64,000 nt of DNA, taken from the NCBI GenBank assembly GCA_900315635.1, contig OMZV01000001.1:62001-126000 (forward strand), read 5' to 3'. Below the pieces are notes generated by a model. The model did not search any database, was not told the origin of the DNA, and saw only the letters and a list, made by a program, of their open reading frames with translations. The DNA is from an uncultured Prevotella sp. (lineage in GTDB: Bacteria; Bacteroidota; Bacteroidia; Bacteroidales; Bacteroidaceae). This document shows positions 1 through 64,000 of this stretch, piece after piece. Positions within the stretch are counted from its first letter, which is position 1. Each line of letters begins with the position of its first letter. A program made the position numbers and the translations under genes.

Positions 1-1412
1 TCACTTTCGTTGCCATACCTGTCCATAGTCGTTACGGCGAAATATTGTGGTTGCCATTTTGCGTTCTTAGACAGGTAAACAATGTCGGAAGAATAACGCT
101 GGAGTATCAGGTTGCTTGCGTCAGTCACATCCACAGGCCACGAATCAGAAGCATAAACATTATAGAATACCTTGTTTCTATCATTCGATGGTGAGCCAAT
201 GATGGTCAGTATTCCGTCCTTGACCTGTATTTTGTCCGGACTTGCAGGCTTATTGCTGCTAATCCATGTCATTGGCGGTATCAAGGCAGGACTTTGACCG
301 TAAGCATTTGCAGAGAAGTCATAGATGCCCTGGTAGTTGGAAGTGAGGAACCTTGAACGGAAGTGGGCAGTACCCAAGCCGAGCCAACGGGCTACCATCA
401 TCTCTCTTGTTATGTCGCTGAGAGTCCATCCGTATTTACCGCCTTCACGAGGGTCGAGGAAATAAGTGCCGAGTCCTGCCGCAATAGACTTTCCATAGCT
501 GTTTTCAGCCCAGTCGGCGGCAAATGGATAGAAGTTGTTTCCACGGAAATACATCATCGGGTAGAGCTGGTCCATCAGTCCGAGACGCAGCCACAGCTGT
601 GCGTCTTGCGATACCCGGTCGCGTGCATTCCAGTTGTTCGATGAGTAACGGGACAGGTCGGAATATTTGCCGATAGGCGAGCAGCTAATCTTTACGTAAG
701 GCTTTTCAGCCTTGACAGCGTCGTGAACTTTTCTGACAATATCTGTTATCTTGCTTCTTCGCCACTGGGCAATGTACTCATTCTTCGGCGCTGGCAGCAT
801 TTCTGGGTATCGGATGTAGTCGAGGTGTATGCCGTCAACGTCATAATGGGTGGTTATCTCTCGGGCTAGTGAGGCTACAAGGTCGCCGGTTGATGGACTG
901 GAAGGGTCGAGGAAAGCATCGGCTTCAAACTTGAACATCTTATAGCCCTGCTTTCGAAGCCGTTTGGCGGCTAGCCCGTTGTATGGTCCGACAGGAAGAG
1001 TGGCTATCCATGCCTGTATTTCCATCCCACGCTTATGGCATTCGTTGACTGCAAAGGCAAGAGGGTCGTAACCTGGATTTCCGCCGAACCGACCTGTCAT
1101 GCAGGCATCCCAAGGCTCTATTGCCGAAGGATAAATGGTTGACGCACGGTCAACGACCTGAAAGAGGACAGTGTTTATATTTGCCTTTTGGTATTCGTCG
1201 AGAATGTCACAGAGTTCTTTCTTCTGTTTTTCGATTGACCTTTGGTCTCTTGCGAACGTCTTTGGCCAGTCCAGATTCTTCAGAGTCGTGAGCCATACCG
1301 CACGTACTTCATGCTTCGGCGATTTGGCTACTTGACCGAAAGCATTGCAATTTATGGCAAGCGACATGATGGTGAGGGCTAGGGCTTGTTTTAATATATC
1401 CTTGATTATCAT
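1..1412 (-). CDS. Family 10-like glycosyl hydrolase (GHL10), C-terminus cut by window edge
   Basis: The reading frame is open from an ATG at 1412 to the left edge, about 470 codons, so the C-terminus is missing. The product starts with a hydrophobic signal segment (about residues 2-23) and is probably exported. Recognisable GHL10 (DUF187) features follow: EVRAVWLTTLKNLDWP near residue 32, NTVLFQVVDRAS, a DPLAFAVNECHKRGMEIQAW strand-helix unit, HYDVDGIHLDYIRYP, and LGLMDQLYPMMYFRGN. These fit a TIM-barrel hydrolase. The family is probably active on polysaccharide or cell-wall glycans, but the substrate is not known from sequence. It diverges from cstA and has its own Bacteroidetes-type promoter. 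The family is clear; the reaction is inferred. Confidence 0.88.
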   Translation of the reverse strand, partial: MIIKDILKQALALTIMSLAINCNAFGQVAKSPKHEVRAVWLTTLKNLDWPKTFARDQRSIEKQKKELCDILDEYQKANINTVLFQVVDRASTIYPSAIEPWDACMTGRFGGNPGYDPLAFAVNECHKRGMEIQAWIATLPVGPYNGLAAKRLRKQGYKMFKFEADAFLDPSSPSTGDLVASLAREITTHYDVDGIHLDYIRYPEMLPAPKNEYIAQWRRSKITDIVRKVHDAVKAEKPYVKISCSPIGKYSDLSRYSSNNWNARDRVSQDAQLWLRLGLMDQLYPMMYFRGNNFYPFAADWAENSYGKSIAAGLGTYFLDPREGGKYGWTLSDITREMMVARWLGLGTAHFRSRFLTSNYQGIYDFSANAYGQSPALIPPMTWISSNKPASPDKIQVKDGILTIIGSPSNDRNKVFYNVYASDSWPVDVTDASNLILQRYSSDIVYLSKNAKWQPQYFAVTTMDRYGNES

Positions 1413-1489
1413 ATTCTTGACTTGAATGTTCAATATGTAAGAGCTATGAAAAATATTTTATTGTAGCTCTAGTGCTGCTAAATTTTCTG

Positions 1490-1521
1490 CAAAGGTAACG
1501 AAACTTCTTGGTTGTTTCAAA
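1490..1521 (-). promoter_or_regulatory. Bacteroidetes sigma70 promoter of the GHL10 gene
   Basis: On the minus strand TTTG (1518-1521) is followed after 20 nt by TACCTTTG (1490-1497), the consensus -33/-7 arrangement of Bacteroidetes. The predicted transcript starts near 1483 and has a leader of about 70 nt. It overlaps the cstA promoter on the other strand. Confidence 0.7.
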
Positions 1522-1538
1522 TATATTTTCTACCTTTG
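1508..1538 (+). promoter_or_regulatory. Bacteroidetes sigma70 promoter of cstA
   Basis: TTG at 1508-1510, a 20-nt spacer and TACCTTTG at 1531-1538 match the Bacteroidetes housekeeping promoter. The cstA ATG is 39 nt further on. The -33 region interleaves with that of the divergent GHL10 promoter. Confidence 0.72.
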
Positions 1539-1577
1539 TACAAATTTTTAGAGTAATTAAAAACAAGCTACACAGAT

Positions 1578-3125
1578 ATGATTTCGTTCACAATTGCCCT
1601 TCTTGCCCTCATTGCGGGTTACTTCCTCTATGGCAAGTTTGTAGAGCATGTTTTCCAACCGGACGACCGTCCGACACCGGCTGTTGCTATGGCAGATGGT
1701 GTCGACTATATCGTTATGCCGACGTGGAAGGTCTTTATGATTCAGTTCCTCAACATTGCAGGTACCGGACCTATATTCGGTGCAATCATGGGAGCATGGT
1801 ATGGGCCTTCGGCTTACCTGTGGATAATCTTCGGTTGTATATTCGCCGGAGCTGTCCACGACTATTTCTCCGGTATGCTTTCTGTCCGTCATGGTGGTGC
1901 CAACTTGCCTGAGCTTGTAGGAATATACCTCGGTGACAAGACTCGCAAGGTCATGCTTGTGTTCTCTGTCGTATTGCTGATGATGGTGGGCGTAGTGTTC
2001 GTGCTTTCGCCGGCACTTATTCTCGGTGATATTTGCCTGTCTACTACTGCATGGGTTATAATTATCTTTGCTTATTACGTCCTCGCGACAATGCTTCCTA
2101 TCGATAAGATTATCGGTAAGATTTACCCTGTCTTTGCCTTCGCTCTGTTGTTCATGGCAGTTGCATTGATGGTTTGCCTGTATTTCAAGCAGCCTAATCT
2201 GCCGGAAGTATGGACTGATATGACAAGCTATACTCAGGCAAACGATCCTGACGGATTGCTCGGAGTGGTCAGTTACTTCAAGCGCAATCCGTTGTTCCCG
2301 TGCCTGTTCCTTACTATTGCCTGCGGTGCAATCAGTGGATTCCATGGTACTCAGAGTCCTCTGATGGCACGTTGCCTGAAGAGTGAGAAGGTAGGTCGTC
2401 AGGTATTCTATGGCAGTATGATTACTGAAGGTATCGTTGCGTTGATTTGGGCTACGGTATCAATGTACTTCTTCTATTATAATGGCTGGCAGCAAGTCGC
2501 CAATTCAGTTGACGCAAATACTGTTAACACGTTCATGGCTCAGGTTCATGACGCCAACGGCAAGAGCCTCATCCAGTTCTTCACAGCTCCTAAAGTTGTA
2601 GAGTATGTATGTGTAGGATGGCTCGGAATCTTCGGTGGAATCCTTGCAGTGTTCGGCGTTGTTGCTGCCCCTATCACCAGTGGAGATACGGCATTCCGCA
2701 GTGCCCGCCTTATCATTGCCGCAGCTCTGAACCTTAACCAGAAGAGTGTCCGCAAGCGCTTCTATATCGCTATCCCGATGTTCTTGGCAGCAATTGCATT
2801 GCTTGTCTGGCAGATTGAGGACCCTAATGGATTCAATACAATATGGAACTGGTTCGGATGGAGCAACCAGTCGTTGGCTGTATTCACGTTGTGGACTATA
2901 ACTATATATCTCGTTCAGAAGCACAAGCCATTCTGGATAACCCTTATCCCGGCTCTGTTCATGACCACCGTTTGCTCTACGTTCCTGTTTGTCAGCGAGC
3001 AGGCATTCGGTTCATGGATTCCAAGATCAGTCGGTTATGGTATCGGTATTCTTTGCCTCGTGATAGCAATAGTATGGTTCGTGGCTTGGCTCAAGAAGTA
3101 TAACCGTCAGGCAAAAACTGAATAA
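1578..3125 (+). CDS. cstA: Carbon starvation protein CstA family transporter
   Basis: The product is a 515-residue integral membrane protein with more than ten hydrophobic segments. Family hallmarks are the N-terminal helix with YFLYGKFVE, DRPTPAVAMADGVDY, the conserved FLNIAGTGPIFGAIMGAWYG around residues 58-77, GAVHDYFSGMLSVRHGGANL, and SGFHGTQSPLMARCL near 255. CstA/BtsT proteins import peptides or pyruvate in energy-coupled fashion. This version is shorter than the roughly 700-residue E. coli proteins, as is common in Bacteroidetes. It has its own promoter. A beta-barrel gene follows after 34 nt and recR after that, so the three may share a transcript. The transported substrate cannot be read from the sequence. 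Confidence 0.93.
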   Translation: MISFTIALLALIAGYFLYGKFVEHVFQPDDRPTPAVAMADGVDYIVMPTWKVFMIQFLNIAGTGPIFGAIMGAWYGPSAYLWIIFGCIFAGAVHDYFSGMLSVRHGGANLPELVGIYLGDKTRKVMLVFSVVLLMMVGVVFVLSPALILGDICLSTTAWVIIIFAYYVLATMLPIDKIIGKIYPVFAFALLFMAVALMVCLYFKQPNLPEVWTDMTSYTQANDPDGLLGVVSYFKRNPLFPCLFLTIACGAISGFHGTQSPLMARCLKSEKVGRQVFYGSMITEGIVALIWATVSMYFFYYNGWQQVANSVDANTVNTFMAQVHDANGKSLIQFFTAPKVVEYVCVGWLGIFGGILAVFGVVAAPITSGDTAFRSARLIIAAALNLNQKSVRKRFYIAIPMFLAAIALLVWQIEDPNGFNTIWNWFGWSNQSLAVFTLWTITIYLVQKHKPFWITLIPALFMTTVCSTFLFVSEQAFGSWIPRSVGYGIGILCLVIAIVWFVAWLKKYNRQAKTE

Positions 3126-3159
3126 TTTACCAAAAGAATAAAACTAAAGAATTAAGAAC

Positions 3160-3654
3160 ATGAAAAAGATTGCATTGCTCTTGTTTGCATTAGTAATAAC
3201 CGTTAGCGCCAATGCCCAGTTCCAGGCAGGCAAAGCGTATCTCGGAGCGTCGATGACCGGTCTTGACCTTCACTACAATGGACAAGACAAACTGAGCCTT
3301 GGACTCGAGGCAAAAGCTGGTGTGCTGCCTTGGGATAACCTGATGCTGCTTGGTACAGTAGGCTATCAGCATAATGGTGATGACGATGTACCAGATGAGT
3401 TTAAGGTTGGCGTCGGTGGACGTTATTATATTACACAGAATGGACTCTATCTTGGAGTGAACTGTAAATTCGTCCATGCCAGCCATGACTACAATGACCT
3501 TATGCCGGGTGCGGAAGTGGGCTATGCTTTCTTTATCAACCGTTCGGTAACCATTGAGCCGGCTGTATACTATGACCAGTCGTTCAAGAAGAGCAAGTTC
3601 TCTACCGTAGGTCTTAAGGTAGGACTGGGTATTTATCTCTTTGACGATAAGTAA
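3160..3654 (+). CDS. Small outer-membrane beta-barrel protein
   Basis: The protein has 164 residues. A cleavable signal peptide ([20 protein letters not shown]) is followed by about eight alternating amphipathic strands, such as [29 protein letters not shown] and [11 protein letters not shown], and it ends with a strand-like [13 protein letters not shown]. This is the pattern of small eight-stranded outer-membrane barrels (OMP_b-brl superfamily). No function can be assigned. It lies 34 nt after cstA, and its stop overlaps the recR start (TAATG), which suggests translational coupling. Confidence 0.8.
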
Positions 3655-4262
3655 TGCAGGAATATCCATCAGCATTGCTTGAAAAAGCCGTAGGGGAGTT
3701 CTCGAAACTCCCCGGGATAGGTCGGAAAACGGCTTTAAGACTAGCGTTGCATGTCCTCAGACAACCGGTTGCAGACATTGATGAGTATACTGATGCTATA
3801 TCTCATTTCCGTCATGATGTGAAATATTGCAAGGTATGCCACAATATAAGCGATACGGATGTTTGCCCGATATGCTGCGACCGGTCACGGGATGGCTCTA
3901 CGGTTTGCGTCGTTGAGAATGTTCAAGACGTAATGGCTATTGAGAATACTCAGCAATATCATGGTCTGTATCATGTCTTGGGAGGAATAATTTCTCCAAT
4001 GGATGGTATAGGACCTAATGATATTGAGATAGATTCTCTAGTTGAGCGAGTGGAAAAAGGTGGAATTCATGAGGTAATACTTGCCTTGGCGAGTACTATG
4101 GAAGGTGACACAACCAACTTTTATATCTCTCGGAAACTTGCTCATACAGGGGTTACGGTCAGTGTGATTGCCCGTGGAATAAGTGTCGGTGACGAACTGG
4201 AATATACCGATGAGGTAACGTTGGGTCGTGCTATACTGAACCGTACTCAGATGAAAGGGTAA
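3654..4262 (+). CDS. recR: Recombination mediator protein RecR
   Basis: This 202-residue protein is full length for RecR, which acts with RecO and RecF to load RecA on gapped DNA. Order of domains: the N-terminal helix-hairpin-helix [18 protein letters not shown] (17-34), a four-cysteine zinc finger (C59, C62, C71, C74), then a Toprim domain with [31 protein letters not shown] and a C-terminal [19 protein letters not shown]. The start overlaps the preceding stop in TAATG. The neighbouring membrane protein gene is close downstream. Confidence 0.97.
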
Positions 4263-4278
4263 ACTAAGATTGTTTGAT

Positions 4279-4779
4279 ATGAAGAATTCAATGCGTAGGA
4301 CAAGAGATATTTTGATGACAGAATTATGGGTATCGGTATTTCTGACGGTACTTATAATTATCTTGTTTGAGTCTGAACTGGTCTTGCCTGGATTCCTTTC
4401 AGACGAAGCCAACGTTCAATTGCTCGTCGGAATGATTATGGTTATAGTTGTTTTAGCTTTTATTCCATTGTCACTCTATATGTTCAAGACGAAGCATATA
4501 CATGGACTTTTAACTGACGATGAGAGTACCGCGCCACATAACTTATTGTTCTGGGGAACCATAAGAATGATGATGCTGTGTCTTCCGATGGTTGTCTGCA
4601 TGTTCCTTTATTATGCTTTCGGATTGAATGTCAGGTTCTTCTATCTCTCGGTTATCTGCGCTCTTTGCCTCTTTATGGTTTATCCTACACTTAGCAGGTG
4701 TCTTAATGAGACGGGAATAAAGTCGGATGCAGATGATTATGACCCTAATCCATCGGATGATAACCCTCACTCTTATTGA
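4279..4779 (+). CDS. Hypothetical four-helix membrane protein
   Basis: I do not recognise this family. From the ATG at 4279 it has 166 residues; an in-frame TTG at 4270 would add three. Four hydrophobic helices are visible: VSVFLTVLIIILF, LLVGMIMVIVVLAFIPLSLY, LLFWGTIRMMMLCLPMVVCM and FFYLSVICALCLFMVYPTL. A polar acidic tail ending DDYDPNPSDDNPHSY follows. It starts 16 nt after recR and is probably in the same operon. Such small membrane proteins between recR and a glycosyltransferase seem to be a Bacteroidales neighbourhood feature, which is recollection and not checked. Confidence 0.75.
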   Translation: MKNSMRRTRDILMTELWVSVFLTVLIIILFESELVLPGFLSDEANVQLLVGMIMVIVVLAFIPLSLYMFKTKHIHGLLTDDESTAPHNLLFWGTIRMMMLCLPMVVCMFLYYAFGLNVRFFYLSVICALCLFMVYPTLSRCLNETGIKSDADDYDPNPSDDNPHSY

Positions 4780-4806
4780 TTTAATAATCTCGATTCTGTT
4801 TAAGTA

Positions 4807-6012
4807 TTGAAGAAATTAAGTATCATAATAGTCAACTATAACGTCAAGTATTATCTGGAGCAGTGCCTGAACAGCGTTCAGCGAGCCACGAAGGATATTG
4901 ACGCTGAGGTTTACGTGATTGACAATCATTCGCGTGATGGTTCTGTAGGATACCTTGAGAAACGCTTCCCGCAGGTTAATTTTGTATCGAGCAATCATAA
5001 TCTTGGATTCGCCCGTGCAAATAATATAGGCATAAGGGAAAGTGAGGGGGAGTATGTCCTGCTGTTGAATCCGGATACGATTGTGGCGGAGGATACATTG
5101 GGGAATTGTGTTGACTTTATGGATGTTCATCCGGAAACCGGTGCTTGTGGAGTTGAGATGTTGTGCTCGGACGGTAAGAGGGCAATGGAAAGCCGTCGTG
5201 GCATACCTGATCCTTTGACTGCTTTCTATAAGATGACGGGATTGTGCGCAAGATTCCCGAACAATCCAAAGCTCGGACATTACTATATGGGGGGCTTGCC
5301 TTGGGACAAACCGGAAGAGATAGAAATTGTTAGTGGGGCTTTCTGTATGCTTAGAAGGAAAGCTCTTGACAAGGCGGGACTGCTCGATGAGGATTTTTTC
5401 ATGTATGGCGAAGACATCGATTTAAGCTATAGAATTCTCAAAACAGGATTCAAAAATTGGTATTTGCCATACTCCATACTTCACTATAAAGGTGAAAGTA
5501 CGCATAAAAGCTCATTCCAGTATGTTCATGTTTTCTATGATGCAATGCTTATCTTCTTGCGGAAGCATTACGGGCATCTGTCTTTCTTCCTGAGCATTCC
5601 TATTAAGTTGGCTATCTACGGAAAGGCATTTACGGCATTGATAGGCATGATGTACGAAGGGGCAAGGAAGTCGCTCGGCTTCTTCCATTCTGCTTCACGC
5701 TTGTTCCCAGAGTTCCTTTTCTTGGGAGAAGAGCCTTCCCTTGAGCAGTGCAAGCGTATTGCCAGACAAAAAGGGCTCGTTGGAAGATATATAGTTTGCA
5801 ATGCTTCAACCCATCCGGAAGGGCATCTTTCAGAGATTGATTCATTTGATTCAAAGAAGGATTATCAAATAGTTTACGATACTGATGCTTTTAGTTATCA
5901 GCAAATATTCGACATATTCAAAAAGCATCCGATGCCGAATGTCTTTATCGGGACCTACAATCGTAAGTCACGGACTATTATAACGGCTAATGAAGTCTAC
6001 CATCATGAGTGA
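4807..6012 (+). CDS. Family 2 glycosyltransferase (rhamnosyltransferase-like)
   Basis: The likely start is a TTG at 4807, since the family N-terminus KKLSIIIVNYNVKYYLEQCL follows immediately. The GT-A fold shows VYVIDNHSRDGS, NLGFARANNIGI, the metal-site region LLLNPDTIVAEDTL (about 87-100), GAFCMLRRKALDKAGLLDE and the acceptor-side FMYGEDIDLSYR. A membrane-associated stretch around 255-280 and a C-terminal tail of about 100 residues follow the catalytic part. It probably transfers a sugar to a lipid-linked glycan, polysaccharide or glycoprotein precursor at the inner face of the cytoplasmic membrane. The donor and acceptor are unknown. It overlaps the following GNAT gene. Confidence 0.9.
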   Translation: MKKLSIIIVNYNVKYYLEQCLNSVQRATKDIDAEVYVIDNHSRDGSVGYLEKRFPQVNFVSSNHNLGFARANNIGIRESEGEYVLLLNPDTIVAEDTLGNCVDFMDVHPETGACGVEMLCSDGKRAMESRRGIPDPLTAFYKMTGLCARFPNNPKLGHYYMGGLPWDKPEEIEIVSGAFCMLRRKALDKAGLLDEDFFMYGEDIDLSYRILKTGFKNWYLPYSILHYKGESTHKSSFQYVHVFYDAMLIFLRKHYGHLSFFLSIPIKLAIYGKAFTALIGMMYEGARKSLGFFHSASRLFPEFLFLGEEPSLEQCKRIARQKGLVGRYIVCNASTHPEGHLSEIDSFDSKKDYQIVYDTDAFSYQQIFDIFKKHPMPNVFIGTYNRKSRTIITANEVYHHE

Positions 6013-6523
6013 GAAGATAGAACCATTTGTCAAACTGCGTGCCATTGAACCAGAGGATTTGGACATCCTTTATCAGATTGAGAATGATATAAGCCTATGG
6101 AATGTTGGTTGTACCAATGTCCCATATAGCCGGTATACGCTTCACAACTATATAGCTGATTGTGTAAATGATATATATACCGACCGTCAACTCAGGATGA
6201 TGATAGAGAATGACAAGGCAGAAGTTGTTGGCATAATAGATATTATTGACTTTGAGCCACGACACCAGCGGGCTGAACTTGGCGTTGTCATAAAACGCAG
6301 TTTCAGACGGCAGGGGTATGCTTCGTCGGCTGTTCGGAAGATAATCGATTATGCAAAGAATATCCTCCATTTACATCAGGTCTATGTTGTTGCCGATGCT
6401 GACAATGTTGGTTCAATAGGATTATTTTCTTCGCTTGGCTTTCAGAGTAAAGATGTACTTACCGATTGGTTGTTCAGCAATGGAGAATACCACAATGCAA
6501 TAATAATGCAACGTATGCTCTGA
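6005..6523 (+). CDS. GNAT family N-acetyltransferase
   Basis: The product of about 172 residues belongs to the RimJ/RimL-like GNAT group: VKLRAIEPEDLDILYQIEND at the N-terminus, VVGIIDIIDFEPRHQRAELG, the acetyl-CoA site VVIKRSFRRQGYASSAV, and a C-terminal VYVVADADNVGSIGLFSSLG. It probably moves an acetyl group from acetyl-CoA to a primary amine; the acceptor is unknown. I take the ATG at 6005, which overlaps the glycosyltransferase by 8 nt; an ATG at 5990 would add five residues. It ends 13 nt before a convergent gene. Confidence 0.88.
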   Translation: MSEKIEPFVKLRAIEPEDLDILYQIENDISLWNVGCTNVPYSRYTLHNYIADCVNDIYTDRQLRMMIENDKAEVVGIIDIIDFEPRHQRAELGVVIKRSFRRQGYASSAVRKIIDYAKNILHLHQVYVVADADNVGSIGLFSSLGFQSKDVLTDWLFSNGEYHNAIIMQRML

Positions 6524-6535
6524 GGTTGTTAGGAC

Positions 6536-7579
6536 TTACTCGTTCATTGCTCCGCAATAAGGGCAACGACCTTTTCTGTGTAGTTTTGCACCACAATTTC
6601 CACAGATGTAGGTATCCCGGTTATGCTTGAAATATGTCCTTATGGCAAACCAAATGTATAGCACAAGCAGGACATACCCTATATAATATAATGTGGAAAT
6701 AGAGAATACAATATAATCGACAGCACAAACTGCGCCAAGTCCACAGAGATACCAGAATGCATCGTCGAACTTAAGCTGATGTCGTGTGTCATCAACAGCT
6801 GCTATTCCAACGATGAGCATTGCCCAAACGGATATTAGGAATATCTCTATTGGCCAAGGTTGTGAGAATGGGTTAAGTGTAGGATGGAAGTAGAAATCCC
6901 TCCATGTCTCTGGTGCAAAGTTCTGTATCGTGGCATAGAAAGTTGCACTTGATGCTACGATGAGCGCAAGCAGAGTAGGGTAGAAAGAGTTTATATCATT
7001 GAAGTGAACGATATGAGAATTCTGCCTTAGTAATTTCCTCGTAATATAACCAACCGCTATAAGTGAAATAACAATCATGAATATTATTAAGTGGCGGTTG
7101 GAGAAGGTTGATATGAATTGCGATATAGGGTCATCTGGATCAACGCGAGACAGCAATTGTGATTCATGAGTCCATCCTGTCTTATACTGTTCGGTAACAA
7201 GTTGGACCCATACAGAATCAATGCTGTCTGAAGACATGATCCTTATATCTGTAACAGCAATAGGAGCATCCTTCGGGACAGAGAAGGAATCGACCGTCAT
7301 GTTACTGACAATCTCTTCGGGTTGTTGGGATATTAATTCTAATGAATCAGCACGGACAATGAAGTTAAAGCCTACACTGTAATGGTGTTTAACGGCAAAG
7401 TCTGCCGAGTCCTGCTGCTCTCTGGAAAGCGAATCGAATTGGGCTTGTGTGAGAGTGTCTGCAAAACGTGTCGAGTCCTTTAACTGGAAACGGCTAGGGG
7501 TATGACGATTGTAACAGCCCGTCATCATCAGGACTGTCATCATCAATAGTAGGACTATAGGCAATTTCTTCATCGTCAA
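6536..7579 (-). CDS. Lipoprotein-like membrane protein with C-terminal zinc ribbon
   Basis: The 347-residue product begins with a lipobox (MMTG-Cys22). Residues 23-160 form a polar, probably periplasmic region rich in Ser/Asp. About five membrane helices follow between 160 and 315 (for example HLIIFMIVISLIAVGYI and TLLALIVASSATFYAT). The C-terminus carries a zinc ribbon, CGNCGAKLHRKGRCPYCG, with two CxxC pairs. Five helices after a periplasmic N-terminus would put the ribbon in the cytoplasm. No function can be named. It follows the U32 gene by 52 nt on the same strand and may belong to that operon. Confidence 0.82.
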   Translation of the reverse strand: MTMKKLPIVLLLMMTVLMMTGCYNRHTPSRFQLKDSTRFADTLTQAQFDSLSREQQDSADFAVKHHYSVGFNFIVRADSLELISQQPEEIVSNMTVDSFSVPKDAPIAVTDIRIMSSDSIDSVWVQLVTEQYKTGWTHESQLLSRVDPDDPISQFISTFSNRHLIIFMIVISLIAVGYITRKLLRQNSHIVHFNDINSFYPTLLALIVASSATFYATIQNFAPETWRDFYFHPTLNPFSQPWPIEIFLISVWAMLIVGIAAVDDTRHQLKFDDAFWYLCGLGAVCAVDYIVFSISTLYYIGYVLLVLYIWFAIRTYFKHNRDTYICGNCGAKLHRKGRCPYCGAMNE

Positions 7580-7631
7580 TGCATTTTTAATTTGTTTCCA
7601 TTATGATATATATGACATGATAATGGATTTT

Positions 7632-9509
7632 TTATTCAGCGTAAATGTTCATTTGGCATTCATCGCATTTGAATTCAAGGCGGAATCTTCGACCGTCGGC
7701 AAGTTGAAGATATAATGGCTCATGCCATTCAGGTTTCCGACCACCACGTTTCACACAATATCCAAGGCTATAGCGGAGGCAATGCCTGCATTGCATGATT
7801 AAAGGTTCGTGTGGCTCCTTAATCTCGAAAGCCTGTTGTATATCCGTCTTGCCTTCCTTCTCATAAAACTTTACTGCGGCTTTATTGGCAATGTTATATA
7901 GGTAACCATATTTTGAATATTCAGGTTGCCATATCAAATTGCTATTAACCGAACTGTTCGGAGTCTTTGGGATGTCTTCATTGTTATTCCTTACAAAAGC
8001 AGGCTTGTTCTGGATGGCTGATTCAAAAGCCGAAATCGCTTTCCTTCGCAAATCACTAAGAAGGCTACTTGGGATAAAGAACTTGTCGGCACCTTTATTT
8101 ATGACTATCTCTTCTGCTTCGAAGATAGTATTTCCTAGTTTTGAAAGTTGCTTTAATATGTTATCGTGTTGCGGCTTTTGTGCGACTTGATGAGCAAATT
8201 CAATGTTCTCTTCTATAGAAACATGGTTCTCTTCAGATGATACCTTAAGGCTGAAACCATCGTTTGTCAATCCAAATGCCATATTGATCGGCAATTTTCT
8301 TTCAGATGTTTCACCATTCAGAATCCGTTCGAATTCCTGGTCATTATTACGGTAGAGTCCCATGCCATGACGCAGGCCAGAAGGCATTTTGAACGGGTAA
8401 AGGCGATTACCAACAGCCCGGTTCACTCTGAATCCTTCCAATTCATGCTCTTCATTGATGAAGCATAGCCCATCGCCATTTGCAAATGTTGCTGTTCCCG
8501 CCACATTAAACGAATCTTTTCTTATTTCTTTTACCCGACCAACGAATTCTCCCAGAGCCTTGGGCGTGTCCGGAGAGAATATATCGGGCTGGCGTTCATT
8601 CAGAAAATATGTGGTATATCCACGGTTGAAAGTCTTCTTGAGATTCGGAGTGAAGTTATAATGCACCTTACCGAACGATTCACGACGATATTTATCAGGA
8701 TGTTCAGCAACAATCTTGTTAAGTCGTTGACTGTATGCCGAGACGACATTCTTCACATATCCTACATCTTTTAACCGACCTTCTATTTTGAAAGCAGATG
8801 CTCCAGACTCGCAAAGAGCTTCAAGATTATCTATCTGGCACATATCCTTCAACGACAGTAAATGCCTTTGATGTTCGATAATCCTGCCTTCAGAATCTTT
8901 TAAGTCAAATTTCAACCGACAGAATTGGGCACATTCTCCACGGTTGGCTGAGCGTTGAAAACAATGTTGCGAGGCATAGCAAACGCCGGAATAGCTCACA
9001 CAAAGCGCACCATGAACAAAGACTTCCAACTCAACGTCAGGTATCTCTTTGTGTATTTCGGATATTTCTTTGGCTGAAAGCTCACGAGCCAACACGACTC
9101 TGTCAAAGCCTAAGCCTTTTAGCCATTTGACTTTTTCTACGGTTCTCGTATCACATTGAGTACTTGCATGAAGGCTTATCGGAATATTCTCAGAACGGAT
9201 AAGGCTGAGAAGTCCCATGTCTTGAACAAGAAGAGCATCAACGCCTATATCCGCAAGCTGTCGAACAAGAGCCATCGTTCTTTCAAGTTCATCGTCGTAA
9301 ATAATTGTATTTACCGTAACGTGAACCTTAACGCCGAACTTATGAGCATAATCACACAGGCTTTTGATGTCGTCAAGAGAATTACCTGCTGCAGCCCTGG
9401 CTCCAAAATGTGAAGCACCTATATATACAGCATCGGCACCGCTGTTTATTGCAGCGATGCCACATTCAAGATTCTTAGCCGGAGCCAGAAGTTCTAGAGT
9501 TTGCATCAT
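7632..9509 (-). CDS. U32 family peptidase / RlhA-YhbU type protein
   Basis: The product has 625 residues. The N-terminal half is the U32 domain: LELLAPAKNLECGIAAINSG, GADAVYIGASHFGARAAAGN, VHVTVNTII, ISLHASTQCDTRTVEKVKW, VFVHGALCVSYSGVC and a cysteine-rich CFQRSANRGECAQFCR near 182-197, then FKIEGRLKDVGYV. The C-terminal half matches the DUF3656-like extension and ends with further CxxC pairs (MQCRHCLRYSLGYC and FKCDECQM). Family members include collagenase-like peptidases and the rRNA or tRNA hydroxylases RlhA/TrhP, where the cysteines hold an Fe-S cluster. A hydroxylase or related RNA role is plausible; protease activity is not shown. It is 32 nt downstream of metA. Confidence 0.92.
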   Translation of the reverse strand: MMQTLELLAPAKNLECGIAAINSGADAVYIGASHFGARAAAGNSLDDIKSLCDYAHKFGVKVHVTVNTIIYDDELERTMALVRQLADIGVDALLVQDMGLLSLIRSENIPISLHASTQCDTRTVEKVKWLKGLGFDRVVLARELSAKEISEIHKEIPDVELEVFVHGALCVSYSGVCYASQHCFQRSANRGECAQFCRLKFDLKDSEGRIIEHQRHLLSLKDMCQIDNLEALCESGASAFKIEGRLKDVGYVKNVVSAYSQRLNKIVAEHPDKYRRESFGKVHYNFTPNLKKTFNRGYTTYFLNERQPDIFSPDTPKALGEFVGRVKEIRKDSFNVAGTATFANGDGLCFINEEHELEGFRVNRAVGNRLYPFKMPSGLRHGMGLYRNNDQEFERILNGETSERKLPINMAFGLTNDGFSLKVSSEENHVSIEENIEFAHQVAQKPQHDNILKQLSKLGNTIFEAEEIVINKGADKFFIPSSLLSDLRRKAISAFESAIQNKPAFVRNNNEDIPKTPNSSVNSNLIWQPEYSKYGYLYNIANKAAVKFYEKEGKTDIQQAFEIKEPHEPLIMQCRHCLRYSLGYCVKRGGRKPEWHEPLYLQLADGRRFRLEFKCDECQMNIYAE

Positions 9510-9541
9510 GATAGCGAATGACTCTTGTTCCTTTTCAGTAT

Positions 9542-10459
9542 TTATTTGATTTTATTAATGTCGTAAGGTGTCTTCTGATAAACATAATAGTTTATCCAGT
9601 TCTGGAAGAGCAGATTAGCATGAGCACGCCAGAATACATGAACACCTTTCTTCGGATCATCTTCGACATAGTAATGTAGTGGAAGACCGACATCACTGCG
9701 TTTACCGACATCACGCCTATACTCTTTGTCGAGAGTTTCAGGCGCATATTCCAGATGACCGGTTATGAAGAACTCACGCCCACCACGAGCCATAACCATT
9801 GAGACACCGCTTTCCGGCGATTCCGCAATGATGGTCAAGTCCTTAACCTTTTCAATATCACTTCTTCTAACTTCGGTATGCCGACTTTGAGGCATGTAGA
9901 ACTCATTATCGAATCCACGGAAGATAGGAAGTTTCGGACGAAGCGGTCGGGTGGGAAATATACCGAACATCTTTCGGTCGAGATGGTATTTCGGAATGCC
10001 ATATAAGTGGTAAAGTCCTGCCTGAGCAGCCCAACATATATATAATGTAGACTGAACATGATTGCGAGCCCAGTCGAATATCTTTACTATCTCGTTCCAA
10101 TACTCGACATCTTCAAACTCCATTGTCTCGACAGGAGCACCGGTAACAATCATTCCGTCGTAATTTTCCTTAGCCAATTCGTCGAAATCCTTGTAAAACA
10201 TCATCATGTGCTCAATAGGAGTGTTCTTTGGCGTGTGGCTTTTGAGTTTCATGAACCGTATGTCGATTTGCAGTGGAGTATTCGACAAGAGCCTTATCAG
10301 GTCGGTCTCTGTTGTAATCTTCAGTGGCATGAGGTTCAGGATGACAATACGCAAAGGACGGATGTCCTGTTTGTGGGCGCGGTTTTCGTCCATGACGAAT
10401 ATATTCTCGCGCTTAAGAATACTTATAGCTGGAAGCTGGTGTGGAAGTCTTAATGGCAT
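9542..10459 (-). CDS. metA: Homoserine O-acyltransferase MetA (predicted acetyl-CoA-specific)
   Basis: This 305-residue protein is full length for MetA, the first committed step of methionine synthesis. The catalytic triad is visible as Cys142 (LYICWAAQAG), His235 and Glu237 (ITGHLEYAP). Residue 111 is Glu, in TGAPVETMEFEDVEYW. In structurally studied MetA proteins Glu at 111 goes with acetyl-CoA use and Gly with succinyl-CoA, so O-acetylhomoserine is the predicted product. It is preceded on its strand by AAAGGAG. No SAM-binding riboswitch was recognised in the 87-nt leader, but a hairpin and a 20-bp palindrome are there. Confidence 0.96.
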   Translation of the reverse strand: MPLRLPHQLPAISILKRENIFVMDENRAHKQDIRPLRIVILNLMPLKITTETDLIRLLSNTPLQIDIRFMKLKSHTPKNTPIEHMMMFYKDFDELAKENYDGMIVTGAPVETMEFEDVEYWNEIVKIFDWARNHVQSTLYICWAAQAGLYHLYGIPKYHLDRKMFGIFPTRPLRPKLPIFRGFDNEFYMPQSRHTEVRRSDIEKVKDLTIIAESPESGVSMVMARGGREFFITGHLEYAPETLDKEYRRDVGKRSDVGLPLHYYVEDDPKKGVHVFWRAHANLLFQNWINYYVYQKTPYDINKIK

Positions 10460-10478
10460 ATTTGTCTCCTTTCTAATA

Positions 10479-10535
10479 CATCCTTCTCCCTATCAAATGG
10501 GGAAGAAGGATGTTTTTTTTATACTAGTATAAAAA
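10479..10535. repeat. Hairpin plus 20-bp perfect palindrome between M13 peptidase and metA
   Basis: CATCCTTCT-CCC and GGG-A-AGAAGGATG form a stem at about 10479-10512. On the plus strand it runs into eight T. Those T bases start a perfect palindrome, TTTTTATACTAGTATAAAAA, at 10516-10535. The region lies between two minus-strand genes. It may end M13 transcription or control metA. The T-run sits on the wrong side of the stem for a minus-strand terminator, so its role is open. Confidence 0.55.
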
Positions 10536-10546
10536 TGTTCGTCGGC

Positions 10547-12580
10547 TTACCAAAGCTGCAAACGCTCATTCTCAGGAATGAACATCTTGTCGGTTGGCTT
10601 AACGTTGAAAGCCTCATACCAAGCGTTGATGTGTGGCAGAGCGCCGTTTACACGCCAACGACCGAGAGCATGCGGGTCACGCTTTACACGACTGCGGATC
10701 TCCTGGTCTGTGATATTTGAAGCCCAAACACCTGCGTAAGCAAGGAAGAAACGCTGGTCAGGAGTAAAGCCGTCCCAATCCTTGAGCTTCTTGTTTGCTG
10801 TTGCATTCTTGTAAGCGTTGAACGAGACCTGAAGACCTCCGTGGTCGGCAAGGTTCTCACCGAGGGTGAACTCACCATTGGCGTGGAGTCCTGGAAGAAC
10901 TTCAATGCTGTCGAAGAAGTTAGCGTAGAGCTTTGCACGCTTCTCGAATCCCTTTGCATCCTCAGGAGTCCACCAGTCCTTCAAGTTTCCATCGGCATCA
11001 TACTGACGACCCTGGTCATCGAATCCGTGAGTCATCTCATGACCGATAACGACACCGATGGCACCATAGTTGAATGCCTCGTCGGCTTTCGGGTCGAAGA
11101 ACGGATACTGAAGAATACCTGCAGGGAAGCAGATCTCATTGGTTGTAGGATTATAGTAAGCATTGACAGTCTGAGGAGTCATAAACCACTCGTCCTTGTC
11201 AACCGGCTTTCCTGCCTTGTGCTCAATCTCATAATCGTTGGCAAACTTGCGGCAAGCCTGTACATTCTCATAGAAAGACTTCGATGGGTCGATGGTCAGA
11301 GCTGAATAATCCTTCCATTTGTTTGGATAACCAACCTTAACATAGAACTTGTCAAGCTTCTTGTGGGCATTAGCCTTTGTCTCGGCACTCATCCAGTCCT
11401 GAGCGTCTATGCGCTGACCGAGTGAAATCTGAAGATTCTTGATGAGCTGCTCCATGATCTTCTTTGAAGACTCCGGGAAGTAACGCTGGCAATACATCTT
11501 TCCGAGAGCTTCTCCCATCTGTCCCTGAACTTGGTTTGTGGCACGCTTCCAAAGTGAGTAATCCTCTTTACGACCTGAAATGGTCTTGCCAAAGAAGTCG
11601 AAGTTTGCCTCACGAATCTCATCAGTAAGATATGAAGCTGACGACATGATAACATCCCATTCCATAGCGGCCTTCAGCTCATCAGCTGTCTGCAAGCCTT
11701 CGATGGCGTTAAGACCCTCGAAGAACTTTGGCTGACCGACCACCATGTCCTGAATATACTGCGACTTGATACCCTCAGCATTGGCAAGAGCCTCGAAGTT
11801 GATGTTTGGATACTTTGCCTCAAACTCCTTCAGAGTCATCTTGTTGTAGTTTGCCTGCGGGTCACGAAGCTCAGTGTTTGACTTCGAGATAAGTGCAAGT
11901 GCTGTCTCAGAACGGAAGATGTCGTTAGCCTTAGCTTCAGCCTGTGCATCGTTGAAGCCATAGAGCTTGAACATACGTACGATGTGCTTCTTGAAAGCAT
12001 TGCGAATGGCAACAGTTGCAGAATCACTGTTGACGTAATAGTCACGCTGACCGAGAGTCAGACCGCCCTGTCCGAGATTGATGATGTTCATTGTCACATT
12101 CTTCTCGTCGGCACCGAAACCGAATCCGAATGGAACGCCATAACCGTTAGGAGCTGTCTCCAGCTGAATCTTGCGAAGCTCATCGACAGTCTTTGCTGCT
12201 TCAATGCGGTCGAGCAAAGGCTTTACAGGGGCAATGCCTGCCTTGTTACGACTGTCAACATCAAGAGCGAGCTTATAGAAATCCGAAAGTTTCTGCTCAA
12301 GGGTTCCCTTAGCATACTTCTTTTTCTTGAGCTCGTCAAGGATACTGTTGATGCGCTTGTTGTTATCCTCTTGAAGTTGGTCGAAGCTACCGAAACGGCT
12401 ATATGCGGCAGGAAGCGGGTTAAGCTTCTGCCATCCACCGGTAGCAAACTCATAGAAGTCGTCCTGTGGACGAACATTCTTGTCGAAATACTTGTCGAAA
12501 AGTCCCGATTTGTTCTGGGCCATGCCTATAACAGGTACAGCTGCCATCATTACTACGGGAATAAATCTTTTCATGTTCAT
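10547..12580 (-). CDS. pepO: M13 family metallopeptidase (neprilysin/PepO-like)
   Basis: The 677-residue protein has an N-terminal signal segment (MKRFIPVVMMAAVPVIGMAQ) and is probably periplasmic or surface-exposed. The C-terminal catalytic domain has the zinc motif HEMTH at about 514-518 in VVIGHEMTHGFDDQG, the third ligand motif ENLADHGGL, and VNAYYNPTTNEICFPAGIL upstream, all typical for M13. The large helical N-terminal domain starts with DDFYEFATGGWQK. These enzymes cut short peptides. It lies 22 nt downstream of the ABC-F gene on the same strand and is probably co-transcribed with it. Confidence 0.95.
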   Translation of the reverse strand: MNMKRFIPVVMMAAVPVIGMAQNKSGLFDKYFDKNVRPQDDFYEFATGGWQKLNPLPAAYSRFGSFDQLQEDNNKRINSILDELKKKKYAKGTLEQKLSDFYKLALDVDSRNKAGIAPVKPLLDRIEAAKTVDELRKIQLETAPNGYGVPFGFGFGADEKNVTMNIINLGQGGLTLGQRDYYVNSDSATVAIRNAFKKHIVRMFKLYGFNDAQAEAKANDIFRSETALALISKSNTELRDPQANYNKMTLKEFEAKYPNINFEALANAEGIKSQYIQDMVVGQPKFFEGLNAIEGLQTADELKAAMEWDVIMSSASYLTDEIREANFDFFGKTISGRKEDYSLWKRATNQVQGQMGEALGKMYCQRYFPESSKKIMEQLIKNLQISLGQRIDAQDWMSAETKANAHKKLDKFYVKVGYPNKWKDYSALTIDPSKSFYENVQACRKFANDYEIEHKAGKPVDKDEWFMTPQTVNAYYNPTTNEICFPAGILQYPFFDPKADEAFNYGAIGVVIGHEMTHGFDDQGRQYDADGNLKDWWTPEDAKGFEKRAKLYANFFDSIEVLPGLHANGEFTLGENLADHGGLQVSFNAYKNATANKKLKDWDGFTPDQRFFLAYAGVWASNITDQEIRSRVKRDPHALGRWRVNGALPHINAWYEAFNVKPTDKMFIPENERLQLW

Positions 12581-12602
12581 TGTTGAAAAATGTGTTTATT
12601 AG

Positions 12603-14564
12603 TTACTTGTTTCTTTTTTCTTTTTCTAATTCCTCTGATAACAGAAGCCATCTGTCATTTTCCTCATCCAAGGCTCTCTTCAGGTCAGTGTATTCCGTTA
12701 CGAGTTCCATATTGGATGCATTTTCGGATTTCATGAACATCGAGTCGAGCTCCTTAACCCGGGCTTCCATTTTCGCTATTTTCTTTTCAGACTCCTCAAC
12801 GGCACGCTGAACCTTGCGGATCTTCTTCTGCTGAGCCTTGTGGGCTTCATACGAAGCAGCACCTGATACCGGAGCCTTGGCAGGTTGGCTTGCCGGACTA
12901 GAGTTCACAGTCGCTTTATCTTGTGGCTTCGTGTCTTGGATTGCCTCTTGAATGGTCTCAGCGTTGTGCGCACGAAGATAATCGTAAATGCCACCAAGGT
13001 GCTCACGCACATGACCACCACCGAATTCATAGACCTTTGATACAAGCCCGTCGAGGAAGTCACGGTCGTGGCTTACGATGATTGCAGTACCGTCGAAAGC
13101 CTTGATAGCTTCCTTAAGGACATCCTTTGAAGGCATGTCCAGATGGTTGGTAGGCTCATCGAGGATAAGCAGGTTCACCGGTTCGAGGAGCAAACGAATC
13201 ATAGCCAGTCGGCTCCTCTCACCACCCGAGAGCACTTTCACCTTCTTCTCGGAAGTTTCACCACCGAACATAAAAGCTCCGAGCAGGTCGTTAATCTTAA
13301 GTCTCATCTCACCGGTTGCCACACGGTCGATTGTATCATAGATGGACAAGCTCTCATCCAGAAGCTGAGCCTGGTTCTGAGCGAAGTATCCTATCTGGAC
13401 ATTATGGCCAATCTTCAACTTTCCGGTAAATGGAATCTCACCCATTATACACTTGACAAGTGTAGATTTTCCCTCACCGTTCTTTCCGACGAACGCAACT
13501 TTCTCACCGCGTTTGATGGTGAAAGTAACATCGGAGAAGACTGTATGTGAACCATAGTCCTTACGGACATTCTCACAGATAACAGGGTAGTCGCCAGAAC
13601 GAAGGCATGGTGGAAACTTAAGATGCATGACCTTGTTGTCAACCTCGTCAACTTCTATAGGGACAATCTTTTCCAATTGCCTTATCTTCTGCTGAACCTG
13701 AACCGCCTTTGTTGCCTGATAGCGGAAACGCTCTATGAAAGCCTTTGCGTCGGCAATTTCCTTTTGCTGGTTTTCATAGGCACGCATCTGTTGTTCACGG
13801 CGTTCCTTCCTCAGAACGACATATTGGTCATATTTAACCTTATAATCTTCGACATGTCCGCATGTTATTTCCAAAGTACGGTTGGTAACATTGTTTATGA
13901 ACGCACGGTCATGGCTTACGAGGACCACAGCCTTGGCAAAGTTCTGCAAATACTGCTCAAGCCACTGGATGGACTCAATGTCCAGATGGTTGGTAGGCTC
14001 GTCGAGCAACAGCACATCCGGCTTTTTGAGAAGGATCTTTGCAAGCTCGATTCTCATTCGCCACCCCCCCGAGAACTCTTTCGTCGGTCGGTCGAAGTCG
14101 GTGCGTTCGAAGCCAAGTCCTATGAGAGTACGCTCCATTTCGGCTTCATAATTGCTTCCGCCCATCATGATAAAACGCTCATGCTCCTCGGTGAAGCGTT
14201 CTACAAGAGCGTTATAATCATCGCTTTCATAGTCGGTGCGCTCAGCCATTTCGTTCTCCATGTCCTTGAGTCGCTGTTGCAGAGCCGTCGTGTCGGCAAA
14301 AGCCTTGCGTGCTTCTTCACGGACAGTGGTGTCGTCGGCAATTTTCATAACCTGCGGCAAATAGCCTATTGTCGTGGTCGCCGGTACTGACACCTCGCCC
14401 GATGTCGGCTTTTGCAACCCACAAAGAATTTTTAGCATTGTCGATTTGCCTGCGCCATTCTTTCCTACCAGTGCGATGCGGTCACGGTCGTTGATAACGA
14501 ACGAGACATCGGAAAATAATGGTTTAGCACTAAATTCGACAGATAAGTGGTCTATTGAAATCAT
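12603..14564 (-). CDS. ABC-F family ATP-binding protein
   Basis: This 653-residue protein has two ABC ATPase domains and no membrane helices. Walker A motifs are GKNGAGKST and GKNGEGKST, the signatures are FSGGWRMRIELAKILL and LSGGERSRLAMIRLL, and LLLDEPTNHLD/LILDEPTNHLD are the Walker B segments. The P-site tRNA interaction linker lies between them. A charged coiled coil closes the C-terminus (QQKKIRKVQRAVEESEKKI). ABC-F proteins act on the ribosome. The start at 14564 (MISIDHLSVEF) is chosen because a promoter at 14585-14614 lies just upstream; a longer frame to 14645 would overlap that promoter. Confidence 0.94.
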   Translation of the reverse strand: MISIDHLSVEFSAKPLFSDVSFVINDRDRIALVGKNGAGKSTMLKILCGLQKPTSGEVSVPATTTIGYLPQVMKIADDTTVREEARKAFADTTALQQRLKDMENEMAERTDYESDDYNALVERFTEEHERFIMMGGSNYEAEMERTLIGLGFERTDFDRPTKEFSGGWRMRIELAKILLKKPDVLLLDEPTNHLDIESIQWLEQYLQNFAKAVVLVSHDRAFINNVTNRTLEITCGHVEDYKVKYDQYVVLRKERREQQMRAYENQQKEIADAKAFIERFRYQATKAVQVQQKIRQLEKIVPIEVDEVDNKVMHLKFPPCLRSGDYPVICENVRKDYGSHTVFSDVTFTIKRGEKVAFVGKNGEGKSTLVKCIMGEIPFTGKLKIGHNVQIGYFAQNQAQLLDESLSIYDTIDRVATGEMRLKINDLLGAFMFGGETSEKKVKVLSGGERSRLAMIRLLLEPVNLLILDEPTNHLDMPSKDVLKEAIKAFDGTAIIVSHDRDFLDGLVSKVYEFGGGHVREHLGGIYDYLRAHNAETIQEAIQDTKPQDKATVNSSPASQPAKAPVSGAASYEAHKAQQKKIRKVQRAVEESEKKIAKMEARVKELDSMFMKSENASNMELVTEYTDLKRALDEENDRWLLLSEELEKEKRNK

Positions 14565-14584
14565 TTCCTTTATTTTATAAGGTG

Positions 14585-14614
14585 CAAAGGTACTAACTTT
14601 CTTGCAAATGACAA
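14585..14614 (-). promoter_or_regulatory. Promoter of the ABC-F/M13/metA gene group
   Basis: On the minus strand TTG (14612-14614) and TACCTTTG (14585-14592) are 19 nt apart. The -7 box is 20 nt upstream of the ABC-F ATG, which settles the choice of start. Confidence 0.7.
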
Positions 14615-14723
14615 AAACCGATGGCAACAACTTTAAATCTTTCAAAGAAGATTAATAATATTCAATTAAAATAACATTAAGTTGTTAAAAACAACAAATA
14701 TGAACAAAACAATTAACTTTTAC

Positions 14724-14755
14724 TTGTTAAATAATTAAGATTAGAAGTAATTTTG
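14724..14755 (+). promoter_or_regulatory. Promoter of rprX
   Basis: TTG (14724-14726) and TAATTTTG (14748-14755) are separated by 21 nt. The rprX ATG is 19 nt downstream of the -7 box. The upstream 100 bp is strongly A/T-rich with several TTAA/AACAA stretches. Confidence 0.65.
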
Positions 14756-14774
14756 CAGCATAAGATTTACGACA

Positions 14775-16295
14775 ATGAAAAAGAAAACGATTTGGACAGT
14801 GGCAATCATCATGGGGCTATCCTTCCTCGCTCTTCTCTTCTTACAGCTCAACTATATAGAGGAGATGGCAGAGATGAAGAAGGAGCAGTTCGATGAGTCG
14901 GTGAATCGTGCTCTTTACCAAGCGTCGCGCAACCTCGAGCTCAACGAGACCCTTCGCTATCTAGAAAGCTATGTCGGCAATGACTCGACTGGCAAGGACA
15001 GCACAACGAACGTTAACACCTCGTTCGAGCAGAAGACGGCGCAAGTGAAGCCTTCACAGATTCCTAAGGCGATGATTCTCCGTAATGACAGTTCTACCAT
15101 TTCTTCGGCAAAGAAGAGCATCCAGCAAATGGTCCGAAACCGCTTCGTCTATCAGAAGGGAATGGTTAACGAGGTCGTCTACAATATCCTTTATTCGGCT
15201 TCGAACAAACCATTAAAGGAGAGAATCAACTTCAAGCTCCTTGACCAGGACTTGCGGGCAGAGTTGCTTAACAATGGCATCAACGTCGGACAGAACATCA
15301 ATTACCACTTCATGGTGACCACCCAGGACGGACGAGAGATTTACCGTTGTTCCGACTGGCCTGCCGATGCCAACGAAGAGGATGTCAACGAGAAGTCTTA
15401 CTCACAGGTGCTTTTCCGCAATGACCCGCAATCGAAGATGGGCATCATTAAGGTTTACTTCCCTGACATGAACAGTTACATCTACTCGAGTGTACGGTTT
15501 ATGATTCCGTCGGTCATCTTCACTCTGGTATTGCTTGTGACATTTATCTTCACCATCGTGGTTGTGTTCAGGCAGAAGAAGTACTCGGAGATAAAGAATG
15601 ACTTCATCAACAATATGACTCACGAACTGAAAACTCCTATCGCCAGCATCTCGCTTGCCGCACAGATGATGAACGACAAGAGCATTCAGAAGACACCTTC
15701 GATGATCGACCACCTCAGCGGAATTGTTCTCGATGAGAGCAAGCGACTGAGATTCCTTGTAGAGAAGGTTCTCCAGATGAGTATGTATGAGAAGAAGACG
15801 GCGGTACTGAAGAAGAAGCATGTCGACCTTAACGAGATGGTTGAGACTATCGCCAATAGTTTCACCCTTCGTGTCGAGCATACCGGTGGAAAGGTGTATA
15901 CTGAAATTGGAGCTGTCGACTCGACGATATATGTTGACGAGATGCACTTCCAGAACGTTATCTTCAACCTCATGGATAATGCCGTCAAGTATGCCAAGCC
16001 GGACGAACCGCTCAACATCTATCTCTCGACATGGGACGAGGGCGGCAATGTTTGCCTCAGTGTGCGTGATACCGGAATGGGAATAAAGAAGGACGACCAG
16101 AAGAAGATCTTTGAGAAGTTCTACCGTGTTCATACCGGCAATCGCCATGATGTCAAAGGCTTCGGCTTAGGTCTGGCTTACGTTAAGAAGATGGTCGACC
16201 TGCACGGAGGTGAGATCAAGGTTGACAGCACTTACGGCAAGGGTACAACATTCACTATAAAGCTTCCGTTCACCCCGGATGAAGAAGAGGAATAA
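14775..16295 (+). CDS. rprX: Sensor histidine kinase, RprX type
   Basis: The 506-residue kinase has a membrane helix at about 5-24, a periplasmic domain of roughly 220 residues, and a second helix at about 243-265 (SVIFTLVLLVTFIFTIVVVF). No HAMP domain is obvious. HisKA follows at once, with the phosphorylated His283 in MTHELKTPIASISLA. The HATPase shows NLMDNAVKYA, DTGMGIKKDDQ and GFGLGLAYVKKMVDLHGG. The partner response regulator gene starts 68 nt downstream. Size and partner match the RprX/RprY system of Bacteroides. The signal is not known from sequence. Confidence 0.92.
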   Translation: MKKKTIWTVAIIMGLSFLALLFLQLNYIEEMAEMKKEQFDESVNRALYQASRNLELNETLRYLESYVGNDSTGKDSTTNVNTSFEQKTAQVKPSQIPKAMILRNDSSTISSAKKSIQQMVRNRFVYQKGMVNEVVYNILYSASNKPLKERINFKLLDQDLRAELLNNGINVGQNINYHFMVTTQDGREIYRCSDWPADANEEDVNEKSYSQVLFRNDPQSKMGIIKVYFPDMNSYIYSSVRFMIPSVIFTLVLLVTFIFTIVVVFRQKKYSEIKNDFINNMTHELKTPIASISLAAQMMNDKSIQKTPSMIDHLSGIVLDESKRLRFLVEKVLQMSMYEKKTAVLKKKHVDLNEMVETIANSFTLRVEHTGGKVYTEIGAVDSTIYVDEMHFQNVIFNLMDNAVKYAKPDEPLNIYLSTWDEGGNVCLSVRDTGMGIKKDDQKKIFEKFYRVHTGNRHDVKGFGLGLAYVKKMVDLHGGEIKVDSTYGKGTTFTIKLPFTPDEEEE

Positions 16296-16363
16296 AAACA
16301 GAAAAAGAGTAAGAACATTTATAAACAATATACGAATATTATCAACAAATAAACAATACGACT

Positions 16364-17071
16364 ATGGACGAATCGATTAAAATTCTGTTGTGTGAAGACG
16401 ACGAGAACCTCGGAATGCTTCTTCGCGAGTATTTACAGGCAAAGGGCTATCAGGCAGAGCTTTGCCCGGATGGTGAGGCTGGCTATAAGGCTTTCCTCAA
16501 GAGCAAGTTCGACATTTGCGTCCTCGACGTAATGATGCCTAAGAAGGATGGATTCACCCTTGCTCAGGAGATCCGCCAGGCCAACTCTGAAATTCCAATC
16601 ATCTTCCTTACCGCAAAGACTCTGAAGGAAGATATTCTTGAAGGTTTCAAGATTGGTGCTGATGACTATATCACAAAGCCTTTCTCTATGGAAGAGCTCG
16701 TACTCCGTGTTGAAGCTATCCTTCGCCGTGTACGTGGCAAGAAGAACAAGGAGAGCACTCTCTATCATATCGGACGTTTCACTTTCGATACACAGAAGCA
16801 GCTCCTTACCCTCGACGGTGACCCTAACAAGACCACTAAGCTCACCACAAAGGAGAATGAGCTCCTCGGCTTGCTTTGCAGTCATGCCAACGAGATCTTA
16901 CAGCGCGACTATGCACTGAAGACTATATGGATTGACGATAACTACTTCAACGCCCGCTCTATGGATGTTTATATCACCAAACTTCGTAAGCACCTTAAGG
17001 CTGACGACCAGATTGAGATCATCAACATCCACGGCAAGGGCTATAAGCTCATTGTACCGGAGGTTGAGTAA
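16364..17071 (+). CDS. rprY: OmpR-family response regulator, RprY type
   Basis: The 235-residue protein has a receiver domain with the acidic pocket CEDDEN, phospho-acceptor Asp55 in CVLDVMMPKKDGFTL, and the switch region IIFLTAKTLKEDILEGF. A winged-helix DNA-binding domain follows from about 130 to 233: TTKENELLGLLC, RDYALKTIWIDDNYFNARSM, DVYITKLRKHLKAD and IINIHGKGYKLIVPE. Extended stretches are nearly identical to what I recall of Bacteroides RprY. It is co-oriented with rprX and ends just before a strong terminator. Confidence 0.94.
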   Translation: MDESIKILLCEDDENLGMLLREYLQAKGYQAELCPDGEAGYKAFLKSKFDICVLDVMMPKKDGFTLAQEIRQANSEIPIIFLTAKTLKEDILEGFKIGADDYITKPFSMEELVLRVEAILRRVRGKKNKESTLYHIGRFTFDTQKQLLTLDGDPNKTTKLTTKENELLGLLCSHANEILQRDYALKTIWIDDNYFNARSMDVYITKLRKHLKADDQIEIINIHGKGYKLIVPEVE

Positions 17072-17096
17072 GACCTGAGGGTATAGCATAAAAAAG

Positions 17097-17142
17097 GACG
17101 GAATACCGGATTGGATTCAATCTGATATTCCGTCTTTTTTTT
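17097..17142 (+). terminator. Intrinsic terminator of rprXY
   Basis: A 9-bp stem, GACGGAATA (17097-17105) with TATTCCGTC (17126-17134), is followed by eight T at 17135-17142. It begins about 25 nt after the rprY stop. Confidence 0.88.
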
Positions 17143-17298
17143 GTTTAATAACCAATGTTTAGCAAGCTACATGATTAACTCTAATCCTCTGTAGGGGTAA
17201 AGTGTTGATAACATGCATGATACATAATCAATGCTATAAACTATTACTTGCGAAACGTCAGTTAATAATAATAGCGTATTGACTATCCCCCTTTAAAT

Positions 17299-17982
17299 TT
17301 AATTCGTCTTCGACGGATTAATTGCCTCGCTAACTTGTTCAGCAATGGCTTTCATGCCCTTGACGGTTGGGTGACCGTTCTTCTTGCTTATATTCTTAAG
17401 TTCGATGTAAGGGACGTTGTAGTGCTTGCAGATGGTCTTCATCGACTCTGTTATCTCAGGACGAAGCTCACTGTTAATAATATAGTAAGTGCTGACGTTT
17501 GGGTGGTGGAGCCTTATCCAGTTCACCATGTAAGCCATAGCCGGGCGGAACGAATAGAAATCGCCCCATTGCCAGTCGGCATACTTGTATTCACCAACGG
17601 GCTCCTTTGCCCAGCTATCATTGGTTCCGCCGAAGACGAGGATGATGTCCGGACTTCCGATGTTGTACATGCGCTTTAGGAATGAGCGCCGGGAATAGTC
17701 ATTGCCGTCGTAACCCGAATAGCCAATGGTCGCGCCACTGTACGAGTTGTTCACTTCGAGCTTATAGTCATTATCGTGGATGACCTGCCACCACCATGTG
17801 TCCTCAACACGGTTGACATCGGTCTTTGATGTGTCGTTATGGGCGTAGTACCAGAGCTCGTTGGTGGATGGGGTGACGAAGTCCTCGAAGGTGGAGTAGG
17901 AGTCGCCGAGGATTGATACGCGTTGTGCAAGGGCTGTTACGCTGAAGAGGAGCAGCAAAGGAAGGAAGAAAAGTTTTTTCAT
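17299..17982 (-). CDS. Secreted SGNH/GDSL-family hydrolase
   Basis: The 227-residue protein has a signal peptide (MKKLFFLPLLLLFSVTALAQ). The SGNH blocks are ILGDSYSTFEDF (nucleophile Ser in GDS), a Gly-containing NNSYSGATIGYSGYD, FGGTNDSW (Asn block) and a C-terminal GHPTVKGM with the catalytic His. It is probably a periplasmic esterase or acetylesterase acting on carbohydrate or lipid esters; the substrate is unknown. It is 42 nt downstream of dnaB on the same strand and has no promoter of its own that I can see. It faces the rprXY terminator. Confidence 0.86.
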   Translation of the reverse strand: MKKLFFLPLLLLFSVTALAQRVSILGDSYSTFEDFVTPSTNELWYYAHNDTSKTDVNRVEDTWWWQVIHDNDYKLEVNNSYSGATIGYSGYDGNDYSRRSFLKRMYNIGSPDIILVFGGTNDSWAKEPVGEYKYADWQWGDFYSFRPAMAYMVNWIRLHHPNVSTYYIINSELRPEITESMKTICKHYNVPYIELKNISKKNGHPTVKGMKAIAEQVSEAINPSKTN

Positions 17983-18024
17983 TTTGATTTGTTTTAGAGG
18001 GGGCGTAATATGCCTGTCAAAAAA

Positions 18025-19530
18025 TTAGAACGGGGGTCTGTCATCATCGCTAGGAGGTGGCAGAGGACTGTCATTCATCTTGCTGCCCAGGATCTCCCCG
18101 CTGAACGGATTATCATCATCGTCAGAGGGCAGCTGGGTGAAGTCATCATCATCAGGATTGGCGAAGCGGGTATACTCGCCACGGAAGCGCAGGGTCACAT
18201 CGCCGGTAGCACCCTTACGGTGCTTGGCAATGATGATCTTTGCCATGCCGTGCATGTCGTTACCGTTGGCATCCTCATAGATGTGGTAGTACTCAGGACG
18301 GTGGACGAAGAGCACCATGTCGGCATCCTGCTCGATAGCTCCCGACTCACGGAGGTCGCTAAGCTGAGGAACCTTTCCTTCAGGACCCTCGCGTTGCTCT
18401 ACGGTACGATTCAACTGTGAGAGGGCTAGGATAGGGATGTTCAACTCCTTGGCAAGGCCTTTCAGAGAACGTGAAATTGTCGAGACCTCTTCCTGACGGC
18501 TATTGAAACGCATACCGTTGGCGTTCATAAGCTGGAGATAGTCGATCATTATTATCTTCACGTCGTGCTCACGGACAAGACGCCGTGCCTTCGTGCGGAG
18601 CTCGAAGATACTCAGTCCCGGGGTATCGTCGACATAGAGCGGAGCGCCCGAGAGTTTGCTGATGTTCTTGTCGAATCTCTCCCATTCGTCCTTGCTGAGG
18701 TCACCACGCAGGATCTTTGTTCCTGAAATGGAACAGACATTCGATATGACACGGTTGACCAGCTGCACACTGTTCATTTCAAGCGAGAAGAAAGCCACCG
18801 GCTGGCGAAGGTCAACGGCGATGTTCTTTGCAATGCTCAGAGCGAATGACGTCTTACCCATGGCAGGACGTCCGGCAATGATGACAAGGTCGGAAGGTTG
18901 CCAGCCTGCCGTTATGCGGTCGAGCTCATGGTATCCGCTAGGAACACCCGTCAGACCCTTAGAGTTGGCGGCCTGCATCAGAAGGTCGTGAGCCTGCTTG
19001 ACGATAGGGTCGATCTGCTGGAAGTCCTGCGTCATGTTCTTCTGCGAGATCTCGAAGAGCTTGCCCTCGGCTTTCTGCATGAGGTCGTCGACATCGACGG
19101 TCTCGTCGAAGGCATCGGTCTCAATCATCGAGGCAAACTGTATGAGCTGGCGGGCGAGGAACTTCTGCTGAAGGATTCGGGCGTGGTACTCGATATGGGC
19201 TGAGCTGGCGACATGGCTGGAGAGCTCAACGATATATCCCGGACCACCGACATCATCTAGCGTTCCTTCCTTCTTCAGCTCCTCGGTGACGGTCATGATG
19301 TCGACAGGCTTCTCAGCCATGTTCAGAGTCTGAATGGCGGTAAACACCTTTTGGTTCCGTGGCTCATAGAACGTCTCCGGTCGGATTATCTCCGATACGA
19401 CGGTGAACGCGTCCTTATCTATCATCAGCGCACCAAGCACCACCTTCTCAATGTCTGTTGCCTGAGGTTGCAGGTGGCCATAGTTAGTATCTATCGGTGT
19501 CTGATTGCGCTTTCGTGTATTGTTTGGCAT
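18025..19530 (-). CDS. dnaB: Replicative DNA helicase DnaB
   Basis: The protein has 501 residues from the ATG at 19530 (MPNNTRKRNQTPID). The N-terminal DnaB domain includes QATDIEKVVLGALMIDKDAF. The RecA-like helicase core has Walker A AGRPAMGKTSFALS, SLEMNSVQLVNRV, Walker B region IIMIDYLQLM and SRSLKGLAKELNIPILALSQ, then DLRESGAIEQDADMV. The C-terminus is Asp/Pro-rich. Upstream in-frame codons to 19599 would run over the promoter at 19558-19565 and are not used. DnaB unwinds DNA at the replication fork. Confidence 0.97.
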   Translation of the reverse strand: MPNNTRKRNQTPIDTNYGHLQPQATDIEKVVLGALMIDKDAFTVVSEIIRPETFYEPRNQKVFTAIQTLNMAEKPVDIMTVTEELKKEGTLDDVGGPGYIVELSSHVASSAHIEYHARILQQKFLARQLIQFASMIETDAFDETVDVDDLMQKAEGKLFEISQKNMTQDFQQIDPIVKQAHDLLMQAANSKGLTGVPSGYHELDRITAGWQPSDLVIIAGRPAMGKTSFALSIAKNIAVDLRQPVAFFSLEMNSVQLVNRVISNVCSISGTKILRGDLSKDEWERFDKNISKLSGAPLYVDDTPGLSIFELRTKARRLVREHDVKIIMIDYLQLMNANGMRFNSRQEEVSTISRSLKGLAKELNIPILALSQLNRTVEQREGPEGKVPQLSDLRESGAIEQDADMVLFVHRPEYYHIYEDANGNDMHGMAKIIIAKHRKGATGDVTLRFRGEYTRFANPDDDDFTQLPSDDDDNPFSGEILGSKMNDSPLPPPSDDDRPPF

Positions 19531-19557
19531 GTTTCGTGTATTCAATTTAAAGTTTTG

Positions 19558-19590
19558 CAAAGGTAATAAAAAAAGTGCGGTCATGTTCAA
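19558..19590 (-). promoter_or_regulatory. Promoter of dnaB
   Basis: The minus strand reads TACCTTTG at 19558-19565, with a TTG at 19588-19590 about 22 nt upstream. The dnaB ATG is 27 nt downstream. Confidence 0.6.
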
Positions 19591-19609
19591 CAACACCAAT
19601 TATTTTTTA

Positions 19610-19617
19610 TATCTTTG
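19610..19617 (+). promoter_or_regulatory. -7 box of the ispE promoter
   Basis: TATCTTTG matches TAnnTTTG and lies 31 nt before the ispE ATG. No clear TTG is present at the -33 position. It diverges from the dnaB promoter. Confidence 0.5.
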
Positions 19618-19648
19618 CAACTGATAAATTCAATATTTAACCACAACT

Positions 19649-20488
19649 ATGATAACATTCCCTTGCTGTAAAATTAATCTTGGACTGAACGTCGTGGGTG
19701 TCCGCGACGATGGTTTCCACAATATCGAAACAGTATTCTATCCTGTTCCGCTGACTGATGTGCTGGAAATAAAGAAGATGGACGAGCGCTTTCCGTGCCG
19801 TGGCAATATCGACATCCATGTCACCGGCGACTTCGAGGCAGGCTCTGAGGACGACAACCTCGTGGTGAAAGCCTATGACCTCATTGCCAGGGACTTTGAG
19901 ATTCCGCGCATCCACGCCCATCTCTACAAGCGCATCCCTGTGCAGGCAGGACTCGGTGGTGGCTCTGCCGATGCCGCCTTTATGATAAGGTTGCTCGACG
20001 AGCGCTTCCGCCTAAACATGGGCAATGCCGAGATGGAGCGCTATGCGGCTATGCTTGGTGCCGACTGTCCGTTCTTCATCAATGCCGAGCCCGCTTACGG
20101 AACGGGTATTGGTGATATTCTCGAACCAGCCGATGATGAGGATGGCAATCTCGACGGATACTGGATAGCCATTGTTAAGCCCGACATTGCTGTCTCGACG
20201 GCTGAAGCCTACAAGGCTCTCACTCCACGCCAGCCTTATAAGAATTGCCGTTTGGTCGTCCGTCAACCGATAGAGACATGGCGTGACGAACTGAGCAATG
20301 ATTTCGAGGGTCCTGTCTTCAAGGTGCATCCCGAGCTGCAAGCCGTCAAGAACCAGCTCTACGCTATGGGCGCGGTCTATGCCCAGATGTCGGGAAGCGG
20401 CTCTGCCCTTTACGGTATCTTCGAGAATGCCCCCGGCAATATTGCCGACACATTCGATGGTATGTTCACGGCGGTCATGAAACTGTAG
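19649..20488 (+). CDS. ispE: 4-diphosphocytidyl-2-C-methyl-D-erythritol kinase IspE
   Basis: This 279-residue GHMP kinase phosphorylates CDP-methylerythritol in the MEP isoprenoid pathway. Visible family features are the N-terminal CCKINLGLNVVGVRDDGFHN, the ATP-binding loop PVQAGLGGGSADAAF at about 97-111, ADCPFFINAEPAYGTGIGD, and the C-terminal QMSGSGSALYGIFE. It stands alone on its strand between dnaB and uvrA, and its 3' end overlaps the convergent uvrA by 14 nt. Confidence 0.96.
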   Translation: MITFPCCKINLGLNVVGVRDDGFHNIETVFYPVPLTDVLEIKKMDERFPCRGNIDIHVTGDFEAGSEDDNLVVKAYDLIARDFEIPRIHAHLYKRIPVQAGLGGGSADAAFMIRLLDERFRLNMGNAEMERYAAMLGADCPFFINAEPAYGTGIGDILEPADDEDGNLDGYWIAIVKPDIAVSTAEAYKALTPRQPYKNCRLVVRQPIETWRDELSNDFEGPVFKVHPELQAVKNQLYAMGAVYAQMSGSGSALYGIFENAPGNIADTFDGMFTAVMKL

Positions 20489-23312
20489 TAAGAATTTTTC
20501 CCTTAAGAAATTTTCCCGTTATACTTTCCTTGCACTTCACCACATTTTCAGGGTTTCCGGCCACGACGAGCTGACCACCACGGTCACCACCATCAGGTCC
20601 GAGGTCGATGACATAGTCGGCACACTTGATGACATCCATGTTATGCTCAATGACGATGATGCTGTGACCATGCTCAAGCAACATGTTGAAAGCCTTCAGG
20701 AGCTTCTGAATGTCATGGAAGTGCAGACCCGTTGTCGGCTCGTCGAATATGAACAGAGTTGGGTCCTGCTTTTCCTGACCTATGAAGTAGGCGAGCTTGA
20801 CACGCTGGTTCTCACCACCCGACAGGGTCGATGACGACTGACCGAGCTTGATATATCCCAGTCCAACATCTTCGAGAGGCTTCAACTTCGATGCGACGGT
20901 CTTCTTGCCGTACTTCGCGAAGAACTCTATAGCCTCGCTGACGGTCATGTCGAGCACATCGCTGATGTCCTTGTCGTGGAACTTCACATCAAGTATTTCC
21001 TTCTTGAACCGCTTACCGTGGCACGCCTCGCACTCCAGTGTCAGGTCGGCCATGAACTGCATCTCAACGGTAATGATTCCGGCGCCCTTACACTCCTCGC
21101 ATCGTCCCTCGTCGGAGTTGAACGAGAAATACTGAGCCGTATAGCCCATCTGCTTGGCAAGCGGCTGGTCGGCAAATACCTTCCTTATCTCGTCGTACGC
21201 CTTGACGTATGTGGCAGGGTTCGAGCGGGTGCTCTTGCCGATAGGATTCTGGTCGACAAACTCCACGTGGTGAATCTGCTTCCAGTCGCCTTCCAGTCCG
21301 AGATATTCTCCCGGAGCATCGGCAACCTCATTCAAGTGACGCTTTAACGCAGGGTAGAGAATGCCTTTAATGAGTGAGCTCTTACCCGAGCCACTGACAC
21401 CCGTTACAACGGTCAGGACATTCAACGGGAATTTCACGTCTATGCCCTTGAGGTTGTTCATTCGTGCGCCCTTGATCTCTATTGCCAGATTCCACTGACG
21501 GCGGCTCTGCGGAACAGGAATAGTCTCAACGCCGGTGAGGTACTTTATGGTGTACGACTTAGGATATTCCTTCAATAGTTTCTCGTTGAGAGCTGGCTGG
21601 TCCTTCGGGTCTTTGGCTATAACCGACGACATATCGCCCTGGAAAACGACCTCACCACCAAGTCGCCCGGCATCAGGACCAATGTCGATAAGGTAATCGG
21701 CGGCTCGCATAATCTCCTCGTCATGCTCGACGACGATAACGGTATTGCCGAGGTCACGGAGCTCCTTGAGAACCTTTATAAGCCGGTCGGTATCACGACT
21801 GTGGAGTCCTATCGACGGCTCGTCGAGGATATACAGACTACCCACAAGGCTGCTTCCAAGGCTCGTCGACAGACTTATTCGCTGAGACTCACCACCCGAC
21901 AGAGTGTTCGATCTACGGTTTAATGTCAGATAGCCAAGTCCCACATCGAGAAGGAATTGCAAACGGTTCTTAATCTCAACAAGCAATCGCTTACCAACTT
22001 CCGCGTCGTGGTCGTCGAGTTGCAGCTTGTCGAACCATTCCTTAAGGTTTACGATAGGCATCTGCACGAGGTCGGCAATGCTCATCCCGTCGATCTTCAC
22101 CCACGATGCCTCCTTCTTTAGTCGGGTGCCGTGACAGTCCGGGCAAACGGTCTTGCCACGATAGCGGCTCATCATCACACGGTACTGAATCTTGTACTGG
22201 TTTTCCTTCAGCATCTGGAAGAAACTGTCGATGCACACCTTGTCGTGGATGTCATAGTTCTTCTCCGATGGCAGACCGTGCCAGAGCATGTCCTTCTCCT
22301 TTTGGCTCAGTTCGAGATATGGCTTGAAGATAGGGAACTTGTCCTTTGCCGCACGACGGCAGAACTCCTGTTGCCACATCTTCATCTTCTCGCCGTGCCA
22401 GCACTGCACGCAACCGTCATATACAGAGAGAGTTGTGTTCGGGATTACAAGTTTTTCATCAATGCCGATTATGGAACCGAAGCCCTCGCAGGTAGGGCAT
22501 GCTCCAACCGGTGAGTTGAATGAGAACATGTTGTCGTTAGGCTCCTGGAATGTCATCCCGTCAGCCTCATAGCGTGTCGAGAAATCGTAAGAGATATTGC
22601 TTGGCAGGAACACCAGCCGGCATGCGCCATTGCCCTCATAGAAAGCTGTCTCGCAGGAGTCGGTCAGTCGGGAAATCTCGCTCTTCTCAGAGCTCACCGA
22701 CATGCGGTCGACGATCAGGTACATGTCCTTTCCGGTAGGGGCGAGTTCGTCGATGCGCTGCGCCTTTCCATTGTACCAGACACGGCTGTAGCCCTCCTGC
22801 AAGTACATCTGCAACTGTTGCTCCAGCGTTCTGCCCTCACCGATATGCAGTGGGGCAAGCACCATGAACTTCGTCCCCTCAGAGTAAGTCTTGGTGCAAG
22901 CGATGATGTCCTCGACGCTGTTCTTCTTGACCTCCTGTCCGCTGATAGGCGAGTAGGTCCTGCCGATACGGGCAAAGAGCAATCGCAGGTACTCGTAGAT
23001 CTCTGTGCTTGTGCCGACGGTGGAGCGCGGGTTACGAGCCACGACCTTTTGCTCGATGGCAATGGCTGGTGGCAGACCGTGGATGTAGTCGACCTCCGGC
23101 TTCGTCATTCGGCTGAGGAACTGGCGGGCGTAAGAGCTCAGGCTCTCGACATAACGGCGCTGACCCTCGGCATAGAGCGTGTCGAAGGCGAGAGAGCTCT
23201 TTCCCGAGCCGCTCACTCCGGCAATGACAAGAAACTTATCGCGCGGTATCTTAAGACTGATGTTCTTGAGGTTGTTGACCCTCGCACCCTTGACTTCTAT
23301 GTAGTCGTTCAT
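20475..23312 (-). CDS. uvrA: Excinuclease ABC subunit A UvrA
   Basis: The 945-residue protein is full length for UvrA, the damage-recognition ATPase of nucleotide excision repair. Walker A motifs are [12 protein letters not shown] and [13 protein letters not shown]. Zinc-finger cysteines are seen in [19 protein letters not shown] and the [19 protein letters not shown] pair. ABC signatures are LSGGESQRI and LSGGENQRV, with [12 protein letters not shown] and [12 protein letters not shown]. It has its own promoter. Its end overlaps ispE. Confidence 0.98.
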
Positions 23313-23354
23313 AACGTTACTTTCTTGTTGTTTCTTATTGTTTCTTATACCCTA

Positions 23355-23385
23355 CAAAATTACTAAATAATTTCCGGTTGAGCAA
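23355..23385 (-). promoter_or_regulatory. Promoter of uvrA
   Basis: On the minus strand TTG (23383-23385), a 20-nt spacer and TAATTTTG (23355-23362) match the Bacteroidetes consensus. The -7 box is 42 nt upstream of the uvrA ATG. Confidence 0.66.
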
Positions 23386-23708
23386 TACTTTGTGATAAAA
23401 AGATTCGCAAGAAAATCAAAAAACATTCAAAAGCAGATAATTAACTATTATCAATCAGAAAATTATTTTATGTTAATCATATTTAATGTGTTAACTAAAT
23501 CCTCTTCCGTCGTTTTAGTGAAGTAGGGACACGGAAAATATGAAAAAGGGTGGAAAACTGCTATAAACGGGTCAATTCTCTGAAAGGAAAACGTTTTTGC
23601 TACATCCCCGATTTTAACACTTCGCAAGTTGTTATTCGGGGTGTTTTAATGAGTTTGAAAAGAGTTGAAAGAATGTTCCTGGAGGCACGCTTTTTAGATA
23701 TAATTTAC

Positions 23709-23716
23709 TACCTTTG
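23709..23716 (+). promoter_or_regulatory. -7 box upstream of the small exported protein
   Basis: TACCTTTG lies 33 nt before the ATG at 23750. A reading frame starting upstream at 23714 would begin inside this box, so the later ATG is preferred. No good -33 TTG is present. Confidence 0.55.
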
Positions 23717-23749
23717 CCTACAAAGAAACAATTATATAAAACAACGACT

Positions 23750-24178
23750 ATGGAAAAGAAGATTTTAGCATTGGCTTTAGCCCTGTGTACGTCGGTCGGA
23801 TTGTTCGCCCAGTCGACGACATCGACTTATACTCCGATAACATCTGGCGATACTGATGTTGCCGCTGTAACGAACGAGAATAACTTAAAGTTAAACTCTG
23901 ACTACTTGAAGTGGCAGTCTCAGTATGAGCAGGTTGGCAATGAGATTAACGACGTTGCTGCACAGATTGACCAGGAGACTGCAAAGCGTGGCTATCCAAA
24001 GAAGAAAACTGTCAAGCAGAAGATAGCTCTCGTCGAGCAGTACATCCAGCTTCTGGAGTACGAGCGCGATAACCCGTCGGTCTTCCCGATGGACCTCGAC
24101 AAGGGTAAGATCAACCGCAAAATCACGGAGTGGCAGAATCACCTTGATGGTCTGAACAGACTAGTGAAGAAGATATAA
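23750..24178 (+). CDS. Small exported protein of unknown function
   Basis: From the ATG at 23750 the product has 142 residues: a signal peptide (MEKKILALALALCTSVGLFAQ), a Thr/Ser-rich spacer, then a largely helical, charged part with probable coiled coil (YLKWQSQYEQVGNEINDVAA, QKIALVEQYIQLLEYERD, ITEWQNHLDGLNRLVKKI). I recognise no family. It is probably periplasmic. It is monocistronic: its own -7 box is upstream, and the nuo promoter is about 225 nt downstream. Confidence 0.72.
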   Translation: MEKKILALALALCTSVGLFAQSTTSTYTPITSGDTDVAAVTNENNLKLNSDYLKWQSQYEQVGNEINDVAAQIDQETAKRGYPKKKTVKQKIALVEQYIQLLEYERDNPSVFPMDLDKGKINRKITEWQNHLDGLNRLVKKI

Positions 24179-24479
24179 AGCCTCCCCAAGCCGCCCCACT
24201 AGCCTCGGAGCGGCTCTTCCAAGTATATTACCGTTTGCATTCCATTTAGGCACCTTTTGCTCTGTTTTTAATGCCTAATTGTCAGCTAATTAATGCCTGA
24301 TTAAAAGGCGAGAATTGCCCTTCTACTAACCGGCAATACCTATTTAACTAGCCTTAACTTAAAATTAGTGGACGTGCATTAGTATTTATTAGAATATTTT
24401 TTGTACCTTTGCACACGCTTAAACGGCTTAGTAATTGTTCTAGCGATACACGATTAAAAATTGTTGCAATAATAACATT
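24179..24479. other. Intergenic region before the nuo operon
   Basis: This 301-bp stretch has no convincing reading frame. Its only clear signal is TACCTTTG at 24404-24411, the probable -7 box for nuoA, giving a leader of about 60 nt. The -33 element is poor. A short imperfect G/C-rich hairpin right after the preceding stop (around 24180-24220) might help termination, but it has no T-run. Confidence 0.5.
24404..24411 (+). promoter_or_regulatory. -7 box of the nuo operon promoter
   Basis: TACCTTTG fits the Bacteroidetes -7 consensus, 68 nt before nuoA. No TTG stands at the usual -33 distance, so activation by another factor is possible. Confidence 0.55.
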
Positions 24480-24842
24480 ATGTATTACACTTTGTTTATT
24501 ACCGTTATATTAACGGCGGTGGTACTGGTTGTTGGCGCTTACGTCATTGCCAAACTGGTAGGACCACGTTCTTATAACCCGGTGAAAGGCGAGCCATTTG
24601 AGTGTGGTATCCCGACGCGTGGAACGTCATGGTTGCCGGCTCACGTAGGCTATTATTTGTTCGCCGTGCTTTTCCTGATGTTTGACGTTGAGACAGTGTT
24701 CCTCTATCCGTGGGCTACTGTTTTCAGTTCATTGTCAGAGGATTACGGCGGCGCAATGCTTTTCTCAATCTTTTTCTTTATGTTGGTATTAGTGCTGGGC
24801 TTAGCATACGCCTGGCGGAAAGGAGCGCTTGAATGGAAGTAA
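24480..24842 (+). CDS. nuoA: Complex I subunit NuoA
   Basis: The 120-residue membrane protein has three helices. NuoA hallmarks are YNPVKGEPFECGIPTRGTSW near 37-56, HVGYYLFAVLFLMFDVETVF in the second helix and LGLAYAWRKGALEW at the end. It is part of the proton-pumping membrane arm near the quinone site. It opens the operon and overlaps nuoB by 10 nt. Confidence 0.96.
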   Translation: MYYTLFITVILTAVVLVVGAYVIAKLVGPRSYNPVKGEPFECGIPTRGTSWLPAHVGYYLFAVLFLMFDVETVFLYPWATVFSSLSEDYGGAMLFSIFFFMLVLVLGLAYAWRKGALEWK

Positions 24843-25651
24843 GAAAACCAGCCATAAAGGCTATTCCCTACGACGAGTTCAAGGACAACGACACTCTGGA
24901 GAAGATTGCTCAGGAGCTCAACGAGGGTGGAACCAACGTTGTCGTTGGCTCACTCGACCAGTTAGTCAACTGGGGACGTTCAAACTCACTGTGGTCACTG
25001 ACCTTCGGTACATCATGCTGTGGTATTGAGTTCATGGCTGTCGGTTGTGCGCGTTACGACTTCTCACGCTTCGGCTTCGAGGTCACCCGTAACTCAGCCC
25101 GTCAGGCCGACTTGATAATGTGCGCAGGAACCATCACCAACAAGATGGCACCGGTGTTCAAGCGTCTGTATGATGAGATTGCCGAGCCGAAGTACGTTGT
25201 TGCTGTCGGCGGTTGCACCATCTCGGGCGGTCCGTTCAAGAAGAGCTATTCAGTTGTACGCGGCATCGACGAGATCGTTCCTGTCGACGTTTACATCCCT
25301 GGCTGTCCTCCACGTCCAGAGGCTATCCTCTACGGAATGATGCAGCTCCAGCGCAAGGTGAAGGTTGAGAAGTTCTTCGGTGGTGCCAACCACAAGATGA
25401 CCAAGGAAGAGAAGGAACTCTCACTCGGTCTCGGTGGTCTGCACGGAATCAGCAATGAGAATCTCTCTGGCGCCGTTATCGGCAACAAGGAGCCGATCAT
25501 CGTCCGCGAGTCTCCAAACAAGCAGGATGTCGAGGAGCTCGGCAAGGAGCTCGACGCTCTCGACCAGGCTGAGCCGGGTACAACCAAGTATGAATTGAAT
25601 TCCACAACGCCCACTGAGTCTAATAAGCCCATTGAGCCTACTAATAACTAA
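24833..25651 (+). CDS. nuoB: Complex I subunit NuoB with long C-terminal tail
   Basis: The 272-residue subunit carries the N2 [4Fe-4S] cluster next to the quinone site. The ligands are the tandem Cys62-Cys63 (TSCCGIEFMAVGCARYD), Cys128 (VAVGGCTISGG) and Cys158 (YIPGCPPRPEAI). The conserved core ends at about residue 185. About 85 further residues are charged and low in hydrophobic content, including VEELGKELDALDQAEPGTTK and a Pro/Thr/Asn-rich end; that extension is unusual for NuoB. It overlaps nuoA and is 14 nt before nuoCD. Confidence 0.97.
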   Translation: MEVRKPAIKAIPYDEFKDNDTLEKIAQELNEGGTNVVVGSLDQLVNWGRSNSLWSLTFGTSCCGIEFMAVGCARYDFSRFGFEVTRNSARQADLIMCAGTITNKMAPVFKRLYDEIAEPKYVVAVGGCTISGGPFKKSYSVVRGIDEIVPVDVYIPGCPPRPEAILYGMMQLQRKVKVEKFFGGANHKMTKEEKELSLGLGGLHGISNENLSGAVIGNKEPIIVRESPNKQDVEELGKELDALDQAEPGTTKYELNSTTPTESNKPIEPTNN

Positions 25652-25665
25652 TGAGGTAAGAGACG

Positions 25666-27240
25666 ATGAAACTAGAGTTTAAAGAATTTAGCTTCGAAAC
25701 CTTCAAGGAAGAGATGACGAAGCTCAAGGACGAGAAACATTTCGATTACCTTGTTACAATTATCGGCGAGGACTTCGGACCTGAAGAGGGACTCGGCTGT
25801 ATTTATATTCTTGAGAACACCGATACTCACGAGCGCATCTCTGTAAAGCAGATTGCCAAGAAGATCGGTGACGATTATGTAATCCCATCACTTTATTACG
25901 TTTGGCGTTCAGCCGACCTTATGGAGCGCGAGGTGTTTGACTTCTTCGGAATCAAGTTCCTCGGTCATCCGGACATGCGCCGTCTGTTCCTCCGCAACGA
26001 CTTCGTAGGCTACCCTCTGCGCAAGGACTATGACATGAGCCCTGAGCACAACCAGTTCCCTATGACCGACGAGCCGGAGACCGACTGGACATCAGAGTGG
26101 AACCTCAACGACCTCGGTGAGCTTGTTGAGACCAAGCACCGTCTGTTCCAGCCTAACGACTACGTGATAAACTTCGGTCCTAACCACCCGTCGACTCACG
26201 GTGTGCTCCGTTTGCAGACTGTTGTAAACGATGAGACCATCAAGCGAATCTATCCTCACCTGGGCTATATCCATCGTGGTATGGAGAAGATGATGGAGTC
26301 GATGACTTATCCTCAGGCACTGGCTCTGACCGACCGTCTGAACTATCTCTGCGCTATGCACCACCGTCACGCCCTAGTCGGCGTTATCGAGGAGGCTATG
26401 GGCATTGAGCTCAACGACCGTATCCTGTACATCCGCACAATCATGGATGAGCTCCAGCGTCTCGACAACCACTTGCTCTTCCTCGGTACATGTGCTCAGG
26501 ACCTCTCGGCTCTGACAGCATTCCTGTACTGCATGCGTGACCGTGAGCAGGTGCTGAACGTCATGGAGGAGACAACCGGTGGACGACTCATCCAGAACTA
26601 TTACAGAATAGGTGGACTGCAGGCTGATATTGACCCTCACTTCGTCGAGAATGTCAAGAAGCTCTGCAAGTATCTCCGTCCGTTCATCCAGGAGTACCTC
26701 GACGTATTCGGCGACAATGTCATCACCCACCAGCGTCTTGAGGGCGTAGGCTATCTGAACCTCAAGGACTGTATCAACTATGGTGTTACCGGTCCTGCCG
26801 GTCGTGCCGCAGGATGGAAGAACGATGTCCGCAAGAATCATCCTTACGGTCTCTACGACAAGGTAGAGTGGAAGGAGATTACCGGTACGGCTTGCGACTC
26901 TATGGAGCGTTATATGATTCACATCAACGAGATGTACCAGAGCCTCAATATCATTGAGCAGCTCATCGACAACATCCCTGAGGGTGAGTACTACATCAAG
27001 CAGAAGCCAATCATCAAGGTTCCTGAGGGACAGTGGTGGTTCTCGGTTGAAGGCGGTGCCGGCGAGTTCGGCGTTTACCTCGACAGCCGTGGCGACAAGA
27101 GTCCTTACCGTGTGAAGATGCGCCCGATGGGTCTTACTCTGGCCGGAGCCTTCGACAAGATGCTCCGTGGTCAGAAGATTGCCGACCTCATCGCTACAGG
27201 TGCAGCTATTGATTTCGTAATACCAGATCTTGACAGATAA
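25666..27240 (+). CDS. nuoCD: Fused complex I subunit NuoCD
   Basis: The 524-residue protein joins the NuoC domain (about 1-125; YYVWRSADLMEREVFDFFGI and HPDMRRLFLRNDFVGYPLRK) to the NuoD domain (about 135-524; NFGPNHPSTHGVLRLQ, LGYIHRGMEKMMESMTYPQA, DRLNYLCAMHHRHAL, RLEGVGYL, GPAGRAAGWKNDVRKN, GEFGVYLDSRGDKSPYRVKM). NuoD forms the quinone-binding pocket with NuoB. Fusion of C and D occurs in several bacterial groups, including Bacteroidetes. It is 5 nt before nuoH. Confidence 0.97.
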   Translation: MKLEFKEFSFETFKEEMTKLKDEKHFDYLVTIIGEDFGPEEGLGCIYILENTDTHERISVKQIAKKIGDDYVIPSLYYVWRSADLMEREVFDFFGIKFLGHPDMRRLFLRNDFVGYPLRKDYDMSPEHNQFPMTDEPETDWTSEWNLNDLGELVETKHRLFQPNDYVINFGPNHPSTHGVLRLQTVVNDETIKRIYPHLGYIHRGMEKMMESMTYPQALALTDRLNYLCAMHHRHALVGVIEEAMGIELNDRILYIRTIMDELQRLDNHLLFLGTCAQDLSALTAFLYCMRDREQVLNVMEETTGGRLIQNYYRIGGLQADIDPHFVENVKKLCKYLRPFIQEYLDVFGDNVITHQRLEGVGYLNLKDCINYGVTGPAGRAAGWKNDVRKNHPYGLYDKVEWKEITGTACDSMERYMIHINEMYQSLNIIEQLIDNIPEGEYYIKQKPIIKVPEGQWWFSVEGGAGEFGVYLDSRGDKSPYRVKMRPMGLTLAGAFDKMLRGQKIADLIATGAAIDFVIPDLDR

Positions 27241-27245
27241 AGAAA

Positions 27246-28346
27246 ATGAAAGATTATATATTATCAACATTACCTCAGATGTTCGACTCGCTTCTCCGCG
27301 ACACCTGCGGACTGCCGAACTTCTGGGCTGTCCTGATAGAGTGCGTGATTGTAGGCGTGCTGGTACTTGCAGCTTATGCAACGCTCGCCATCATTCTCAT
27401 CTTTATGGAGCGCAAGGTCTGCGCTTACTTCCAGTGCCGTGTAGGACCTATGCGTGTAGGTCCGTGGGGAACACTTCAGGTCTTTGCCGATGTGCTGAAG
27501 ATGCTCATCAAGGAGATCTTCTTCGTCGACAAAGCCGATAAGCTGCTTTACTGCATTGCTCCGTTCCTCGTGATTATTGCCTCTGTAGGCACCTTCTCAT
27601 TCCTGCCGTGGAGTCAGGGGTGGGACGTTCTCGACTTCAATGTCGGTATCTTCCTCCTGACTGCTATCAGCTCAATCGGTGTGCTTGGTATTTTCCTTGC
27701 AGGTTGGGGTTCAAACAACAAATACTCTGTTGTGTCGGCAATGCGTGGCGCCGTCCAGCTCATCTCCTACGAGATGTCACTGGGTCTCTGCCTCATTGCA
27801 GCCGTAATCCTCACAGGCACCATGCAGATTTCGGGCATTGTCCAGGCTCAGACGGGTCCTTGGCAGTGGCTTATCTTCCAGGGTCATATCCCTGCGATAC
27901 TTGCCTTCCTCGTGTTCTGCATCGCCGGTAATGCCGAGGCTAACCGTGGTCCGTTCGACTTGGCAGAGGCTGAGAGTGAGCTTACAGCCGGTTACCACAC
28001 CGAGTATTCAGGTATGGGCTTCGGATTCTTCTATCTCGCTGAGTATCTGAACCTCTTCGTCGTTAGTGGAATCGCTACTACAGTATTCCTCGGCGGATGG
28101 GCTCCTATTAACATAGGTATAGAGGCATTCGACAATGTAATGGACTATATCCCTGGAATCGTCTGGTTCATCGGAAAGACATTCGTTGTTGTATTCCTCC
28201 TGATGTGGATTCGCTGGACTTTCCCACGTCTCCGCATTGACCAGATTCTGAAACTTGAGTGGAAGTACCTCATGCCGCTGTCGCTCTGCATCATCGTACT
28301 GATGGTTATCTGCGTCAGCTTCGGTTTAACATTCACGGCTGGATAA
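27246..28346 (+). CDS. nuoH: Complex I subunit NuoH
   Basis: The 366-residue polytopic subunit forms the quinone chamber lining and links the peripheral to the membrane arm. Family signatures are ILIFMERKVCAYFQCRVGP, MRVGPWGTLQVFADVLKM, GWGSNNKYSVVSAMRGAVQL, SYEMSLGLCL and FDLAEAESELTAGYHTEYSG with its conserved acidic loop, then RWTFPRLRIDQILKLEWKYL. About eight helices are evident. A 172-bp inverted-repeat region separates it from nuoI. Confidence 0.97.
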   Translation: MKDYILSTLPQMFDSLLRDTCGLPNFWAVLIECVIVGVLVLAAYATLAIILIFMERKVCAYFQCRVGPMRVGPWGTLQVFADVLKMLIKEIFFVDKADKLLYCIAPFLVIIASVGTFSFLPWSQGWDVLDFNVGIFLLTAISSIGVLGIFLAGWGSNNKYSVVSAMRGAVQLISYEMSLGLCLIAAVILTGTMQISGIVQAQTGPWQWLIFQGHIPAILAFLVFCIAGNAEANRGPFDLAEAESELTAGYHTEYSGMGFGFFYLAEYLNLFVVSGIATTVFLGGWAPINIGIEAFDNVMDYIPGIVWFIGKTFVVVFLLMWIRWTFPRLRIDQILKLEWKYLMPLSLCIIVLMVICVSFGLTFTAG

Positions 28347-28510
28347 ATTCAATAATTCAAAATTCAAAATTATAAATTCAAAATTATGATTACTTCAATG
28401 GTTATGCTTATCAAACCAATAATCAACAATGATGTTGTTTATCATGGTTATCATAATTTTGCATTTTGAATTTTGCATTTTGAATTTATAGCTTTGAATT
28501 AAAACAAGAA
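28347..28510. repeat. Long inverted repeat of AATTCAAA-type words between nuoH and nuoI
   Basis: The left arm (about 28347-28392) consists of repeated words such as AATTCAAAATTCAAAATTAT. The right arm (about 28449-28500) reads CATAATTTTGCATTTTGAAT with further TTTTGAATT words and is close to the reverse complement of the left arm. The centre of about 55 nt holds a smaller pair, ATCAACA/TGTTGTT. The element could fold into a long RNA hairpin within the nuo transcript. It is much more A/T-rich than the flanking genes. Confidence 0.75.
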
Positions 28511-28518
28511 TTCATCAA

Positions 28519-29097
28519 ATGGAAAATAAACAATCATATTTCGGTGGAGTGAAGAGCGCACTGAAGACTCTTACCACAGGACTGAAGGTGACGATGAAGG
28601 AGTATTTCACTCCGAAGACCACCGAGCAGTATCCTGAGAACCGCAAGACCACTCTGCACGTATCGCCTCGATTCCGCGGACGCCTGGTGTTCAAGCGTGT
28701 CACTGAGGACGACCTGCAGAATCCTCAGATTCAGAAGCGTGGACTGAAGGTGGGCGACTACAAGTGCACAGCATGCACAATGTGCGAGCGCTCTTGCCCG
28801 AACGATACAATCAAAATCACTTCACACATGGAGGCTGATCCAGAGACCGGACGTAAGAAGAAGGTTCTCGACGACTATCAGTACGACCTCGGCGACTGCA
28901 TGTTCTGCGAGCTTTGCGTAAATGCCTGCAACTTCGATGCCATCGAGTTCGTCAACGATTTCGAGAATGCCGTCTTCGACCGTTCAAAGCTCGTGCTTCA
29001 CCTCGACAAGGAAGTCTACAAAGGCGGCTCACTGCCAAACATCATTGACGGTGGCGCCGACTGGGAAGTAGGAACGTTTAACACTAAAACTAAATAA
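28519..29097 (+). CDS. nuoI: Complex I subunit NuoI
   Basis: The 192-residue ferredoxin-like subunit has two [4Fe-4S] motifs: Cys83/86/89/93 (CTACTMCERSCP) and Cys127/130/133/137 (CMFCELCVNACN). The N-terminal part, LTTGLKVTMKEYF, lies along the membrane arm. It passes electrons towards the NuoB cluster. Because NuoE, NuoF and NuoG are absent, NuoI is the most distal Fe-S subunit of this complex and may be the entry point for electrons. Confidence 0.96.
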   Translation: MENKQSYFGGVKSALKTLTTGLKVTMKEYFTPKTTEQYPENRKTTLHVSPRFRGRLVFKRVTEDDLQNPQIQKRGLKVGDYKCTACTMCERSCPNDTIKITSHMEADPETGRKKKVLDDYQYDLGDCMFCELCVNACNFDAIEFVNDFENAVFDRSKLVLHLDKEVYKGGSLPNIIDGGADWEVGTFNTKTK

Positions 29098-29103
29098 AGA
29101 GAC

Positions 29104-29661
29104 ATGGCAAGGTTAATTATTTTCGTAATACTCGCTGTTGTGATACTCGCCTCTGCTGTGTTCTGTGTTACAACGAAGCGAATCATGCGCGCCGCAACGG
29201 CACTGCTCTTTGTGCTGTTCTCGGTGGCAGGACTCTATTTCATTCTCGACTATACATTCCTCGGCGCTGCTCAGATAAGCATCTACGCCGGTGGTATAAC
29301 GATGATGTACATCTTCGCCATTCAACTCGTCGACAAGAACACCCTTCAGGGTCTCAGCGAGCACTGGCTCGGCAAGAAGACTATCCTTGCTGCCGCCATC
29401 GCTCTCGTAGGCTTTGCAACCGTTGTTCTCGTCCTGCTCAAGAACGCTTTCATCCAGAAGGTCGTTTCTGAGGACGCACTCGCCAACGAGCTGAATATGG
29501 ATACGATAGGCAAGACCCTCATGAGCGCCGACAAGTACGGATATGTTCTCCCGTTCGAGTTCATCTCCCTGTTCCTGCTGGCTTGTATCATCGGTGGTCT
29601 GGTAATCCTGAATATCAGCAAGAAGGTTGACACCAATAAAGATAAGGAGGAAGCAAAATGA
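29104..29661 (+). CDS. nuoJ: Complex I subunit NuoJ
   Basis: The 185-residue membrane protein has about five helices. The conserved third-helix region is visible as FLGAAQISIYAGGITMMYIF, which in complex I contains the pi-bulge helix involved in proton movement. It overlaps nuoK by 4 nt (ATGA). Confidence 0.95.
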   Translation: MARLIIFVILAVVILASAVFCVTTKRIMRAATALLFVLFSVAGLYFILDYTFLGAAQISIYAGGITMMYIFAIQLVDKNTLQGLSEHWLGKKTILAAAIALVGFATVVLVLLKNAFIQKVVSEDALANELNMDTIGKTLMSADKYGYVLPFEFISLFLLACIIGGLVILNISKKVDTNKDKEEAK

Positions 29662-29966
29662 TACAGATAGAATATTTCTTCATACTCAGCGGACTGCTGT
29701 TCTTCATTGGTGTGTTCGGATTCGTTACACGCCGTAACCTCATCGCGATGCTCATCTCCATTGAGCTCGTGCTGAACAGTGTCGACATCAACTTCGCGGC
29801 TTTCAACCGCCTGCTCTTCCCTGACGGATACGAGGGCATGTTCTTCACGCTCTTCTCTATCGGTGTTAGTGCAGCCGAGACCGCCGTCGCACTGGCTATA
29901 ATTATTAATGTTTACCGTCATTTCCACAGCGATCAGGTGAACAGTATTGAAAACATGAAATGGTAA
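29658..29966 (+). CDS. nuoK: Complex I subunit NuoK
   Basis: The 102-residue protein has three membrane helices. NuoK signatures are GVFGFVTRRNLIAMLISIEL with the key membrane Glu, VLNSVDINFAAFNR, and SAAETAVALAIIINVYRH with a second Glu. It is one link in the proton path between the quinone chamber and the antiporter-like subunits. Confidence 0.96.
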   Translation: MIQIEYFFILSGLLFFIGVFGFVTRRNLIAMLISIELVLNSVDINFAAFNRLLFPDGYEGMFFTLFSIGVSAAETAVALAIIINVYRHFHSDQVNSIENMKW

Positions 29967-29978
29967 AACAGAAAGAAT

Positions 29979-31985
29979 ATGTTTGATTACGCATTTTTGA
30001 TACTACTTCTCCCGTTCCTGAGCTTCCTCTTGCTCGGATTGCTGGGAATGAAGATGCCAAAGAAGGTTGCCGGAATCATCGGTACCTGCGTCTTGGCAGT
30101 GCTTTTCTGCTTGAGCCTGTACACAGCCTACCATTACTTCTTCTACACAGGAGAGTACACCGAGATGGGACAAGTGTTCCATGTCGTCAACGGAAGGCTC
30201 GACGGTGGTCAGGGTGTTTACCCGACCGTTACCGTGTTCAACTTCACATGGCTCCGATTCACAGAACTTCTCACCTTTAATATAGGTTTCCGTCTGACAC
30301 CAATCTCAGTGATGATGCTCATCGTCATTACCACAGTGTCGTTCATGGTTCACATCTACTCATTCGGATATATGGCTGAGCGCGATGAGAACTATAAGGC
30401 TATCGGATATGAGAAAGGATTCCAGCGTTTCTACGCTTTCCTCTCACTCTTCACAATGTCAATGCTCGGACTGGTTGTTGCAACCAACATCTTCCAGATG
30501 TATCTCTTCTGGGAGCTCGTGGGTGTTTGCTCTTACCTGCTCATCGGATTCTACTATCCGAAGCACGCCGCAGTACACGCATCAAAGAAGGCATTCATTG
30601 TTACACGTTTCGCCGATCTGTTCTTCCTTATCGGTATCCTGTTCTACAGCTTCTATGTAGGAACATTCAACTATGACCTCAGTGCCGACCCGAAACTTGT
30701 TACTGAGCTTCCGGGCGCTGCATTCATCTTGCCAGCCGCACTCTTCCTGATGTTCATCGGTGGTGCCGGTAAGTCTGCAATGTTCCCTCTGCACATCTGG
30801 CTTCCTGACGCAATGGAAGGCCCGACACCTGTCAGTGCCCTCATCCATGCCGCCACAATGGTTGTTGCCGGTGTATATCAGGTTGCATCACTGATGCCTA
30901 TCTGGCTCACTTATGCTCCGAACACTCTGCACTACATCGCTTACATTGGTGCGTTCACCGCATTCTATGCAGCTGTTGTAGCATGCTGTCAGCGTGATAT
31001 TAAGCGTGGACTTGCATTCTCGACCATCTCACAGATTGCCTACATGCTCGTCGCACTTGGTGTCGTAACATCAATGACAGGCGAGGGTAGCGTCGGTTAC
31101 ATGGCTTCAATGTTCCACCTCTTCACACACGCAATGTTCAAAGCCCTGTTGTTCCTCTGCTCTGGTGCCATCATCGTCATCATCGGCTCGAACTTCAAGG
31201 AGTACATGGGCGGACTTCACAAGTACATGCCAATCACCAACATCTGCTTCCTTATCGGTACTATCGCCATCAGCGGTTTCTGGCCATTAGCCGGATTCTT
31301 CTCAAAGGATGAGATTGTTGATGCTTGCTTCCACTTCTCACCATATCTTGGCTGGTTCATGACATTGGTTAGTGGTATGACCGCATTCTACATGTTCCGT
31401 CTGTACTATGTTATCTTCTGGGGTAACAGCTACTATGAGCAGGATCCTGACCATCGCCGCAAGCCACAGGAGGTTCCGGCTGTAATGTGGGGACCACTGG
31501 TATTCCTTGCTATCATCTCATGTGTTGCAGGTTGGATTCCATTCGGTCACTTCGTTACACTCGACGGTGCTTCTGAGGAGATTGCTCTCCAGCACTTCAA
31601 CTTCGGTCCGACAGCATGGATTTCTCTTACTGTTGCAACTATCGGCTTCGCCCTTGCTACATGGATGTACGCCGGCAAGACCCAGCCTGTTGCTGATGCT
31701 CTCGCCAAGAAGTTCCCGAAACTCCACAAGGCTGCCCTCAACCGTTTCTACATCGACAACGCTTGGCAGTTCTTCACTCATAAGATTGTATTCGGATGCT
31801 TCTCTATTCCTATCGCATGGTTCGACCGTCACGTCATTGACGGCACATTCAACTTCCTTGCTTGGGGAACCAACGAGGCAGGCGAGACAATCCGTCCATG
31901 GCAGAGTGGCGATGTTCGTCAGTATGCCGTATGGTTCATTACAGGTACTGTTGCATTAACATTAGTATTACTTTGCTTGATTTAA
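29979..31985 (+). CDS. nuoL: Complex I subunit NuoL
   Basis: The 668-residue antiporter-like subunit is at the distal end of the membrane arm. The proton channel core is visible in LFWELVGVCSYLLIGFYY with its conserved Glu, GGAGKSAMFPLHIWLPDAME, PTPVSALIHAATMVVAGVY, DIKRGLAFSTISQIAYMLVA and HLFTHAMFKALLFLCSGAII. The C-terminal region (about 520-668) carries the lateral helix and the anchoring helix. A repeat element separates it from nuoM. Confidence 0.97.
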   Translation: MFDYAFLILLLPFLSFLLLGLLGMKMPKKVAGIIGTCVLAVLFCLSLYTAYHYFFYTGEYTEMGQVFHVVNGRLDGGQGVYPTVTVFNFTWLRFTELLTFNIGFRLTPISVMMLIVITTVSFMVHIYSFGYMAERDENYKAIGYEKGFQRFYAFLSLFTMSMLGLVVATNIFQMYLFWELVGVCSYLLIGFYYPKHAAVHASKKAFIVTRFADLFFLIGILFYSFYVGTFNYDLSADPKLVTELPGAAFILPAALFLMFIGGAGKSAMFPLHIWLPDAMEGPTPVSALIHAATMVVAGVYQVASLMPIWLTYAPNTLHYIAYIGAFTAFYAAVVACCQRDIKRGLAFSTISQIAYMLVALGVVTSMTGEGSVGYMASMFHLFTHAMFKALLFLCSGAIIVIIGSNFKEYMGGLHKYMPITNICFLIGTIAISGFWPLAGFFSKDEIVDACFHFSPYLGWFMTLVSGMTAFYMFRLYYVIFWGNSYYEQDPDHRRKPQEVPAVMWGPLVFLAIISCVAGWIPFGHFVTLDGASEEIALQHFNFGPTAWISLTVATIGFALATWMYAGKTQPVADALAKKFPKLHKAALNRFYIDNAWQFFTHKIVFGCFSIPIAWFDRHVIDGTFNFLAWGTNEAGETIRPWQSGDVRQYAVWFITGTVALTLVLLCLI

Positions 31986-32049
31986 GATGGATGATATGAT
32001 GATATGATGACCTGATGATCATCCCATCATCCCATCATCCGTTCATCTA
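31985..32049. repeat. GATGATAT-word inverted repeat between nuoL and nuoM
   Basis: Right after the nuoL stop the sequence repeats words such as GATGATATGATGATATGATG and then switches to TCATCCCATCATCCCATCAT, its near reverse complement, before the nuoM start at 32061. The arms are about 30 nt each with almost no loop. A closely related copy lies between nuoM and nuoN. Confidence 0.8.
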
Positions 32050-32060
32050 AACAAAACACA

Positions 32061-33578
32061 ATGAGTTGGATATTAACATTTTTCGTGATAATCCCAGTCC
32101 TGATGCTGTTCGGCCTTTGGATGGCAAGGAATGACAATCAGGTACGTGGTGTGATGGCAACGGGCGCAACACTCTTGCTCGCCGGTGCTATCTGGCTGAC
32201 AATATATTTTGTCCAGCAGCGCAATGCAGGTAATAATGATGCAATGCTGCTTGCCAACAGTGTAACGTGGTTCGCCCCGATGCACATCAAATTCTCAGTG
32301 GGTGTCGACGGTATCTCTACCGTAATGATTCTCCTGAGTGCTATCATCGTGTTCACCGGAACATTCGCTTCATGGCAGCTCGAGCCAATGAAGAAGGAGT
32401 ACTTCCTCTGGTTCGTGCTTCTGGCTTCCGGTGTGTTCGGCTTCTTCATCTCAACCGACATGTTCACCATGTTCATGTTCTATGAGGTTGCCCTTATCCC
32501 GATGTACCTCTTGATTGGTGTTTGGGGAACAGGACCAAAGGAGTACAGCGCAATGAAACTTACCCTTATGCTTATGGGAGGTTCTTCACTGCTCATCCTC
32601 GGTATCCTCGGCATCTACTACTTCACCGGTGCTCAGACAATGGATGTTTCGGCTCTTGCCAACATGCACATGAATGAGACCGCCCAGAAGGTGTTTTTCC
32701 CGTTTGTGTTCATAGGATTCGGAGTTCTTGGAGCTCTCTTCCCATTCCACACATGGTCACCTGACGGACATGCCAGCGCCCCGACTGCAGTGTCAATGCT
32801 TCACGCAGGAGTGCTGATGAAGCTCGGAGGTTATGGTTGCCTTCGTATCGCAATGTTCATCATGCCGGAAGGACTTGCCACATGGGCACCGCTCTTCCTC
32901 GTTCTGACTTGTATCTCTGTTGTATATGGAGCCCTCTCAGCTTGTGTACAGACTGACCTTAAGTATATCAACGCTTATTCATCAGTCTCTCACTGCGGTA
33001 TGGTGCTCTTCGCACTTCTGATGATGACTCAGACCGCCATCACCGGCGCTATCCTTCAGATGCTTTCACACGGACTTATGACGGCACTCTTCTTCGCCGT
33101 TATCGGTATGATTTACCACCGTTGCGGAACCCGTGACGTTCGTGAGCTTGGCGGATTGATGAAGGTTATTCCTTTCCTCGCCGTTGCTTACGTTGTTGCA
33201 GGTCTTGCCAACCTCGGTCTTCCTGGTTTCTCAGGATTCGTTGCTGAGATGACCATCTTCGTTGGTTCATTCCAGAACGCAGGTATCTTCCACCGTGTAG
33301 CAACAATCATTGCATGTACTTCAATCGTGATCACCGCTGTATACATCCTTCGTGTTGTTGGAAAGATTCTGTATCAGAAGATTCCTAACGAGAAGTTCTA
33401 TCAGCTCCACGATGCTACTTGGGACGAGCGTCTCGCCATTGGCGGACTTATCTTCTGTGTTGCAGGACTCGGTCTTTGCCCTCTGTTCTTCCAGAACATC
33501 ATCGTTAACGCCGTTGCTCCTATCTTCCATACTATAATCGCTAACGCGCCTGCTGTCTCAGCATTGGCTAATATGTAA
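32061..33578 (+). CDS. nuoM: Complex I subunit NuoM
   Basis: The 505-residue antiporter-like subunit has about 14 helices. Family marks are FVLLASGVFGFFISTDMFTM, FYEVALIPMYLLIGVWG with the conserved Glu, LGALFPFHTWSPDGHASAPT, AVSMLHAGVLMKLGGYG, DLKYINAYSSVSHCGMVLFA and LSHGLMTALFFAVIGMIYHR. It pumps protons as part of complex I. It is flanked on both sides by similar inverted repeat elements. Confidence 0.97.
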   Translation: MSWILTFFVIIPVLMLFGLWMARNDNQVRGVMATGATLLLAGAIWLTIYFVQQRNAGNNDAMLLANSVTWFAPMHIKFSVGVDGISTVMILLSAIIVFTGTFASWQLEPMKKEYFLWFVLLASGVFGFFISTDMFTMFMFYEVALIPMYLLIGVWGTGPKEYSAMKLTLMLMGGSSLLILGILGIYYFTGAQTMDVSALANMHMNETAQKVFFPFVFIGFGVLGALFPFHTWSPDGHASAPTAVSMLHAGVLMKLGGYGCLRIAMFIMPEGLATWAPLFLVLTCISVVYGALSACVQTDLKYINAYSSVSHCGMVLFALLMMTQTAITGAILQMLSHGLMTALFFAVIGMIYHRCGTRDVRELGGLMKVIPFLAVAYVVAGLANLGLPGFSGFVAEMTIFVGSFQNAGIFHRVATIIACTSIVITAVYILRVVGKILYQKIPNEKFYQLHDATWDERLAIGGLIFCVAGLGLCPLFFQNIIVNAVAPIFHTIIANAPAVSALANM

Positions 33579-33664
33579 ATGGATGATATGATGATTGGAT
33601 GATATGATGACAAGATGATATGATGGTTCTTCCCATCACCCCATCATCCCATCATCTGTTCATT
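33579..33664. repeat. GATGATAT-word inverted repeat between nuoM and nuoN
   Basis: This is the second copy of the element between nuoL and nuoM. It starts directly at the nuoM stop with GGATGATATGATGATTGGAT and related words and ends with CCCATCATCCCATCATCTGT. The copy is about 20 nt longer than the first. Both finish with a GTTCAT box just before the next gene's leader. Confidence 0.8.
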
Positions 33665-33677
33665 AAAATTTTAAAAA

Positions 33678-35156
33678 ATGAACTATACAGATTTCTTAAA
33701 GATGATACCGGAGGCAGTACTTGTTGCCATCCTTATCATTACATTTATAGCAGATTTTGCCACGGCGAAGAAGACTGAGGTGCGCAAGTGGATGAACCCA
33801 CTGGTAAGCATAATGTTCTGTGTTCTCACAGTCGTTTGCCTGCTTCCATTGCCTGCAGTCCACGCCTTTGGCGATATGTATATCACTTCAAGTTCAGTGA
33901 ACGTCATCAAGGCTATCCTTGCACTCGGTTCACTCATCGTGGTCATTCAGAGCCGCGTATGGGCTGAGAAGAGTCAGAAGGAAGGTGAGTTCTATATGCT
34001 TCTCACCTCAACCCTGCTGGGTATGTTCGTTATGGTCAGCGCCGGCAACTTCCTGATGTTCTTCCTCGGACTTGAGATGGCAAGTGTTCCATTGGCAACA
34101 ATGGTTGCTTTCGACATGAAGCGCAATGAGAGTGCTGAGGGTGCAGCTAAGTTCATCCTCACTGCAACATTCTCAAGCGGTGTTATGCTCTATGGCATCA
34201 GCTTCATTTATGGTGCTTGCGGAACTCTCTATTTCGACGACGTACGCCATCAGCTTCTGACAATCTTCGCCTCGTTCTCCGATGGCGATACTTCGAAGAT
34301 GCTCCTCCCGGTAATGGGCTTGGTATTCTTTTTCAGTGGTCTCGGCTTCAAGATCTCTCTTGTTCCGTTCCACTTCTGGACAGCTGATACATACCAGGGT
34401 GCTCCTACAACCGTCACCGGCTATCTGAGCGTAATCTCTAAGGGTGCTGCGGCATTCACATTGCTCGCCATCCTCTTCCACGTCTTCACTCCGATGATGA
34501 GATACTGGCACGTCCTGTTTATGATTGTTGTCGTACTGAGTATCACTATTGCCAACCTCTTCGCAATCCGTCAGAGCGAGCTCAAGCGATTCATGGCTTT
34601 CAGCTCAATCTCCCAGGCAGGTTACATCATGCTTGCCGCTATCGGTTACGACTGGGCTAACTCAGTAACAGCCCTGAGTTATTACATCCTTATCTATGTT
34701 GTAGCAAACATGGCTGTATTCTCGATCATCTCTGTTGTTGAGCAGAACAATGGTGGCAAGACCGACATCGACGACTACAACGGATTCTATCAGACGAACC
34801 CGAAGCTGTCGTTCCTCATGACTCTTGCAATGTTCTCACTTGGTGGTATTCCTCCTTTCGCCGGAATGTTCTCGAAGTTCTTCGTCTTCATGGCTGGTGT
34901 ACACGGAGCTGACATCCACACAACGATCGGCGCATGGGGGTATGCGGTTGTCTTCATCGCATTGCTGAACACGGTAGTAAGCCTTTACTACTATCTGAAG
35001 ATTGTGAAGGCAATGTACATTAAGCACAACGACCATCCTCTGCCAACATTCAAGTCAGACTGTAACACTAAGTTTGCCCTTGCGCTCTGCACAACCGGCA
35101 TCCTCCTGTTCGGCATCTGCTCGTATGTTTACCAGTGGATTGCTACAGCAGCATAA
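33678..35156 (+). CDS. nuoN: Complex I subunit NuoN
   Basis: The 492-residue antiporter-like subunit closes the operon. Visible features include MFFLGLEMASVPLATMVAFD with the conserved Glu, LGFKISLVPFHFWTADTYQG, APTTVTGYLSVISKGAAAFT, ELKRFMAFSSISQAGYIMLA and FSLGGIPPFAGMFSKFFVFM. It is followed after about 45 nt by a strong terminator, which marks the end of the nuo transcript. Confidence 0.97.
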   Translation: MNYTDFLKMIPEAVLVAILIITFIADFATAKKTEVRKWMNPLVSIMFCVLTVVCLLPLPAVHAFGDMYITSSSVNVIKAILALGSLIVVIQSRVWAEKSQKEGEFYMLLTSTLLGMFVMVSAGNFLMFFLGLEMASVPLATMVAFDMKRNESAEGAAKFILTATFSSGVMLYGISFIYGACGTLYFDDVRHQLLTIFASFSDGDTSKMLLPVMGLVFFFSGLGFKISLVPFHFWTADTYQGAPTTVTGYLSVISKGAAAFTLLAILFHVFTPMMRYWHVLFMIVVVLSITIANLFAIRQSELKRFMAFSSISQAGYIMLAAIGYDWANSVTALSYYILIYVVANMAVFSIISVVEQNNGGKTDIDDYNGFYQTNPKLSFLMTLAMFSLGGIPPFAGMFSKFFVFMAGVHGADIHTTIGAWGYAVVFIALLNTVVSLYYYLKIVKAMYIKHNDHPLPTFKSDCNTKFALALCTTGILLFGICSYVYQWIATAA

Positions 35157-35202
35157 ATAGCAGGTTAGGCCCTTTTGCCCTACCGCTCAAAATATAATTA
35201 AG

Positions 35203-35235
35203 GGAAGGAATCATTCGTGGTTCCTTCCTTTTTTT
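35203..35235 (+). terminator. Intrinsic terminator of the nuo operon
   Basis: GGAAGGAA (35203-35210) pairs with TTCCTTCC (35221-35228). Three further pairs close on a TTCG loop. Seven T follow. The structure starts 46 nt after the nuoN stop. Confidence 0.92.
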
Positions 35236-35290
35236 AATGTTTATCCGAAATAAATAATATCTATTTCTCAATTTATCTGTTATCCACAGT

Positions 35291-35331
35291 AGGGGCGTGA
35301 CCTTGTGTCCGTCCCCATCACCGGAACGGTG
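35291..35331. repeat. GGGGCG-type imperfect hairpin and CACCGGAACGGTG palindrome
   Basis: AGGGGCGTGACC and GTCCGTCCCC (35291-35316) can pair imperfectly. CACCG-GAA-CGGTG (35319-35331) forms a perfect small stem. The first part resembles the GGGGCGAC hairpins at 49951 and 60251 but is not the same element. The rest of the interval to 35451 shows nothing clear except a CTTTCAG/CTGAAAG inverted repeat. Confidence 0.4.
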
Positions 35332-35410
35332 AAGATCTCCATTGACATGCTAACGAATTACCTCAGCCTTATAACGACGATTACCCCAGCAATTATGCAA
35401 TAAAGAATCT

Positions 35411-35440
35411 CTTTCAGCGTTTAATTAGTGTAACTGAAAG
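35411..35440. promoter_or_regulatory. CTTTCAG/CTGAAAG inverted repeat before a beta-barrel gene
   Basis: Perfect 7-bp arms (35411-35417 and 35434-35440) are separated by 16 nt and end 11 nt before the ATG at 35452. It could be an operator or an RNA hairpin over the leader. No TAnnTTTG promoter box was found for this gene. Confidence 0.35.
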
Positions 35441-35451
35441 AATAAAAATCA

Positions 35452-36042
35452 ATGAAAAAATTAGTTTTGATTATCTTTGCCTTTGCATTGCCATTGTTCT
35501 TGCATGCTCAAAAGGAAGTTGGCACAACAATAATCTATCCTCGTTTAGGACTAAACTGGTCGAAGTTTACCAATGATGGAATCGGAGGCTCGCAGGAAGG
35601 TGAATATTATGACTCGAAATATCGTACGGGATTCACGGGCGGAGTTGAAGTTCAGCATCAGTTCGGTAATGTTATTGCAGGAAGCATTGGCGCTCTCTAC
35701 AGTCGGCAGGGCACTGACTATGATGACATGCCGGATGCAAAGCTTTCCCTAAAGACTGACAATATCCTTGTTCCTGTTCTGCTAGTTGCCACTACACGCA
35801 TTGGACTAAACTTTAAACTTGGTGTTCAACCGGAATTCATGGTCCACTCCAATGCTGATTATTTCCTAAACAAAGTAAACCTCTCTATTCCTGTCGGACT
35901 GTCTTACGAATGGAATCACATCGCATTGGACGTCAGGTATAACATTGGTGTAACCAGTATTTATAAAGACAGCAATTCTTACGACAAGACATCGCACGGA
36001 AGTACATTCCTTGTAACGTTAGGTTATGGCTTCGACCTCTAA
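35452..36042 (+). CDS. Outer-membrane beta-barrel protein (OMP_b-brl_2/porin-like)
   Basis: The 196-residue protein has a signal peptide (MKKLVLIIFAFALPLFLHAQ) and a small beta-barrel: YPRLGLNWSKF, GFTGGVEVQHQFG, IGALYSRQGTDY, LNFKLGVQPEFMVHS, SIPVGLSYEWNHIALDVRYN and the terminal FLVTLGYGFDL ending in an aromatic-rich strand. It is clearly paralogous to the gene at 46149-46724, with the same length and matching C-terminal motifs. The two copies bracket the accessory region. The biological role is unknown. Confidence 0.85.
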   Translation: MKKLVLIIFAFALPLFLHAQKEVGTTIIYPRLGLNWSKFTNDGIGGSQEGEYYDSKYRTGFTGGVEVQHQFGNVIAGSIGALYSRQGTDYDDMPDAKLSLKTDNILVPVLLVATTRIGLNFKLGVQPEFMVHSNADYFLNKVNLSIPVGLSYEWNHIALDVRYNIGVTSIYKDSNSYDKTSHGSTFLVTLGYGFDL

Positions 36043-36080
36043 CCTCTATAGAAATCATTCCTTTATAAACTTCGCAAATC

Positions 36081-36218
36081 ATGAAACAAACAAAGAACCT
36101 GAGAATTTTCTTTTTAACTATTGCTGTTCTTGTTCTAGCATTTACTTCTTGTAGTAATGACGACGAACATGGACTGCAAAAGGAGTTGATTGGTCCTGTA
36201 TGCAGAAGCCATGAATAA
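36081..36218 (+). pseudogene. N-terminal remnant of a lipoprotein gene
   Basis: A 45-codon frame encodes a good lipoprotein signal (RIFFLTIAVLVLAFTSCSND with the lipobox Cys) followed by only about 20 residues before a stop. Full Bacteroidales surface lipoproteins continue much longer, so this looks like a 5' fragment. It lies immediately upstream of another, unrelated fragment, which suggests a deletion joining two gene pieces near 36195-36245. A genuine 45-residue lipoprotein cannot be excluded. Confidence 0.6.
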
Positions 36219-36244
36219 AACTTATGCTTCGATGGATACTTTGA

Positions 36245-36436
36245 ATTTCATGGGAGGATGCTTATTATACAGGATACAGCCGTGCCATCAGTCGTGCACG
36301 CAATTTCGGTGTTACTGTCTCGTTGCAACTTGGCAAGATGAAAGCGAAGGTCAAGCAGACCGACCGAACCATACAGAATGACGATATTGTCGGTGGTTCA
36401 GCCCCAGTGGCTCAGCAGAATAAACTGGGAGAATAA
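36245..36436 (+). pseudogene. C-terminal remnant of an outer-membrane receptor
   Basis: The frame is open for 63 codons without a start codon at its left end. The last strand and tail are typical of Bacteroidales TonB-dependent or OMP_b-brl_3 receptors: SRARNFGVTVSLQLGKMKAK then VKQTDRTIQNDDIVGGSAP and a stop. The intact receptor at 43933 has a comparable end (SISISWRFNSGRKYKKVERR). The piece is therefore a leftover of a larger gene, decayed by deletion. Confidence 0.65.
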
Positions 36437-36551
36437 ATCATTTGGACATAGATTCTCTTATCTATTTGTTGTAAAGAAATTTACGAAATTCCCAAGACAG
36501 GATCATTTGGAAATTCTGTCTTGTAAGTATCTGATAACCAGAGCTTCCGAG

Positions 36552-36639
36552 AAAGGTACCTTTTTGCGTTCTAATAAGTACCGTTTTACGTTGTAATAAG
36601 TACCGTTTTAGAGCGTAAAAAGGTACCTTTTACATTGCA
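36552..36639. repeat. 22-bp tandem repeat array, locus 1 (four units)
   Basis: Four contiguous units of exactly 22 bp start at 36552, 36574, 36596 and 36618. The central ones read ATAAGTACCGTTTTACGTTG-TA and a close variant; the outer ones have the palindromic core AAAGGTACCTTTT. There are no unique spacers, so it is not CRISPR. The same unit recurs at 55371-55480. It sits 72 nt upstream of the Wadjet-type operon promoter. Confidence 0.85.
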
Positions 36640-36710
36640 TTTTGGCGTCAGTTGCAATGCATGTAAATATATTTGTTGTACAATTATCCACGAGAATTCT
36701 AACTATTCAG

Positions 36711-36741
36711 TTGTCATTCTCAATTATTTTCCTTAACTTTG
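36711..36741 (+). promoter_or_regulatory. Promoter of the Wadjet-type operon
   Basis: TTG (36711-36713), a 20-nt spacer and TAACTTTG (36734-36741) match the consensus well. The jetA-like ATG is 30 nt further on. The defence operon therefore has its own constitutive-type promoter. Confidence 0.72.
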
Positions 36742-36771
36742 ACGGCAGAAATCAATTCAAAGGCTAAATAA

Positions 36772-37983
36772 ATGGAGACATTCCGGAACCTAAAAGAACT
36801 TATACGCTGGCTTAGTCGGGGACAGGCACTACTTGCTGATATGTTCAGCAAGCGGAAGACTGTGGCAATACGCTATGACGATGCTGTAGAAGTTCTTGAT
36901 GGCAATGAGGCTTACTTGCAGTTCCTTATCAACCATGGAGTTATTATCCGGAATGCCGACTCACTGGAGCTAGATGATACTTACCAAAAATTCTTCGAGA
37001 ATGTTCTTGCCATCAATGAGGATATTAATGTAGCATCGGTTCAGCAATATGTCAAAACACTCCATCTGAATATAGACTCATGGCTAGCCACTGACTCAGA
37101 GAAGCGTAAGGCACAGTTCATGCGTGAAATCCGTCATACGTTTCGGAATATCGACCTTGTAACACGAAAGAATGTCATCGACCTGAAGCGAAATATTGAT
37201 ACAACTTATAAGCAGGAACCAGACTTCAAGATAAAGAAGCTCCGTCTTAAAGATTTCGATGAAAAGCGCAAGCAAGTGGTAGCACTCATCAGTGAGACCG
37301 AGAAGATAATCGACTCACAGACAATCTTCTTTAAGACGGCAATGGATGTCGACTTGATGATGACCATTGCTGATGTTCGTACCGGTCTTCGTGAGACTAC
37401 CCACGGACTGATTTCAATCGGAGCACAAATCATCGACTATCTTAACCGAATAGATTATCAGAGCCGTATCGTCCGTAAGATACGCCAGCTCAAGTATATG
37501 CGCGACCAGCAGATGTTGACCGAAAGCACGGATATAGAAACACAGCTAGCAAGAATCAACGATGTTTGGATGGAAGCTCGTCCTAAGTACCGGACATTTG
37601 TTTCACTTGACTTCTTACGCAATGACGATTCGGCAATTGACATACTTGAAAAACTTCGCCATCGGTTATCGAAGAAAACCATAATACGTTCAAAACTTGC
37701 TGGTCCTATCGATGAAAGTTATTTGCACCCAACGAAAGATGAACGGCGAGTATTCAATCATCAGGAACTCATCAATGGATTCCTTGCCCAAAGTGTTGAT
37801 TTGTTTACTTATATATGGAACTATCCGTTTAAGACTGAAACACAGCAAGAGGAACGTCTGGTTCTCTTCCTTCAACTAGCTTCACAATATGACCGTGATG
37901 AGCGTTTCGAGCAGAGTACTGCATCAATAGCTGTCGGCGATCACACAATTATCTATCCATTAATCTACCCCTCAAAATCTTAG
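36772..37983 (+). CDS. Wadjet-type kleisin subunit (JetA/MksF-like)
   Basis: The 403-residue protein is the first gene of a four-gene SMC operon. It is mostly helical with no membrane segment. Its size and position match the kleisin (JetA/MksF) that bridges the SMC heads and recruits the KITE dimer. The N-terminus suggests a winged-helix (DAVEVLDGNEAYLQFLINHG). The middle is long helices (FDEKRKQVVALISETEKIID and YLNRIDYQSRIVRKIRQLKY). The C-terminus, SIAVGDHTIIYPLIYPSK, would be the second head-binding segment. The direct evidence is gene order and neighbours; the exact Pfam family (DUF3375, DUF5716 or MksF) needs a profile search. It is 32 nt before the next gene. Confidence 0.78.
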   Translation: METFRNLKELIRWLSRGQALLADMFSKRKTVAIRYDDAVEVLDGNEAYLQFLINHGVIIRNADSLELDDTYQKFFENVLAINEDINVASVQQYVKTLHLNIDSWLATDSEKRKAQFMREIRHTFRNIDLVTRKNVIDLKRNIDTTYKQEPDFKIKKLRLKDFDEKRKQVVALISETEKIIDSQTIFFKTAMDVDLMMTIADVRTGLRETTHGLISIGAQIIDYLNRIDYQSRIVRKIRQLKYMRDQQMLTESTDIETQLARINDVWMEARPKYRTFVSLDFLRNDDSAIDILEKLRHRLSKKTIIRSKLAGPIDESYLHPTKDERRVFNHQELINGFLAQSVDLFTYIWNYPFKTETQQEERLVLFLQLASQYDRDERFEQSTASIAVGDHTIIYPLIYPSKS

Positions 37984-38015
37984 CAACTCATATACTCAAA
38001 ATCTTACAAACTTAA

Positions 38016-38567
38016 ATGAAATACACTAGCGAAATATTCCAAAGACTATCCAACGGCAAGTTTATATCGGCAAACTCTATTGACCCAATGAATCGTTCAC
38101 TCTATCGAGACATAGAGGAGAACCAGCAGGACTATACCGATTATTTCTCGCAGATTGATTTCCTTCTCTGTGCAGGCGATGGCTACTTCTACTTTTCAAG
38201 GAAGGAAGCAAAGATAAATGTTGAGAATAAACTTCAAGGACTTTTGCAATGGATTGACTATCTTGATTTTCTAAAGTCTTATGATACCAGCTTTGATGTC
38301 GGTACTCAATTCAATATTGCTCAGATGGAAGTACAACTTCAGAGTAACCTTGAATTGAAGGATAAACTTCAAAACTTGTTCCCAGAAAAATCATCCAACC
38401 GTGACAAACTTGAAACATTAGTAGGAAAACTTGTTGACATGGGATTTGCCGAGCAGGTGAGTGAGATAGAAGGAATGTATCAGGTAACATCGGCATTCCA
38501 CTATATTGAGAATATTATCGATTGTGTGAACATTAGCGAGGAGGTTAGCGATGAGATACCTGAATAA
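38016..38567 (+). CDS. Wadjet-type KITE subunit (JetB/MksE-like)
   Basis: The 183-residue protein fits MksE/JetB (DUF4194-like), a tandem winged-helix partner of the kleisin. It opens with EIFQRLSNGKFISANS, contains YFSQIDFLLCAGDGYFYFSR, a helical LEGLLQ-type middle and LVGKLVDMGFAEQVSEIEGM followed by the strand YQVTSAFHYIENII. It ends with a 17-nt overlap into the SMC ATPase gene, indicating coupled translation. Assignment rests on size, fold pattern and operon context. Confidence 0.8.
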   Translation: MKYTSEIFQRLSNGKFISANSIDPMNRSLYRDIEENQQDYTDYFSQIDFLLCAGDGYFYFSRKEAKINVENKLQGLLQWIDYLDFLKSYDTSFDVGTQFNIAQMEVQLQSNLELKDKLQNLFPEKSSNRDKLETLVGKLVDMGFAEQVSEIEGMYQVTSAFHYIENIIDCVNISEEVSDEIPE

Positions 38568-41500
38568 GATTGTCTTTATAAACAGTGCCAACATAAAGTA
38601 TGCCGAGATAAATCTCGACGGCAATGTGCATTTCATAGGAACACAGGGAGTGGGCAAGTCAACCATCCTCCGTGCCATCCTTTTCTTCTATAACGCCAAC
38701 AAACAGAAGCTAGGTATCCGAACGCAACAAGGACAAAAACCTTTCGATGAGTTTTATTTGCCTAATCCGAACTCTTATATCCTTTATGAGGTCGTCCGTG
38801 AGAATGGAAAGTTCTTTATCATTGCCTTCCGTTCGCAAGGTCGTACAGCCTTCCGCTTTGTCGATTGCCCATACGAACGTCATTTCTTCATTGATGCCGA
38901 TGGTAATGCCGAATATGAATGGGGAAAGATAAGCCAGAATATAGGTGTAAGGGTATTTAAGAGCAATATCATCAGAACCCAACAGCAATATCTTGATATT
39001 CTCTATGGCAATAGCCAGTCGGTCAGTCGTGAGTTCCGCCGGTTCTCCATAATGGAAAGTGCGAAGTATCAGAATGTACCACGGACAATACAGAACATCT
39101 TCCTCAATCAGAGTCTTGAGAGTCAGGTCATAAAAGATATTATCATTGACTCAATGGATTTTGCCGACCGCAACAATATTGACTTGAACCAGATTCGTAC
39201 AGAAGTCAAAGACTTCCGTATGCAGTATGACGATATTAGCAAGTGGTATCGTAAGGAGAAGAACGGAACTGTCAAAGTGCGCAATGAAGCTGACCGTGTA
39301 CTTAATACTTACAGCATTTATGAGGCTTGCCGTAAGATGATTGCCGAATTTACTGGACAAACCATCTTCGCCTTGGACCGAGACCGTAATGAACTTCCAA
39401 AGCTTAACGATAAGATTGCAGAGACAGAACTTCTTCTCAGCAATAAACGTCGGGCTGCAGCCGAGGAATCACGCAAGTATAACAAACAACGTGATGACCT
39501 GAACCGTCAGGATGGAGCTCTGAAACAGATACTTGATGAAACCCGTAAGAAACAACAACATTATGCTGAGATTGGGATAGACAATATCATCAACAAGATA
39601 GAGCACGAGAATGAGTTCAACATCCGTCGTGATACTCTCAATGGTCAGATAGAGCAGCTCACAAGCAAGAACAAGGATGTGAAGGCAAAGTATGACCAAC
39701 TCAAACAAAAGGAGACTGATAGCCGCCGCCAACGTGAATCAGATTGTCAGCGAAGATTGTCTGAATTGAAAGTCAGTGTGGCTAATGAAGTCAGTGCTCT
39801 GCAAGGCAAATATGTTACTGATACAGCACAAATGGAGTCTGAGTATCAGAGCCATTTGCAAACCATTCAGGAAAAGCGCACCGCAATACAGGAAGAAATA
39901 TCTAACATTAAGGTTAGTAGAGAAAAAATCAAGACTTCTAATCCTTATGCACAACAGATGGATGAGAACCGCAAGCGCATCGACTCTCTCCGTGCCGATA
40001 ATCTTCGATTGCAGAAAGATTCATCGCAAAAGCAACGACAGATAGACCAGATTACCCACGAGGCTGAACTTGCACGTAAGGAACTAGAGGTAAGAGCCGA
40101 TTCTGATATTCGTGAGATTGACCATAATATCGCTTCGGTTAATGAAAATATCAGTCGTCTTGACCAATTACTCGAACGACAGAAAGGTTCATTCATTGAA
40201 TGGCTTGGCGATAATGTCAAAGGTTGGGAAAAGAACATCGGGAAGATTGCTGATGAAGAATCAGTTCTTTATAATACTTCTCTCAATCCTCGAAAGGGCA
40301 GCAATTCGGATTCTTTCTTTGGCATTCATGTTGATACCGACAGCATTGACCGTGAGGTTCGCACGCCATCAGATATAAAGAATGAAAAGTCAGAACTCGA
40401 AGGTAAAGTTTCTGACTTGAAAGCCAATATTGTTAAACGGCGTAAGCAACTAGAGGCAGATATTGAGCAAATGGAGAAGAAGCCAAGTTCTCAGCTCAAG
40501 CAACTCCGTGCCGACAAACGGAATATTGATGCCGAAATTCAAAGCATTCCGCCACGGATAAAAGCCGCTGAGGATGACCTTGCCCAGAAGTCGGAGCACC
40601 TTGCTAAGCATAGACAACAGAAGTTGGATGAGAATCTCAAGAGCCTCAATGATGCGACTGAGCGTTTGCAAAAGGCAGAGCAGGAACTCAAGTTGGAGAA
40701 TGAAAGTCACGATAAGCAGAAGGATAAACTGCAAAAAGCATTCAAGCATAACAAGAAAGAAATTCAATCAAGATTCTCTGCCCAAAAGTCTACCATTGAC
40801 AATGAACTCAAAGTCATTGCCTCTGAATCCGATAAACGGATTAAAGAACTCGATGCGATGATGGATCGAGAGTTGCACGGTCTTGGAGTAGATACAAGTC
40901 AGCTAGCTAGTCTTCGGGAACAATTGGAGAAGATTGAGACGGAGCTTCGTTTCATCAACCAGCACCGCAACGACTATATTTATTGGCAAAAAGATAAGGC
41001 TGAACTCTTCGACCATGAGCAAGAGAATAAGGACAAGCGCAAGGCATTGAAGGCAAAACTCGATGACCTCGATGACAAGTTTGCTGTGAGAAAACACAAA
41101 CTCGATGATGCCATACGAATGATTAGTGATGAATGTCGTCGTTTAAGTGAACAACAGAAGCAAATGCAATCAGCCATTCATGATACTGAGGGCTTTATGG
41201 CATCAGAATCATGGCCAAGGGAATTTGCTGAGAACAATATCATTGAGACGGTTAAGGCATTGTCGGAGATTCTCTCGGATTTGAAGAACAGGGTTATGAC
41301 TCTCAGCCGTAAGAGGGATTCTTTCATTAATGCTGTAAAACAGTTCAAAGCGAATTTCACACCACAGAACACTTTCCACTTTGCCACTGAATTCAATACA
41401 GAAAGTGATTATGCCAACTTTGCCGCAAACCTCTCCGAGTTTATCGGCAATGATATGATTGAAAGTTATCGTCAGCGAGTCAGTGACCATTACGCCCGTA

Positions 41501-42213
41501 TTCTTCGGACTATTGGCATAGAGACAGGGAACCTTATGAGTAATCGCAGTCAGGTTCAGGCGACAGTAAATGAGATTAATCGTGACTTCCGTGAGAACAA
41601 CTTTGTTGGAGTGGTCAAAGAAATTGAACTCCGCATTTCGGATAGCAGCGATCGACTGGTTCAACACCTGCTGGTCATCAAGAAGTTCAATGACGAGCAT
41701 GGCGACAGCATTGGCGAGATGGACTTGTTTACTGATGAGAGCCAGCGCACACAGAATAACCATCGTGCCGTGGAATTGTTGACTATGCTTATGGATGAAC
41801 TTGATGCCGACCAGAAGCGTGACCATGTAACTCTAGCCGATGTATTTAAACTAGAGTTCCGTGTCCACGAGAATGATAATGATACTGGTTGGGTGGAGCG
41901 ATTGTCGAATGTTGGCAGTGATGGAACTGATATTCTGGTAAAGGCAATGGTGAACATCATGCTCATCAATGTCTTTAAGAAGAAGGTGAGCAAACGCTTT
42001 GGCGACTTCCGCCTGCACTGCATGATGGACGAGATAGGTAAACTTCATCCTGACAACGTAGCAGGAATACTAGACTTTGCCAACAAGCGTAACATCTATC
42101 TTGTAAACAGCAGTCCAACGACATATAATGCCACGGCATACAAATACACCTACTCACTGAGCAAGGATAGTAATAACGTAACGGTTGTTAAGACTCTCAT
42201 GACAATACTCTGA
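38551..42213 (+). CDS. Wadjet-type SMC ATPase (JetC/MksB-like)
   Basis: The 1220-residue SMC-like ATPase has Walker A GTQGVGKST at residues 30-38 and Walker B LHCMMDEIG with Asp1160-Glu1161. Two long coiled-coil arms run from about 250 to 950 (many charged heptads, such as KNKDVKAKYDQLKQKETDSR), with a hinge/elbow region around residue 560-620. The ABC signature position reads SNVGSDGTDI (1119-1128) rather than a standard SGGQ-type loop. JetC/MksB subunits extrude DNA loops and test plasmid size before cleavage by the Toprim subunit. It is 6 nt before the fourth gene. Confidence 0.9.
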   Translation: MRYLNKIVFINSANIKYAEINLDGNVHFIGTQGVGKSTILRAILFFYNANKQKLGIRTQQGQKPFDEFYLPNPNSYILYEVVRENGKFFIIAFRSQGRTAFRFVDCPYERHFFIDADGNAEYEWGKISQNIGVRVFKSNIIRTQQQYLDILYGNSQSVSREFRRFSIMESAKYQNVPRTIQNIFLNQSLESQVIKDIIIDSMDFADRNNIDLNQIRTEVKDFRMQYDDISKWYRKEKNGTVKVRNEADRVLNTYSIYEACRKMIAEFTGQTIFALDRDRNELPKLNDKIAETELLLSNKRRAAAEESRKYNKQRDDLNRQDGALKQILDETRKKQQHYAEIGIDNIINKIEHENEFNIRRDTLNGQIEQLTSKNKDVKAKYDQLKQKETDSRRQRESDCQRRLSELKVSVANEVSALQGKYVTDTAQMESEYQSHLQTIQEKRTAIQEEISNIKVSREKIKTSNPYAQQMDENRKRIDSLRADNLRLQKDSSQKQRQIDQITHEAELARKELEVRADSDIREIDHNIASVNENISRLDQLLERQKGSFIEWLGDNVKGWEKNIGKIADEESVLYNTSLNPRKGSNSDSFFGIHVDTDSIDREVRTPSDIKNEKSELEGKVSDLKANIVKRRKQLEADIEQMEKKPSSQLKQLRADKRNIDAEIQSIPPRIKAAEDDLAQKSEHLAKHRQQKLDENLKSLNDATERLQKAEQELKLENESHDKQKDKLQKAFKHNKKEIQSRFSAQKSTIDNELKVIASESDKRIKELDAMMDRELHGLGVDTSQLASLREQLEKIETELRFINQHRNDYIYWQKDKAELFDHEQENKDKRKALKAKLDDLDDKFAVRKHKLDDAIRMISDECRRLSEQQKQMQSAIHDTEGFMASESWPREFAENNIIETVKALSEILSDLKNRVMTLSRKRDSFINAVKQFKANFTPQNTFHFATEFNTESDYANFAANLSEFIGNDMIESYRQRVSDHYARILRTIGIETGNLMSNRSQVQATVNEINRDFRENNFVGVVKEIELRISDSSDRLVQHLLVIKKFNDEHGDSIGEMDLFTDESQRTQNNHRAVELLTMLMDELDADQKRDHVTLADVFKLEFRVHENDNDTGWVERLSNVGSDGTDILVKAMVNIMLINVFKKKVSKRFGDFRLHCMMDEIGKLHPDNVAGILDFANKRNIYLVNSSPTTYNATAYKYTYSLSKDSNNVTVVKTLMTIL

Positions 42214-42219
42214 TAAAAG

Positions 42220-43098
42220 ATGAAGATAGGTAACGGTCTTTTGAAAAACTTTATTCGCTTGTCGGATGGTGAATCTGTGCCAGCAAGTGCATTGAAATCA
42301 TTCCGTGATTTACAGCGTTTATGTGATGACGGAATCCTTTCGACGATTGTACATGGTAGCAGGCGTAGCTATAAATGTGCTAATCGAGGGATGTTTCTTG
42401 ACTTTCTTGCAAGCGAATACAACATACATAATCTTGAAGCCATTCAAGAGATGTTAACCTCAAACGAGGCTAACCGTGCCAAGCAAGTGGAACTTACCGG
42501 TGACAGCAAGTTCGTTAAGCAGAGGGTAATGAAAGGCTTTCTCGTAAATAGCTATGAGCCAATCGACGCCACACTCAACGACACACCGTTTATCATTAAT
42601 CCTCCAGACGGCACTTATGTTTTCGTCTATGATTATGAAGCGTTTACTATTCCTTCAGATGTGCTAATAATAGGAATAGAAAACAGCGAGAACTTCAGAC
42701 GGATTAGCCAACAGAAATGGCTGTTCGATGAGATGTATCCCAATCGGCAAATTCTGTTTGTTTCCCGTTATCCTCAGAATGAAAGCCGGGACTTGGTGCG
42801 TTGGCTTCAATCAATAGGCAATGAGTATGTCCACTTTGGTGACCTCGACCTTGCTGGTATCCGCATCTTTATCACTGAGTTCTATCGCTATTTGGGAGAA
42901 CGCTCATCGTTCCTGATTCCTCCTGATTATGAAGAACGTATCAAGAATGGAAGTCGTGAACGCTATGATGTCCAACTGACAACGACAAAGAATATGATAA
43001 TCAATGACCCACGCTTAAGAGCCCTTGCTGCCTGCATACATAAATATCATCGTGGTTATGACCAGGAAGGCTATATAAGAACACGACAACAATTCTAA
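42220..43098 (+). CDS. Wadjet-type Toprim nuclease (JetD/MksG-like)
   Basis: The 292-residue protein has an N-terminal winged-helix-like part (about 1-110) and a Toprim domain. Toprim marks are Glu154 in LIIGIENSENF, the DxD pair in YVHFGDLDLAGIRIF (208-210), and a late acidic motif YDQEGYI (280-286). These match the topoisomerase VI A-like cleavage subunit JetD/MksG, which cuts closed circular plasmids. It is shorter than the roughly 390-residue type I JetD, so the N-terminal arm is reduced. It ends 16 nt before the regulator gene. Confidence 0.88.
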   Translation: MKIGNGLLKNFIRLSDGESVPASALKSFRDLQRLCDDGILSTIVHGSRRSYKCANRGMFLDFLASEYNIHNLEAIQEMLTSNEANRAKQVELTGDSKFVKQRVMKGFLVNSYEPIDATLNDTPFIINPPDGTYVFVYDYEAFTIPSDVLIIGIENSENFRRISQQKWLFDEMYPNRQILFVSRYPQNESRDLVRWLQSIGNEYVHFGDLDLAGIRIFITEFYRYLGERSSFLIPPDYEERIKNGSRERYDVQLTTTKNMIINDPRLRALAACIHKYHRGYDQEGYIRTRQQF

Positions 43099-43114
43099 AC
43101 ATAATTAGCAGATT

Positions 43115-43849
43115 ATGAAACCATACCATTCCATATTACTTTTCGCATTGATTGTTTGCAGTTCGATTATTGCAAGTTTGCATAGTTATAGTTGTGCCGA
43201 GAACTACATCGTTGCCGACATGAATCAGGCGTTGGAGAAAACTCTTGAGGAAAAGGAAGGACGATGGATAACGCCTGATACCATAACCGATTATCGGAGT
43301 CATTTGCAGATAGCTGCTTTGAGGCGGACCTCGGTAGTAAGTTATGCTGTTGATGACAAGAACTTTGGACTATGCAGTAAACGAATAAAATTGAAAGGTG
43401 TCGGATTCCAGAGTTATGCTAATTGCTCAATGGCATCGGTTTTTGCTATGTCCGACCAACGGCTTTCGGCATTCCTCACTTTGCTGGCAATGCTCTGGGC
43501 TGCAATATCTTTCAGGTATTTCAGACGTAGTAAAGACAATGTTTGTCAAGAGGGCATAACTGTCTTGGGAAGATTGAAGTTTGATGAATCATCCGACATG
43601 TTCCTCACGATGGACAACAAAGAAGTTAGCCTTACTCCGATGCAACGCCAACTGCTTACCATGTTTTTCCAAGCAGATAATCACCAACTAAGTAAGCAGA
43701 TAATTGCTGATGCCCTTTGGCCTAAGAAACCGGACGCTTCCGATACCCTTTATACTCTTATCCGTCGAATCCGTCCGATACTTGCTGATAATGGCTTAAA
43801 AATCACTTCGGGCAGAGGAAAAGATTATCAGTTGACCGATATTAGCTAA
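43115..43849 (+). CDS. Membrane-anchored winged-helix transcription regulator
   Basis: The 244-residue protein has two membrane helices (about 5-22 and 116-135) around a periplasmic domain of about 90 residues containing several Cys (27, 87, 104). A cytoplasmic winged-helix domain of the OmpR/PhoB kind follows at 145-242: LTPMQRQLLTMFFQ, KQIIADALWPKKPDASDTLY, TLIRRIRPILADNGLKITSG and GKDYQL. The order is a mirror image of ToxR, in which the DNA-binding domain is N-terminal. The next gene encodes a receptor whose promoter region begins with three 11-bp-spaced boxes right after this stop codon; that is probably its target. Confidence 0.83.
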   Translation: MKPYHSILLFALIVCSSIIASLHSYSCAENYIVADMNQALEKTLEEKEGRWITPDTITDYRSHLQIAALRRTSVVSYAVDDKNFGLCSKRIKLKGVGFQSYANCSMASVFAMSDQRLSAFLTLLAMLWAAISFRYFRRSKDNVCQEGITVLGRLKFDESSDMFLTMDNKEVSLTPMQRQLLTMFFQADNHQLSKQIIADALWPKKPDASDTLYTLIRRIRPILADNGLKITSGRGKDYQLTDIS

Positions 43850-43851
43850 TA

Positions 43852-43878
43852 GTCAGGTAATTGTCAGACAAATGTCAG
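43852..43878. promoter_or_regulatory. Three GTCAG boxes phased at exactly 11 bp
   Basis: GTCAG occurs at 43852-43856, 43863-43867 and 43874-43878, within TAGTCAGGTAA, TTGTCAGACAA and ATGTCAGCTAA. The 11-bp period is one helical turn, as in Pho-box-like sites bound by tandem OmpR/PhoB-type winged helices. The array lies 32 bp upstream of the -7 box of the receptor gene, so it covers the weak -33 region. Confidence 0.7.
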
Positions 43879-43910
43879 CTAAGATTTTAGGGTTGACATC
43901 GGCTAATATG

Positions 43911-43918
43911 TACCTTTG
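43911..43918 (+). promoter_or_regulatory. -7 box of the outer-membrane receptor promoter
   Basis: TACCTTTG matches the consensus; no TTG is present at the proper -33 distance. The start codon is 14 nt downstream. A weak -33 plus upstream boxes suggests activator dependence. Confidence 0.62.
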
Positions 43919-43932
43919 TCCGAAAAAAGAAG

Positions 43933-46044
43933 ATGAAGGTACTACTTATTACTTTGTTGACTATTGTTGGGACATTAATTGTTCATGCTCAACAGGATTC
44001 TCTCAGAAATGATTCGACTATTCGACTCCAAGAAGTCGAGGTTAAAACAGCTAGAATTATGAATCGCATTGACGGGATGATGTACATTCCGTCAGACCAG
44101 CAAAAGTCATCGGCTAGTAATGGATATGATCTTTTATCTTTATTATCTCTGCCTAAGATTAGGGTTGATGAAGTCAACCATTCAGTAAGTGCTATTGATA
44201 ATAAAGGCAATGTGCAGATTCGGATCAATGGAGCTGTTGCAAATAAATCCGATCTGATGGCACTAAATCCGATAAACATTAAGAGTGTTGAATTTATCGA
44301 CAATCCCAGCGTAAGATATGGTGAGGGGATAGGATATGTCATTAATATCAAATCAAAGCGAGCCGATAGCGGATATACTCTTGGTGCGAGCCTGACCAAC
44401 TCCGTAACTTCATGGCAAGGCGACAATATAGTGTATGCCAAATGGAATCACAAGAACTCAGAACTAGGATTTACTTACGACTTCGGATATAACGACATTC
44501 GGCATTTCCTTACCAATGAGACATCGGACTATCAACTCAATGATGGTTCACATTATTATATTTGGCGAACAGACTCGGCACGGAGAATTCGTAGTTTCAC
44601 AAATGATATTAAGTTGAAATATGTCCTTGCCGATTCCGCAAGTTATGTTTTTCAAGCTACCCTATCAGGGAGTTTCTGTCATAATCCGGGTTCGAATAAA
44701 TTCTCAAGATTTACATCGCAAGGCAATGGCGAAGGTATTCAGTCTGCCCTTATCACCGATTATGGACAAGATAAGAGCTTCTCACCTGTAATTGACCTTT
44801 ACTTCTTTCATACTTTAGGCAAGAATCACTCGATTACAGCAAATCTAGTTGGAACGTCTATATCAACGAACCGATACAATTTTAATAATGAGGGCTCAGA
44901 ATATGCGTATTATGTTGATGGCAAGACATGGTCGTTAACCTCAGAGGCGGTTTATGAGAACAAACTCAAGCCATTTACCTTATCGGTTGGAGTAAATAAT
45001 CAGGTAAAGTACACTCGCAATATTTATTCAGGCGATGCCATGTCAACGAATAATATGCATTCTAGTACAACCTATCTTTTCGGAATGATAAAAGGCAGTC
45101 TTTCATTGTTCCCTCAAAGGAATGAAAGCGGTAAGAACATCAATTATAGCATAGGGTTAGGAGCTAGTAATGCACAATTCAGACAGGGGAATGCAAGCTA
45201 TAACCGATGGCTGTTCCGTCCTAAGTTGTCATTGACTTATCTGATTTCTAAGTCATGGAGTCTTAGTTACGATCTCGAAGTATCTCAACATATTTCCCAG
45301 ATAGCGATGATTAGCAATACTCGGATTCGGACTAACTCAATGGAATGGACGGTGGGCAATCCGAACATAAAGCCGAATAGTGTATTCAAAAATACATTGA
45401 AATTGGCATATTCCAAGCCAAGGTTCTATTATGAGCTTTATGGTGAATGGAGAAATAATCATAACTGTAACATGGCAAGTTATGAGAGAACCGTTGATAA
45501 CCAATTTCTCTATATGCAGAAGAACCAGCCCCATGTAAATATGTTTATCATAGACAACTATTTAAGCTATGACATTATCCCAGATAAGCTTAAAGCATCA
45601 GTCGATGGTGGTATGTATCGGTACTTTAATCGTGGAGACAATTATAATCACTGTCTAACATCATGGCTTTACAGTATTGGTCTTCAAGCTTTTCTCGGGA
45701 AGTGGACTCTTACAGGTTTTGCCGATAGCGGATATAAGTTTATGGAAGGTGAAACATGGAATCATCAAGGTGGTACCACTCAACTAAGATGTAGCTATCG
45801 TTTCGGGAATTGTCATCTTAGTCTTATTATTCAGCATCCATTCGAGTCTCATCCGAAGTTTGTTCATCAAGGTCTTGTCAATCAGTTCATGCATAAAGAC
45901 ATCGTCGCTCGTTCTAACGATGATGGTAATGCCGTATCCATTTCAATTTCATGGAGATTTAATAGTGGAAGAAAGTACAAGAAAGTTGAAAGAAGAATGG
46001 AAAATAAAGATACCCAAACCGGAATTATTGTTCCTAAATTGTAA
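43933..46044 (+). CDS. TonB-dependent-receptor-like outer-membrane beta-barrel protein
   Basis: The 703-residue protein has a signal peptide (MKVLLITLLTIVGTLIVHAQ), then a plug-like domain with IRLQEVEVKTARIMNRIDG, LPKIRVDEVNHSVSAI, QIRINGAVANKSDLMAL and IKSVEFIDNPSVRYGEGIGY, and a large barrel of antiparallel strands to the end. The usual N-terminal carboxypeptidase-regulatory-like domain is absent. This is the OMP_b-brl_3/TonB-dependent-receptor family. The ligand is unknown. It is paired with the membrane-anchored regulator upstream. Confidence 0.86.
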   Translation: MKVLLITLLTIVGTLIVHAQQDSLRNDSTIRLQEVEVKTARIMNRIDGMMYIPSDQQKSSASNGYDLLSLLSLPKIRVDEVNHSVSAIDNKGNVQIRINGAVANKSDLMALNPINIKSVEFIDNPSVRYGEGIGYVINIKSKRADSGYTLGASLTNSVTSWQGDNIVYAKWNHKNSELGFTYDFGYNDIRHFLTNETSDYQLNDGSHYYIWRTDSARRIRSFTNDIKLKYVLADSASYVFQATLSGSFCHNPGSNKFSRFTSQGNGEGIQSALITDYGQDKSFSPVIDLYFFHTLGKNHSITANLVGTSISTNRYNFNNEGSEYAYYVDGKTWSLTSEAVYENKLKPFTLSVGVNNQVKYTRNIYSGDAMSTNNMHSSTTYLFGMIKGSLSLFPQRNESGKNINYSIGLGASNAQFRQGNASYNRWLFRPKLSLTYLISKSWSLSYDLEVSQHISQIAMISNTRIRTNSMEWTVGNPNIKPNSVFKNTLKLAYSKPRFYYELYGEWRNNHNCNMASYERTVDNQFLYMQKNQPHVNMFIIDNYLSYDIIPDKLKASVDGGMYRYFNRGDNYNHCLTSWLYSIGLQAFLGKWTLTGFADSGYKFMEGETWNHQGGTTQLRCSYRFGNCHLSLIIQHPFESHPKFVHQGLVNQFMHKDIVARSNDDGNAVSISISWRFNSGRKYKKVERRMENKDTQTGIIVPKL

Positions 46045-46060
46045 AATAAATAAGAAATGT

Positions 46061-46091
46061 TTGCAATTATGATTTAAATTATATACCTTTG
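46061..46091 (+). promoter_or_regulatory. Promoter of the 46149 beta-barrel gene
   Basis: TTG (46061-46063), 20 nt, TACCTTTG (46084-46091). The ATG is 57 nt further on. Confidence 0.7.
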
Positions 46092-46148
46092 CAACAGCAA
46101 CCGACACAATACTTAAGAATATAGATAACCATTTAAAATCAAAGGAAC

Positions 46149-46724
46149 ATGAAAAAGTTATTATTAATGGCAGCAGTTATGCTCGCTTCAGTAGGTGCTT
46201 ACGCACAGCATGCAGTTGGTTCGTTCAACCTTCAGCCGAAGGTAGGTATTAACATTGCAAACATTACTGATGCTGATGATTCAGATCCACGTGTAGGCTT
46301 TGTTGGTGGTGTTGAAGGTGAGTATCAGGCAACCGACATCTTCTCTGTTACTGCAGGTGTCCTCTATTCAATGCAGGGTGCAAAGGAAACTTACGAAGGT
46401 GTAAAGACTACAGCAAAGTTGGATTACATCAACATTCCAATCCTTGCGAATGTTTATGTTGTTAAGGGCTTGGCTGTAAAATTAGGTGTTCAGCCTGCAT
46501 TCAATGTCAACAGTGAGTTCAAGGTAAAGCATGGCGGTCAGAGCATAGAGGGCGATGTTGATGCAAAATCTTTCGACTTCTCTATTCCAGTCGGTATTTC
46601 ATACGAGTATAAGAATGTTCAACTTGATGCTCGCTACAACTGGGGACTTACCAAGGTCTTCGATGACTCTGACTCTAAGAACAGTGTCTTCCAGATTACA
46701 CTTGGTTACAAGTTCGACCTGTAA
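46149..46724 (+). CDS. Outer-membrane beta-barrel protein (OMP_b-brl_2/porin-like)
   Basis: The 191-residue protein has a signal peptide (MKKLLLMAAVMLASVGAYAQ) and barrel strands FNLQPKVGINIANI, VGFVGGVEGEYQATDIFSVT, AGVLYSMQGAKETYEG, AVKLGVQPAFNVNSEF, SIPVGISYEYKNVQLDARYN and the final FQITLGYKFDL. It is paralogous to the gene at 35452. Strong promoter, well-kept reading frame and a perfect terminator suggest an abundant protein. The function is unknown. Confidence 0.88.
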   Translation: MKKLLLMAAVMLASVGAYAQHAVGSFNLQPKVGINIANITDADDSDPRVGFVGGVEGEYQATDIFSVTAGVLYSMQGAKETYEGVKTTAKLDYINIPILANVYVVKGLAVKLGVQPAFNVNSEFKVKHGGQSIEGDVDAKSFDFSIPVGISYEYKNVQLDARYNWGLTKVFDDSDSKNSVFQITLGYKFDL

Positions 46725-46751
46725 ACAACAACAATTAGACTCTATAAATGA

Positions 46752-46777
46752 GGGCTACCTTTGGGTAGCCCTTTTTT
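46752..46777 (+). terminator. Intrinsic terminator of the beta-barrel gene
   Basis: GGGCTACC-TTTG-GGTAGCCC is a perfect 8-bp stem with a 4-nt loop (46752-46771), followed by six T (46772-46777). Confidence 0.95.
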
Positions 46778-46790
46778 CGTGATAATCATA

Positions 46791-47093
46791 TTAGCAGTGT
46801 AACTCTTCAGCTACATATTCATTCGATTCTGGGACAGGACGATAAATAACGGAATCTTCGGTATCTGTCAATGGACATAAGCCATTATCATAAAAGAGAC
46901 CTTCAAGATTAATATCTTCATCGAGCTCTGGCCAATATATATCCTTACCACCTAAGACCTTAAAATTCTTAAGTTGATCTTGACTGGCTTTGAAGCCTTT
47001 GAATTTTGATAATTTATAAAACGCTACTTTACCAGAGTCTGATTCTGCATATAAATTATCTTTATCTATCCAAATCTTGACGACGTATATCAT
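46791..47093 (-). CDS. DUF2442 domain protein
   Basis: The 100-residue protein shows the DUF2442 pattern: an N-terminal strand pair (YVVKIWIDKDNLYAESDSGK), a helical FKGFKASQDQLKNFKVLGGK, and the closing IYWPELDEDINLEGLFYD. Its start overlaps the stop of the DUF4160 gene (TAATG), so the two are translated together. DUF4160 and DUF2442 genes are often adjacent and have been suspected to be toxin-antitoxin-like, without proof known to me. The last 25 residues are outside the conserved domain. Confidence 0.75.
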   Translation of the reverse strand: MIYVVKIWIDKDNLYAESDSGKVAFYKLSKFKGFKASQDQLKNFKVLGGKDIYWPELDEDINLEGLFYDNGLCPLTDTEDSVIYRPVPESNEYVAEELHC

Positions 47094-47290
47094 TATTTAT
47101 CCTCCTTAAAATACTCATTCCAACGATTAATGATAATATCTTTATTCTCTTCTATAACAGCTTCTATCATTAAGATGTCATGTCTTCCATGATTATAAAT
47201 TTGCTCAATCGGCTGAACATTATATTTTGCTTCATGACCATCCTTGATTATGTGTACATGGATAGGTAAATGGTCATTACTATAAAACAT
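47093..47290 (-). CDS. DUF4160 domain protein, start uncertain
   Basis: The core YSNDHLPIHVHIIKDGHEAK followed by a short helical tail identifies DUF4160. The ATG at 47290 gives 65 residues, but the same frame continues upstream with FFGFRF (47291-47308), which belongs to the conserved DUF4160 N-terminus. No ATG, GTG or TTG precedes it; the first near-cognate codon is ATT at 47309-47311. The promoter at 47328-47359 would put the transcript start near 47321. The true start may thus be a non-standard codon, or the N-terminus has been cut back. Confidence 0.7.
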   Translation of the reverse strand: MFYSNDHLPIHVHIIKDGHEAKYNVQPIEQIYNHGRHDILMIEAVIEENKDIIINRWNEYFKEDK

Positions 47291-47327
47291 AAACCGAAAG
47301 CCGAAGAAAATAAATATTGATTTTCTG

Positions 47328-47359
47328 CAAAGTTATATTTTCCTTTTGAAAAAAGCAAA
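47328..47359 (-). promoter_or_regulatory. Promoter of the DUF4160-DUF2442 pair
   Basis: On the minus strand TTTG (47356-47359), a 20-nt spacer, and TAACTTTG (47328-47335). The leader to the in-frame ATT at 47311 would be about 10 nt, and to the ATG at 47290 about 30 nt. Confidence 0.65.
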
Positions 47360-47397
47360 TATTTAAAGCATAATTATTATGCCATCAAAAAAATCAG

Positions 47398-47405
47398 TAC
47401 CTTTG
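47398..47405 (+). promoter_or_regulatory. -7 box of nth, leaderless arrangement
   Basis: TACCTTTG ends at 47405 and the nth ATG is at 47414. With a transcription start 6-8 nt after the box, the mRNA would begin at or within 2-3 nt of the start codon. Confidence 0.55.
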
Positions 47406-47413
47406 CAGCCGCA

Positions 47414-48064
47414 ATGACTAGAAAGGAACGATACGAATTTATACTGGATTATTTCAGGAAGAACGTGGGGCATAAGACAACAGAATTGAACTTTGCTTCT
47501 CCGTTTCAGTTGCTTTGTGCAACCTTATTGAGTGCTCAGTGTACTGATAAGCGGATTAACGAAGTAACGCCGAAGTTGTTCCGTCATTATCCCGATGCAA
47601 GGACAATGGCGAAGGCAGAGCCAGAGGATATTCTTGAGTATGTCCATTCGGTGAGCTATCCAAATTCCAAGTCAAAGCATCTTGTTGAGATGGCTCGCAA
47701 ACTTGTATCCGATTTTAATGGCGAAGTTCCTTCTACTACAGAAGACCTCACGACTTTGCCTGGGGTAGGGAGGAAGACAGCTAATGTCCTGCAAGGCGTT
47801 TGGTTCGGTAAGCCTGTCATTGCTGTCGATACTCATGTCTATCGTGTGGCTCATCGGCTAGGACTTGTTCCTCCAACGGCAAACACACCACTTAAGGTAG
47901 AGCAATATCTTGAAAAGAATATTCCTGATGATGATATGGCGGATGCACATCATTGGCTCCTGCTTCATGGGCGGTATATCTGCAAAAGTGCAAAACCACA
48001 GTGTGATAAATGTCCGTTTGATGCCATCTGTCCTAAACTTCTAAAGAACAGTAAATTGGAATGA
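47414..48064 (+). CDS. nth: Endonuclease III
   Basis: The 216-residue DNA glycosylase/AP lyase removes oxidised pyrimidines in base excision repair. The helix-hairpin-helix LTTLPGVGRKTANVLQGVWF includes the catalytic Lys (GRKTAN), AVDTHVYRVAHRLG has the catalytic Asp, and the C-terminal [4Fe-4S] ligands follow CX6CX2CX5C (CKSAKPQCDKCPFDAIC). It overlaps the next gene by 4 nt (ATGA). Confidence 0.97.
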   Translation: MTRKERYEFILDYFRKNVGHKTTELNFASPFQLLCATLLSAQCTDKRINEVTPKLFRHYPDARTMAKAEPEDILEYVHSVSYPNSKSKHLVEMARKLVSDFNGEVPSTTEDLTTLPGVGRKTANVLQGVWFGKPVIAVDTHVYRVAHRLGLVPPTANTPLKVEQYLEKNIPDDDMADAHHWLLLHGRYICKSAKPQCDKCPFDAICPKLLKNSKLE

Positions 48065-48771
48065 ATATAACAAGAGAAATAAACTTTTTGAAGGCGGTTG
48101 CTGCAAATAATAACCGCCCGTGGTTTCAGGAACATAAGGAAGAATATACTTGGTGTAAGGACGACTTTGAGAAGACTATAGCTGAGATTATTGCTAAGTT
48201 CTCATCGTTCGATCCTGAGATTGCAAACCTTCAGCCGAAGGACTGTTGCTATCGTTTCTATCGTGATGTAAGATTCTCGCAGGACAAGAGTCCGTATAAG
48301 CGGCACTTTGGAGCTTATATGTGTGCCAAGGGAAAAAAGTCTTTGCGTGGCGGATACTATCTTCATATCCAACCGGGACATTGCCTGTTTGCCATTGGTT
48401 GTTATTATCTTCCAACGAATATCCTCACGTCCACACGCAATGAGATAATGGGGAACATTGATGAGTGGCGCAAGATAGTTGAAAGCAAGAAATTCGTCAA
48501 GACTTTTGGACATCCTGACAAAGGAACGTGGAATGACGACGAGGTGTCGCCTAAAGGCTTTGGACTTGAGGCACTAAAAACTTGTCCAAAAGGTTTTCCA
48601 AAGGATTATGAGTTCCTTGATTATTTAAAGATGAAGGATTATTGCTGTTGGGTTAGCCTTGATGAAGACTTTTTCAAGGAAAAGGACTTCATCAATAAAC
48701 TTGCCGATATTGCCAAGACCGGAAAGCCAATGATGGACTTCATCAACAATGTTGTTGATGATTATATCTAA
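48061..48771 (+). CDS. DUF2461 family protein
   Basis: The 236-residue protein is recognised as DUF2461 (TIGR02453) from NFLKAVAANNNRPWFQEHKE, CCYRFYRDVRFSQDKSPYKR, GAYMCAKGKKSLRGGYYLHI and the C-terminal DYCCWVSLDEDFFKEKDF. The biochemical function of the family is unknown. The 4-nt overlap with nth indicates a shared operon. The coding region ends with a perfect inverted repeat CATCAACAA-TG-TTGTTGATG (48741-48760), which encodes part of INNVVDD. Confidence 0.9.
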   Translation: MNITREINFLKAVAANNNRPWFQEHKEEYTWCKDDFEKTIAEIIAKFSSFDPEIANLQPKDCCYRFYRDVRFSQDKSPYKRHFGAYMCAKGKKSLRGGYYLHIQPGHCLFAIGCYYLPTNILTSTRNEIMGNIDEWRKIVESKKFVKTFGHPDKGTWNDDEVSPKGFGLEALKTCPKGFPKDYEFLDYLKMKDYCCWVSLDEDFFKEKDFINKLADIAKTGKPMMDFINNVVDDYI

Positions 48772-48778
48772 GTAATAG

Positions 48779-48804
48779 GGTGGGTTAGTGTGTTGCTACC
48801 CACC
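48779..48804. terminator. Hairpin between convergent genes
   Basis: GGTGGGT (48779-48785) and ACCCACC (48798-48804) form a 7-bp stem across the end of the C11 peptidase gene and just past the DUF2461 gene. There is no T-run on either side, so termination is only a guess. Confidence 0.35.
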
Positions 48805-49936
48805 AATCTGTACTTTCCTTGTATTGCAATGCAGCAGGATTAATGCTCGGGTCACTTATGGTTATACCAGAGAAAGTCCTTACAGGGAAAGTATACGAAC
48901 CTTGATAAACGGTATAAATCCGAGGAGTAGTAAATTTGTAAGGAACTATTTCCTTAAGTTCATTATAAATTGCCCTGTTATCTACCGTGTCGTTTCCACA
49001 TACCTTATTTATATAGTCACCCATATCATAATAAACGTGTGACCTGTATCCGTCCAAAGCCTGTATTGTGCTAAGGTCGTAATCCCATCCGGCATACTTC
49101 TCATTGAGTTGTTTCATGAGAGTAGCCATTTCCTCAGCCTTACTGCAATCGATGGCGGAGAAAGCTCCGTATGAATTAGAATAATAATTGCCGAAACCGT
49201 CAATTATTCCGGAGTAGTCGGCATTAGGTTCAGACAAGTATTTCCATATCGTATAGTATGGCAATCCTTCAGCCATCACCTCACTTGTCGAAGCCAATAG
49301 CCAGTTTGTTGCGTTTCGCAATGCGTAAGCCGTTTCGATGTTTGCCATATAGCAATCATCGAAGCAGATATATTGCATCTTACCAATGTTGGAACTTGTT
49401 ATAGCATTGGCAAGAGCTTTTATTTCTGTCTGCATGCCTGCAGTTGTACCCCCAAAACTTCTTGTCTCGAAAGGACGGCTTCCGGCTGGAAGCCAACCAC
49501 TTCCATGTGAGCCTACAATGATAGAGTAGGTATCAGTATGGGAATAATCAGCAACTGAATTTAACAAGTTTCTGAGTTCAACTTCGGTTGTCATTGCACC
49601 ATCCGACAGATTGGCTATTGTGTATTCTGTGCTGTCATCTCTGACTTCAAAGAGTCGGCTTCTAGCTGAACTATCGGCAAAAAGGACAATTGTACGTGTT
49701 TCCGTGTTGCCATTACCTTGTTTTATAGTAGACTCTATGTCTCTGAGATTCTTACGGAAATCATTAGTCAAACTTCCTGACGCACTTGTCTCACTTCCCG
49801 TCCATGGCATGTATACAAATACGGTGTTGGTATAAGTTCTTACAGGATCTATTGGATCTGGAACATCATCGCTACAGGAAACTAGTGCCATAGCCATTGT
49901 AAGGCACAGTAGGAAAAAAATATTCAGCTTCTTCAT
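48785..49936 (-). CDS. Clostripain-family (C11) peptidase lipoprotein
   Basis: The 383-residue protein has a lipoprotein signal with lipobox LVS-Cys21. The caspase-like C11 domain carries catalytic His144 (IIVGSHGSGWLP) and Cys195 (YICFDDCYMANIETAY). FVYMPWTGSETS and RTIVLFADSS are the early strands of the domain. The enzyme is probably surface or periplasmic, usually cutting after Arg or Lys, though specificity is inferred from the family. It is followed on its strand by the DUF2461 end and preceded by a REP-like repeat. Confidence 0.93.
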   Translation of the reverse strand: MKKLNIFFLLCLTMAMALVSCSDDVPDPIDPVRTYTNTVFVYMPWTGSETSASGSLTNDFRKNLRDIESTIKQGNGNTETRTIVLFADSSARSRLFEVRDDSTEYTIANLSDGAMTTEVELRNLLNSVADYSHTDTYSIIVGSHGSGWLPAGSRPFETRSFGGTTAGMQTEIKALANAITSSNIGKMQYICFDDCYMANIETAYALRNATNWLLASTSEVMAEGLPYYTIWKYLSEPNADYSGIIDGFGNYYSNSYGAFSAIDCSKAEEMATLMKQLNEKYAGWDYDLSTIQALDGYRSHVYYDMGDYINKVCGNDTVDNRAIYNELKEIVPYKFTTPRIYTVYQGSYTFPVRTFSGITISDPSINPAALQYKESTDWWVATH

Positions 49937-49950
49937 AGACAGGATTATAT

Positions 49951-50026
49951 TAGGGGCGACAATCTCCGAATTGTCGCATGATTATGGCTTAATTTATAAT
50001 CGACGATTCGGAGATCGTCGCCCCTA
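49951..50026. repeat. REP-like double hairpin (GGGGCGAC units in inverted orientation)
   Basis: Two hairpins face each other: TAGGGG-CGACAAT-CTCCGA-ATTGTCG (49951-49976) and CGACGAT-TCGGAG-ATCGTCG-CCCCTA (50001-50026). Outer TAGGGG/CCCCTA also pair. The 6-nt loop is the same in both (read in its own direction), while the stem differs by a compensated base pair. It fills the gap between the C11 peptidase start and the valS end. Confidence 0.85.
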
Positions 50027-50030
50027 CATG

Positions 50031-52736
50031 TTATTTCTTCTTCAGTTCCTCGATGCTTGCCTTCAGTGCAGCAATCTTCTCCTCAGCGTCGCTCTTCTTC
50101 TTACGCTCGCGGGCAACAACTGCCTCTGGAGCATGAGAGACAAAGTTCTCGTTGGAGAGTTTCTTGTTTACACCGGTGAGGAAACCTTCAAGGTGCTGGA
50201 GTTCCTTTTCCGCCTTGGCAATCTCCGCCTTTACATCGATAAGGTCACCAACAGGTACTGCAAACTCATCAATGCCTACCATGAAGGCACTGGCGTCGGC
50301 AGCTTTCTCATCAACGACCTTAATCTCCTTAAGGTTTGCAATCTTTGTGATTACTGAGTTGTAAGCCTCATAGAGATTCTGCTTGATGGCATCGAGCTCA
50401 AGGGCAACCTTCGGAGCAATGTTTTTCTGATTGCGGACGGCACGAACACCGGCAACAACCTCCTTGACATGCTCGAATGTGTCAACGAGTTTCTGCTCAT
50501 CGGCATTTGGCTCAGGGATATGAAGCTCAGCACCCATAATGCTCTCGCCTTCCTTACGCTCATAGAGGTGCTGCCAGAGTTCCTCAGTGATGAACGGCAT
50601 GAATGGATGAAGCATCTTCAACAGAGCATCGAAGAAACGCAGTGTTGCGTCGTATGTTGTCTTATCGATAGGCTCCTGCTTGCCATCAACATAAGCTGGC
50701 TTAACCATTTCAAGATACCAAGCTGAGAACTCATCCCAGAACAGACGGTAAACAGTCATCAGAGCCTCAGAGATACGGTACTGCTTGAACTGCTCGTTCA
50801 TCTCCTTGTTGACAACCTTCAGCTTAGCGTCGAACCACTTAACGGCAATCTTGTTAACCTCTGGCTGAGGAATATCGGCGGTCTGCCAACCCTGAACAAG
50901 ACGGAAGGCATTCCAAATCTTATTGTTGAAGTTACGACCCTGCTCGCAGAGACTCTCATCGAAGAGAATATCATTGCCGGCCGGAGCTGAGAGCATCATT
51001 CCCATACGAACACCATCGGCACCGTACTTATTGATAAGCATGATTGGATCAGGTGAGTTTCCAAGAGACTTACTCATCTTCCTGCCGAGCTTATCACGGA
51101 CGATACCGGTGAAGTAGACGTGCTTGAACGGATAAGTGTGGCGGTACTCATAACCAGCCATAATCATACGTGCTACCCAGAAGAAGATGATGTCCGGACC
51201 GGTTACGAGGTCGGATGTTGGATAATAATAGTTGATGTCAGCGTTGTTCGGGTTGTTGATACCATCGAACACAGAGATTGGCCAGAGCCATGATGAGAAC
51301 CATGTATCGAGGCAATCGCTCTCCTGCTCAAGATTCTCAGTCTTCACGTCAGGGTTAACCTTCTGTGCAAGAACCAAAGCCTTGTCGGCATCCTCGGCAA
51401 CAACAAACTGCTTACGGCCATCCTTATCACGGAAATAGTAAGCCGGAATACGGTGACCCCACCAAAGCTGACGGCTAATGCACCAGTCCTTGATGTTCTC
51501 AAGCCAGTGGCGGTAGGTGTTCTTGTATTTTTTTGGATAGAACTCAATCTCATCGTTCATTACCGGTGGAAGGGCAATGTCGGCAAAGTGCTGCATCTTC
51601 AGGAACCACTGAGTAGAGAGTTTCGGCTCGATAGGCACATTGGTACGCTCTGAGAAGCCCACCTTGTTGTCGTAGTCCTCAATCTTCTCCATCAGTCCGG
51701 CATTCTGTAGGTCTATGGCAATCTGCTTACGAACATCCATACGATCCTGACCAACATAGAGTCCGGCAGCCTCCGAGATAGTACCATCATCATTGAAGAT
51801 GTCGATAGTCTCGAGGTGGTGCTTAAGTCCGAGGGCATGGTCGTTGACATCATGTGCAGGGGTAACCTTCAAACATCCGGTACCGAACTGAATGTCAACG
51901 TAAGTATCTTCGATAACAGGAATGACACGGTTGACCAATGGTACGATAACGTGCAGACCCTTCAGCCATGTGTTCTTTACATCCTCTGGGTTGATGCACA
52001 TTGCCGAGTCACCCATGATTGTCTCAGGACGGGTGGTAGCAACAACAGCATAATAACCCTTCTCGTCCTTATGCATTACGTTGCCTTCATCCTTACGGCT
52101 AACCTTAGCCTGGTCGTCCTTGGCAACATAGTATTTCAGATAGTAAAGCTTTGAGTGCTCATCCTTATAGATTACCTCCTCGTCTGAAAGTGCTGTCTGA
52201 GCTTTCGGGTCCCAGTTTACCATGCGGACACCACGATAGATGTAGCCTTTGTTATACAAATCGACAAAGACTTTGATAACGCCCTTTGAGCGAGTCTCAT
52301 CCATTGTGAACGCTGTGCGGTCCCAATCACAAGAGCAACCGAGCTTGCGGAGCTGCTTAAGGATGATTCCACCGTGCTCACGTGTCCAGTCCCAAGCATG
52401 CTCAAGGAACTGCTCACGTGTGAGGTCGGTCTTCTTGATGCCCTGCTCAGCGAGCTTGTTCACAACCTTTGCCTCTGTTGCAATAGAAGCATGGTCGGTG
52501 CCAGGCACCCAGCAAGCGTTCTTGCCTTCCATGCGTGCACGGCGGACAAGGATATCCTGAATAGTATTATTGAGCATGTGACCCATGTGAAGCACACCAG
52601 TAACGTTTGGTGGAGGAATGACGATAGTGTAAGGTTCACGTCCGTCCGGCTTCGAAGAAAACATTTTATGGTCGAGCCAGTACTGATACCATTTCGACTC
52701 CACAGCTTGTGGGTCATATTTACTTGCTAATTCCAT
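50031..52736 (-). CDS. valS: Valyl-tRNA synthetase
   Basis: The 901-residue class I synthetase has the HIGH motif as HMGH (50-53) in [20 protein letters not shown], the CP1 editing domain with [19 protein letters not shown], the KMSKS motif in [14 protein letters not shown] near residue 550, and the C-terminal coiled coil ([20 protein letters not shown]) that contacts t[21 protein letters not shown]-like text before the catalytic part ([19 protein letters not shown]) is typical. It is divergent from mazG. Confidence 0.98.
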
Positions 52737-52787
52737 TATTGTATGTTGTGTATTATTTGTAATCTTGCTGTTATCTTAAAAACGTTG

Positions 52788-52795
52788 CAAAATTA
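52788..52795 (-). promoter_or_regulatory. -7 box of valS
   Basis: The minus strand reads TAATTTTG, 51 nt before the valS ATG. No good -33 TTG is present. Confidence 0.45.
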
Positions 52796-52838
52796 CAAAA
52801 AATATACGAACTAATCGGCTTAAAATCAAATAAAATGC

Positions 52839-52846
52839 TACCTTTG
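52839..52846 (+). promoter_or_regulatory. -7 box of mazG, leaderless arrangement
   Basis: TACCTTTG ends only 5 nt before the mazG ATG at 52852. A transcript starting at the usual distance would begin at the start codon or just after it. Confidence 0.5.
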
Positions 52847-52851
52847 CAGTA

Positions 52852-53754
52852 ATGAAACATACAAAGGAAGAGAAACTTAAGGCTTTCGGTCGTTTGCTCG
52901 ACGTACAGGAACGCCTTCGAAAGGAGTGCCCGTGGGACAGGAAGCAGACCTACGAGAGTCTTCGCCCGAATACTATTGAGGAAGTTTTCGAGCTTGCCGA
53001 TGCCCTCATGAAGAACGACCGCAAGGAGATAAGCAAGGAACTCGGCGATGTTATGGAGCATGTAGTGCTCTATTCCATCATGGGCGAGGAGACCAGCGAC
53101 TTCGATATTGCCGACGTCTGTAACCATCAGAGCGACAAGCTCATGTTCCGTCATGACTTTATTGACTGGCGGAACACCGACACCACCGGCACAGAGCCTC
53201 AATGGTATGTAACGGATACAAACCTGATGATAAACAACAAGGGACAAGTCGTCTATAAGGATGATGTCGATGAGAACAACGATCCTATCCCAACTACAGC
53301 CACTGAGGTAGAAAGCTCTTGGGAGAAGCGCAAGCAGAAAGAGCGTGACGGCAACAAGACCGTCCTCTCGGGAGTGCCCGATGCCCTGCCTTCAATGATT
53401 AAGGCTTACCGCATTCAGGACAAGGCACGCAATGTCGGATTCGACTGGGAGAAGAAGGAAGATGTATGGGACAAGGTTCGTGAGGAACTCGGAGAGTTTG
53501 AGGCTGAGCTCCGTAAGGGCGACAAGGAGAACTCCACCCGTGAGCTTGGCGACTTCATATTCTCCATTATCAATGCCGCCCGGCTCTATCATCTCAATCC
53601 CGACAATGCCCTTGAGAGTACTAACCGCAAGTTCATCAGCCGTTTCACATACATTGAGAAACAGGCAAAGAAGCAGGGACGTGAGATTGCCGACCTCACC
53701 CTTGCCGAGATGGACAAATTATGGAATGAGGCTAAACTAAAGAAACAAAAATAA
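52852..53754 (+). CDS. mazG: Nucleoside triphosphate pyrophosphohydrolase MazG
   Basis: The 300-residue protein has two MazG domains. The first has ERLRKECPWDRKQTYESLRP, EEVFELADAL and KELGDVMEHVVLYS; the second KVREELGEFEAELRKGD and RELGDFIFSIINAARL. The ExxE and D/N residues coordinate Mg for hydrolysis of NTPs to NMP and pyrophosphate. About 60 residues between them (around 105-165, WRNTDTTGTEPQWYVTDTN onward) are absent from the roughly 260-residue E. coli protein. The ATG at 52852 follows the -7 box within 5 nt. The next lipoprotein starts 7 nt downstream. Confidence 0.94.
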   Translation: MKHTKEEKLKAFGRLLDVQERLRKECPWDRKQTYESLRPNTIEEVFELADALMKNDRKEISKELGDVMEHVVLYSIMGEETSDFDIADVCNHQSDKLMFRHDFIDWRNTDTTGTEPQWYVTDTNLMINNKGQVVYKDDVDENNDPIPTTATEVESSWEKRKQKERDGNKTVLSGVPDALPSMIKAYRIQDKARNVGFDWEKKEDVWDKVREELGEFEAELRKGDKENSTRELGDFIFSIINAARLYHLNPDNALESTNRKFISRFTYIEKQAKKQGREIADLTLAEMDKLWNEAKLKKQK

Positions 53755-53761
53755 AAAGACT

Positions 53762-54325
53762 ATGAAAAGATTATCAATACTTGCCGCAACATGCATGGCA
53801 CTTGCCATCGCTGGTTGCAAACCATCATCACAGAAGGCTGACCAGAATGCCGACTCAGCCGATTCAACAGTGACTTCGAACGTAAACTCTGAGCCTGATT
53901 CAACAATGTATGGAACCTACGTTGATGGCGGAATGAGTGCCTTCGATATGAAATGCGATGACGACAGTACACGCAGTTTCATCATTGAGAACGACTCCAA
54001 CGTTGTCTTTGGCGGATTCGCACAGGGCGACCAGATGGCAGTGAACTATACCAAGAACGGACTTGGCGAATATATCGTGACTAAGGTTATCGACCTTACA
54101 ACCCTTCAGGCTACATGGACAAGCCTCGACAAGAAGTTCGAGATAAAGAAGGGTGGTGAGGTTCAGTCCCACCAACAGGGCGAGACTCAGCCTTGGACTT
54201 CATGGCGAATCTTCAACGGTCATCTTATTCTCAATAAGGATACCTTCGACATCGACCGCCTCGATGGCGATTCCCTCTTCCTTGAGAACAAAGAAGGCAT
54301 CTTCGAATATGCCCGCGCGAAATAA
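53762..54325 (+). CDS. Hypothetical lipoprotein, lipocalin-like
   Basis: The 187-residue protein starts with a lipobox (CMALAIAGCKPSS), then a Ser/Asp/Asn-rich linker and a beta-rich domain (TMYGTYVDGGM, SFIIENDSNVVFGGFAQGDQ, LGEYIVTKVIDLTTLQATWT, DTFDIDRLDGDSLFLENKEG). The pattern suggests a small lipocalin-like or NlpE-like fold, which is a weak inference. It sits between mazG (7 nt) and rnz (stop and start overlap in TAATG), so the three form an operon. Confidence 0.72.
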   Translation: MKRLSILAATCMALAIAGCKPSSQKADQNADSADSTVTSNVNSEPDSTMYGTYVDGGMSAFDMKCDDDSTRSFIIENDSNVVFGGFAQGDQMAVNYTKNGLGEYIVTKVIDLTTLQATWTSLDKKFEIKKGGEVQSHQQGETQPWTSWRIFNGHLILNKDTFDIDRLDGDSLFLENKEGIFEYARAK

Positions 54326-55239
54326 TGGAGCCGTTTAAGATACATATTCTTGGATGTGGAAGTGCACTGCCGACACTACAGCATAACGCTTCTTCGCAGA
54401 TTGTTGAGATTCGCGGAAAGATGTTCATGGTGGATTGTGCCGAAGGAACACAGATTCAGCTCCGCCGAAGTAAGATAAACTTCCAGCGTGTTCAGGCAGT
54501 GTTCATCTCCCACATGCATGGAGACCACTGCTTCGGACTTATCGGAATGATTTCCACCTTTGGACTCATGGGACGCACTTCACCTCTCGAAGTCTATGGT
54601 CCTGAGGCTCTTGGCCCTGTCCTCGACATGCTTATGAAGACGTTCTGCAATGACTATAGCTTTGAAGTTCGCTTCCATGCCGTCGATACAACGAAGAATG
54701 TCGTTGTCTATGAAGACCGCAGTCTCACCGTTGAGACCATTCCTCTCCAGCACCGCATTCCGTGTTGTGGCTATCTCTTTCGTGAGAAACCGACGTTGCC
54801 GCATATCCGCCGTGACATGATTGACTTCTATGAGATTCCATTCAGTCAGATAAACAACATCAAAGCCGGTGCCGATTGGACAACGCCCGATGGCGATATT
54901 ATCCCTAACTCACGCCTTGTCACTCCCGCTGAGAAGCCACGGAGCTATGCTTATTGCTCCGACACGAAGTACATCCCCGACCTCTGGAAACTCGTTGAGG
55001 GTGTCTCCACGCTTTATCATGAGAGTACTTATGCCAGCGATTATGCCGACCGTGCCAAGATGTACTATCACAGCACTTCCCAGCAGGCGGCTATGGTGGC
55101 TCGTGATGCGCATGTTGGAAAGCTCCTTCTAGGACATTACAGTGCCCGCTATAATGATGAGTCGAAACTCCTCAATGAGGCTAGGGCAATCTTCCCAAAC
55201 ACCTTCCTCACCAATGAGGGTATGACCATTGATGTTTGA
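54325..55239 (+). CDS. rnz: Ribonuclease Z
   Basis: The 304-residue metallo-beta-lactamase-fold enzyme trims tRNA 3' ends. Signatures are ILGCGSALPTLQHNASSQIV, the zinc motif SHMHGDHCFGL with His63, His65, Asp67 and His68, YCSDTKYIPDLWKLVEGV, LYHESTYASDYADRAK, and KLLLGHYSARYND with the late His. Its length is as expected. It overlaps the preceding stop by 1 nt. Confidence 0.96.
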   Translation: MEPFKIHILGCGSALPTLQHNASSQIVEIRGKMFMVDCAEGTQIQLRRSKINFQRVQAVFISHMHGDHCFGLIGMISTFGLMGRTSPLEVYGPEALGPVLDMLMKTFCNDYSFEVRFHAVDTTKNVVVYEDRSLTVETIPLQHRIPCCGYLFREKPTLPHIRRDMIDFYEIPFSQINNIKAGADWTTPDGDIIPNSRLVTPAEKPRSYAYCSDTKYIPDLWKLVEGVSTLYHESTYASDYADRAKMYYHSTSQQAAMVARDAHVGKLLLGHYSARYNDESKLLNEARAIFPNTFLTNEGMTIDV

Positions 55240-55370
55240 TGGCGGGTATTTACTGATGAAAATAGTAATCTATTTTCATGTATTTTTATGCTCACATTCC
55301 CGACTATTTTAGAGAATGATAAAGGCTAAAAGCATAGGCTGAAATACAATCAAGCCTACTTCATAATGTA

Positions 55371-55480
55371 AAAGGGTACATATTACGATGCAATATGTAC
55401 CCTTTTACATTGTAATATGTACCCTTTTACAACGCAAGAAGGTACCTTTTGCAAGCCCAAAAGATACCTTCTTACTGTTA
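55371..55480. repeat. 22-bp tandem repeat array, locus 2 (about five units)
   Basis: Units begin at 55371, 55393, 55415, 55437 and 55460. Units 2 and 3 read ATATGTACCCTTTTACATTG-TA and a close variant, 22 bp each. Unit 1 is the same sequence in inverted orientation; units 4 and 5 are degenerate (23 and 21 bp) with GGTACC or GATACC cores. The consensus matches the array at 36552-36639, 19 kb away. Confidence 0.85.
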
Positions 55481-55544
55481 TTTTAGCATTAAATAAATGT
55501 CAGAAAAACACAACCGATTGATTCTTAATCAATTGCAAATGCCT

Positions 55545-55596
55545 CAAAAATCCCGTATTTCCAGCCAAAAGTTTGGCTGGATGATTCTGCGGGATT
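55545..55596 (-). terminator. Nested hairpin terminator of the activase gene
   Basis: The outer arms AATCCCG (55549-55555) and CGGGATT (55590-55596) enclose CCAGCCAAA/GTTTGGCTGG (55561-55580). On the minus strand the structure is followed by TTTTTG. It lies about 33 nt past the stop of the 1490-residue gene. Confidence 0.7.
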
Positions 55597-55628
55597 CTCC
55601 GACAACCTTTTGTAAAGTATTTTCTACC

Positions 55629-58600
55629 TTATGCACTGAGGTTGTCAAGGAATAGAAGCAGACGGTTGTAGACGTTCACTTCACTGACTCCTGAATCGAA
55701 GTCGAGGCTCAGGAAGTTGAGTTCCGGATAGAGCTTGTGGAGCTTCTTCTCGATACCCTTCGATATGATGTGGTTGGCAATACAACCGAAAGGCTGGAGA
55801 CTGACCACATTCTTCACGTCATCACGATAGAACTCGCTAACCTCGGCAGGCAGTAGCCAGCCTTCACCAAACTGTGCCGCCATAGAGACGATGCCATTTG
55901 CGCCCTTAGCCTCATCATAGATGCTTGTGAACGGACGCCAATAGCGGAACGAAGAGCAAACCTTGTTGTACTTCTTTTCCCAACGGGCAATGAGTCCATA
56001 GAGGGTGTGGAGCACAAAGTCAGGCACAGACGAATCGCTCAGGCAGAGACGTTTCTTAGCCTCAATATTGACGAACTCCTGGAGGAAGAACGGCGAGATG
56101 AGTGGCGGAACAACCTCGATGCCCTTTGATATGAGCTTTTCCTCGATATACTGATGTGAGAAATAGTTGAACTTAAGGAATATCTCACCGACGATTCCAA
56201 CCTTCGGACAGTCTTTCTCAGTTGTATATGAGTTGAACTCACTTGCTGCCTTTGAAGCCAGTTCAACGAGTCCCTTAGAGTCGTTTGCCTCAATGAGCTT
56301 GCAGGCAAGATTAGTGTACTTGTCCTTCAACTTCTTTGTAATGCCCGGCTCAGTCTCACGGACTATCGTTGCATAGTATAGTTTCGACAGAACATCACTG
56401 AACAGAAGTGTGTTTGTCGTGATTGAAGCCAACTTAAGCCATGGATATTCAAATCCGTCCTGCTCGTTGGTCTCACCTTTGGTGGTCACGCCGAGGGCGA
56501 TAAGAGGAACATTCTCGAATCCGTTGGCAATCATGGCACGCTTGATAAGCGCTGTATAGTTGGTTGCACGGCACTGACCACCGGTCTGGGTCATGACAAG
56601 GGCAATCTTGTCAGGGTCGTATTTGCCCGACTTCAATGCCTTAACCATGTCGCCGACGATAAGTGTTGCTGGGTAGCAAACCTCATTGTTGGCGTAAGCC
56701 AAACCTTCCTGAGCACTGACACTGTCGCTGGGCGGGAGTATCTCAACGTCATATCCGGCAAGCTTAAGCAGTGACGGAAGCAATGGCGAGAGGAATGCCG
56801 TGAAGAACGGAGCAAGAATCTTGCGGTGCTTGTCAGCCTTGGTGAATACCTTGGTCTGTGGGAAGTTTCTCTCCTTCCCACGCTTGTTGTTTATCTTCAA
56901 TGAGTCGACAAGACTACGTACACGGAGCTTCAGACTTCCAACGTTCGATACATCGTCAATCTTCAACAGAGTGAACGGCTTGCCATGACGCTGCATGATG
57001 TCCTTCACCTCATCCTGAATGAATGCATCCGGTCCGCAACCGAAACTTGTCATCTCGACAAAGTGAACATCATTTGGTTGTTCGGCAGCCCATTGTCCTG
57101 CCTTGATTATGCGGTTGGCGTAAGCCCATTGCTCAACAAGGTAAGTATCGCCACGGCTCGTCTTCTCGTCACCACGTACAATGTCATCGGTAATGACGTT
57201 CACGCCCAGTCCGGCAATCATGTCGGAAAGCTTGTGCTGGATGAGCGGATCGGTGTGGTAAGGACGTCCTGCAAGAAGGATGGTGAGGTCGCCGTTCTTG
57301 CGTGATTCAGCAAGAATCTCCTCGTCCTTGCGCTTAATGGCATTCTCATAGACACGCTGATCGGCAAGTGCACGCTTGAAGGCAACCCTTGCCACGCGCT
57401 CTTTAACGCCGAGTGTCTTAAGGTAAGCCTTTATTTGTTTCCACAGAAGCTTCTCATCCGAGAATGTTATGATCGGCGAATCCATCTGAGTCTTCAGATT
57501 CATACTGCTACGGACAACATCGCTATATGCCGAAACGATAGGGCAGTTGTAGGAGTTGTCGGTCCTTTCATCTTCCTTCCGCTCATAAACAACGTAAGGG
57601 TAGAAGATGCGGTTCTGTGAAGAGTGATGAGTTAAGAGTGAAGAATCATCTTGTTTTGCATTTGTATCAGAACTATTTGATTCTTCGTTCTTCGTTCTTC
57701 GTTCTTCACTTAACTCTGAGAGTTTTCTGTCCAGTTCAGCTATATGTGAGTGAACCAATTTAGCCGGGAAGCAGATGTTATCCGACATCACTGCCTTCAA
57801 CTGACTTTCATAATTATGGTATGTGCTTGGCGAAGACAACAGGACATTGAATCCACATGATGTGAAGAGAGAATGCCAGAATGGGAACTCTTCATACATT
57901 CCCAATATTCTCGGTATGCCAATTGTGAGTGAAGAGTGATGAGTTAAGAGTGAAGAATCATCTTGTTTTGCATTTGCATTAGAACTATTTGATTCTTCGT
58001 TCTTCACTCTTCGTTCTTCACTTTCCTTTGCCCTGTCGAACAGAAGCTTGTATTTATATGTATAGGCGTTCTCGCCTGTCTTGTGGTTCTTGCCGTAGTT
58101 ATTGAAGATGCGCTCGCACTTGTTACCACTGTAGAACTTGTTTCCACCTGCAAACTTATACTGGCTTACATAGCAGTGGTTCTCACAGCCCTTGCACTGG
58201 AGCTCTCTCGTGGTATATGTTGCACCAGCCAACAAATCATCAATGCTAAGTGAAGAGTGATGAGTTACTTCATTTATAGCATGCAGTGCACATCCGTATG
58301 CTCCCATAAGCTCAGGCATATCAGAACGTGCAACACTATGACCTGTGAGAAGTTCGAAAGCACGGACAACAGAGTCGTTGCGCATTGTTCCACCCTGAAC
58401 AACGATATTGTTTCCAAGGTCGTCATTGCCACGAAGTTTCAGTACCTTGTACAGGCAATTCTTCACAACAGAGTAGGAGAGACCCGCACTGATGTCGGCA
58501 ACACTTGCGCCCTCACGCATCACCTGCTTAACCTTCGAGTTCATGAAGACAGTGCAACGAGTACCGAGGTCACAAGGAGCATCGGCAGTACAAGCGATGT

Positions 58601-60101
58601 TGGCAAAGTCCTGAATCTTATAGTCGAGGTTATTGGCAAATGTCTGGAGGAATGTTCCGCAACCTGATGAGCAAGCCTCATTAAGTTCCATGCGGACAAC
58701 GACACCGTTATCAACAAAGATAGCCTTCATGTCCTGACCACCAATATCGAGGATGAATGAAACGTCAGGGTCGAGACTTCGTGCTGCCTGATAATGAGCC
58801 ATTGTCTCGATGATTCCCTCATCAAGGTTGAATGCGCTCTTGATGAGTTCCTCACCATAACCTGTTGAGCAACTGCCTGCTATCTCGAGCTTGGTATTAT
58901 TGTCTTCGGCTTTCTTCTTGAGTTTCTTTAGTCCGGTCTCAACAGCACCGATAGGATTACCAAGATTCATGGAGTAATCGGCAAAGATGACAGTACCGTC
59001 CTCACGTGAAGCAATAATCTTTGTGGTTGTTGAGCCGGAATCGATTCCGATGAACACACGCTCAGTGCTGTCCTTTTTCATCGGAGCCATAGGTGTGGCA
59101 TACTTTAGTTTTGCCTCACGCCACTTCTGATGTTCCTCCTCATCCTTGAAGAGAGGTTTAAGGTCGCTGTGCCAGTTCAGCACCTTGTTGGTGTTGAGCC
59201 GCTTCTGCAACTCGCTCAGTTTTAGTAGTGTAGAGTGATGAGTTAAGAGTGAAGAATCATCTTGTTTTGCAACTGAACTATTTGATTCTTCCTTCTTCGT
59301 TCTTCGTTCTTCACTTAGTCCTGCGCGGATAGCACATCCCATTGCCGGAATGAGGTTGCTGTTCTCATTGACAATGAAGTCCTTGTCGATGTCGAGATTA
59401 AGGTATTTGGCAAAAGCAATGCGGAGTGCAGGCATGAACGTGAGAGGTCCACCACAAAGAAGGATTGGCGGCTCGTAATCACATCCATGACTCAGTGTCG
59501 TCACGGTCTGGACGGCAATAGAGTGGAATATACTTGCGGCAATATCCTCTTCAGGGATATTGCGTGACATAAGGTTCTGAATATCCGTCTTGGCAAACAC
59601 GCCACAACGGGCAGCCATAGGATAGACGTGCGTTGACTTCAAGGCAAGGTCGTTCATCTTGCTATTGTCAACACCCATAAGCACAGCCATCTGGTCGAGG
59701 AATGCTCCAGTACCACCGGCACAGTTTCCGTTCATGCGGAGTTCGGTCTGCTTACCGTTGAAGAAGACGACCTTCGCGTCCTCACCGCCAATATCAATGA
59801 GAGCTTTTGCCTCAGGGTGAATGGTGCGGGCATAGACTGTTGAGGCAACAACCTCCTGCACGAACTCTGCCTTGAGCTCGTCGGCTGTAGCCATTCCGAC
59901 ACTTCCCGTGACACAAATCTGTACGGGTATGTCGCCTAGCTTATTGTTGATTTCTTTGAAGTATTTGCTAACAAGTTCTCCAACTTTGGCATGATGACGC
60001 TCATAGCGGGAATAAACAAGATTATTCGCGTCGTCGAATACTGCTATCTTAGCTGTTGTAGAACCAACGTCCAGTCCTATTCTGTAAGTTCCTTTTTCCA
60101 T
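55629..60101 (-). CDS. Fused acyl-CoA dehydratase activase / 2-hydroxyglutaryl-CoA dehydratase-like protein
   Basis: The 1490-residue protein joins several parts. The first BadF/BadG/HgdC-type ATPase (about 4-258) begins GLDVGSTTAKIAVFDD; the second (about 345-610) begins GIDSGSTTTKIIASRED and has ELNEACSSGCGTFLQTFANN with the cluster Cys. A DUF2229-type region with CKGCENHCYVSQYKF and RILGMYEEFPFWHSLFTSCG follows, then the dehydratase D-component-like part (about 960-1420; ILLAGRPYHTDPLIQHKLSD, TSFGCGPDAFI, TQTGGQCRATNY). HgdC drives ATP-dependent electron transfer into an Fe-S dehydratase. Four linkers carry repeat-encoded peptides, so the protein is longer than usual. Its substrate is unknown. 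Promoter at 60157. Confidence 0.9.
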   Translation of the reverse strand: MEKGTYRIGLDVGSTTAKIAVFDDANNLVYSRYERHHAKVGELVSKYFKEINNKLGDIPVQICVTGSVGMATADELKAEFVQEVVASTVYARTIHPEAKALIDIGGEDAKVVFFNGKQTELRMNGNCAGGTGAFLDQMAVLMGVDNSKMNDLALKSTHVYPMAARCGVFAKTDIQNLMSRNIPEEDIAASIFHSIAVQTVTTLSHGCDYEPPILLCGGPLTFMPALRIAFAKYLNLDIDKDFIVNENSNLIPAMGCAIRAGLSEERRTKKEESNSSVAKQDDSSLLTHHSTLLKLSELQKRLNTNKVLNWHSDLKPLFKDEEEHQKWREAKLKYATPMAPMKKDSTERVFIGIDSGSTTTKIIASREDGTVIFADYSMNLGNPIGAVETGLKKLKKKAEDNNTKLEIAGSCSTGYGEELIKSAFNLDEGIIETMAHYQAARSLDPDVSFILDIGGQDMKAIFVDNGVVVRMELNEACSSGCGTFLQTFANNLDYKIQDFANIACTADAPCDLGTRCTVFMNSKVKQVMREGASVADISAGLSYSVVKNCLYKVLKLRGNDDLGNNIVVQGGTMRNDSVVRAFELLTGHSVARSDMPELMGAYGCALHAINEVTHHSSLSIDDLLAGATYTTRELQCKGCENHCYVSQYKFAGGNKFYSGNKCERIFNNYGKNHKTGENAYTYKYKLLFDRAKESEERRVKNEESNSSNANAKQDDSSLLTHHSSLTIGIPRILGMYEEFPFWHSLFTSCGFNVLLSSPSTYHNYESQLKAVMSDNICFPAKLVHSHIAELDRKLSELSEERRTKNEESNSSDTNAKQDDSSLLTHHSSQNRIFYPYVVYERKEDERTDNSYNCPIVSAYSDVVRSSMNLKTQMDSPIITFSDEKLLWKQIKAYLKTLGVKERVARVAFKRALADQRVYENAIKRKDEEILAESRKNGDLTILLAGRPYHTDPLIQHKLSDMIAGLGVNVITDDIVRGDEKTSRGDTYLVEQWAYANRIIKAGQWAAEQPNDVHFVEMTSFGCGPDAFIQDEVKDIMQRHGKPFTLLKIDDVSNVGSLKLRVRSLVDSLKINNKRGKERNFPQTKVFTKADKHRKILAPFFTAFLSPLLPSLLKLAGYDVEILPPSDSVSAQEGLAYANNEVCYPATLIVGDMVKALKSGKYDPDKIALVMTQTGGQCRATNYTALIKRAMIANGFENVPLIALGVTTKGETNEQDGFEYPWLKLASITTNTLLFSDVLSKLYYATIVRETEPGITKKLKDKYTNLACKLIEANDSKGLVELASKAASEFNSYTTEKDCPKVGIVGEIFLKFNYFSHQYIEEKLISKGIEVVPPLISPFFLQEFVNIEAKKRLCLSDSSVPDFVLHTLYGLIARWEKKYNKVCSSFRYWRPFTSIYDEAKGANGIVSMAAQFGEGWLLPAEVSEFYRDDVKNVVSLQPFGCIANHIISKGIEKKLHKLYPELNFLSLDFDSGVSEVNVYNRLLLFLDNLSA
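57616..57713. repeat. In-gene hairpin repeat, copy C
   Basis: The plus strand runs from TGTGAAGAGTGATGAGTTAA through AAGAATCA to TGATTCTTCGTTCTTCGTTC. AAGAATCA and TGATTCTT pair. On the coding strand it encodes LSEERRTKNEESN then KQDDSSLLTHHSS, about residues 796-829 of the activase protein, in frame. Confidence 0.85.
57925..58024. repeat. In-gene hairpin repeat, copy B
   Basis: The copy encodes SEERRVKNEESNSSNANAKQ and DDSSLLTHHSS at about residues 694-724 of the activase protein. The right arm varies to CTTCACTCTTCGTTCTTCAC. The outer arms and the AAGAATCA/TGATTCTT core are the same as in copy C. Confidence 0.85.
58247..58267. repeat. In-gene repeat, half copy D
   Basis: Only AAGTGAAGAGTGATGAGTTA is present, encoding EVTHHSSLS near residue 611-618, between the second ATPase and the next domain. 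It looks like a single arm of the hairpin element. Confidence 0.65.
59229..59318. repeat. In-gene hairpin repeat, copy A
   Basis: The copy encodes LSEERRTKKEESNSSVAKQD then DSSLLTHHS, about residues 260-292, directly after the first ATPase domain. The centre is shorter than in copies B and C but keeps the reading frame. Confidence 0.85.
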
Positions 60102-60156
60102 TATGCTTTAATGATTCCTCCTTATTGTATATCCGTTTTCACAAACTTTCGAGTTG

Positions 60157-60164
60157 CAAAAGTA
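60157..60164 (-). promoter_or_regulatory. -7 box of the activase gene
   Basis: The minus strand reads TACTTTTG, 55 nt before the ATG at 60101. An AAGGAGG ribosome-binding sequence lies about 14 nt upstream of the ATG. No clear -33 element was seen. Confidence 0.5.
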
Positions 60165-60250
60165 CTAACATTTTATATAATAAACGAAACTTTATTGGAT
60201 AAATACCAATATCACTAAGTTTCTTTTAACAAATATCAATTTCGTTTATA

Positions 60251-60274
60251 GGGGCGACGGTCTCCGAACCGTCG
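60251..60274. repeat. REP-like single hairpin
   Basis: GGGG-CGACGGT-CTCCGA-ACCGTCG (60251-60274). The loop and left flank match the double hairpin at 49951-50026, while two stem pairs differ with compensation. Confidence 0.8.
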
Positions 60275-60301
60275 ACTTAAAGAAAATCTTTTGGCATTTT
60301 C

Positions 60302-60332
60302 TTTGCAATTCCGTTCGTTTGCATTATCTTTG
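60302..60332 (+). promoter_or_regulatory. Promoter of the nucleotidyltransferase/lipid gene group
   Basis: TTTG (60302-60305), a 19-nt spacer and TATCTTTG (60325-60332). The ATG at 60356 is 23 nt downstream. Confidence 0.6.
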
Positions 60333-60355
60333 CATTCGAAAATTAAAAACAAGTA

Positions 60356-61111
60356 ATGAAATATGCAATAATAGCCGCGGGCGAAGGCTCGCGCCTGGCT
60401 AGCGAGGGCGTGAAAGCCCCGAAGCCGTTGGTGACCGTTCATGGTGAACCCCTTATCGACAGATTGATAAGGATTTTCATGGAAAATGACGCTACTGGTA
60501 TTCATGTTATTTGCAATGACCTCACGATGGACGTCAGCCGTCATCTTGTGGAGCTGCAGAACGAAGGTCTCAACGGACGACCAATTCCTCTTAGCTTTTA
60601 TATCAAGACAACACCGAGCTCCATGCACAGTTTCTTCGAGTTGAGTAAGCACATGGAGAAGGAACCATTTATCCTTACTACCGTCGACACTATTTTCCGT
60701 GAGAATGAGTTCAAGGAGTATGTCAAGGCTTTTCGTGAGAGCGTGAAAAGCGGACTCGACGGATTGATGGGCGTTACCGACTTCATTGATGATGAGAAGC
60801 CATTGTATGTCGGGACCGATAAGGATATGAATATCACTGGCTTTTATGACGAGATAAAAGGCTTGACGGCATCGGAAGATTCAAATGCAAGCAATTCAAA
60901 GTATATCTCAGGTGGTATCTATGGATTGACCCCTCCATGCATTGATACCCTCAACCGTTGCATTGGCCGTGGCGAAAGTCGTATGCGTAACTTCCAGCGT
61001 GCTCTGGTTTCAGAAGGCAAAAAGCTCAAGGCCTGGTCTTTCTCAAAGGTCCTCGATATTGACCACAAGACAGACATTGCCAAGGCGGAGGAGTTCTTAA
61101 GTGAAGAGTGA
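60356..61111 (+). CDS. Nucleotidyltransferase (sugar/inositol-1-phosphate NTP transferase type)
   Basis: The 251-residue GT-A-like nucleotidyltransferase opens with AIIAAGEGSRL (Gly9-x-Gly-x-Arg13) and KAPKPLVTVHGEPLIDRLI, which bind the NTP. TTVDTIF near 105 supplies the metal-binding Asp. Later parts are GLDGLMGVTDFI and YISGGIYGLTP. It probably activates a phosphorylated alcohol or sugar with CTP, UTP or another NTP. With a CDP-alcohol phosphotransferase two genes downstream, a CTP:inositol-1-phosphate cytidylyltransferase is a fair guess, but the substrate is not proven. Confidence 0.85.
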   Translation: MKYAIIAAGEGSRLASEGVKAPKPLVTVHGEPLIDRLIRIFMENDATGIHVICNDLTMDVSRHLVELQNEGLNGRPIPLSFYIKTTPSSMHSFFELSKHMEKEPFILTTVDTIFRENEFKEYVKAFRESVKSGLDGLMGVTDFIDDEKPLYVGTDKDMNITGFYDEIKGLTASEDSNASNSKYISGGIYGLTPPCIDTLNRCIGRGESRMRNFQRALVSEGKKLKAWSFSKVLDIDHKTDIAKAEEFLSEE

Positions 61112-61165
61112 AGAACGAAGAGTGAAAAATCATCTTGTTCAAAGTTCAAGGTTTAAGAGTGAATG
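61095..61165. repeat. Copy of the GTGAAGA-word repeat between genes
   Basis: The sequence AAGTGAAGAGTGAAGAACGA followed by AATCATCTTGTTCAAAGTTC and TTTAAGAGTGAATG contains the same words as the inserts in the activase gene, plus a TTCAAA word. It spans the end of the nucleotidyltransferase gene, where the coding frame ends in it (LSEE), and the gap before the next ATG. Confidence 0.75.
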
Positions 61166-61957
61166 TTAAAAGTTATCGGAATACAACGGGCGGAAAAATT
61201 CTCTCCAAATTCGGTAGAGAAGGATAGGGCTATACTAGAGGCGGTGGTATCGCACTTTAATGGAAAGATTATTTCTGAGGAAGACAATAATTTGTCCGAT
61301 TTTGCGTTATCAATAAAACCCGACATTGTGTTCACTATGGCACGTGACGGTCGGACTTTGGATTTACTTGATGAACTGGAGGAAAAGGGGACGAAGGTAA
61401 TTAACCCTGCCGAAGGAGTAAGGAACTGTCAACGTTCGCGCCTTGATAAATTGATGAAAGAGAACAACCTGCCTGTCCCGCCAACAATTAATAGCGGACA
61501 CGGGTGGTGGCTCAAGCGAGGAGACGCTGCAGCTCAAAGCCATGCGGATGTGGTGTTCTGTAAAGACGAAGAATCTCTGGTTAAGGCGAAGAAGGACTTC
61601 TGTCAACGAGGAATTACTGATATGGTAGTTCAGGCTCATATTCCGGGAGACCTAGTAAAATTCTATGGCGTTGAGGGTTCAGGATTCTTTAGGACATATT
61701 ACCCTTCGGACGACGGACAGTCAAAGTTTGGTGATGAGAAGATTAACGGCGAGTCACATCATTACTTCTATGACAAAGGTTATCTCCAGTCGATAGCAGA
61801 AAGAACTTCAAGACTGGTGAACACTCCTGTTTATGGTGGTGATGCAATCATCAAGAGTGATGGCGATTTCGTTATAATCGACTTCAACGACTGGCCAAGT
61901 TTCTCGCGGTGCCGTGATGAGGCGGCTGTAGCAATAGCCTCTCTGGCAAGATATTAA
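61163..61957 (+). CDS. ATP-grasp-like protein of unknown substrate
   Basis: The 264-residue protein has an N-terminal Rossmann-like part (FTMARDGRTLDLLDELEEKG, VINPAEGVRNCQRSRLDKLM) and an ATP-grasp-like C-terminal half: NNLPVPPTI, ITDMVVQAHIPGDLVKFYGV, GSGFFRTYYP and the closing GGDAIIKSDGDFVIIDFNDW with metal-ligand-like Asp/Asn. It probably ligates or phosphorylates a small acid or alcohol with ATP. The second-gene position between the nucleotidyltransferase and the phosphotransferase suggests a role in the same head-group pathway. I know no characterised homologue. Confidence 0.72.
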   Translation: MLKVIGIQRAEKFSPNSVEKDRAILEAVVSHFNGKIISEEDNNLSDFALSIKPDIVFTMARDGRTLDLLDELEEKGTKVINPAEGVRNCQRSRLDKLMKENNLPVPPTINSGHGWWLKRGDAAAQSHADVVFCKDEESLVKAKKDFCQRGITDMVVQAHIPGDLVKFYGVEGSGFFRTYYPSDDGQSKFGDEKINGESHHYFYDKGYLQSIAERTSRLVNTPVYGGDAIIKSDGDFVIIDFNDWPSFSRCRDEAAVAIASLARY

Positions 61958-61961
61958 ATTA

Positions 61962-62948
61962 ATGATTAAAATGGTAAACGATTTAGAGACAAAATCTTTT
62001 AAGCAATTACTTCATGAGTCCTTCAAGTCGGAGGATACAGAGGAATGGCTGGACATATATTTCACACGCCCTATAGGATTGTTCTTTGCCCGCATTTGGT
62101 ATAGGCTCGGTGTTAAGCCAAACACTGTGACTATACTTTCAATAATCCTTGGCGTTGCGGCTGGAGTGATGTTTGCGTATCCTGACCTGCTGCATAATAT
62201 TGCCGGAATAGTCCTACTAATGTTTGCTAATTTCTGTGATTCAACAGATGGACAGCTTGCTCGCCTCACTAATCAGAAGAGCATGAAGGGGCGTTGCCTA
62301 GATGGATTTGCAGGCGATGTCTGGTTCTTTGCAATCTATCTTGCTATTGTTGTACGCTTGTTCAACGTAAATATGCCTGGAACAGAGGTTCATTGGGGTA
62401 TCTGGATTTTTATTCTCTGTGCTATCTCCGGATTCCTTTGTCATTCTCCGCAAAGTTCACTTGCCGACTATTATCGTCAAATACACCTTCTTGCATTAAA
62501 GGGAACAAGTGGCTCAGAGCTTGACACATATAAGTCAGAGCATGCGAAAGCATTGGAGGCTAAAGGTAAGAAAGGAGCTTTTTGGGATTATGCCTTTCAT
62601 GCCAATTATCAAAATTACTGCAAGAGCCAGGAGAAGAGGACACCTGAATTTCAAATGCTTTTGAAAACTATTCGAGAGAATTTCGGCTCTGTGGAGGAAG
62701 TCCCCGAGGAAATTCGACAGGATTTTCTTAAAGGAAGCCGACCACTTATGCCATATACTAATATATTAACGTTCAACTCACGTGCGATAACAATTTATAT
62801 AACATGCCTGCTCGGCATTCCTTGGTTATATCCTATCGTAGAGATAACGGTTGGCGAGTGTCTTTATATTTATATGCACCGCCAGCATGAGAAGTTGTGC
62901 AAAAGTATTAGGGAAGAAATAGAAAAATTTAAAACGCAAACAAATTGA
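61962..62948 (+). CDS. CDP-alcohol phosphatidyltransferase
   Basis: The 328-residue membrane enzyme carries the CDP-alcohol motif near 93-119: D93-x2-D96-G97-x2-A100-R101-x8-G110-x3-D114, seen as FCDSTDGQLARLTNQKSMKG then RCLDGFAGD. Membrane helices surround it (SIILGVAAGVMFAYPD, IAGIVLLMFANF, VWFFAIYLAIVVRLF, NSRAITIYITCLLGIPWLY). It moves a phospho-alcohol or phosphatidyl group between CMP and an alcohol. The charged stretch from about 170 to 260 is soluble. The start is 4 nt after the ATP-grasp stop. A phosphatidylinositol or related synthase is the best guess. Confidence 0.87.
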   Translation: MIKMVNDLETKSFKQLLHESFKSEDTEEWLDIYFTRPIGLFFARIWYRLGVKPNTVTILSIILGVAAGVMFAYPDLLHNIAGIVLLMFANFCDSTDGQLARLTNQKSMKGRCLDGFAGDVWFFAIYLAIVVRLFNVNMPGTEVHWGIWIFILCAISGFLCHSPQSSLADYYRQIHLLALKGTSGSELDTYKSEHAKALEAKGKKGAFWDYAFHANYQNYCKSQEKRTPEFQMLLKTIRENFGSVEEVPEEIRQDFLKGSRPLMPYTNILTFNSRAITIYITCLLGIPWLYPIVEITVGECLYIYMHRQHEKLCKSIREEIEKFKTQTN

Positions 62949-62955
62949 TTGTTCT

Positions 62956-63657
62956 ATGACACCAAAGGGATATATATTTGATTATGGTGGTACTCTGGAT
63001 ACAAATGGTTGCCACTGGGGAAAGGTTCTATGGCATGGATATGAGCGCCGTAGTATTCCTATAACTGAAGAACAGTTCCGTGCCGCATACGTTTATGCTG
63101 AGCGTACGTTGGGACGCACTCCGATAATCCAGACTGACTATACTTTCAAGAAGACTCTATCAATCAAGCTTAGAATTGAATTTGAATACTTGCAAGACAA
63201 AGGACTTGTTGGGACAAACAACTTCAATATAGCAAGTGAACAAAGTGCAATTCTTGCTGACCTTTATGAAAATGTAAAGGAAGAAACAGCAAAGAGCCGG
63301 AAGGTGCTTTTGAAACTTAAAGAGCAATGCCCATTGGTCCTTGTAAGCAATTTCTATGGAAACCTTAACGTAGTTCTGGAGGAAATGGGACTTAATGACA
63401 TTTTCGACAAGGTCATTGAATCTGCCGTTGTGGGTGTACGTAAGCCTGATCCAGAGATTTATCGGATGGGAATAGATGCTCTTGGGCTTAACCCAGACGA
63501 CATAGTTGCTGTAGGTGACAGTTTTGATAAAGATATTGTCCCAGCAAAGAAAGTCGGACTTCATACAGTCTGGATTAAAGGTGAGCAATGGGATGATTCG
63601 CCACACGATGAGACTTTACCTGACAGAATCATCACAAGTCTTGATGAACTCGTTTAA
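62956..63657 (+). CDS. HAD-superfamily hydrolase with Gly in place of the second catalytic Asp
   Basis: The 233-residue protein has motif I YIFDYGGTLDTNG, with nucleophile Asp9 but Gly11 where most phosphatases have the acid/base Asp. Motif II is LVLVSNFYGN, motif III Lys is in VGVRKPDPEIY, and motif IV is VAVGDSFDKDI. A helical cap lies between motifs I and II. It is 7 nt after the CDP-alcohol phosphotransferase gene and so probably belongs to the same pathway, perhaps to remove a phosphate. With the missing Asp its activity is uncertain. Confidence 0.83.
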   Translation: MTPKGYIFDYGGTLDTNGCHWGKVLWHGYERRSIPITEEQFRAAYVYAERTLGRTPIIQTDYTFKKTLSIKLRIEFEYLQDKGLVGTNNFNIASEQSAILADLYENVKEETAKSRKVLLKLKEQCPLVLVSNFYGNLNVVLEEMGLNDIFDKVIESAVVGVRKPDPEIYRMGIDALGLNPDDIVAVGDSFDKDIVPAKKVGLHTVWIKGEQWDDSPHDETLPDRIITSLDELV

Positions 63658-63691
63658 TGCATCTTGGACTTTGATGAATTAATGTAACTGG

Positions 63692-64000
63692 ATGGAGAAA
63701 TCGATTAGGTTCATAATCACATTCTTACTTTGCGTATTTACCCAAGTCGTAAATGCGCAGGTTATACACTTGTTCGTTTCCGAGGCACAAACAGGTGACA
63801 GTATTCCTCATGCCAATGCCATTTATCACAATCAGAAGTCTGTTTTTGCAACAGGAAACGAACGAGGAGAGATAATTATAAAACGAATCAACGGACAAAG
63901 TATAGATGTTAGTGCTGTAGGATATAAAACTAGAAAGGTGAGGATAACGGCAACGACAGGTGATACCGTTGATATTGTCCTTCTTACTGATAGCCGAAAA
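63692..64000 (+). CDS. Outer-membrane protein with CarboxypepD_reg-like N-terminus, cut by window edge
   Basis: The first 103 codons of a gene run off the right edge. A signal peptide (FIITFLLCVFTQVVNAQ) is followed by a beta-sandwich of the carboxypeptidase-regulatory-like type: VSEAQTGDSIPHANAIYH, ERGEIIIKRINGQSIDVSAV, GYKTRKVRI and TVDIVLLTD. This is the usual N-terminal domain of Bacteroidetes TonB-dependent receptors, so the gene probably encodes a receptor or surface protein. It starts 34 nt after the HAD gene. Confidence 0.75.
   Translation, partial: MEKSIRFIITFLLCVFTQVVNAQVIHLFVSEAQTGDSIPHANAIYHNQKSVFATGNERGEIIIKRINGQSIDVSAVGYKTRKVRITATTGDTVDIVLLTDSRK

Follow-up and report, generated by a model that had tools for sequence, protein, structure and literature searches.

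In the available text of two studies (PMC10123090, PMC10586767), JetD/MksG of type I Wadjet is a demonstrated nuclease and the type I systems described restrict plasmids. Type I systems (C. glutamicum MksBEFG, P. aeruginosa PA14, and E. coli GF4-3) encode a kleisin, a KITE protein, an SMC ATPase, and a Toprim protein in that order. MukBEF and Smc-ScpAB likewise join an SMC ATPase to partner subunits and, to our knowledge, have no Toprim gene; P. aeruginosa MksBEF is presumably one system of the MksBEF kind without a nuclease. Here, we analyzed a 64,000-nucleotide stretch of DNA from an uncultured Prevotella sp. (the window), whose ORF list holds four same-strand ORFs, mksF-mksE-mksB-mksG, at 36772-43098 (+), in the type I gene order. 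The four packed frames and the three motifs GTQGVGKST, IENSENF, and GDLDLAG of a preliminary description were all recovered in the window and its translations (Table 1).

Table 1. Positions of the operon's genes, motifs, and promoter-like site in the window
Feature	Position	Strand	Basis or remark
Bacteroidota-type promoter-like site, TTG-N20-TAACTTTG	36711..36741	+	31 bases before mksF start codon
mksF, presumed kleisin, JetA-like by position, 403 aa	36772..37983	+	Position, size, co-inheritance
mksE, KITE-like subunit (JetB-like), 183 aa	38016..38567	+	PF21980
mksB, SMC-type ATPase (JetC-like), 1220 aa	38551..42213	+	PF12128 DUF3584
mksG, Toprim nuclease (JetD/MksG-like), 292 aa	42220..43098	+	Subthreshold DUF7281/JetD_C and profile alignments
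MksB Walker A GTQGVGKST, residues 30-38	38638..38664	+	Motif conservation
MksB ABC signature NVGSDGTD, residues 1120-1127	41908..41931	+	Motif conservation
MksB Walker B LHCMMDE, residues 1155-1161	42013..42033	+	Motif conservation
MksG E154 of IENSENF, presumed metal ligand	42679..42681	+	E in 81/82 aligned rows
MksG D208-L-D210 of GDLDLAG, presumed metal ligands	42841..42849	+	D208 and D210 each in 81/82 rows
MksG Q282-E283, counterpart of type I JetD EQE motif	43063..43068	+	Each in 80/82 rows

The mksE and mksB ORFs overlap by 17 bases in the window; the same overlap occurs in 42 of 80 relatives, with a 4-base overlap in 18 further ones. The operon probably has its own promoter, as had been proposed: the site upstream of mksF belongs to a class, TTG-N19-21-TANNTTTG, that is overrepresented in the window (15 sites, whereas 60 first-order Markov sequences averaged 1.95 and never exceeded 5). 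Eight of these 15 sites precede an ORF of at least 150 aa by no more than 120 bases. By itself, TANNTTTG was not clearly above chance (51 in the window versus 39.7 expected). Apparent decayed gene pieces lie directly upstream of the operon. We found no empty site after the nuo genes, the window's downstream genes adjoining nuoN in none of 14 congeneric stretches (one only 565 bases long); in one congener, two of these genes lie about 7 kb from nuoN.

Judged by its profiles, the operon belongs to a DUF3584-MksE-DUF7281 class, a diverged relative of Wadjet. It has the SMC-type ATPase and the adjoining KITE and Toprim subunits of the broad MksBEFG/Wadjet superfamily, with a conserved 403-aa partner, lacking sequence matches to JetA or other families, in the place expected of the kleisin. 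The profiles of MksE, MksB, and MksG agree with the MksBEFG-type architecture first suggested. Membership in Wadjet I, II, or III was not borne out: PADLOC 2.0.0, read as raw bits without its own cutoffs, gave no strong match to the JetA-D models of any one type (JetA, none; JetB1, 22.5 bits; JetC1, 27.1 bits over 57 residues; JetD1, 25.4 bits), and a true type I JetD scored 449.5 bits in the same library. Among 24 MksBs, 23 matched one PADLOC JetC1 model at an E value of ≤0.001 (best, 2.5e-7). In genome searches with JetC1 and JetC2, most matches were short or of the coiled-coil kind, and these searches served solely to locate reference loci.

The KITE proteins and Toprim active-site residues of type I Wadjet align with those of this operon, but JetA cannot be aligned with MksF, and the best-match domains differ (DUF4194 and DUF3322/JetD_C in type I versus PF21980 and DUF7281 here). 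Plasmid systems of Vibrio breoganii and Enterobacter hormaechei share the same three Pfam families (the Vibrio copy was scanned, and the Enterobacter copy was placed by HMM and alignment), but they have the order B-E-F-G instead of F-E-B-G, and their F proteins do not align with MksF. The B gene of the Enterobacter copy is interrupted by an IS element. The idea of a subtype typical of Bacteroidetes therefore held in part: the class is Bacteroidetes-rich, but with copies on Vibrio and Enterobacter plasmids it is not confined to that group. It goes unnamed in the titles and abstract openings of the literature searched, which is weak evidence of absence, with bioRxiv and most subscription papers outside that scope.

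MksB matched PF12128 DUF3584 over residues 18-1193 (E = 7.5e-67), and the ATPase motifs were kept in 85 of 85 long MksBs. Its profile alignment with JetC yielded just one low-identity stretch in the coiled-coil part; conservation profiles suggest that the conserved hinge of MksB is shorter, and its arms longer, than in type I SMC proteins. The preliminary description had named RecN and SbcC as assignments that would speak against its reading; Pfam and NCBIfam profile scans gave neither, returning DUF3584 and an MksE partner instead, and they also ruled out a canonical SMC (TIGR02168 SMC_prok_B, 20.7 bits in the coiled-coil part only, against a cutoff of 567.35). MukB_N and MukE had no match at an E value of 1 in the Pfam scan. 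Among PADLOC's Lamassu models, LmuB scored 28.8 bits on MksB, and the other three proteins matched none. MksE matched PF21980 (E = 2.7e-41) and aligned with type I JetB (hhalign, E = 1.6e-5). PDB sequence searches with all subunits gave no meaningful match to solved structures; hits to apolipoprotein, p85, and ribosomal S18 were taken as coiled-coil or chance matches.

The Toprim subunit matched its families below threshold in the window copy (PF23947 DUF7281, 23.6 bits against a cutoff of 27; JetD_C, 15.7 bits against 22), while all 25 members of the MksG alignment matched DUF7281 at an E value of ≤0.1 (best, 7.5e-13). A DUF7281 profile search of genomes was uninformative, finding no match anywhere, the window's own genome and the controls included. 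The MksG profile aligned with the Vibrio/Enterobacter MksG over almost the full length of the profiles (E = 1.3e-8) and with type I JetD (E = 7.2e-5). E154 falls on the type I JetD glutamate, D208 and D210 fall on its DLDA stretch, and Q282-E283 are aligned too; on these alignments, the presumed active-site residues of MksG are conserved. The observation that this subunit is about 100 residues shorter than in type I holds against five type I JetDs (380 to 403 aa, a difference of about 90 to 110 residues). MksG accompanies MksB in 76 of 80 related loci, and two of the four exceptions (L056 and L074) end at a contig edge.

MksF is presumed to be the kleisin from its position, size, and co-inheritance. 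Pfam and NCBIfam gave no match for the 403-aa protein, in which no obvious DUF3375 start had been seen, and its best PADLOC match is at chance level (E = 0.24). In profile-profile comparison, neither type I JetA (E = 0.1) nor the F protein of the Vibrio and Enterobacter systems (E = 0.2) was detectably similar to MksF. MksF is present in 76 of the 80 related loci; three of the four misses are contig starts, and the fourth (L034) has about 1 kb of upstream DNA without a match. Its dN/dS is 0.012 to 0.10 in the seven of eight locus pairs where it was computable. Across all genes of the eight pairs, dN/dS ranged from 0 to 0.24 where computable, indicating purifying selection.

The distribution is patchy: MksB occurs in 24 of 393 Bacteroidales genomes, and MksG occurs in 49 of 398 (about 1 in 8) within the window's genus; a search of 35 congeners recovered nothing of MksB beyond scraps in two of them. 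Two congeners carry degraded copies of the operon (L006 and L007). An Alistipes locus and a Phocaeicola locus are 78% identical over 6,265 bases of DNA, the identity beginning 27 bases before mksF and breaking off no more than about 10 bases from where mksG ends. This confinement of the shared DNA to the four genes, together with an MksB tree in which bacterial families are intermingled, suggests that the operon is transferred as a cassette. Neighbors are variable, with no true neighbor family common to more than four loci. A Schlafen/AlbA_2 gene and a YhcG nuclease gene lie inside the operons of two relatives. One copy resides on a 157-kb Persicobacter plasmid that has mobC and relaxase genes and is typed nonmobilizable; here, a plasmid itself bears the presumed anti-plasmid system, a case that counts against an explanation by plasmid defense.

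We consider it likely, with a probability of about 0.72, that the four gene products make up a self-contained complex of SMC motor and nuclease, of the MksBEFG/Wadjet type, that cuts small circular DNA. In such a complex, the presumed kleisin MksF and the KITE subunit MksE would close dimers of MksB into an ATP-burning motor that reels in DNA. On a small closed circle, the motor would exhaust the DNA and stall, and the stall would switch on MksG, a predicted Toprim nuclease whose N-terminal domain may be DNA binding, to make a double-strand cut. Plasmids and the excised circles of integrative elements would be the likely targets in the host. The gene set, the ATPase and Toprim motifs, co-inheritance, purifying selection, the signs of horizontal spread, and patchiness are directly supported; complex formation, loop extrusion, circle-size sensing, and cutting we infer, carrying them over from type I Wadjet work.

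Defense might instead be aimed at phage, or at integrative elements once excised, and not at plasmids as such. Such a complex would cut small closed circles of whatever origin, and the Schlafen/AlbA_2 and YhcG genes inside two operons fit such a role, but the plasmid restriction described for type I systems speaks against it, and we regard it as unlikely.

The complex could also serve mainly as a chromosome-organizing condensin, with MksG assisting in untangling or repair, in a host without Smc-ScpAB. Canonical Smc was not found at an E value of 1e-20 in 60 genomes (the window's own, where the best score was 33.8 bits against a cutoff of 567, and 59 relatives), and the available text of a Hi-C paper (PMC10197239) reports that neither of the two Bacteroidetes species studied has a known condensin. 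Furthermore, a second genus within the family, most probably Phocaeicola, has intact MksFEB without MksG at 17 of its 18 testable loci, with MksF, MksE, and MksB of the same families as in the window; in at least 6 of 20 loci of that genus it stands beside the same upstream genes, so that positions are partly conserved. A single loss of MksG was rejected, as the tree needs at least five changes, four of them forced by well-supported branches. However, most genomes of the window's genus have no MksG-family match, the 35 congeners searched yielded no more of MksB than scraps in two, and the MksG-bearing form is spread over many families with little regard to kinship, which makes a mainly chromosomal role for the window's operon improbable.

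Since intact MksG-less relatives exist, the motor can be kept for something besides cutting. We tentatively suggest, as a possibility that we hold to be rather doubtful, that Bacteroidales put MksFEB to dual use: with MksG as a mobile defense against circular DNA and without it as a resident chromosome condensin, for example in Phocaeicola. That the copy in the window's genome is inactive or silent, as the degraded copies in congeners and the decayed pieces upstream might hint, is very improbable given its four intact frames, its motifs, and the promoter-like site in place.

If the operon works as a cutter of small circular DNA, PADLOC-based surveys would miss or undercall an anti-plasmid class in Bacteroidales. 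It could limit the traffic of plasmids and integrative elements among gut and rumen bacteria and could hinder their genetic transformation. The nuclease-free relatives are concrete candidates for the condensin of those Bacteroidetes in which no known one has been reported, and if the dual use is real, the same complex would pass from immunity to chromosome maintenance, or back, by losing or gaining a single nuclease gene.

The preliminary description had proposed a tightly packed four-gene operon with its own promoter, and this part was confirmed: four ORFs (mksF, mksE, mksB and mksG) follow a promoter-like site, with 32 bases between mksF and mksE, a 17-base overlap between the 3′ end of mksE and the start of mksB, and 6 bases between mksB and mksG. 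Promoter-like sites of this type numbered 15 in the window, whereas 60 first-order Markov sequences averaged 1.95. Eight of the 15 precede an ORF of at least 150 aa by no more than 120 bases. The organism's own genome (2.75-Mb draft, 57 contigs) contains one MksB match and one MksE match.

The KITE-like MksE matched PF21980 (E value = 2.7e-41), and the SMC-type ATPase MksB aligned almost end to end with PF12128/DUF3584 (E value = 7.5e-67). The window's copy of the Toprim nuclease MksG fell under threshold with DUF7281 (23.6 bits; cut-off, 27) and JetD_C (15.7 bits; cut-off, 22); among 25 members of the MksG alignment, all matched DUF7281 at an E value of ≤0.1 (best, 7.5e-13) and 10 matched JetD_C. 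MksF had no family match, nor did its 21 aligned members share a consistent one, and no operon protein came near any NCBIfam cut-off. PADLOC returned JetB1, JetC1, JetD1 and LmuB matches, all of them weak, with one JetC1 model matched by 23/24 MksBs at an E value of ≤0.001. For comparison, a genuine type I JetD encoded in a different genome scored 449.5 bits in the same library. Membership in a described Wadjet type was not borne out. The operon is a variant of the known MksBEFG/Wadjet kind outside the PADLOC Wadjet types, and we hold its MksBEFG identity with high confidence.

Profile comparison revealed distant kinship. MksG aligned with type I JetD across the Toprim domain (E value = 7.2e-5, probability 63%), with IEN, DLD and QE in register, and window-class MksG aligned over nearly its full length with MksG of Vibrio and Enterobacter plasmids (E value = 1.3e-8, probability 96%). 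MksE aligned with type I JetB (E value = 1.6e-5, probability 79%). An alignment of MksB with JetC was set aside, as it covered only 138 columns, all in the coiled-coil part. Because MksF aligned with neither type I JetA (E value = 0.1) nor the F protein of Vibrio and Enterobacter (E value = 0.2), we presume it to be the kleisin from its place, size and co-inheritance. The 341-kb Vibrio breoganii plasmid has the gene order B-E-F-G (DUF3584, 460 bits; MksE, 35 bits; DUF7281, 81 bits), and an Enterobacter IncC plasmid carries the same set adjoining Tn7-like transposition genes, with an IS element interrupting the B gene. The suggestion of a Bacteroidetes-type subtype held up, with the class also extending beyond Bacteroidota on these plasmids. 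Type I Wadjet systems also occur in the phylum, as do at least two further four-gene SMC-type classes (L150/L156 and L157), neither with a PADLOC Jet match; no match was returned for the fourth L150 gene. At a further locus, L158, JetA-JetB-JetC are alignable with type I and no JetD lies downstream.

Positions of features in the window and at other loci (L-numbers)
Feature	Locus	Position	Strand	Detail
Bacteroidota-type promoter-like site, TTG-N20-TAACTTTG	window	36711-36741	+	31 bases upstream of mksF
Operon ORFs	window	36772-43098	+	
Apparent decayed gene pieces	window	36043-36650		
Palindromic repeats	window	36043-36650; 55437-55470		AAGGTACCTTTT
Barrel genes	window	35452-36042; 46149-46724		
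Trans_reg_C protein	window	43115-43849		
Further SMC-type class	L150	3.7-9.8 kb		four genes
Further SMC-type class	L156	5.5-11.6 kb		four genes
Further SMC-type class	L157	6.8-12.0 kb		887-aa SMC, gene order B-G-F-E
JetA-JetB-JetC	L158	5706-11213		
Deletion remnant	L007	262-1614		
YhcG gene	L004	461-1501		
Schlafen/AlbA_2 gene	L079	6383-8017		
MksF-MksE-MksB without MksG	L276-L295 except L294 (L278, L287 too short), L226, L209, L223, L048			

A scan of named genomes yielded 265 MksB relatives among 439 candidate stretches, and in the best 80 of these we found MksB and MksE in 80/80 and MksF and MksG each in 76/80. Three of the MksF misses begin at a contig edge and one (L034) has about 1 kb without a match 5′ of mksE; two of the MksG misses stop at a contig edge (L056, L074) and two are without MksG (L048, L053), while in L047 mksG is divided between two ORFs. 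The MksG alignment had 82 rows, made up of 76 of the 80 loci, L003-L005, the L007 remnant and two copies of the window sequence; the active-site residues E154, D208 and D210 were conserved in 81 of these rows, as were Q282 and E283 in 80. All 85 MksBs longer than 1150 aa contained Walker A, signature and Walker B motifs. For eight near-relative pairs, dN/dS ranged from 0 to 0.24 in every gene where dS was unsaturated (F, E and B of L069/L070 not computable). Additional genes between mksE and mksB encode a YhcG PDDEXK nuclease in L004 and a Schlafen/AlbA_2 protein in L079.

At the sequence level, the motor, KITE and Toprim nuclease were shown to be encoded and selected together. By analogy with type I Wadjet, as described in PMC10586767 and PMC10123090, the operon's proteins would form one complex that would reel DNA, and small circles would switch the nuclease on. 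PMC10123090 describes Corynebacterium glutamicum MksG as cleaving DNA independently of the motor when highly concentrated. In two other systems, by the same account, JetD requires JetABC and ATP; the control step may therefore vary from one system to the next. We put the probability that the operon restricts circular DNA at about 0.7.

The operon shows signs of being a horizontally spread mobile cassette. Its neighbor genes vary between loci, and Alistipes L065 and Phocaeicola L087 share 78% DNA identity across 6,265 bases, beginning 27 bases 5′ of mksF and ending within about 10 bases of the mksG end; closer pairs have more flank in common, with shared stretches of 7.8 kb (L083/L087) and 8.8 kb (L009/L011). 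In the 103-row MksB tree the window belongs to a 20-member group with a support of 100 and records labeled Prevotella, Prevotellaceae, Muribaculaceae, Salinivirgaceae and Bacteroides, labels that may err because most records are metagenome bins. In Persicobacter, the operon is borne by a 157-kb plasmid that was typed as non-mobilizable, with mobC and a relaxase gene only a few genes away; another relative's "plasmid" record, though recorded as circular, looks chromosomal from its ribosomal-protein and amino-acid genes, and a third such record is unannotated.

Around the operon, paralogous outer-membrane barrel genes (36% identical) bracket it and the two genes downstream. Upstream, apparent decayed gene pieces (a lipoprotein-like start and an outer-membrane-protein-like tail, by eye) lie with palindromic repeats (7 matches with at most 1 mismatch versus 0.24 expected). 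The gene just 3′ of mksG encodes a protein that combines a Trans_reg_C winged helix with what looks like an N-terminal membrane segment; it is not among the neighbor families common to at least 4 related loci.

MksB occurred in 24/393 genomes of the order, and MksG-family proteins in 49/398 genomes of the genus (38/176 among good genomes), a count that includes the own genome and the L007 remnant and whose low scorers may be sister systems. A search of 60 genomes matched MksB in 7, namely the own genome, two congeners that yielded nothing but scraps and four genomes belonging to other families of the order. In L007, from a congener, mksF and mksB bits form a fusion with a complete mksG, which reads through into a NUDIX-like frame. 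The operon armed with MksG is too patchy for a general condensin role.

MksG-less relatives occurred in the genus of G586 (a relative's genome), very likely Phocaeicola, where 33/61 genomes had an MksB match, 21 of them a full-length protein 65-100% identical to that of G586. We examined 20 such loci, 18 with enough downstream DNA to judge; 17/18 gave no MksG match, and MksG was present in L294. All 19 MksBs examined, that of L294 among them, had intact Walker A and Walker B, and 18 of them fit the strict signature pattern. Upstream genes were common to at least 6/20 loci and not seen for the rest (L280 lost to, and L281 partly masked by, an overlapping antisense ORF). MksG was also absent in Parabacteroides distasonis (L209), B. 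fragilis S82 (L048) and L223. A tree of 121 rows (MksG present in 93, absent in 22, unjudged in 6) requires at least 5 changes between its presence and absence, 4 forced by well-supported branches. MksFEB without MksG, at partly conserved chromosomal positions in the G586 genus, is a candidate condensin.

The canonical SMC model (TIGR02168) scored at most 33.8 bits in the own genome and found nothing at an E value of 1e-20 in 60 genomes (own plus 59 relatives; at most 9 candidates scored per genome, 18/60 under the completeness or purity mark), with 11/14 control genomes positive. A Hi-C study describes its two Bacteroidetes species as having no known condensin (PMC10197239), and for both these reasons a second use of the motor is worth testing. 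If the same motor does serve defense with MksG and chromosome condensation without it, this would be of more interest than the armed operon alone.
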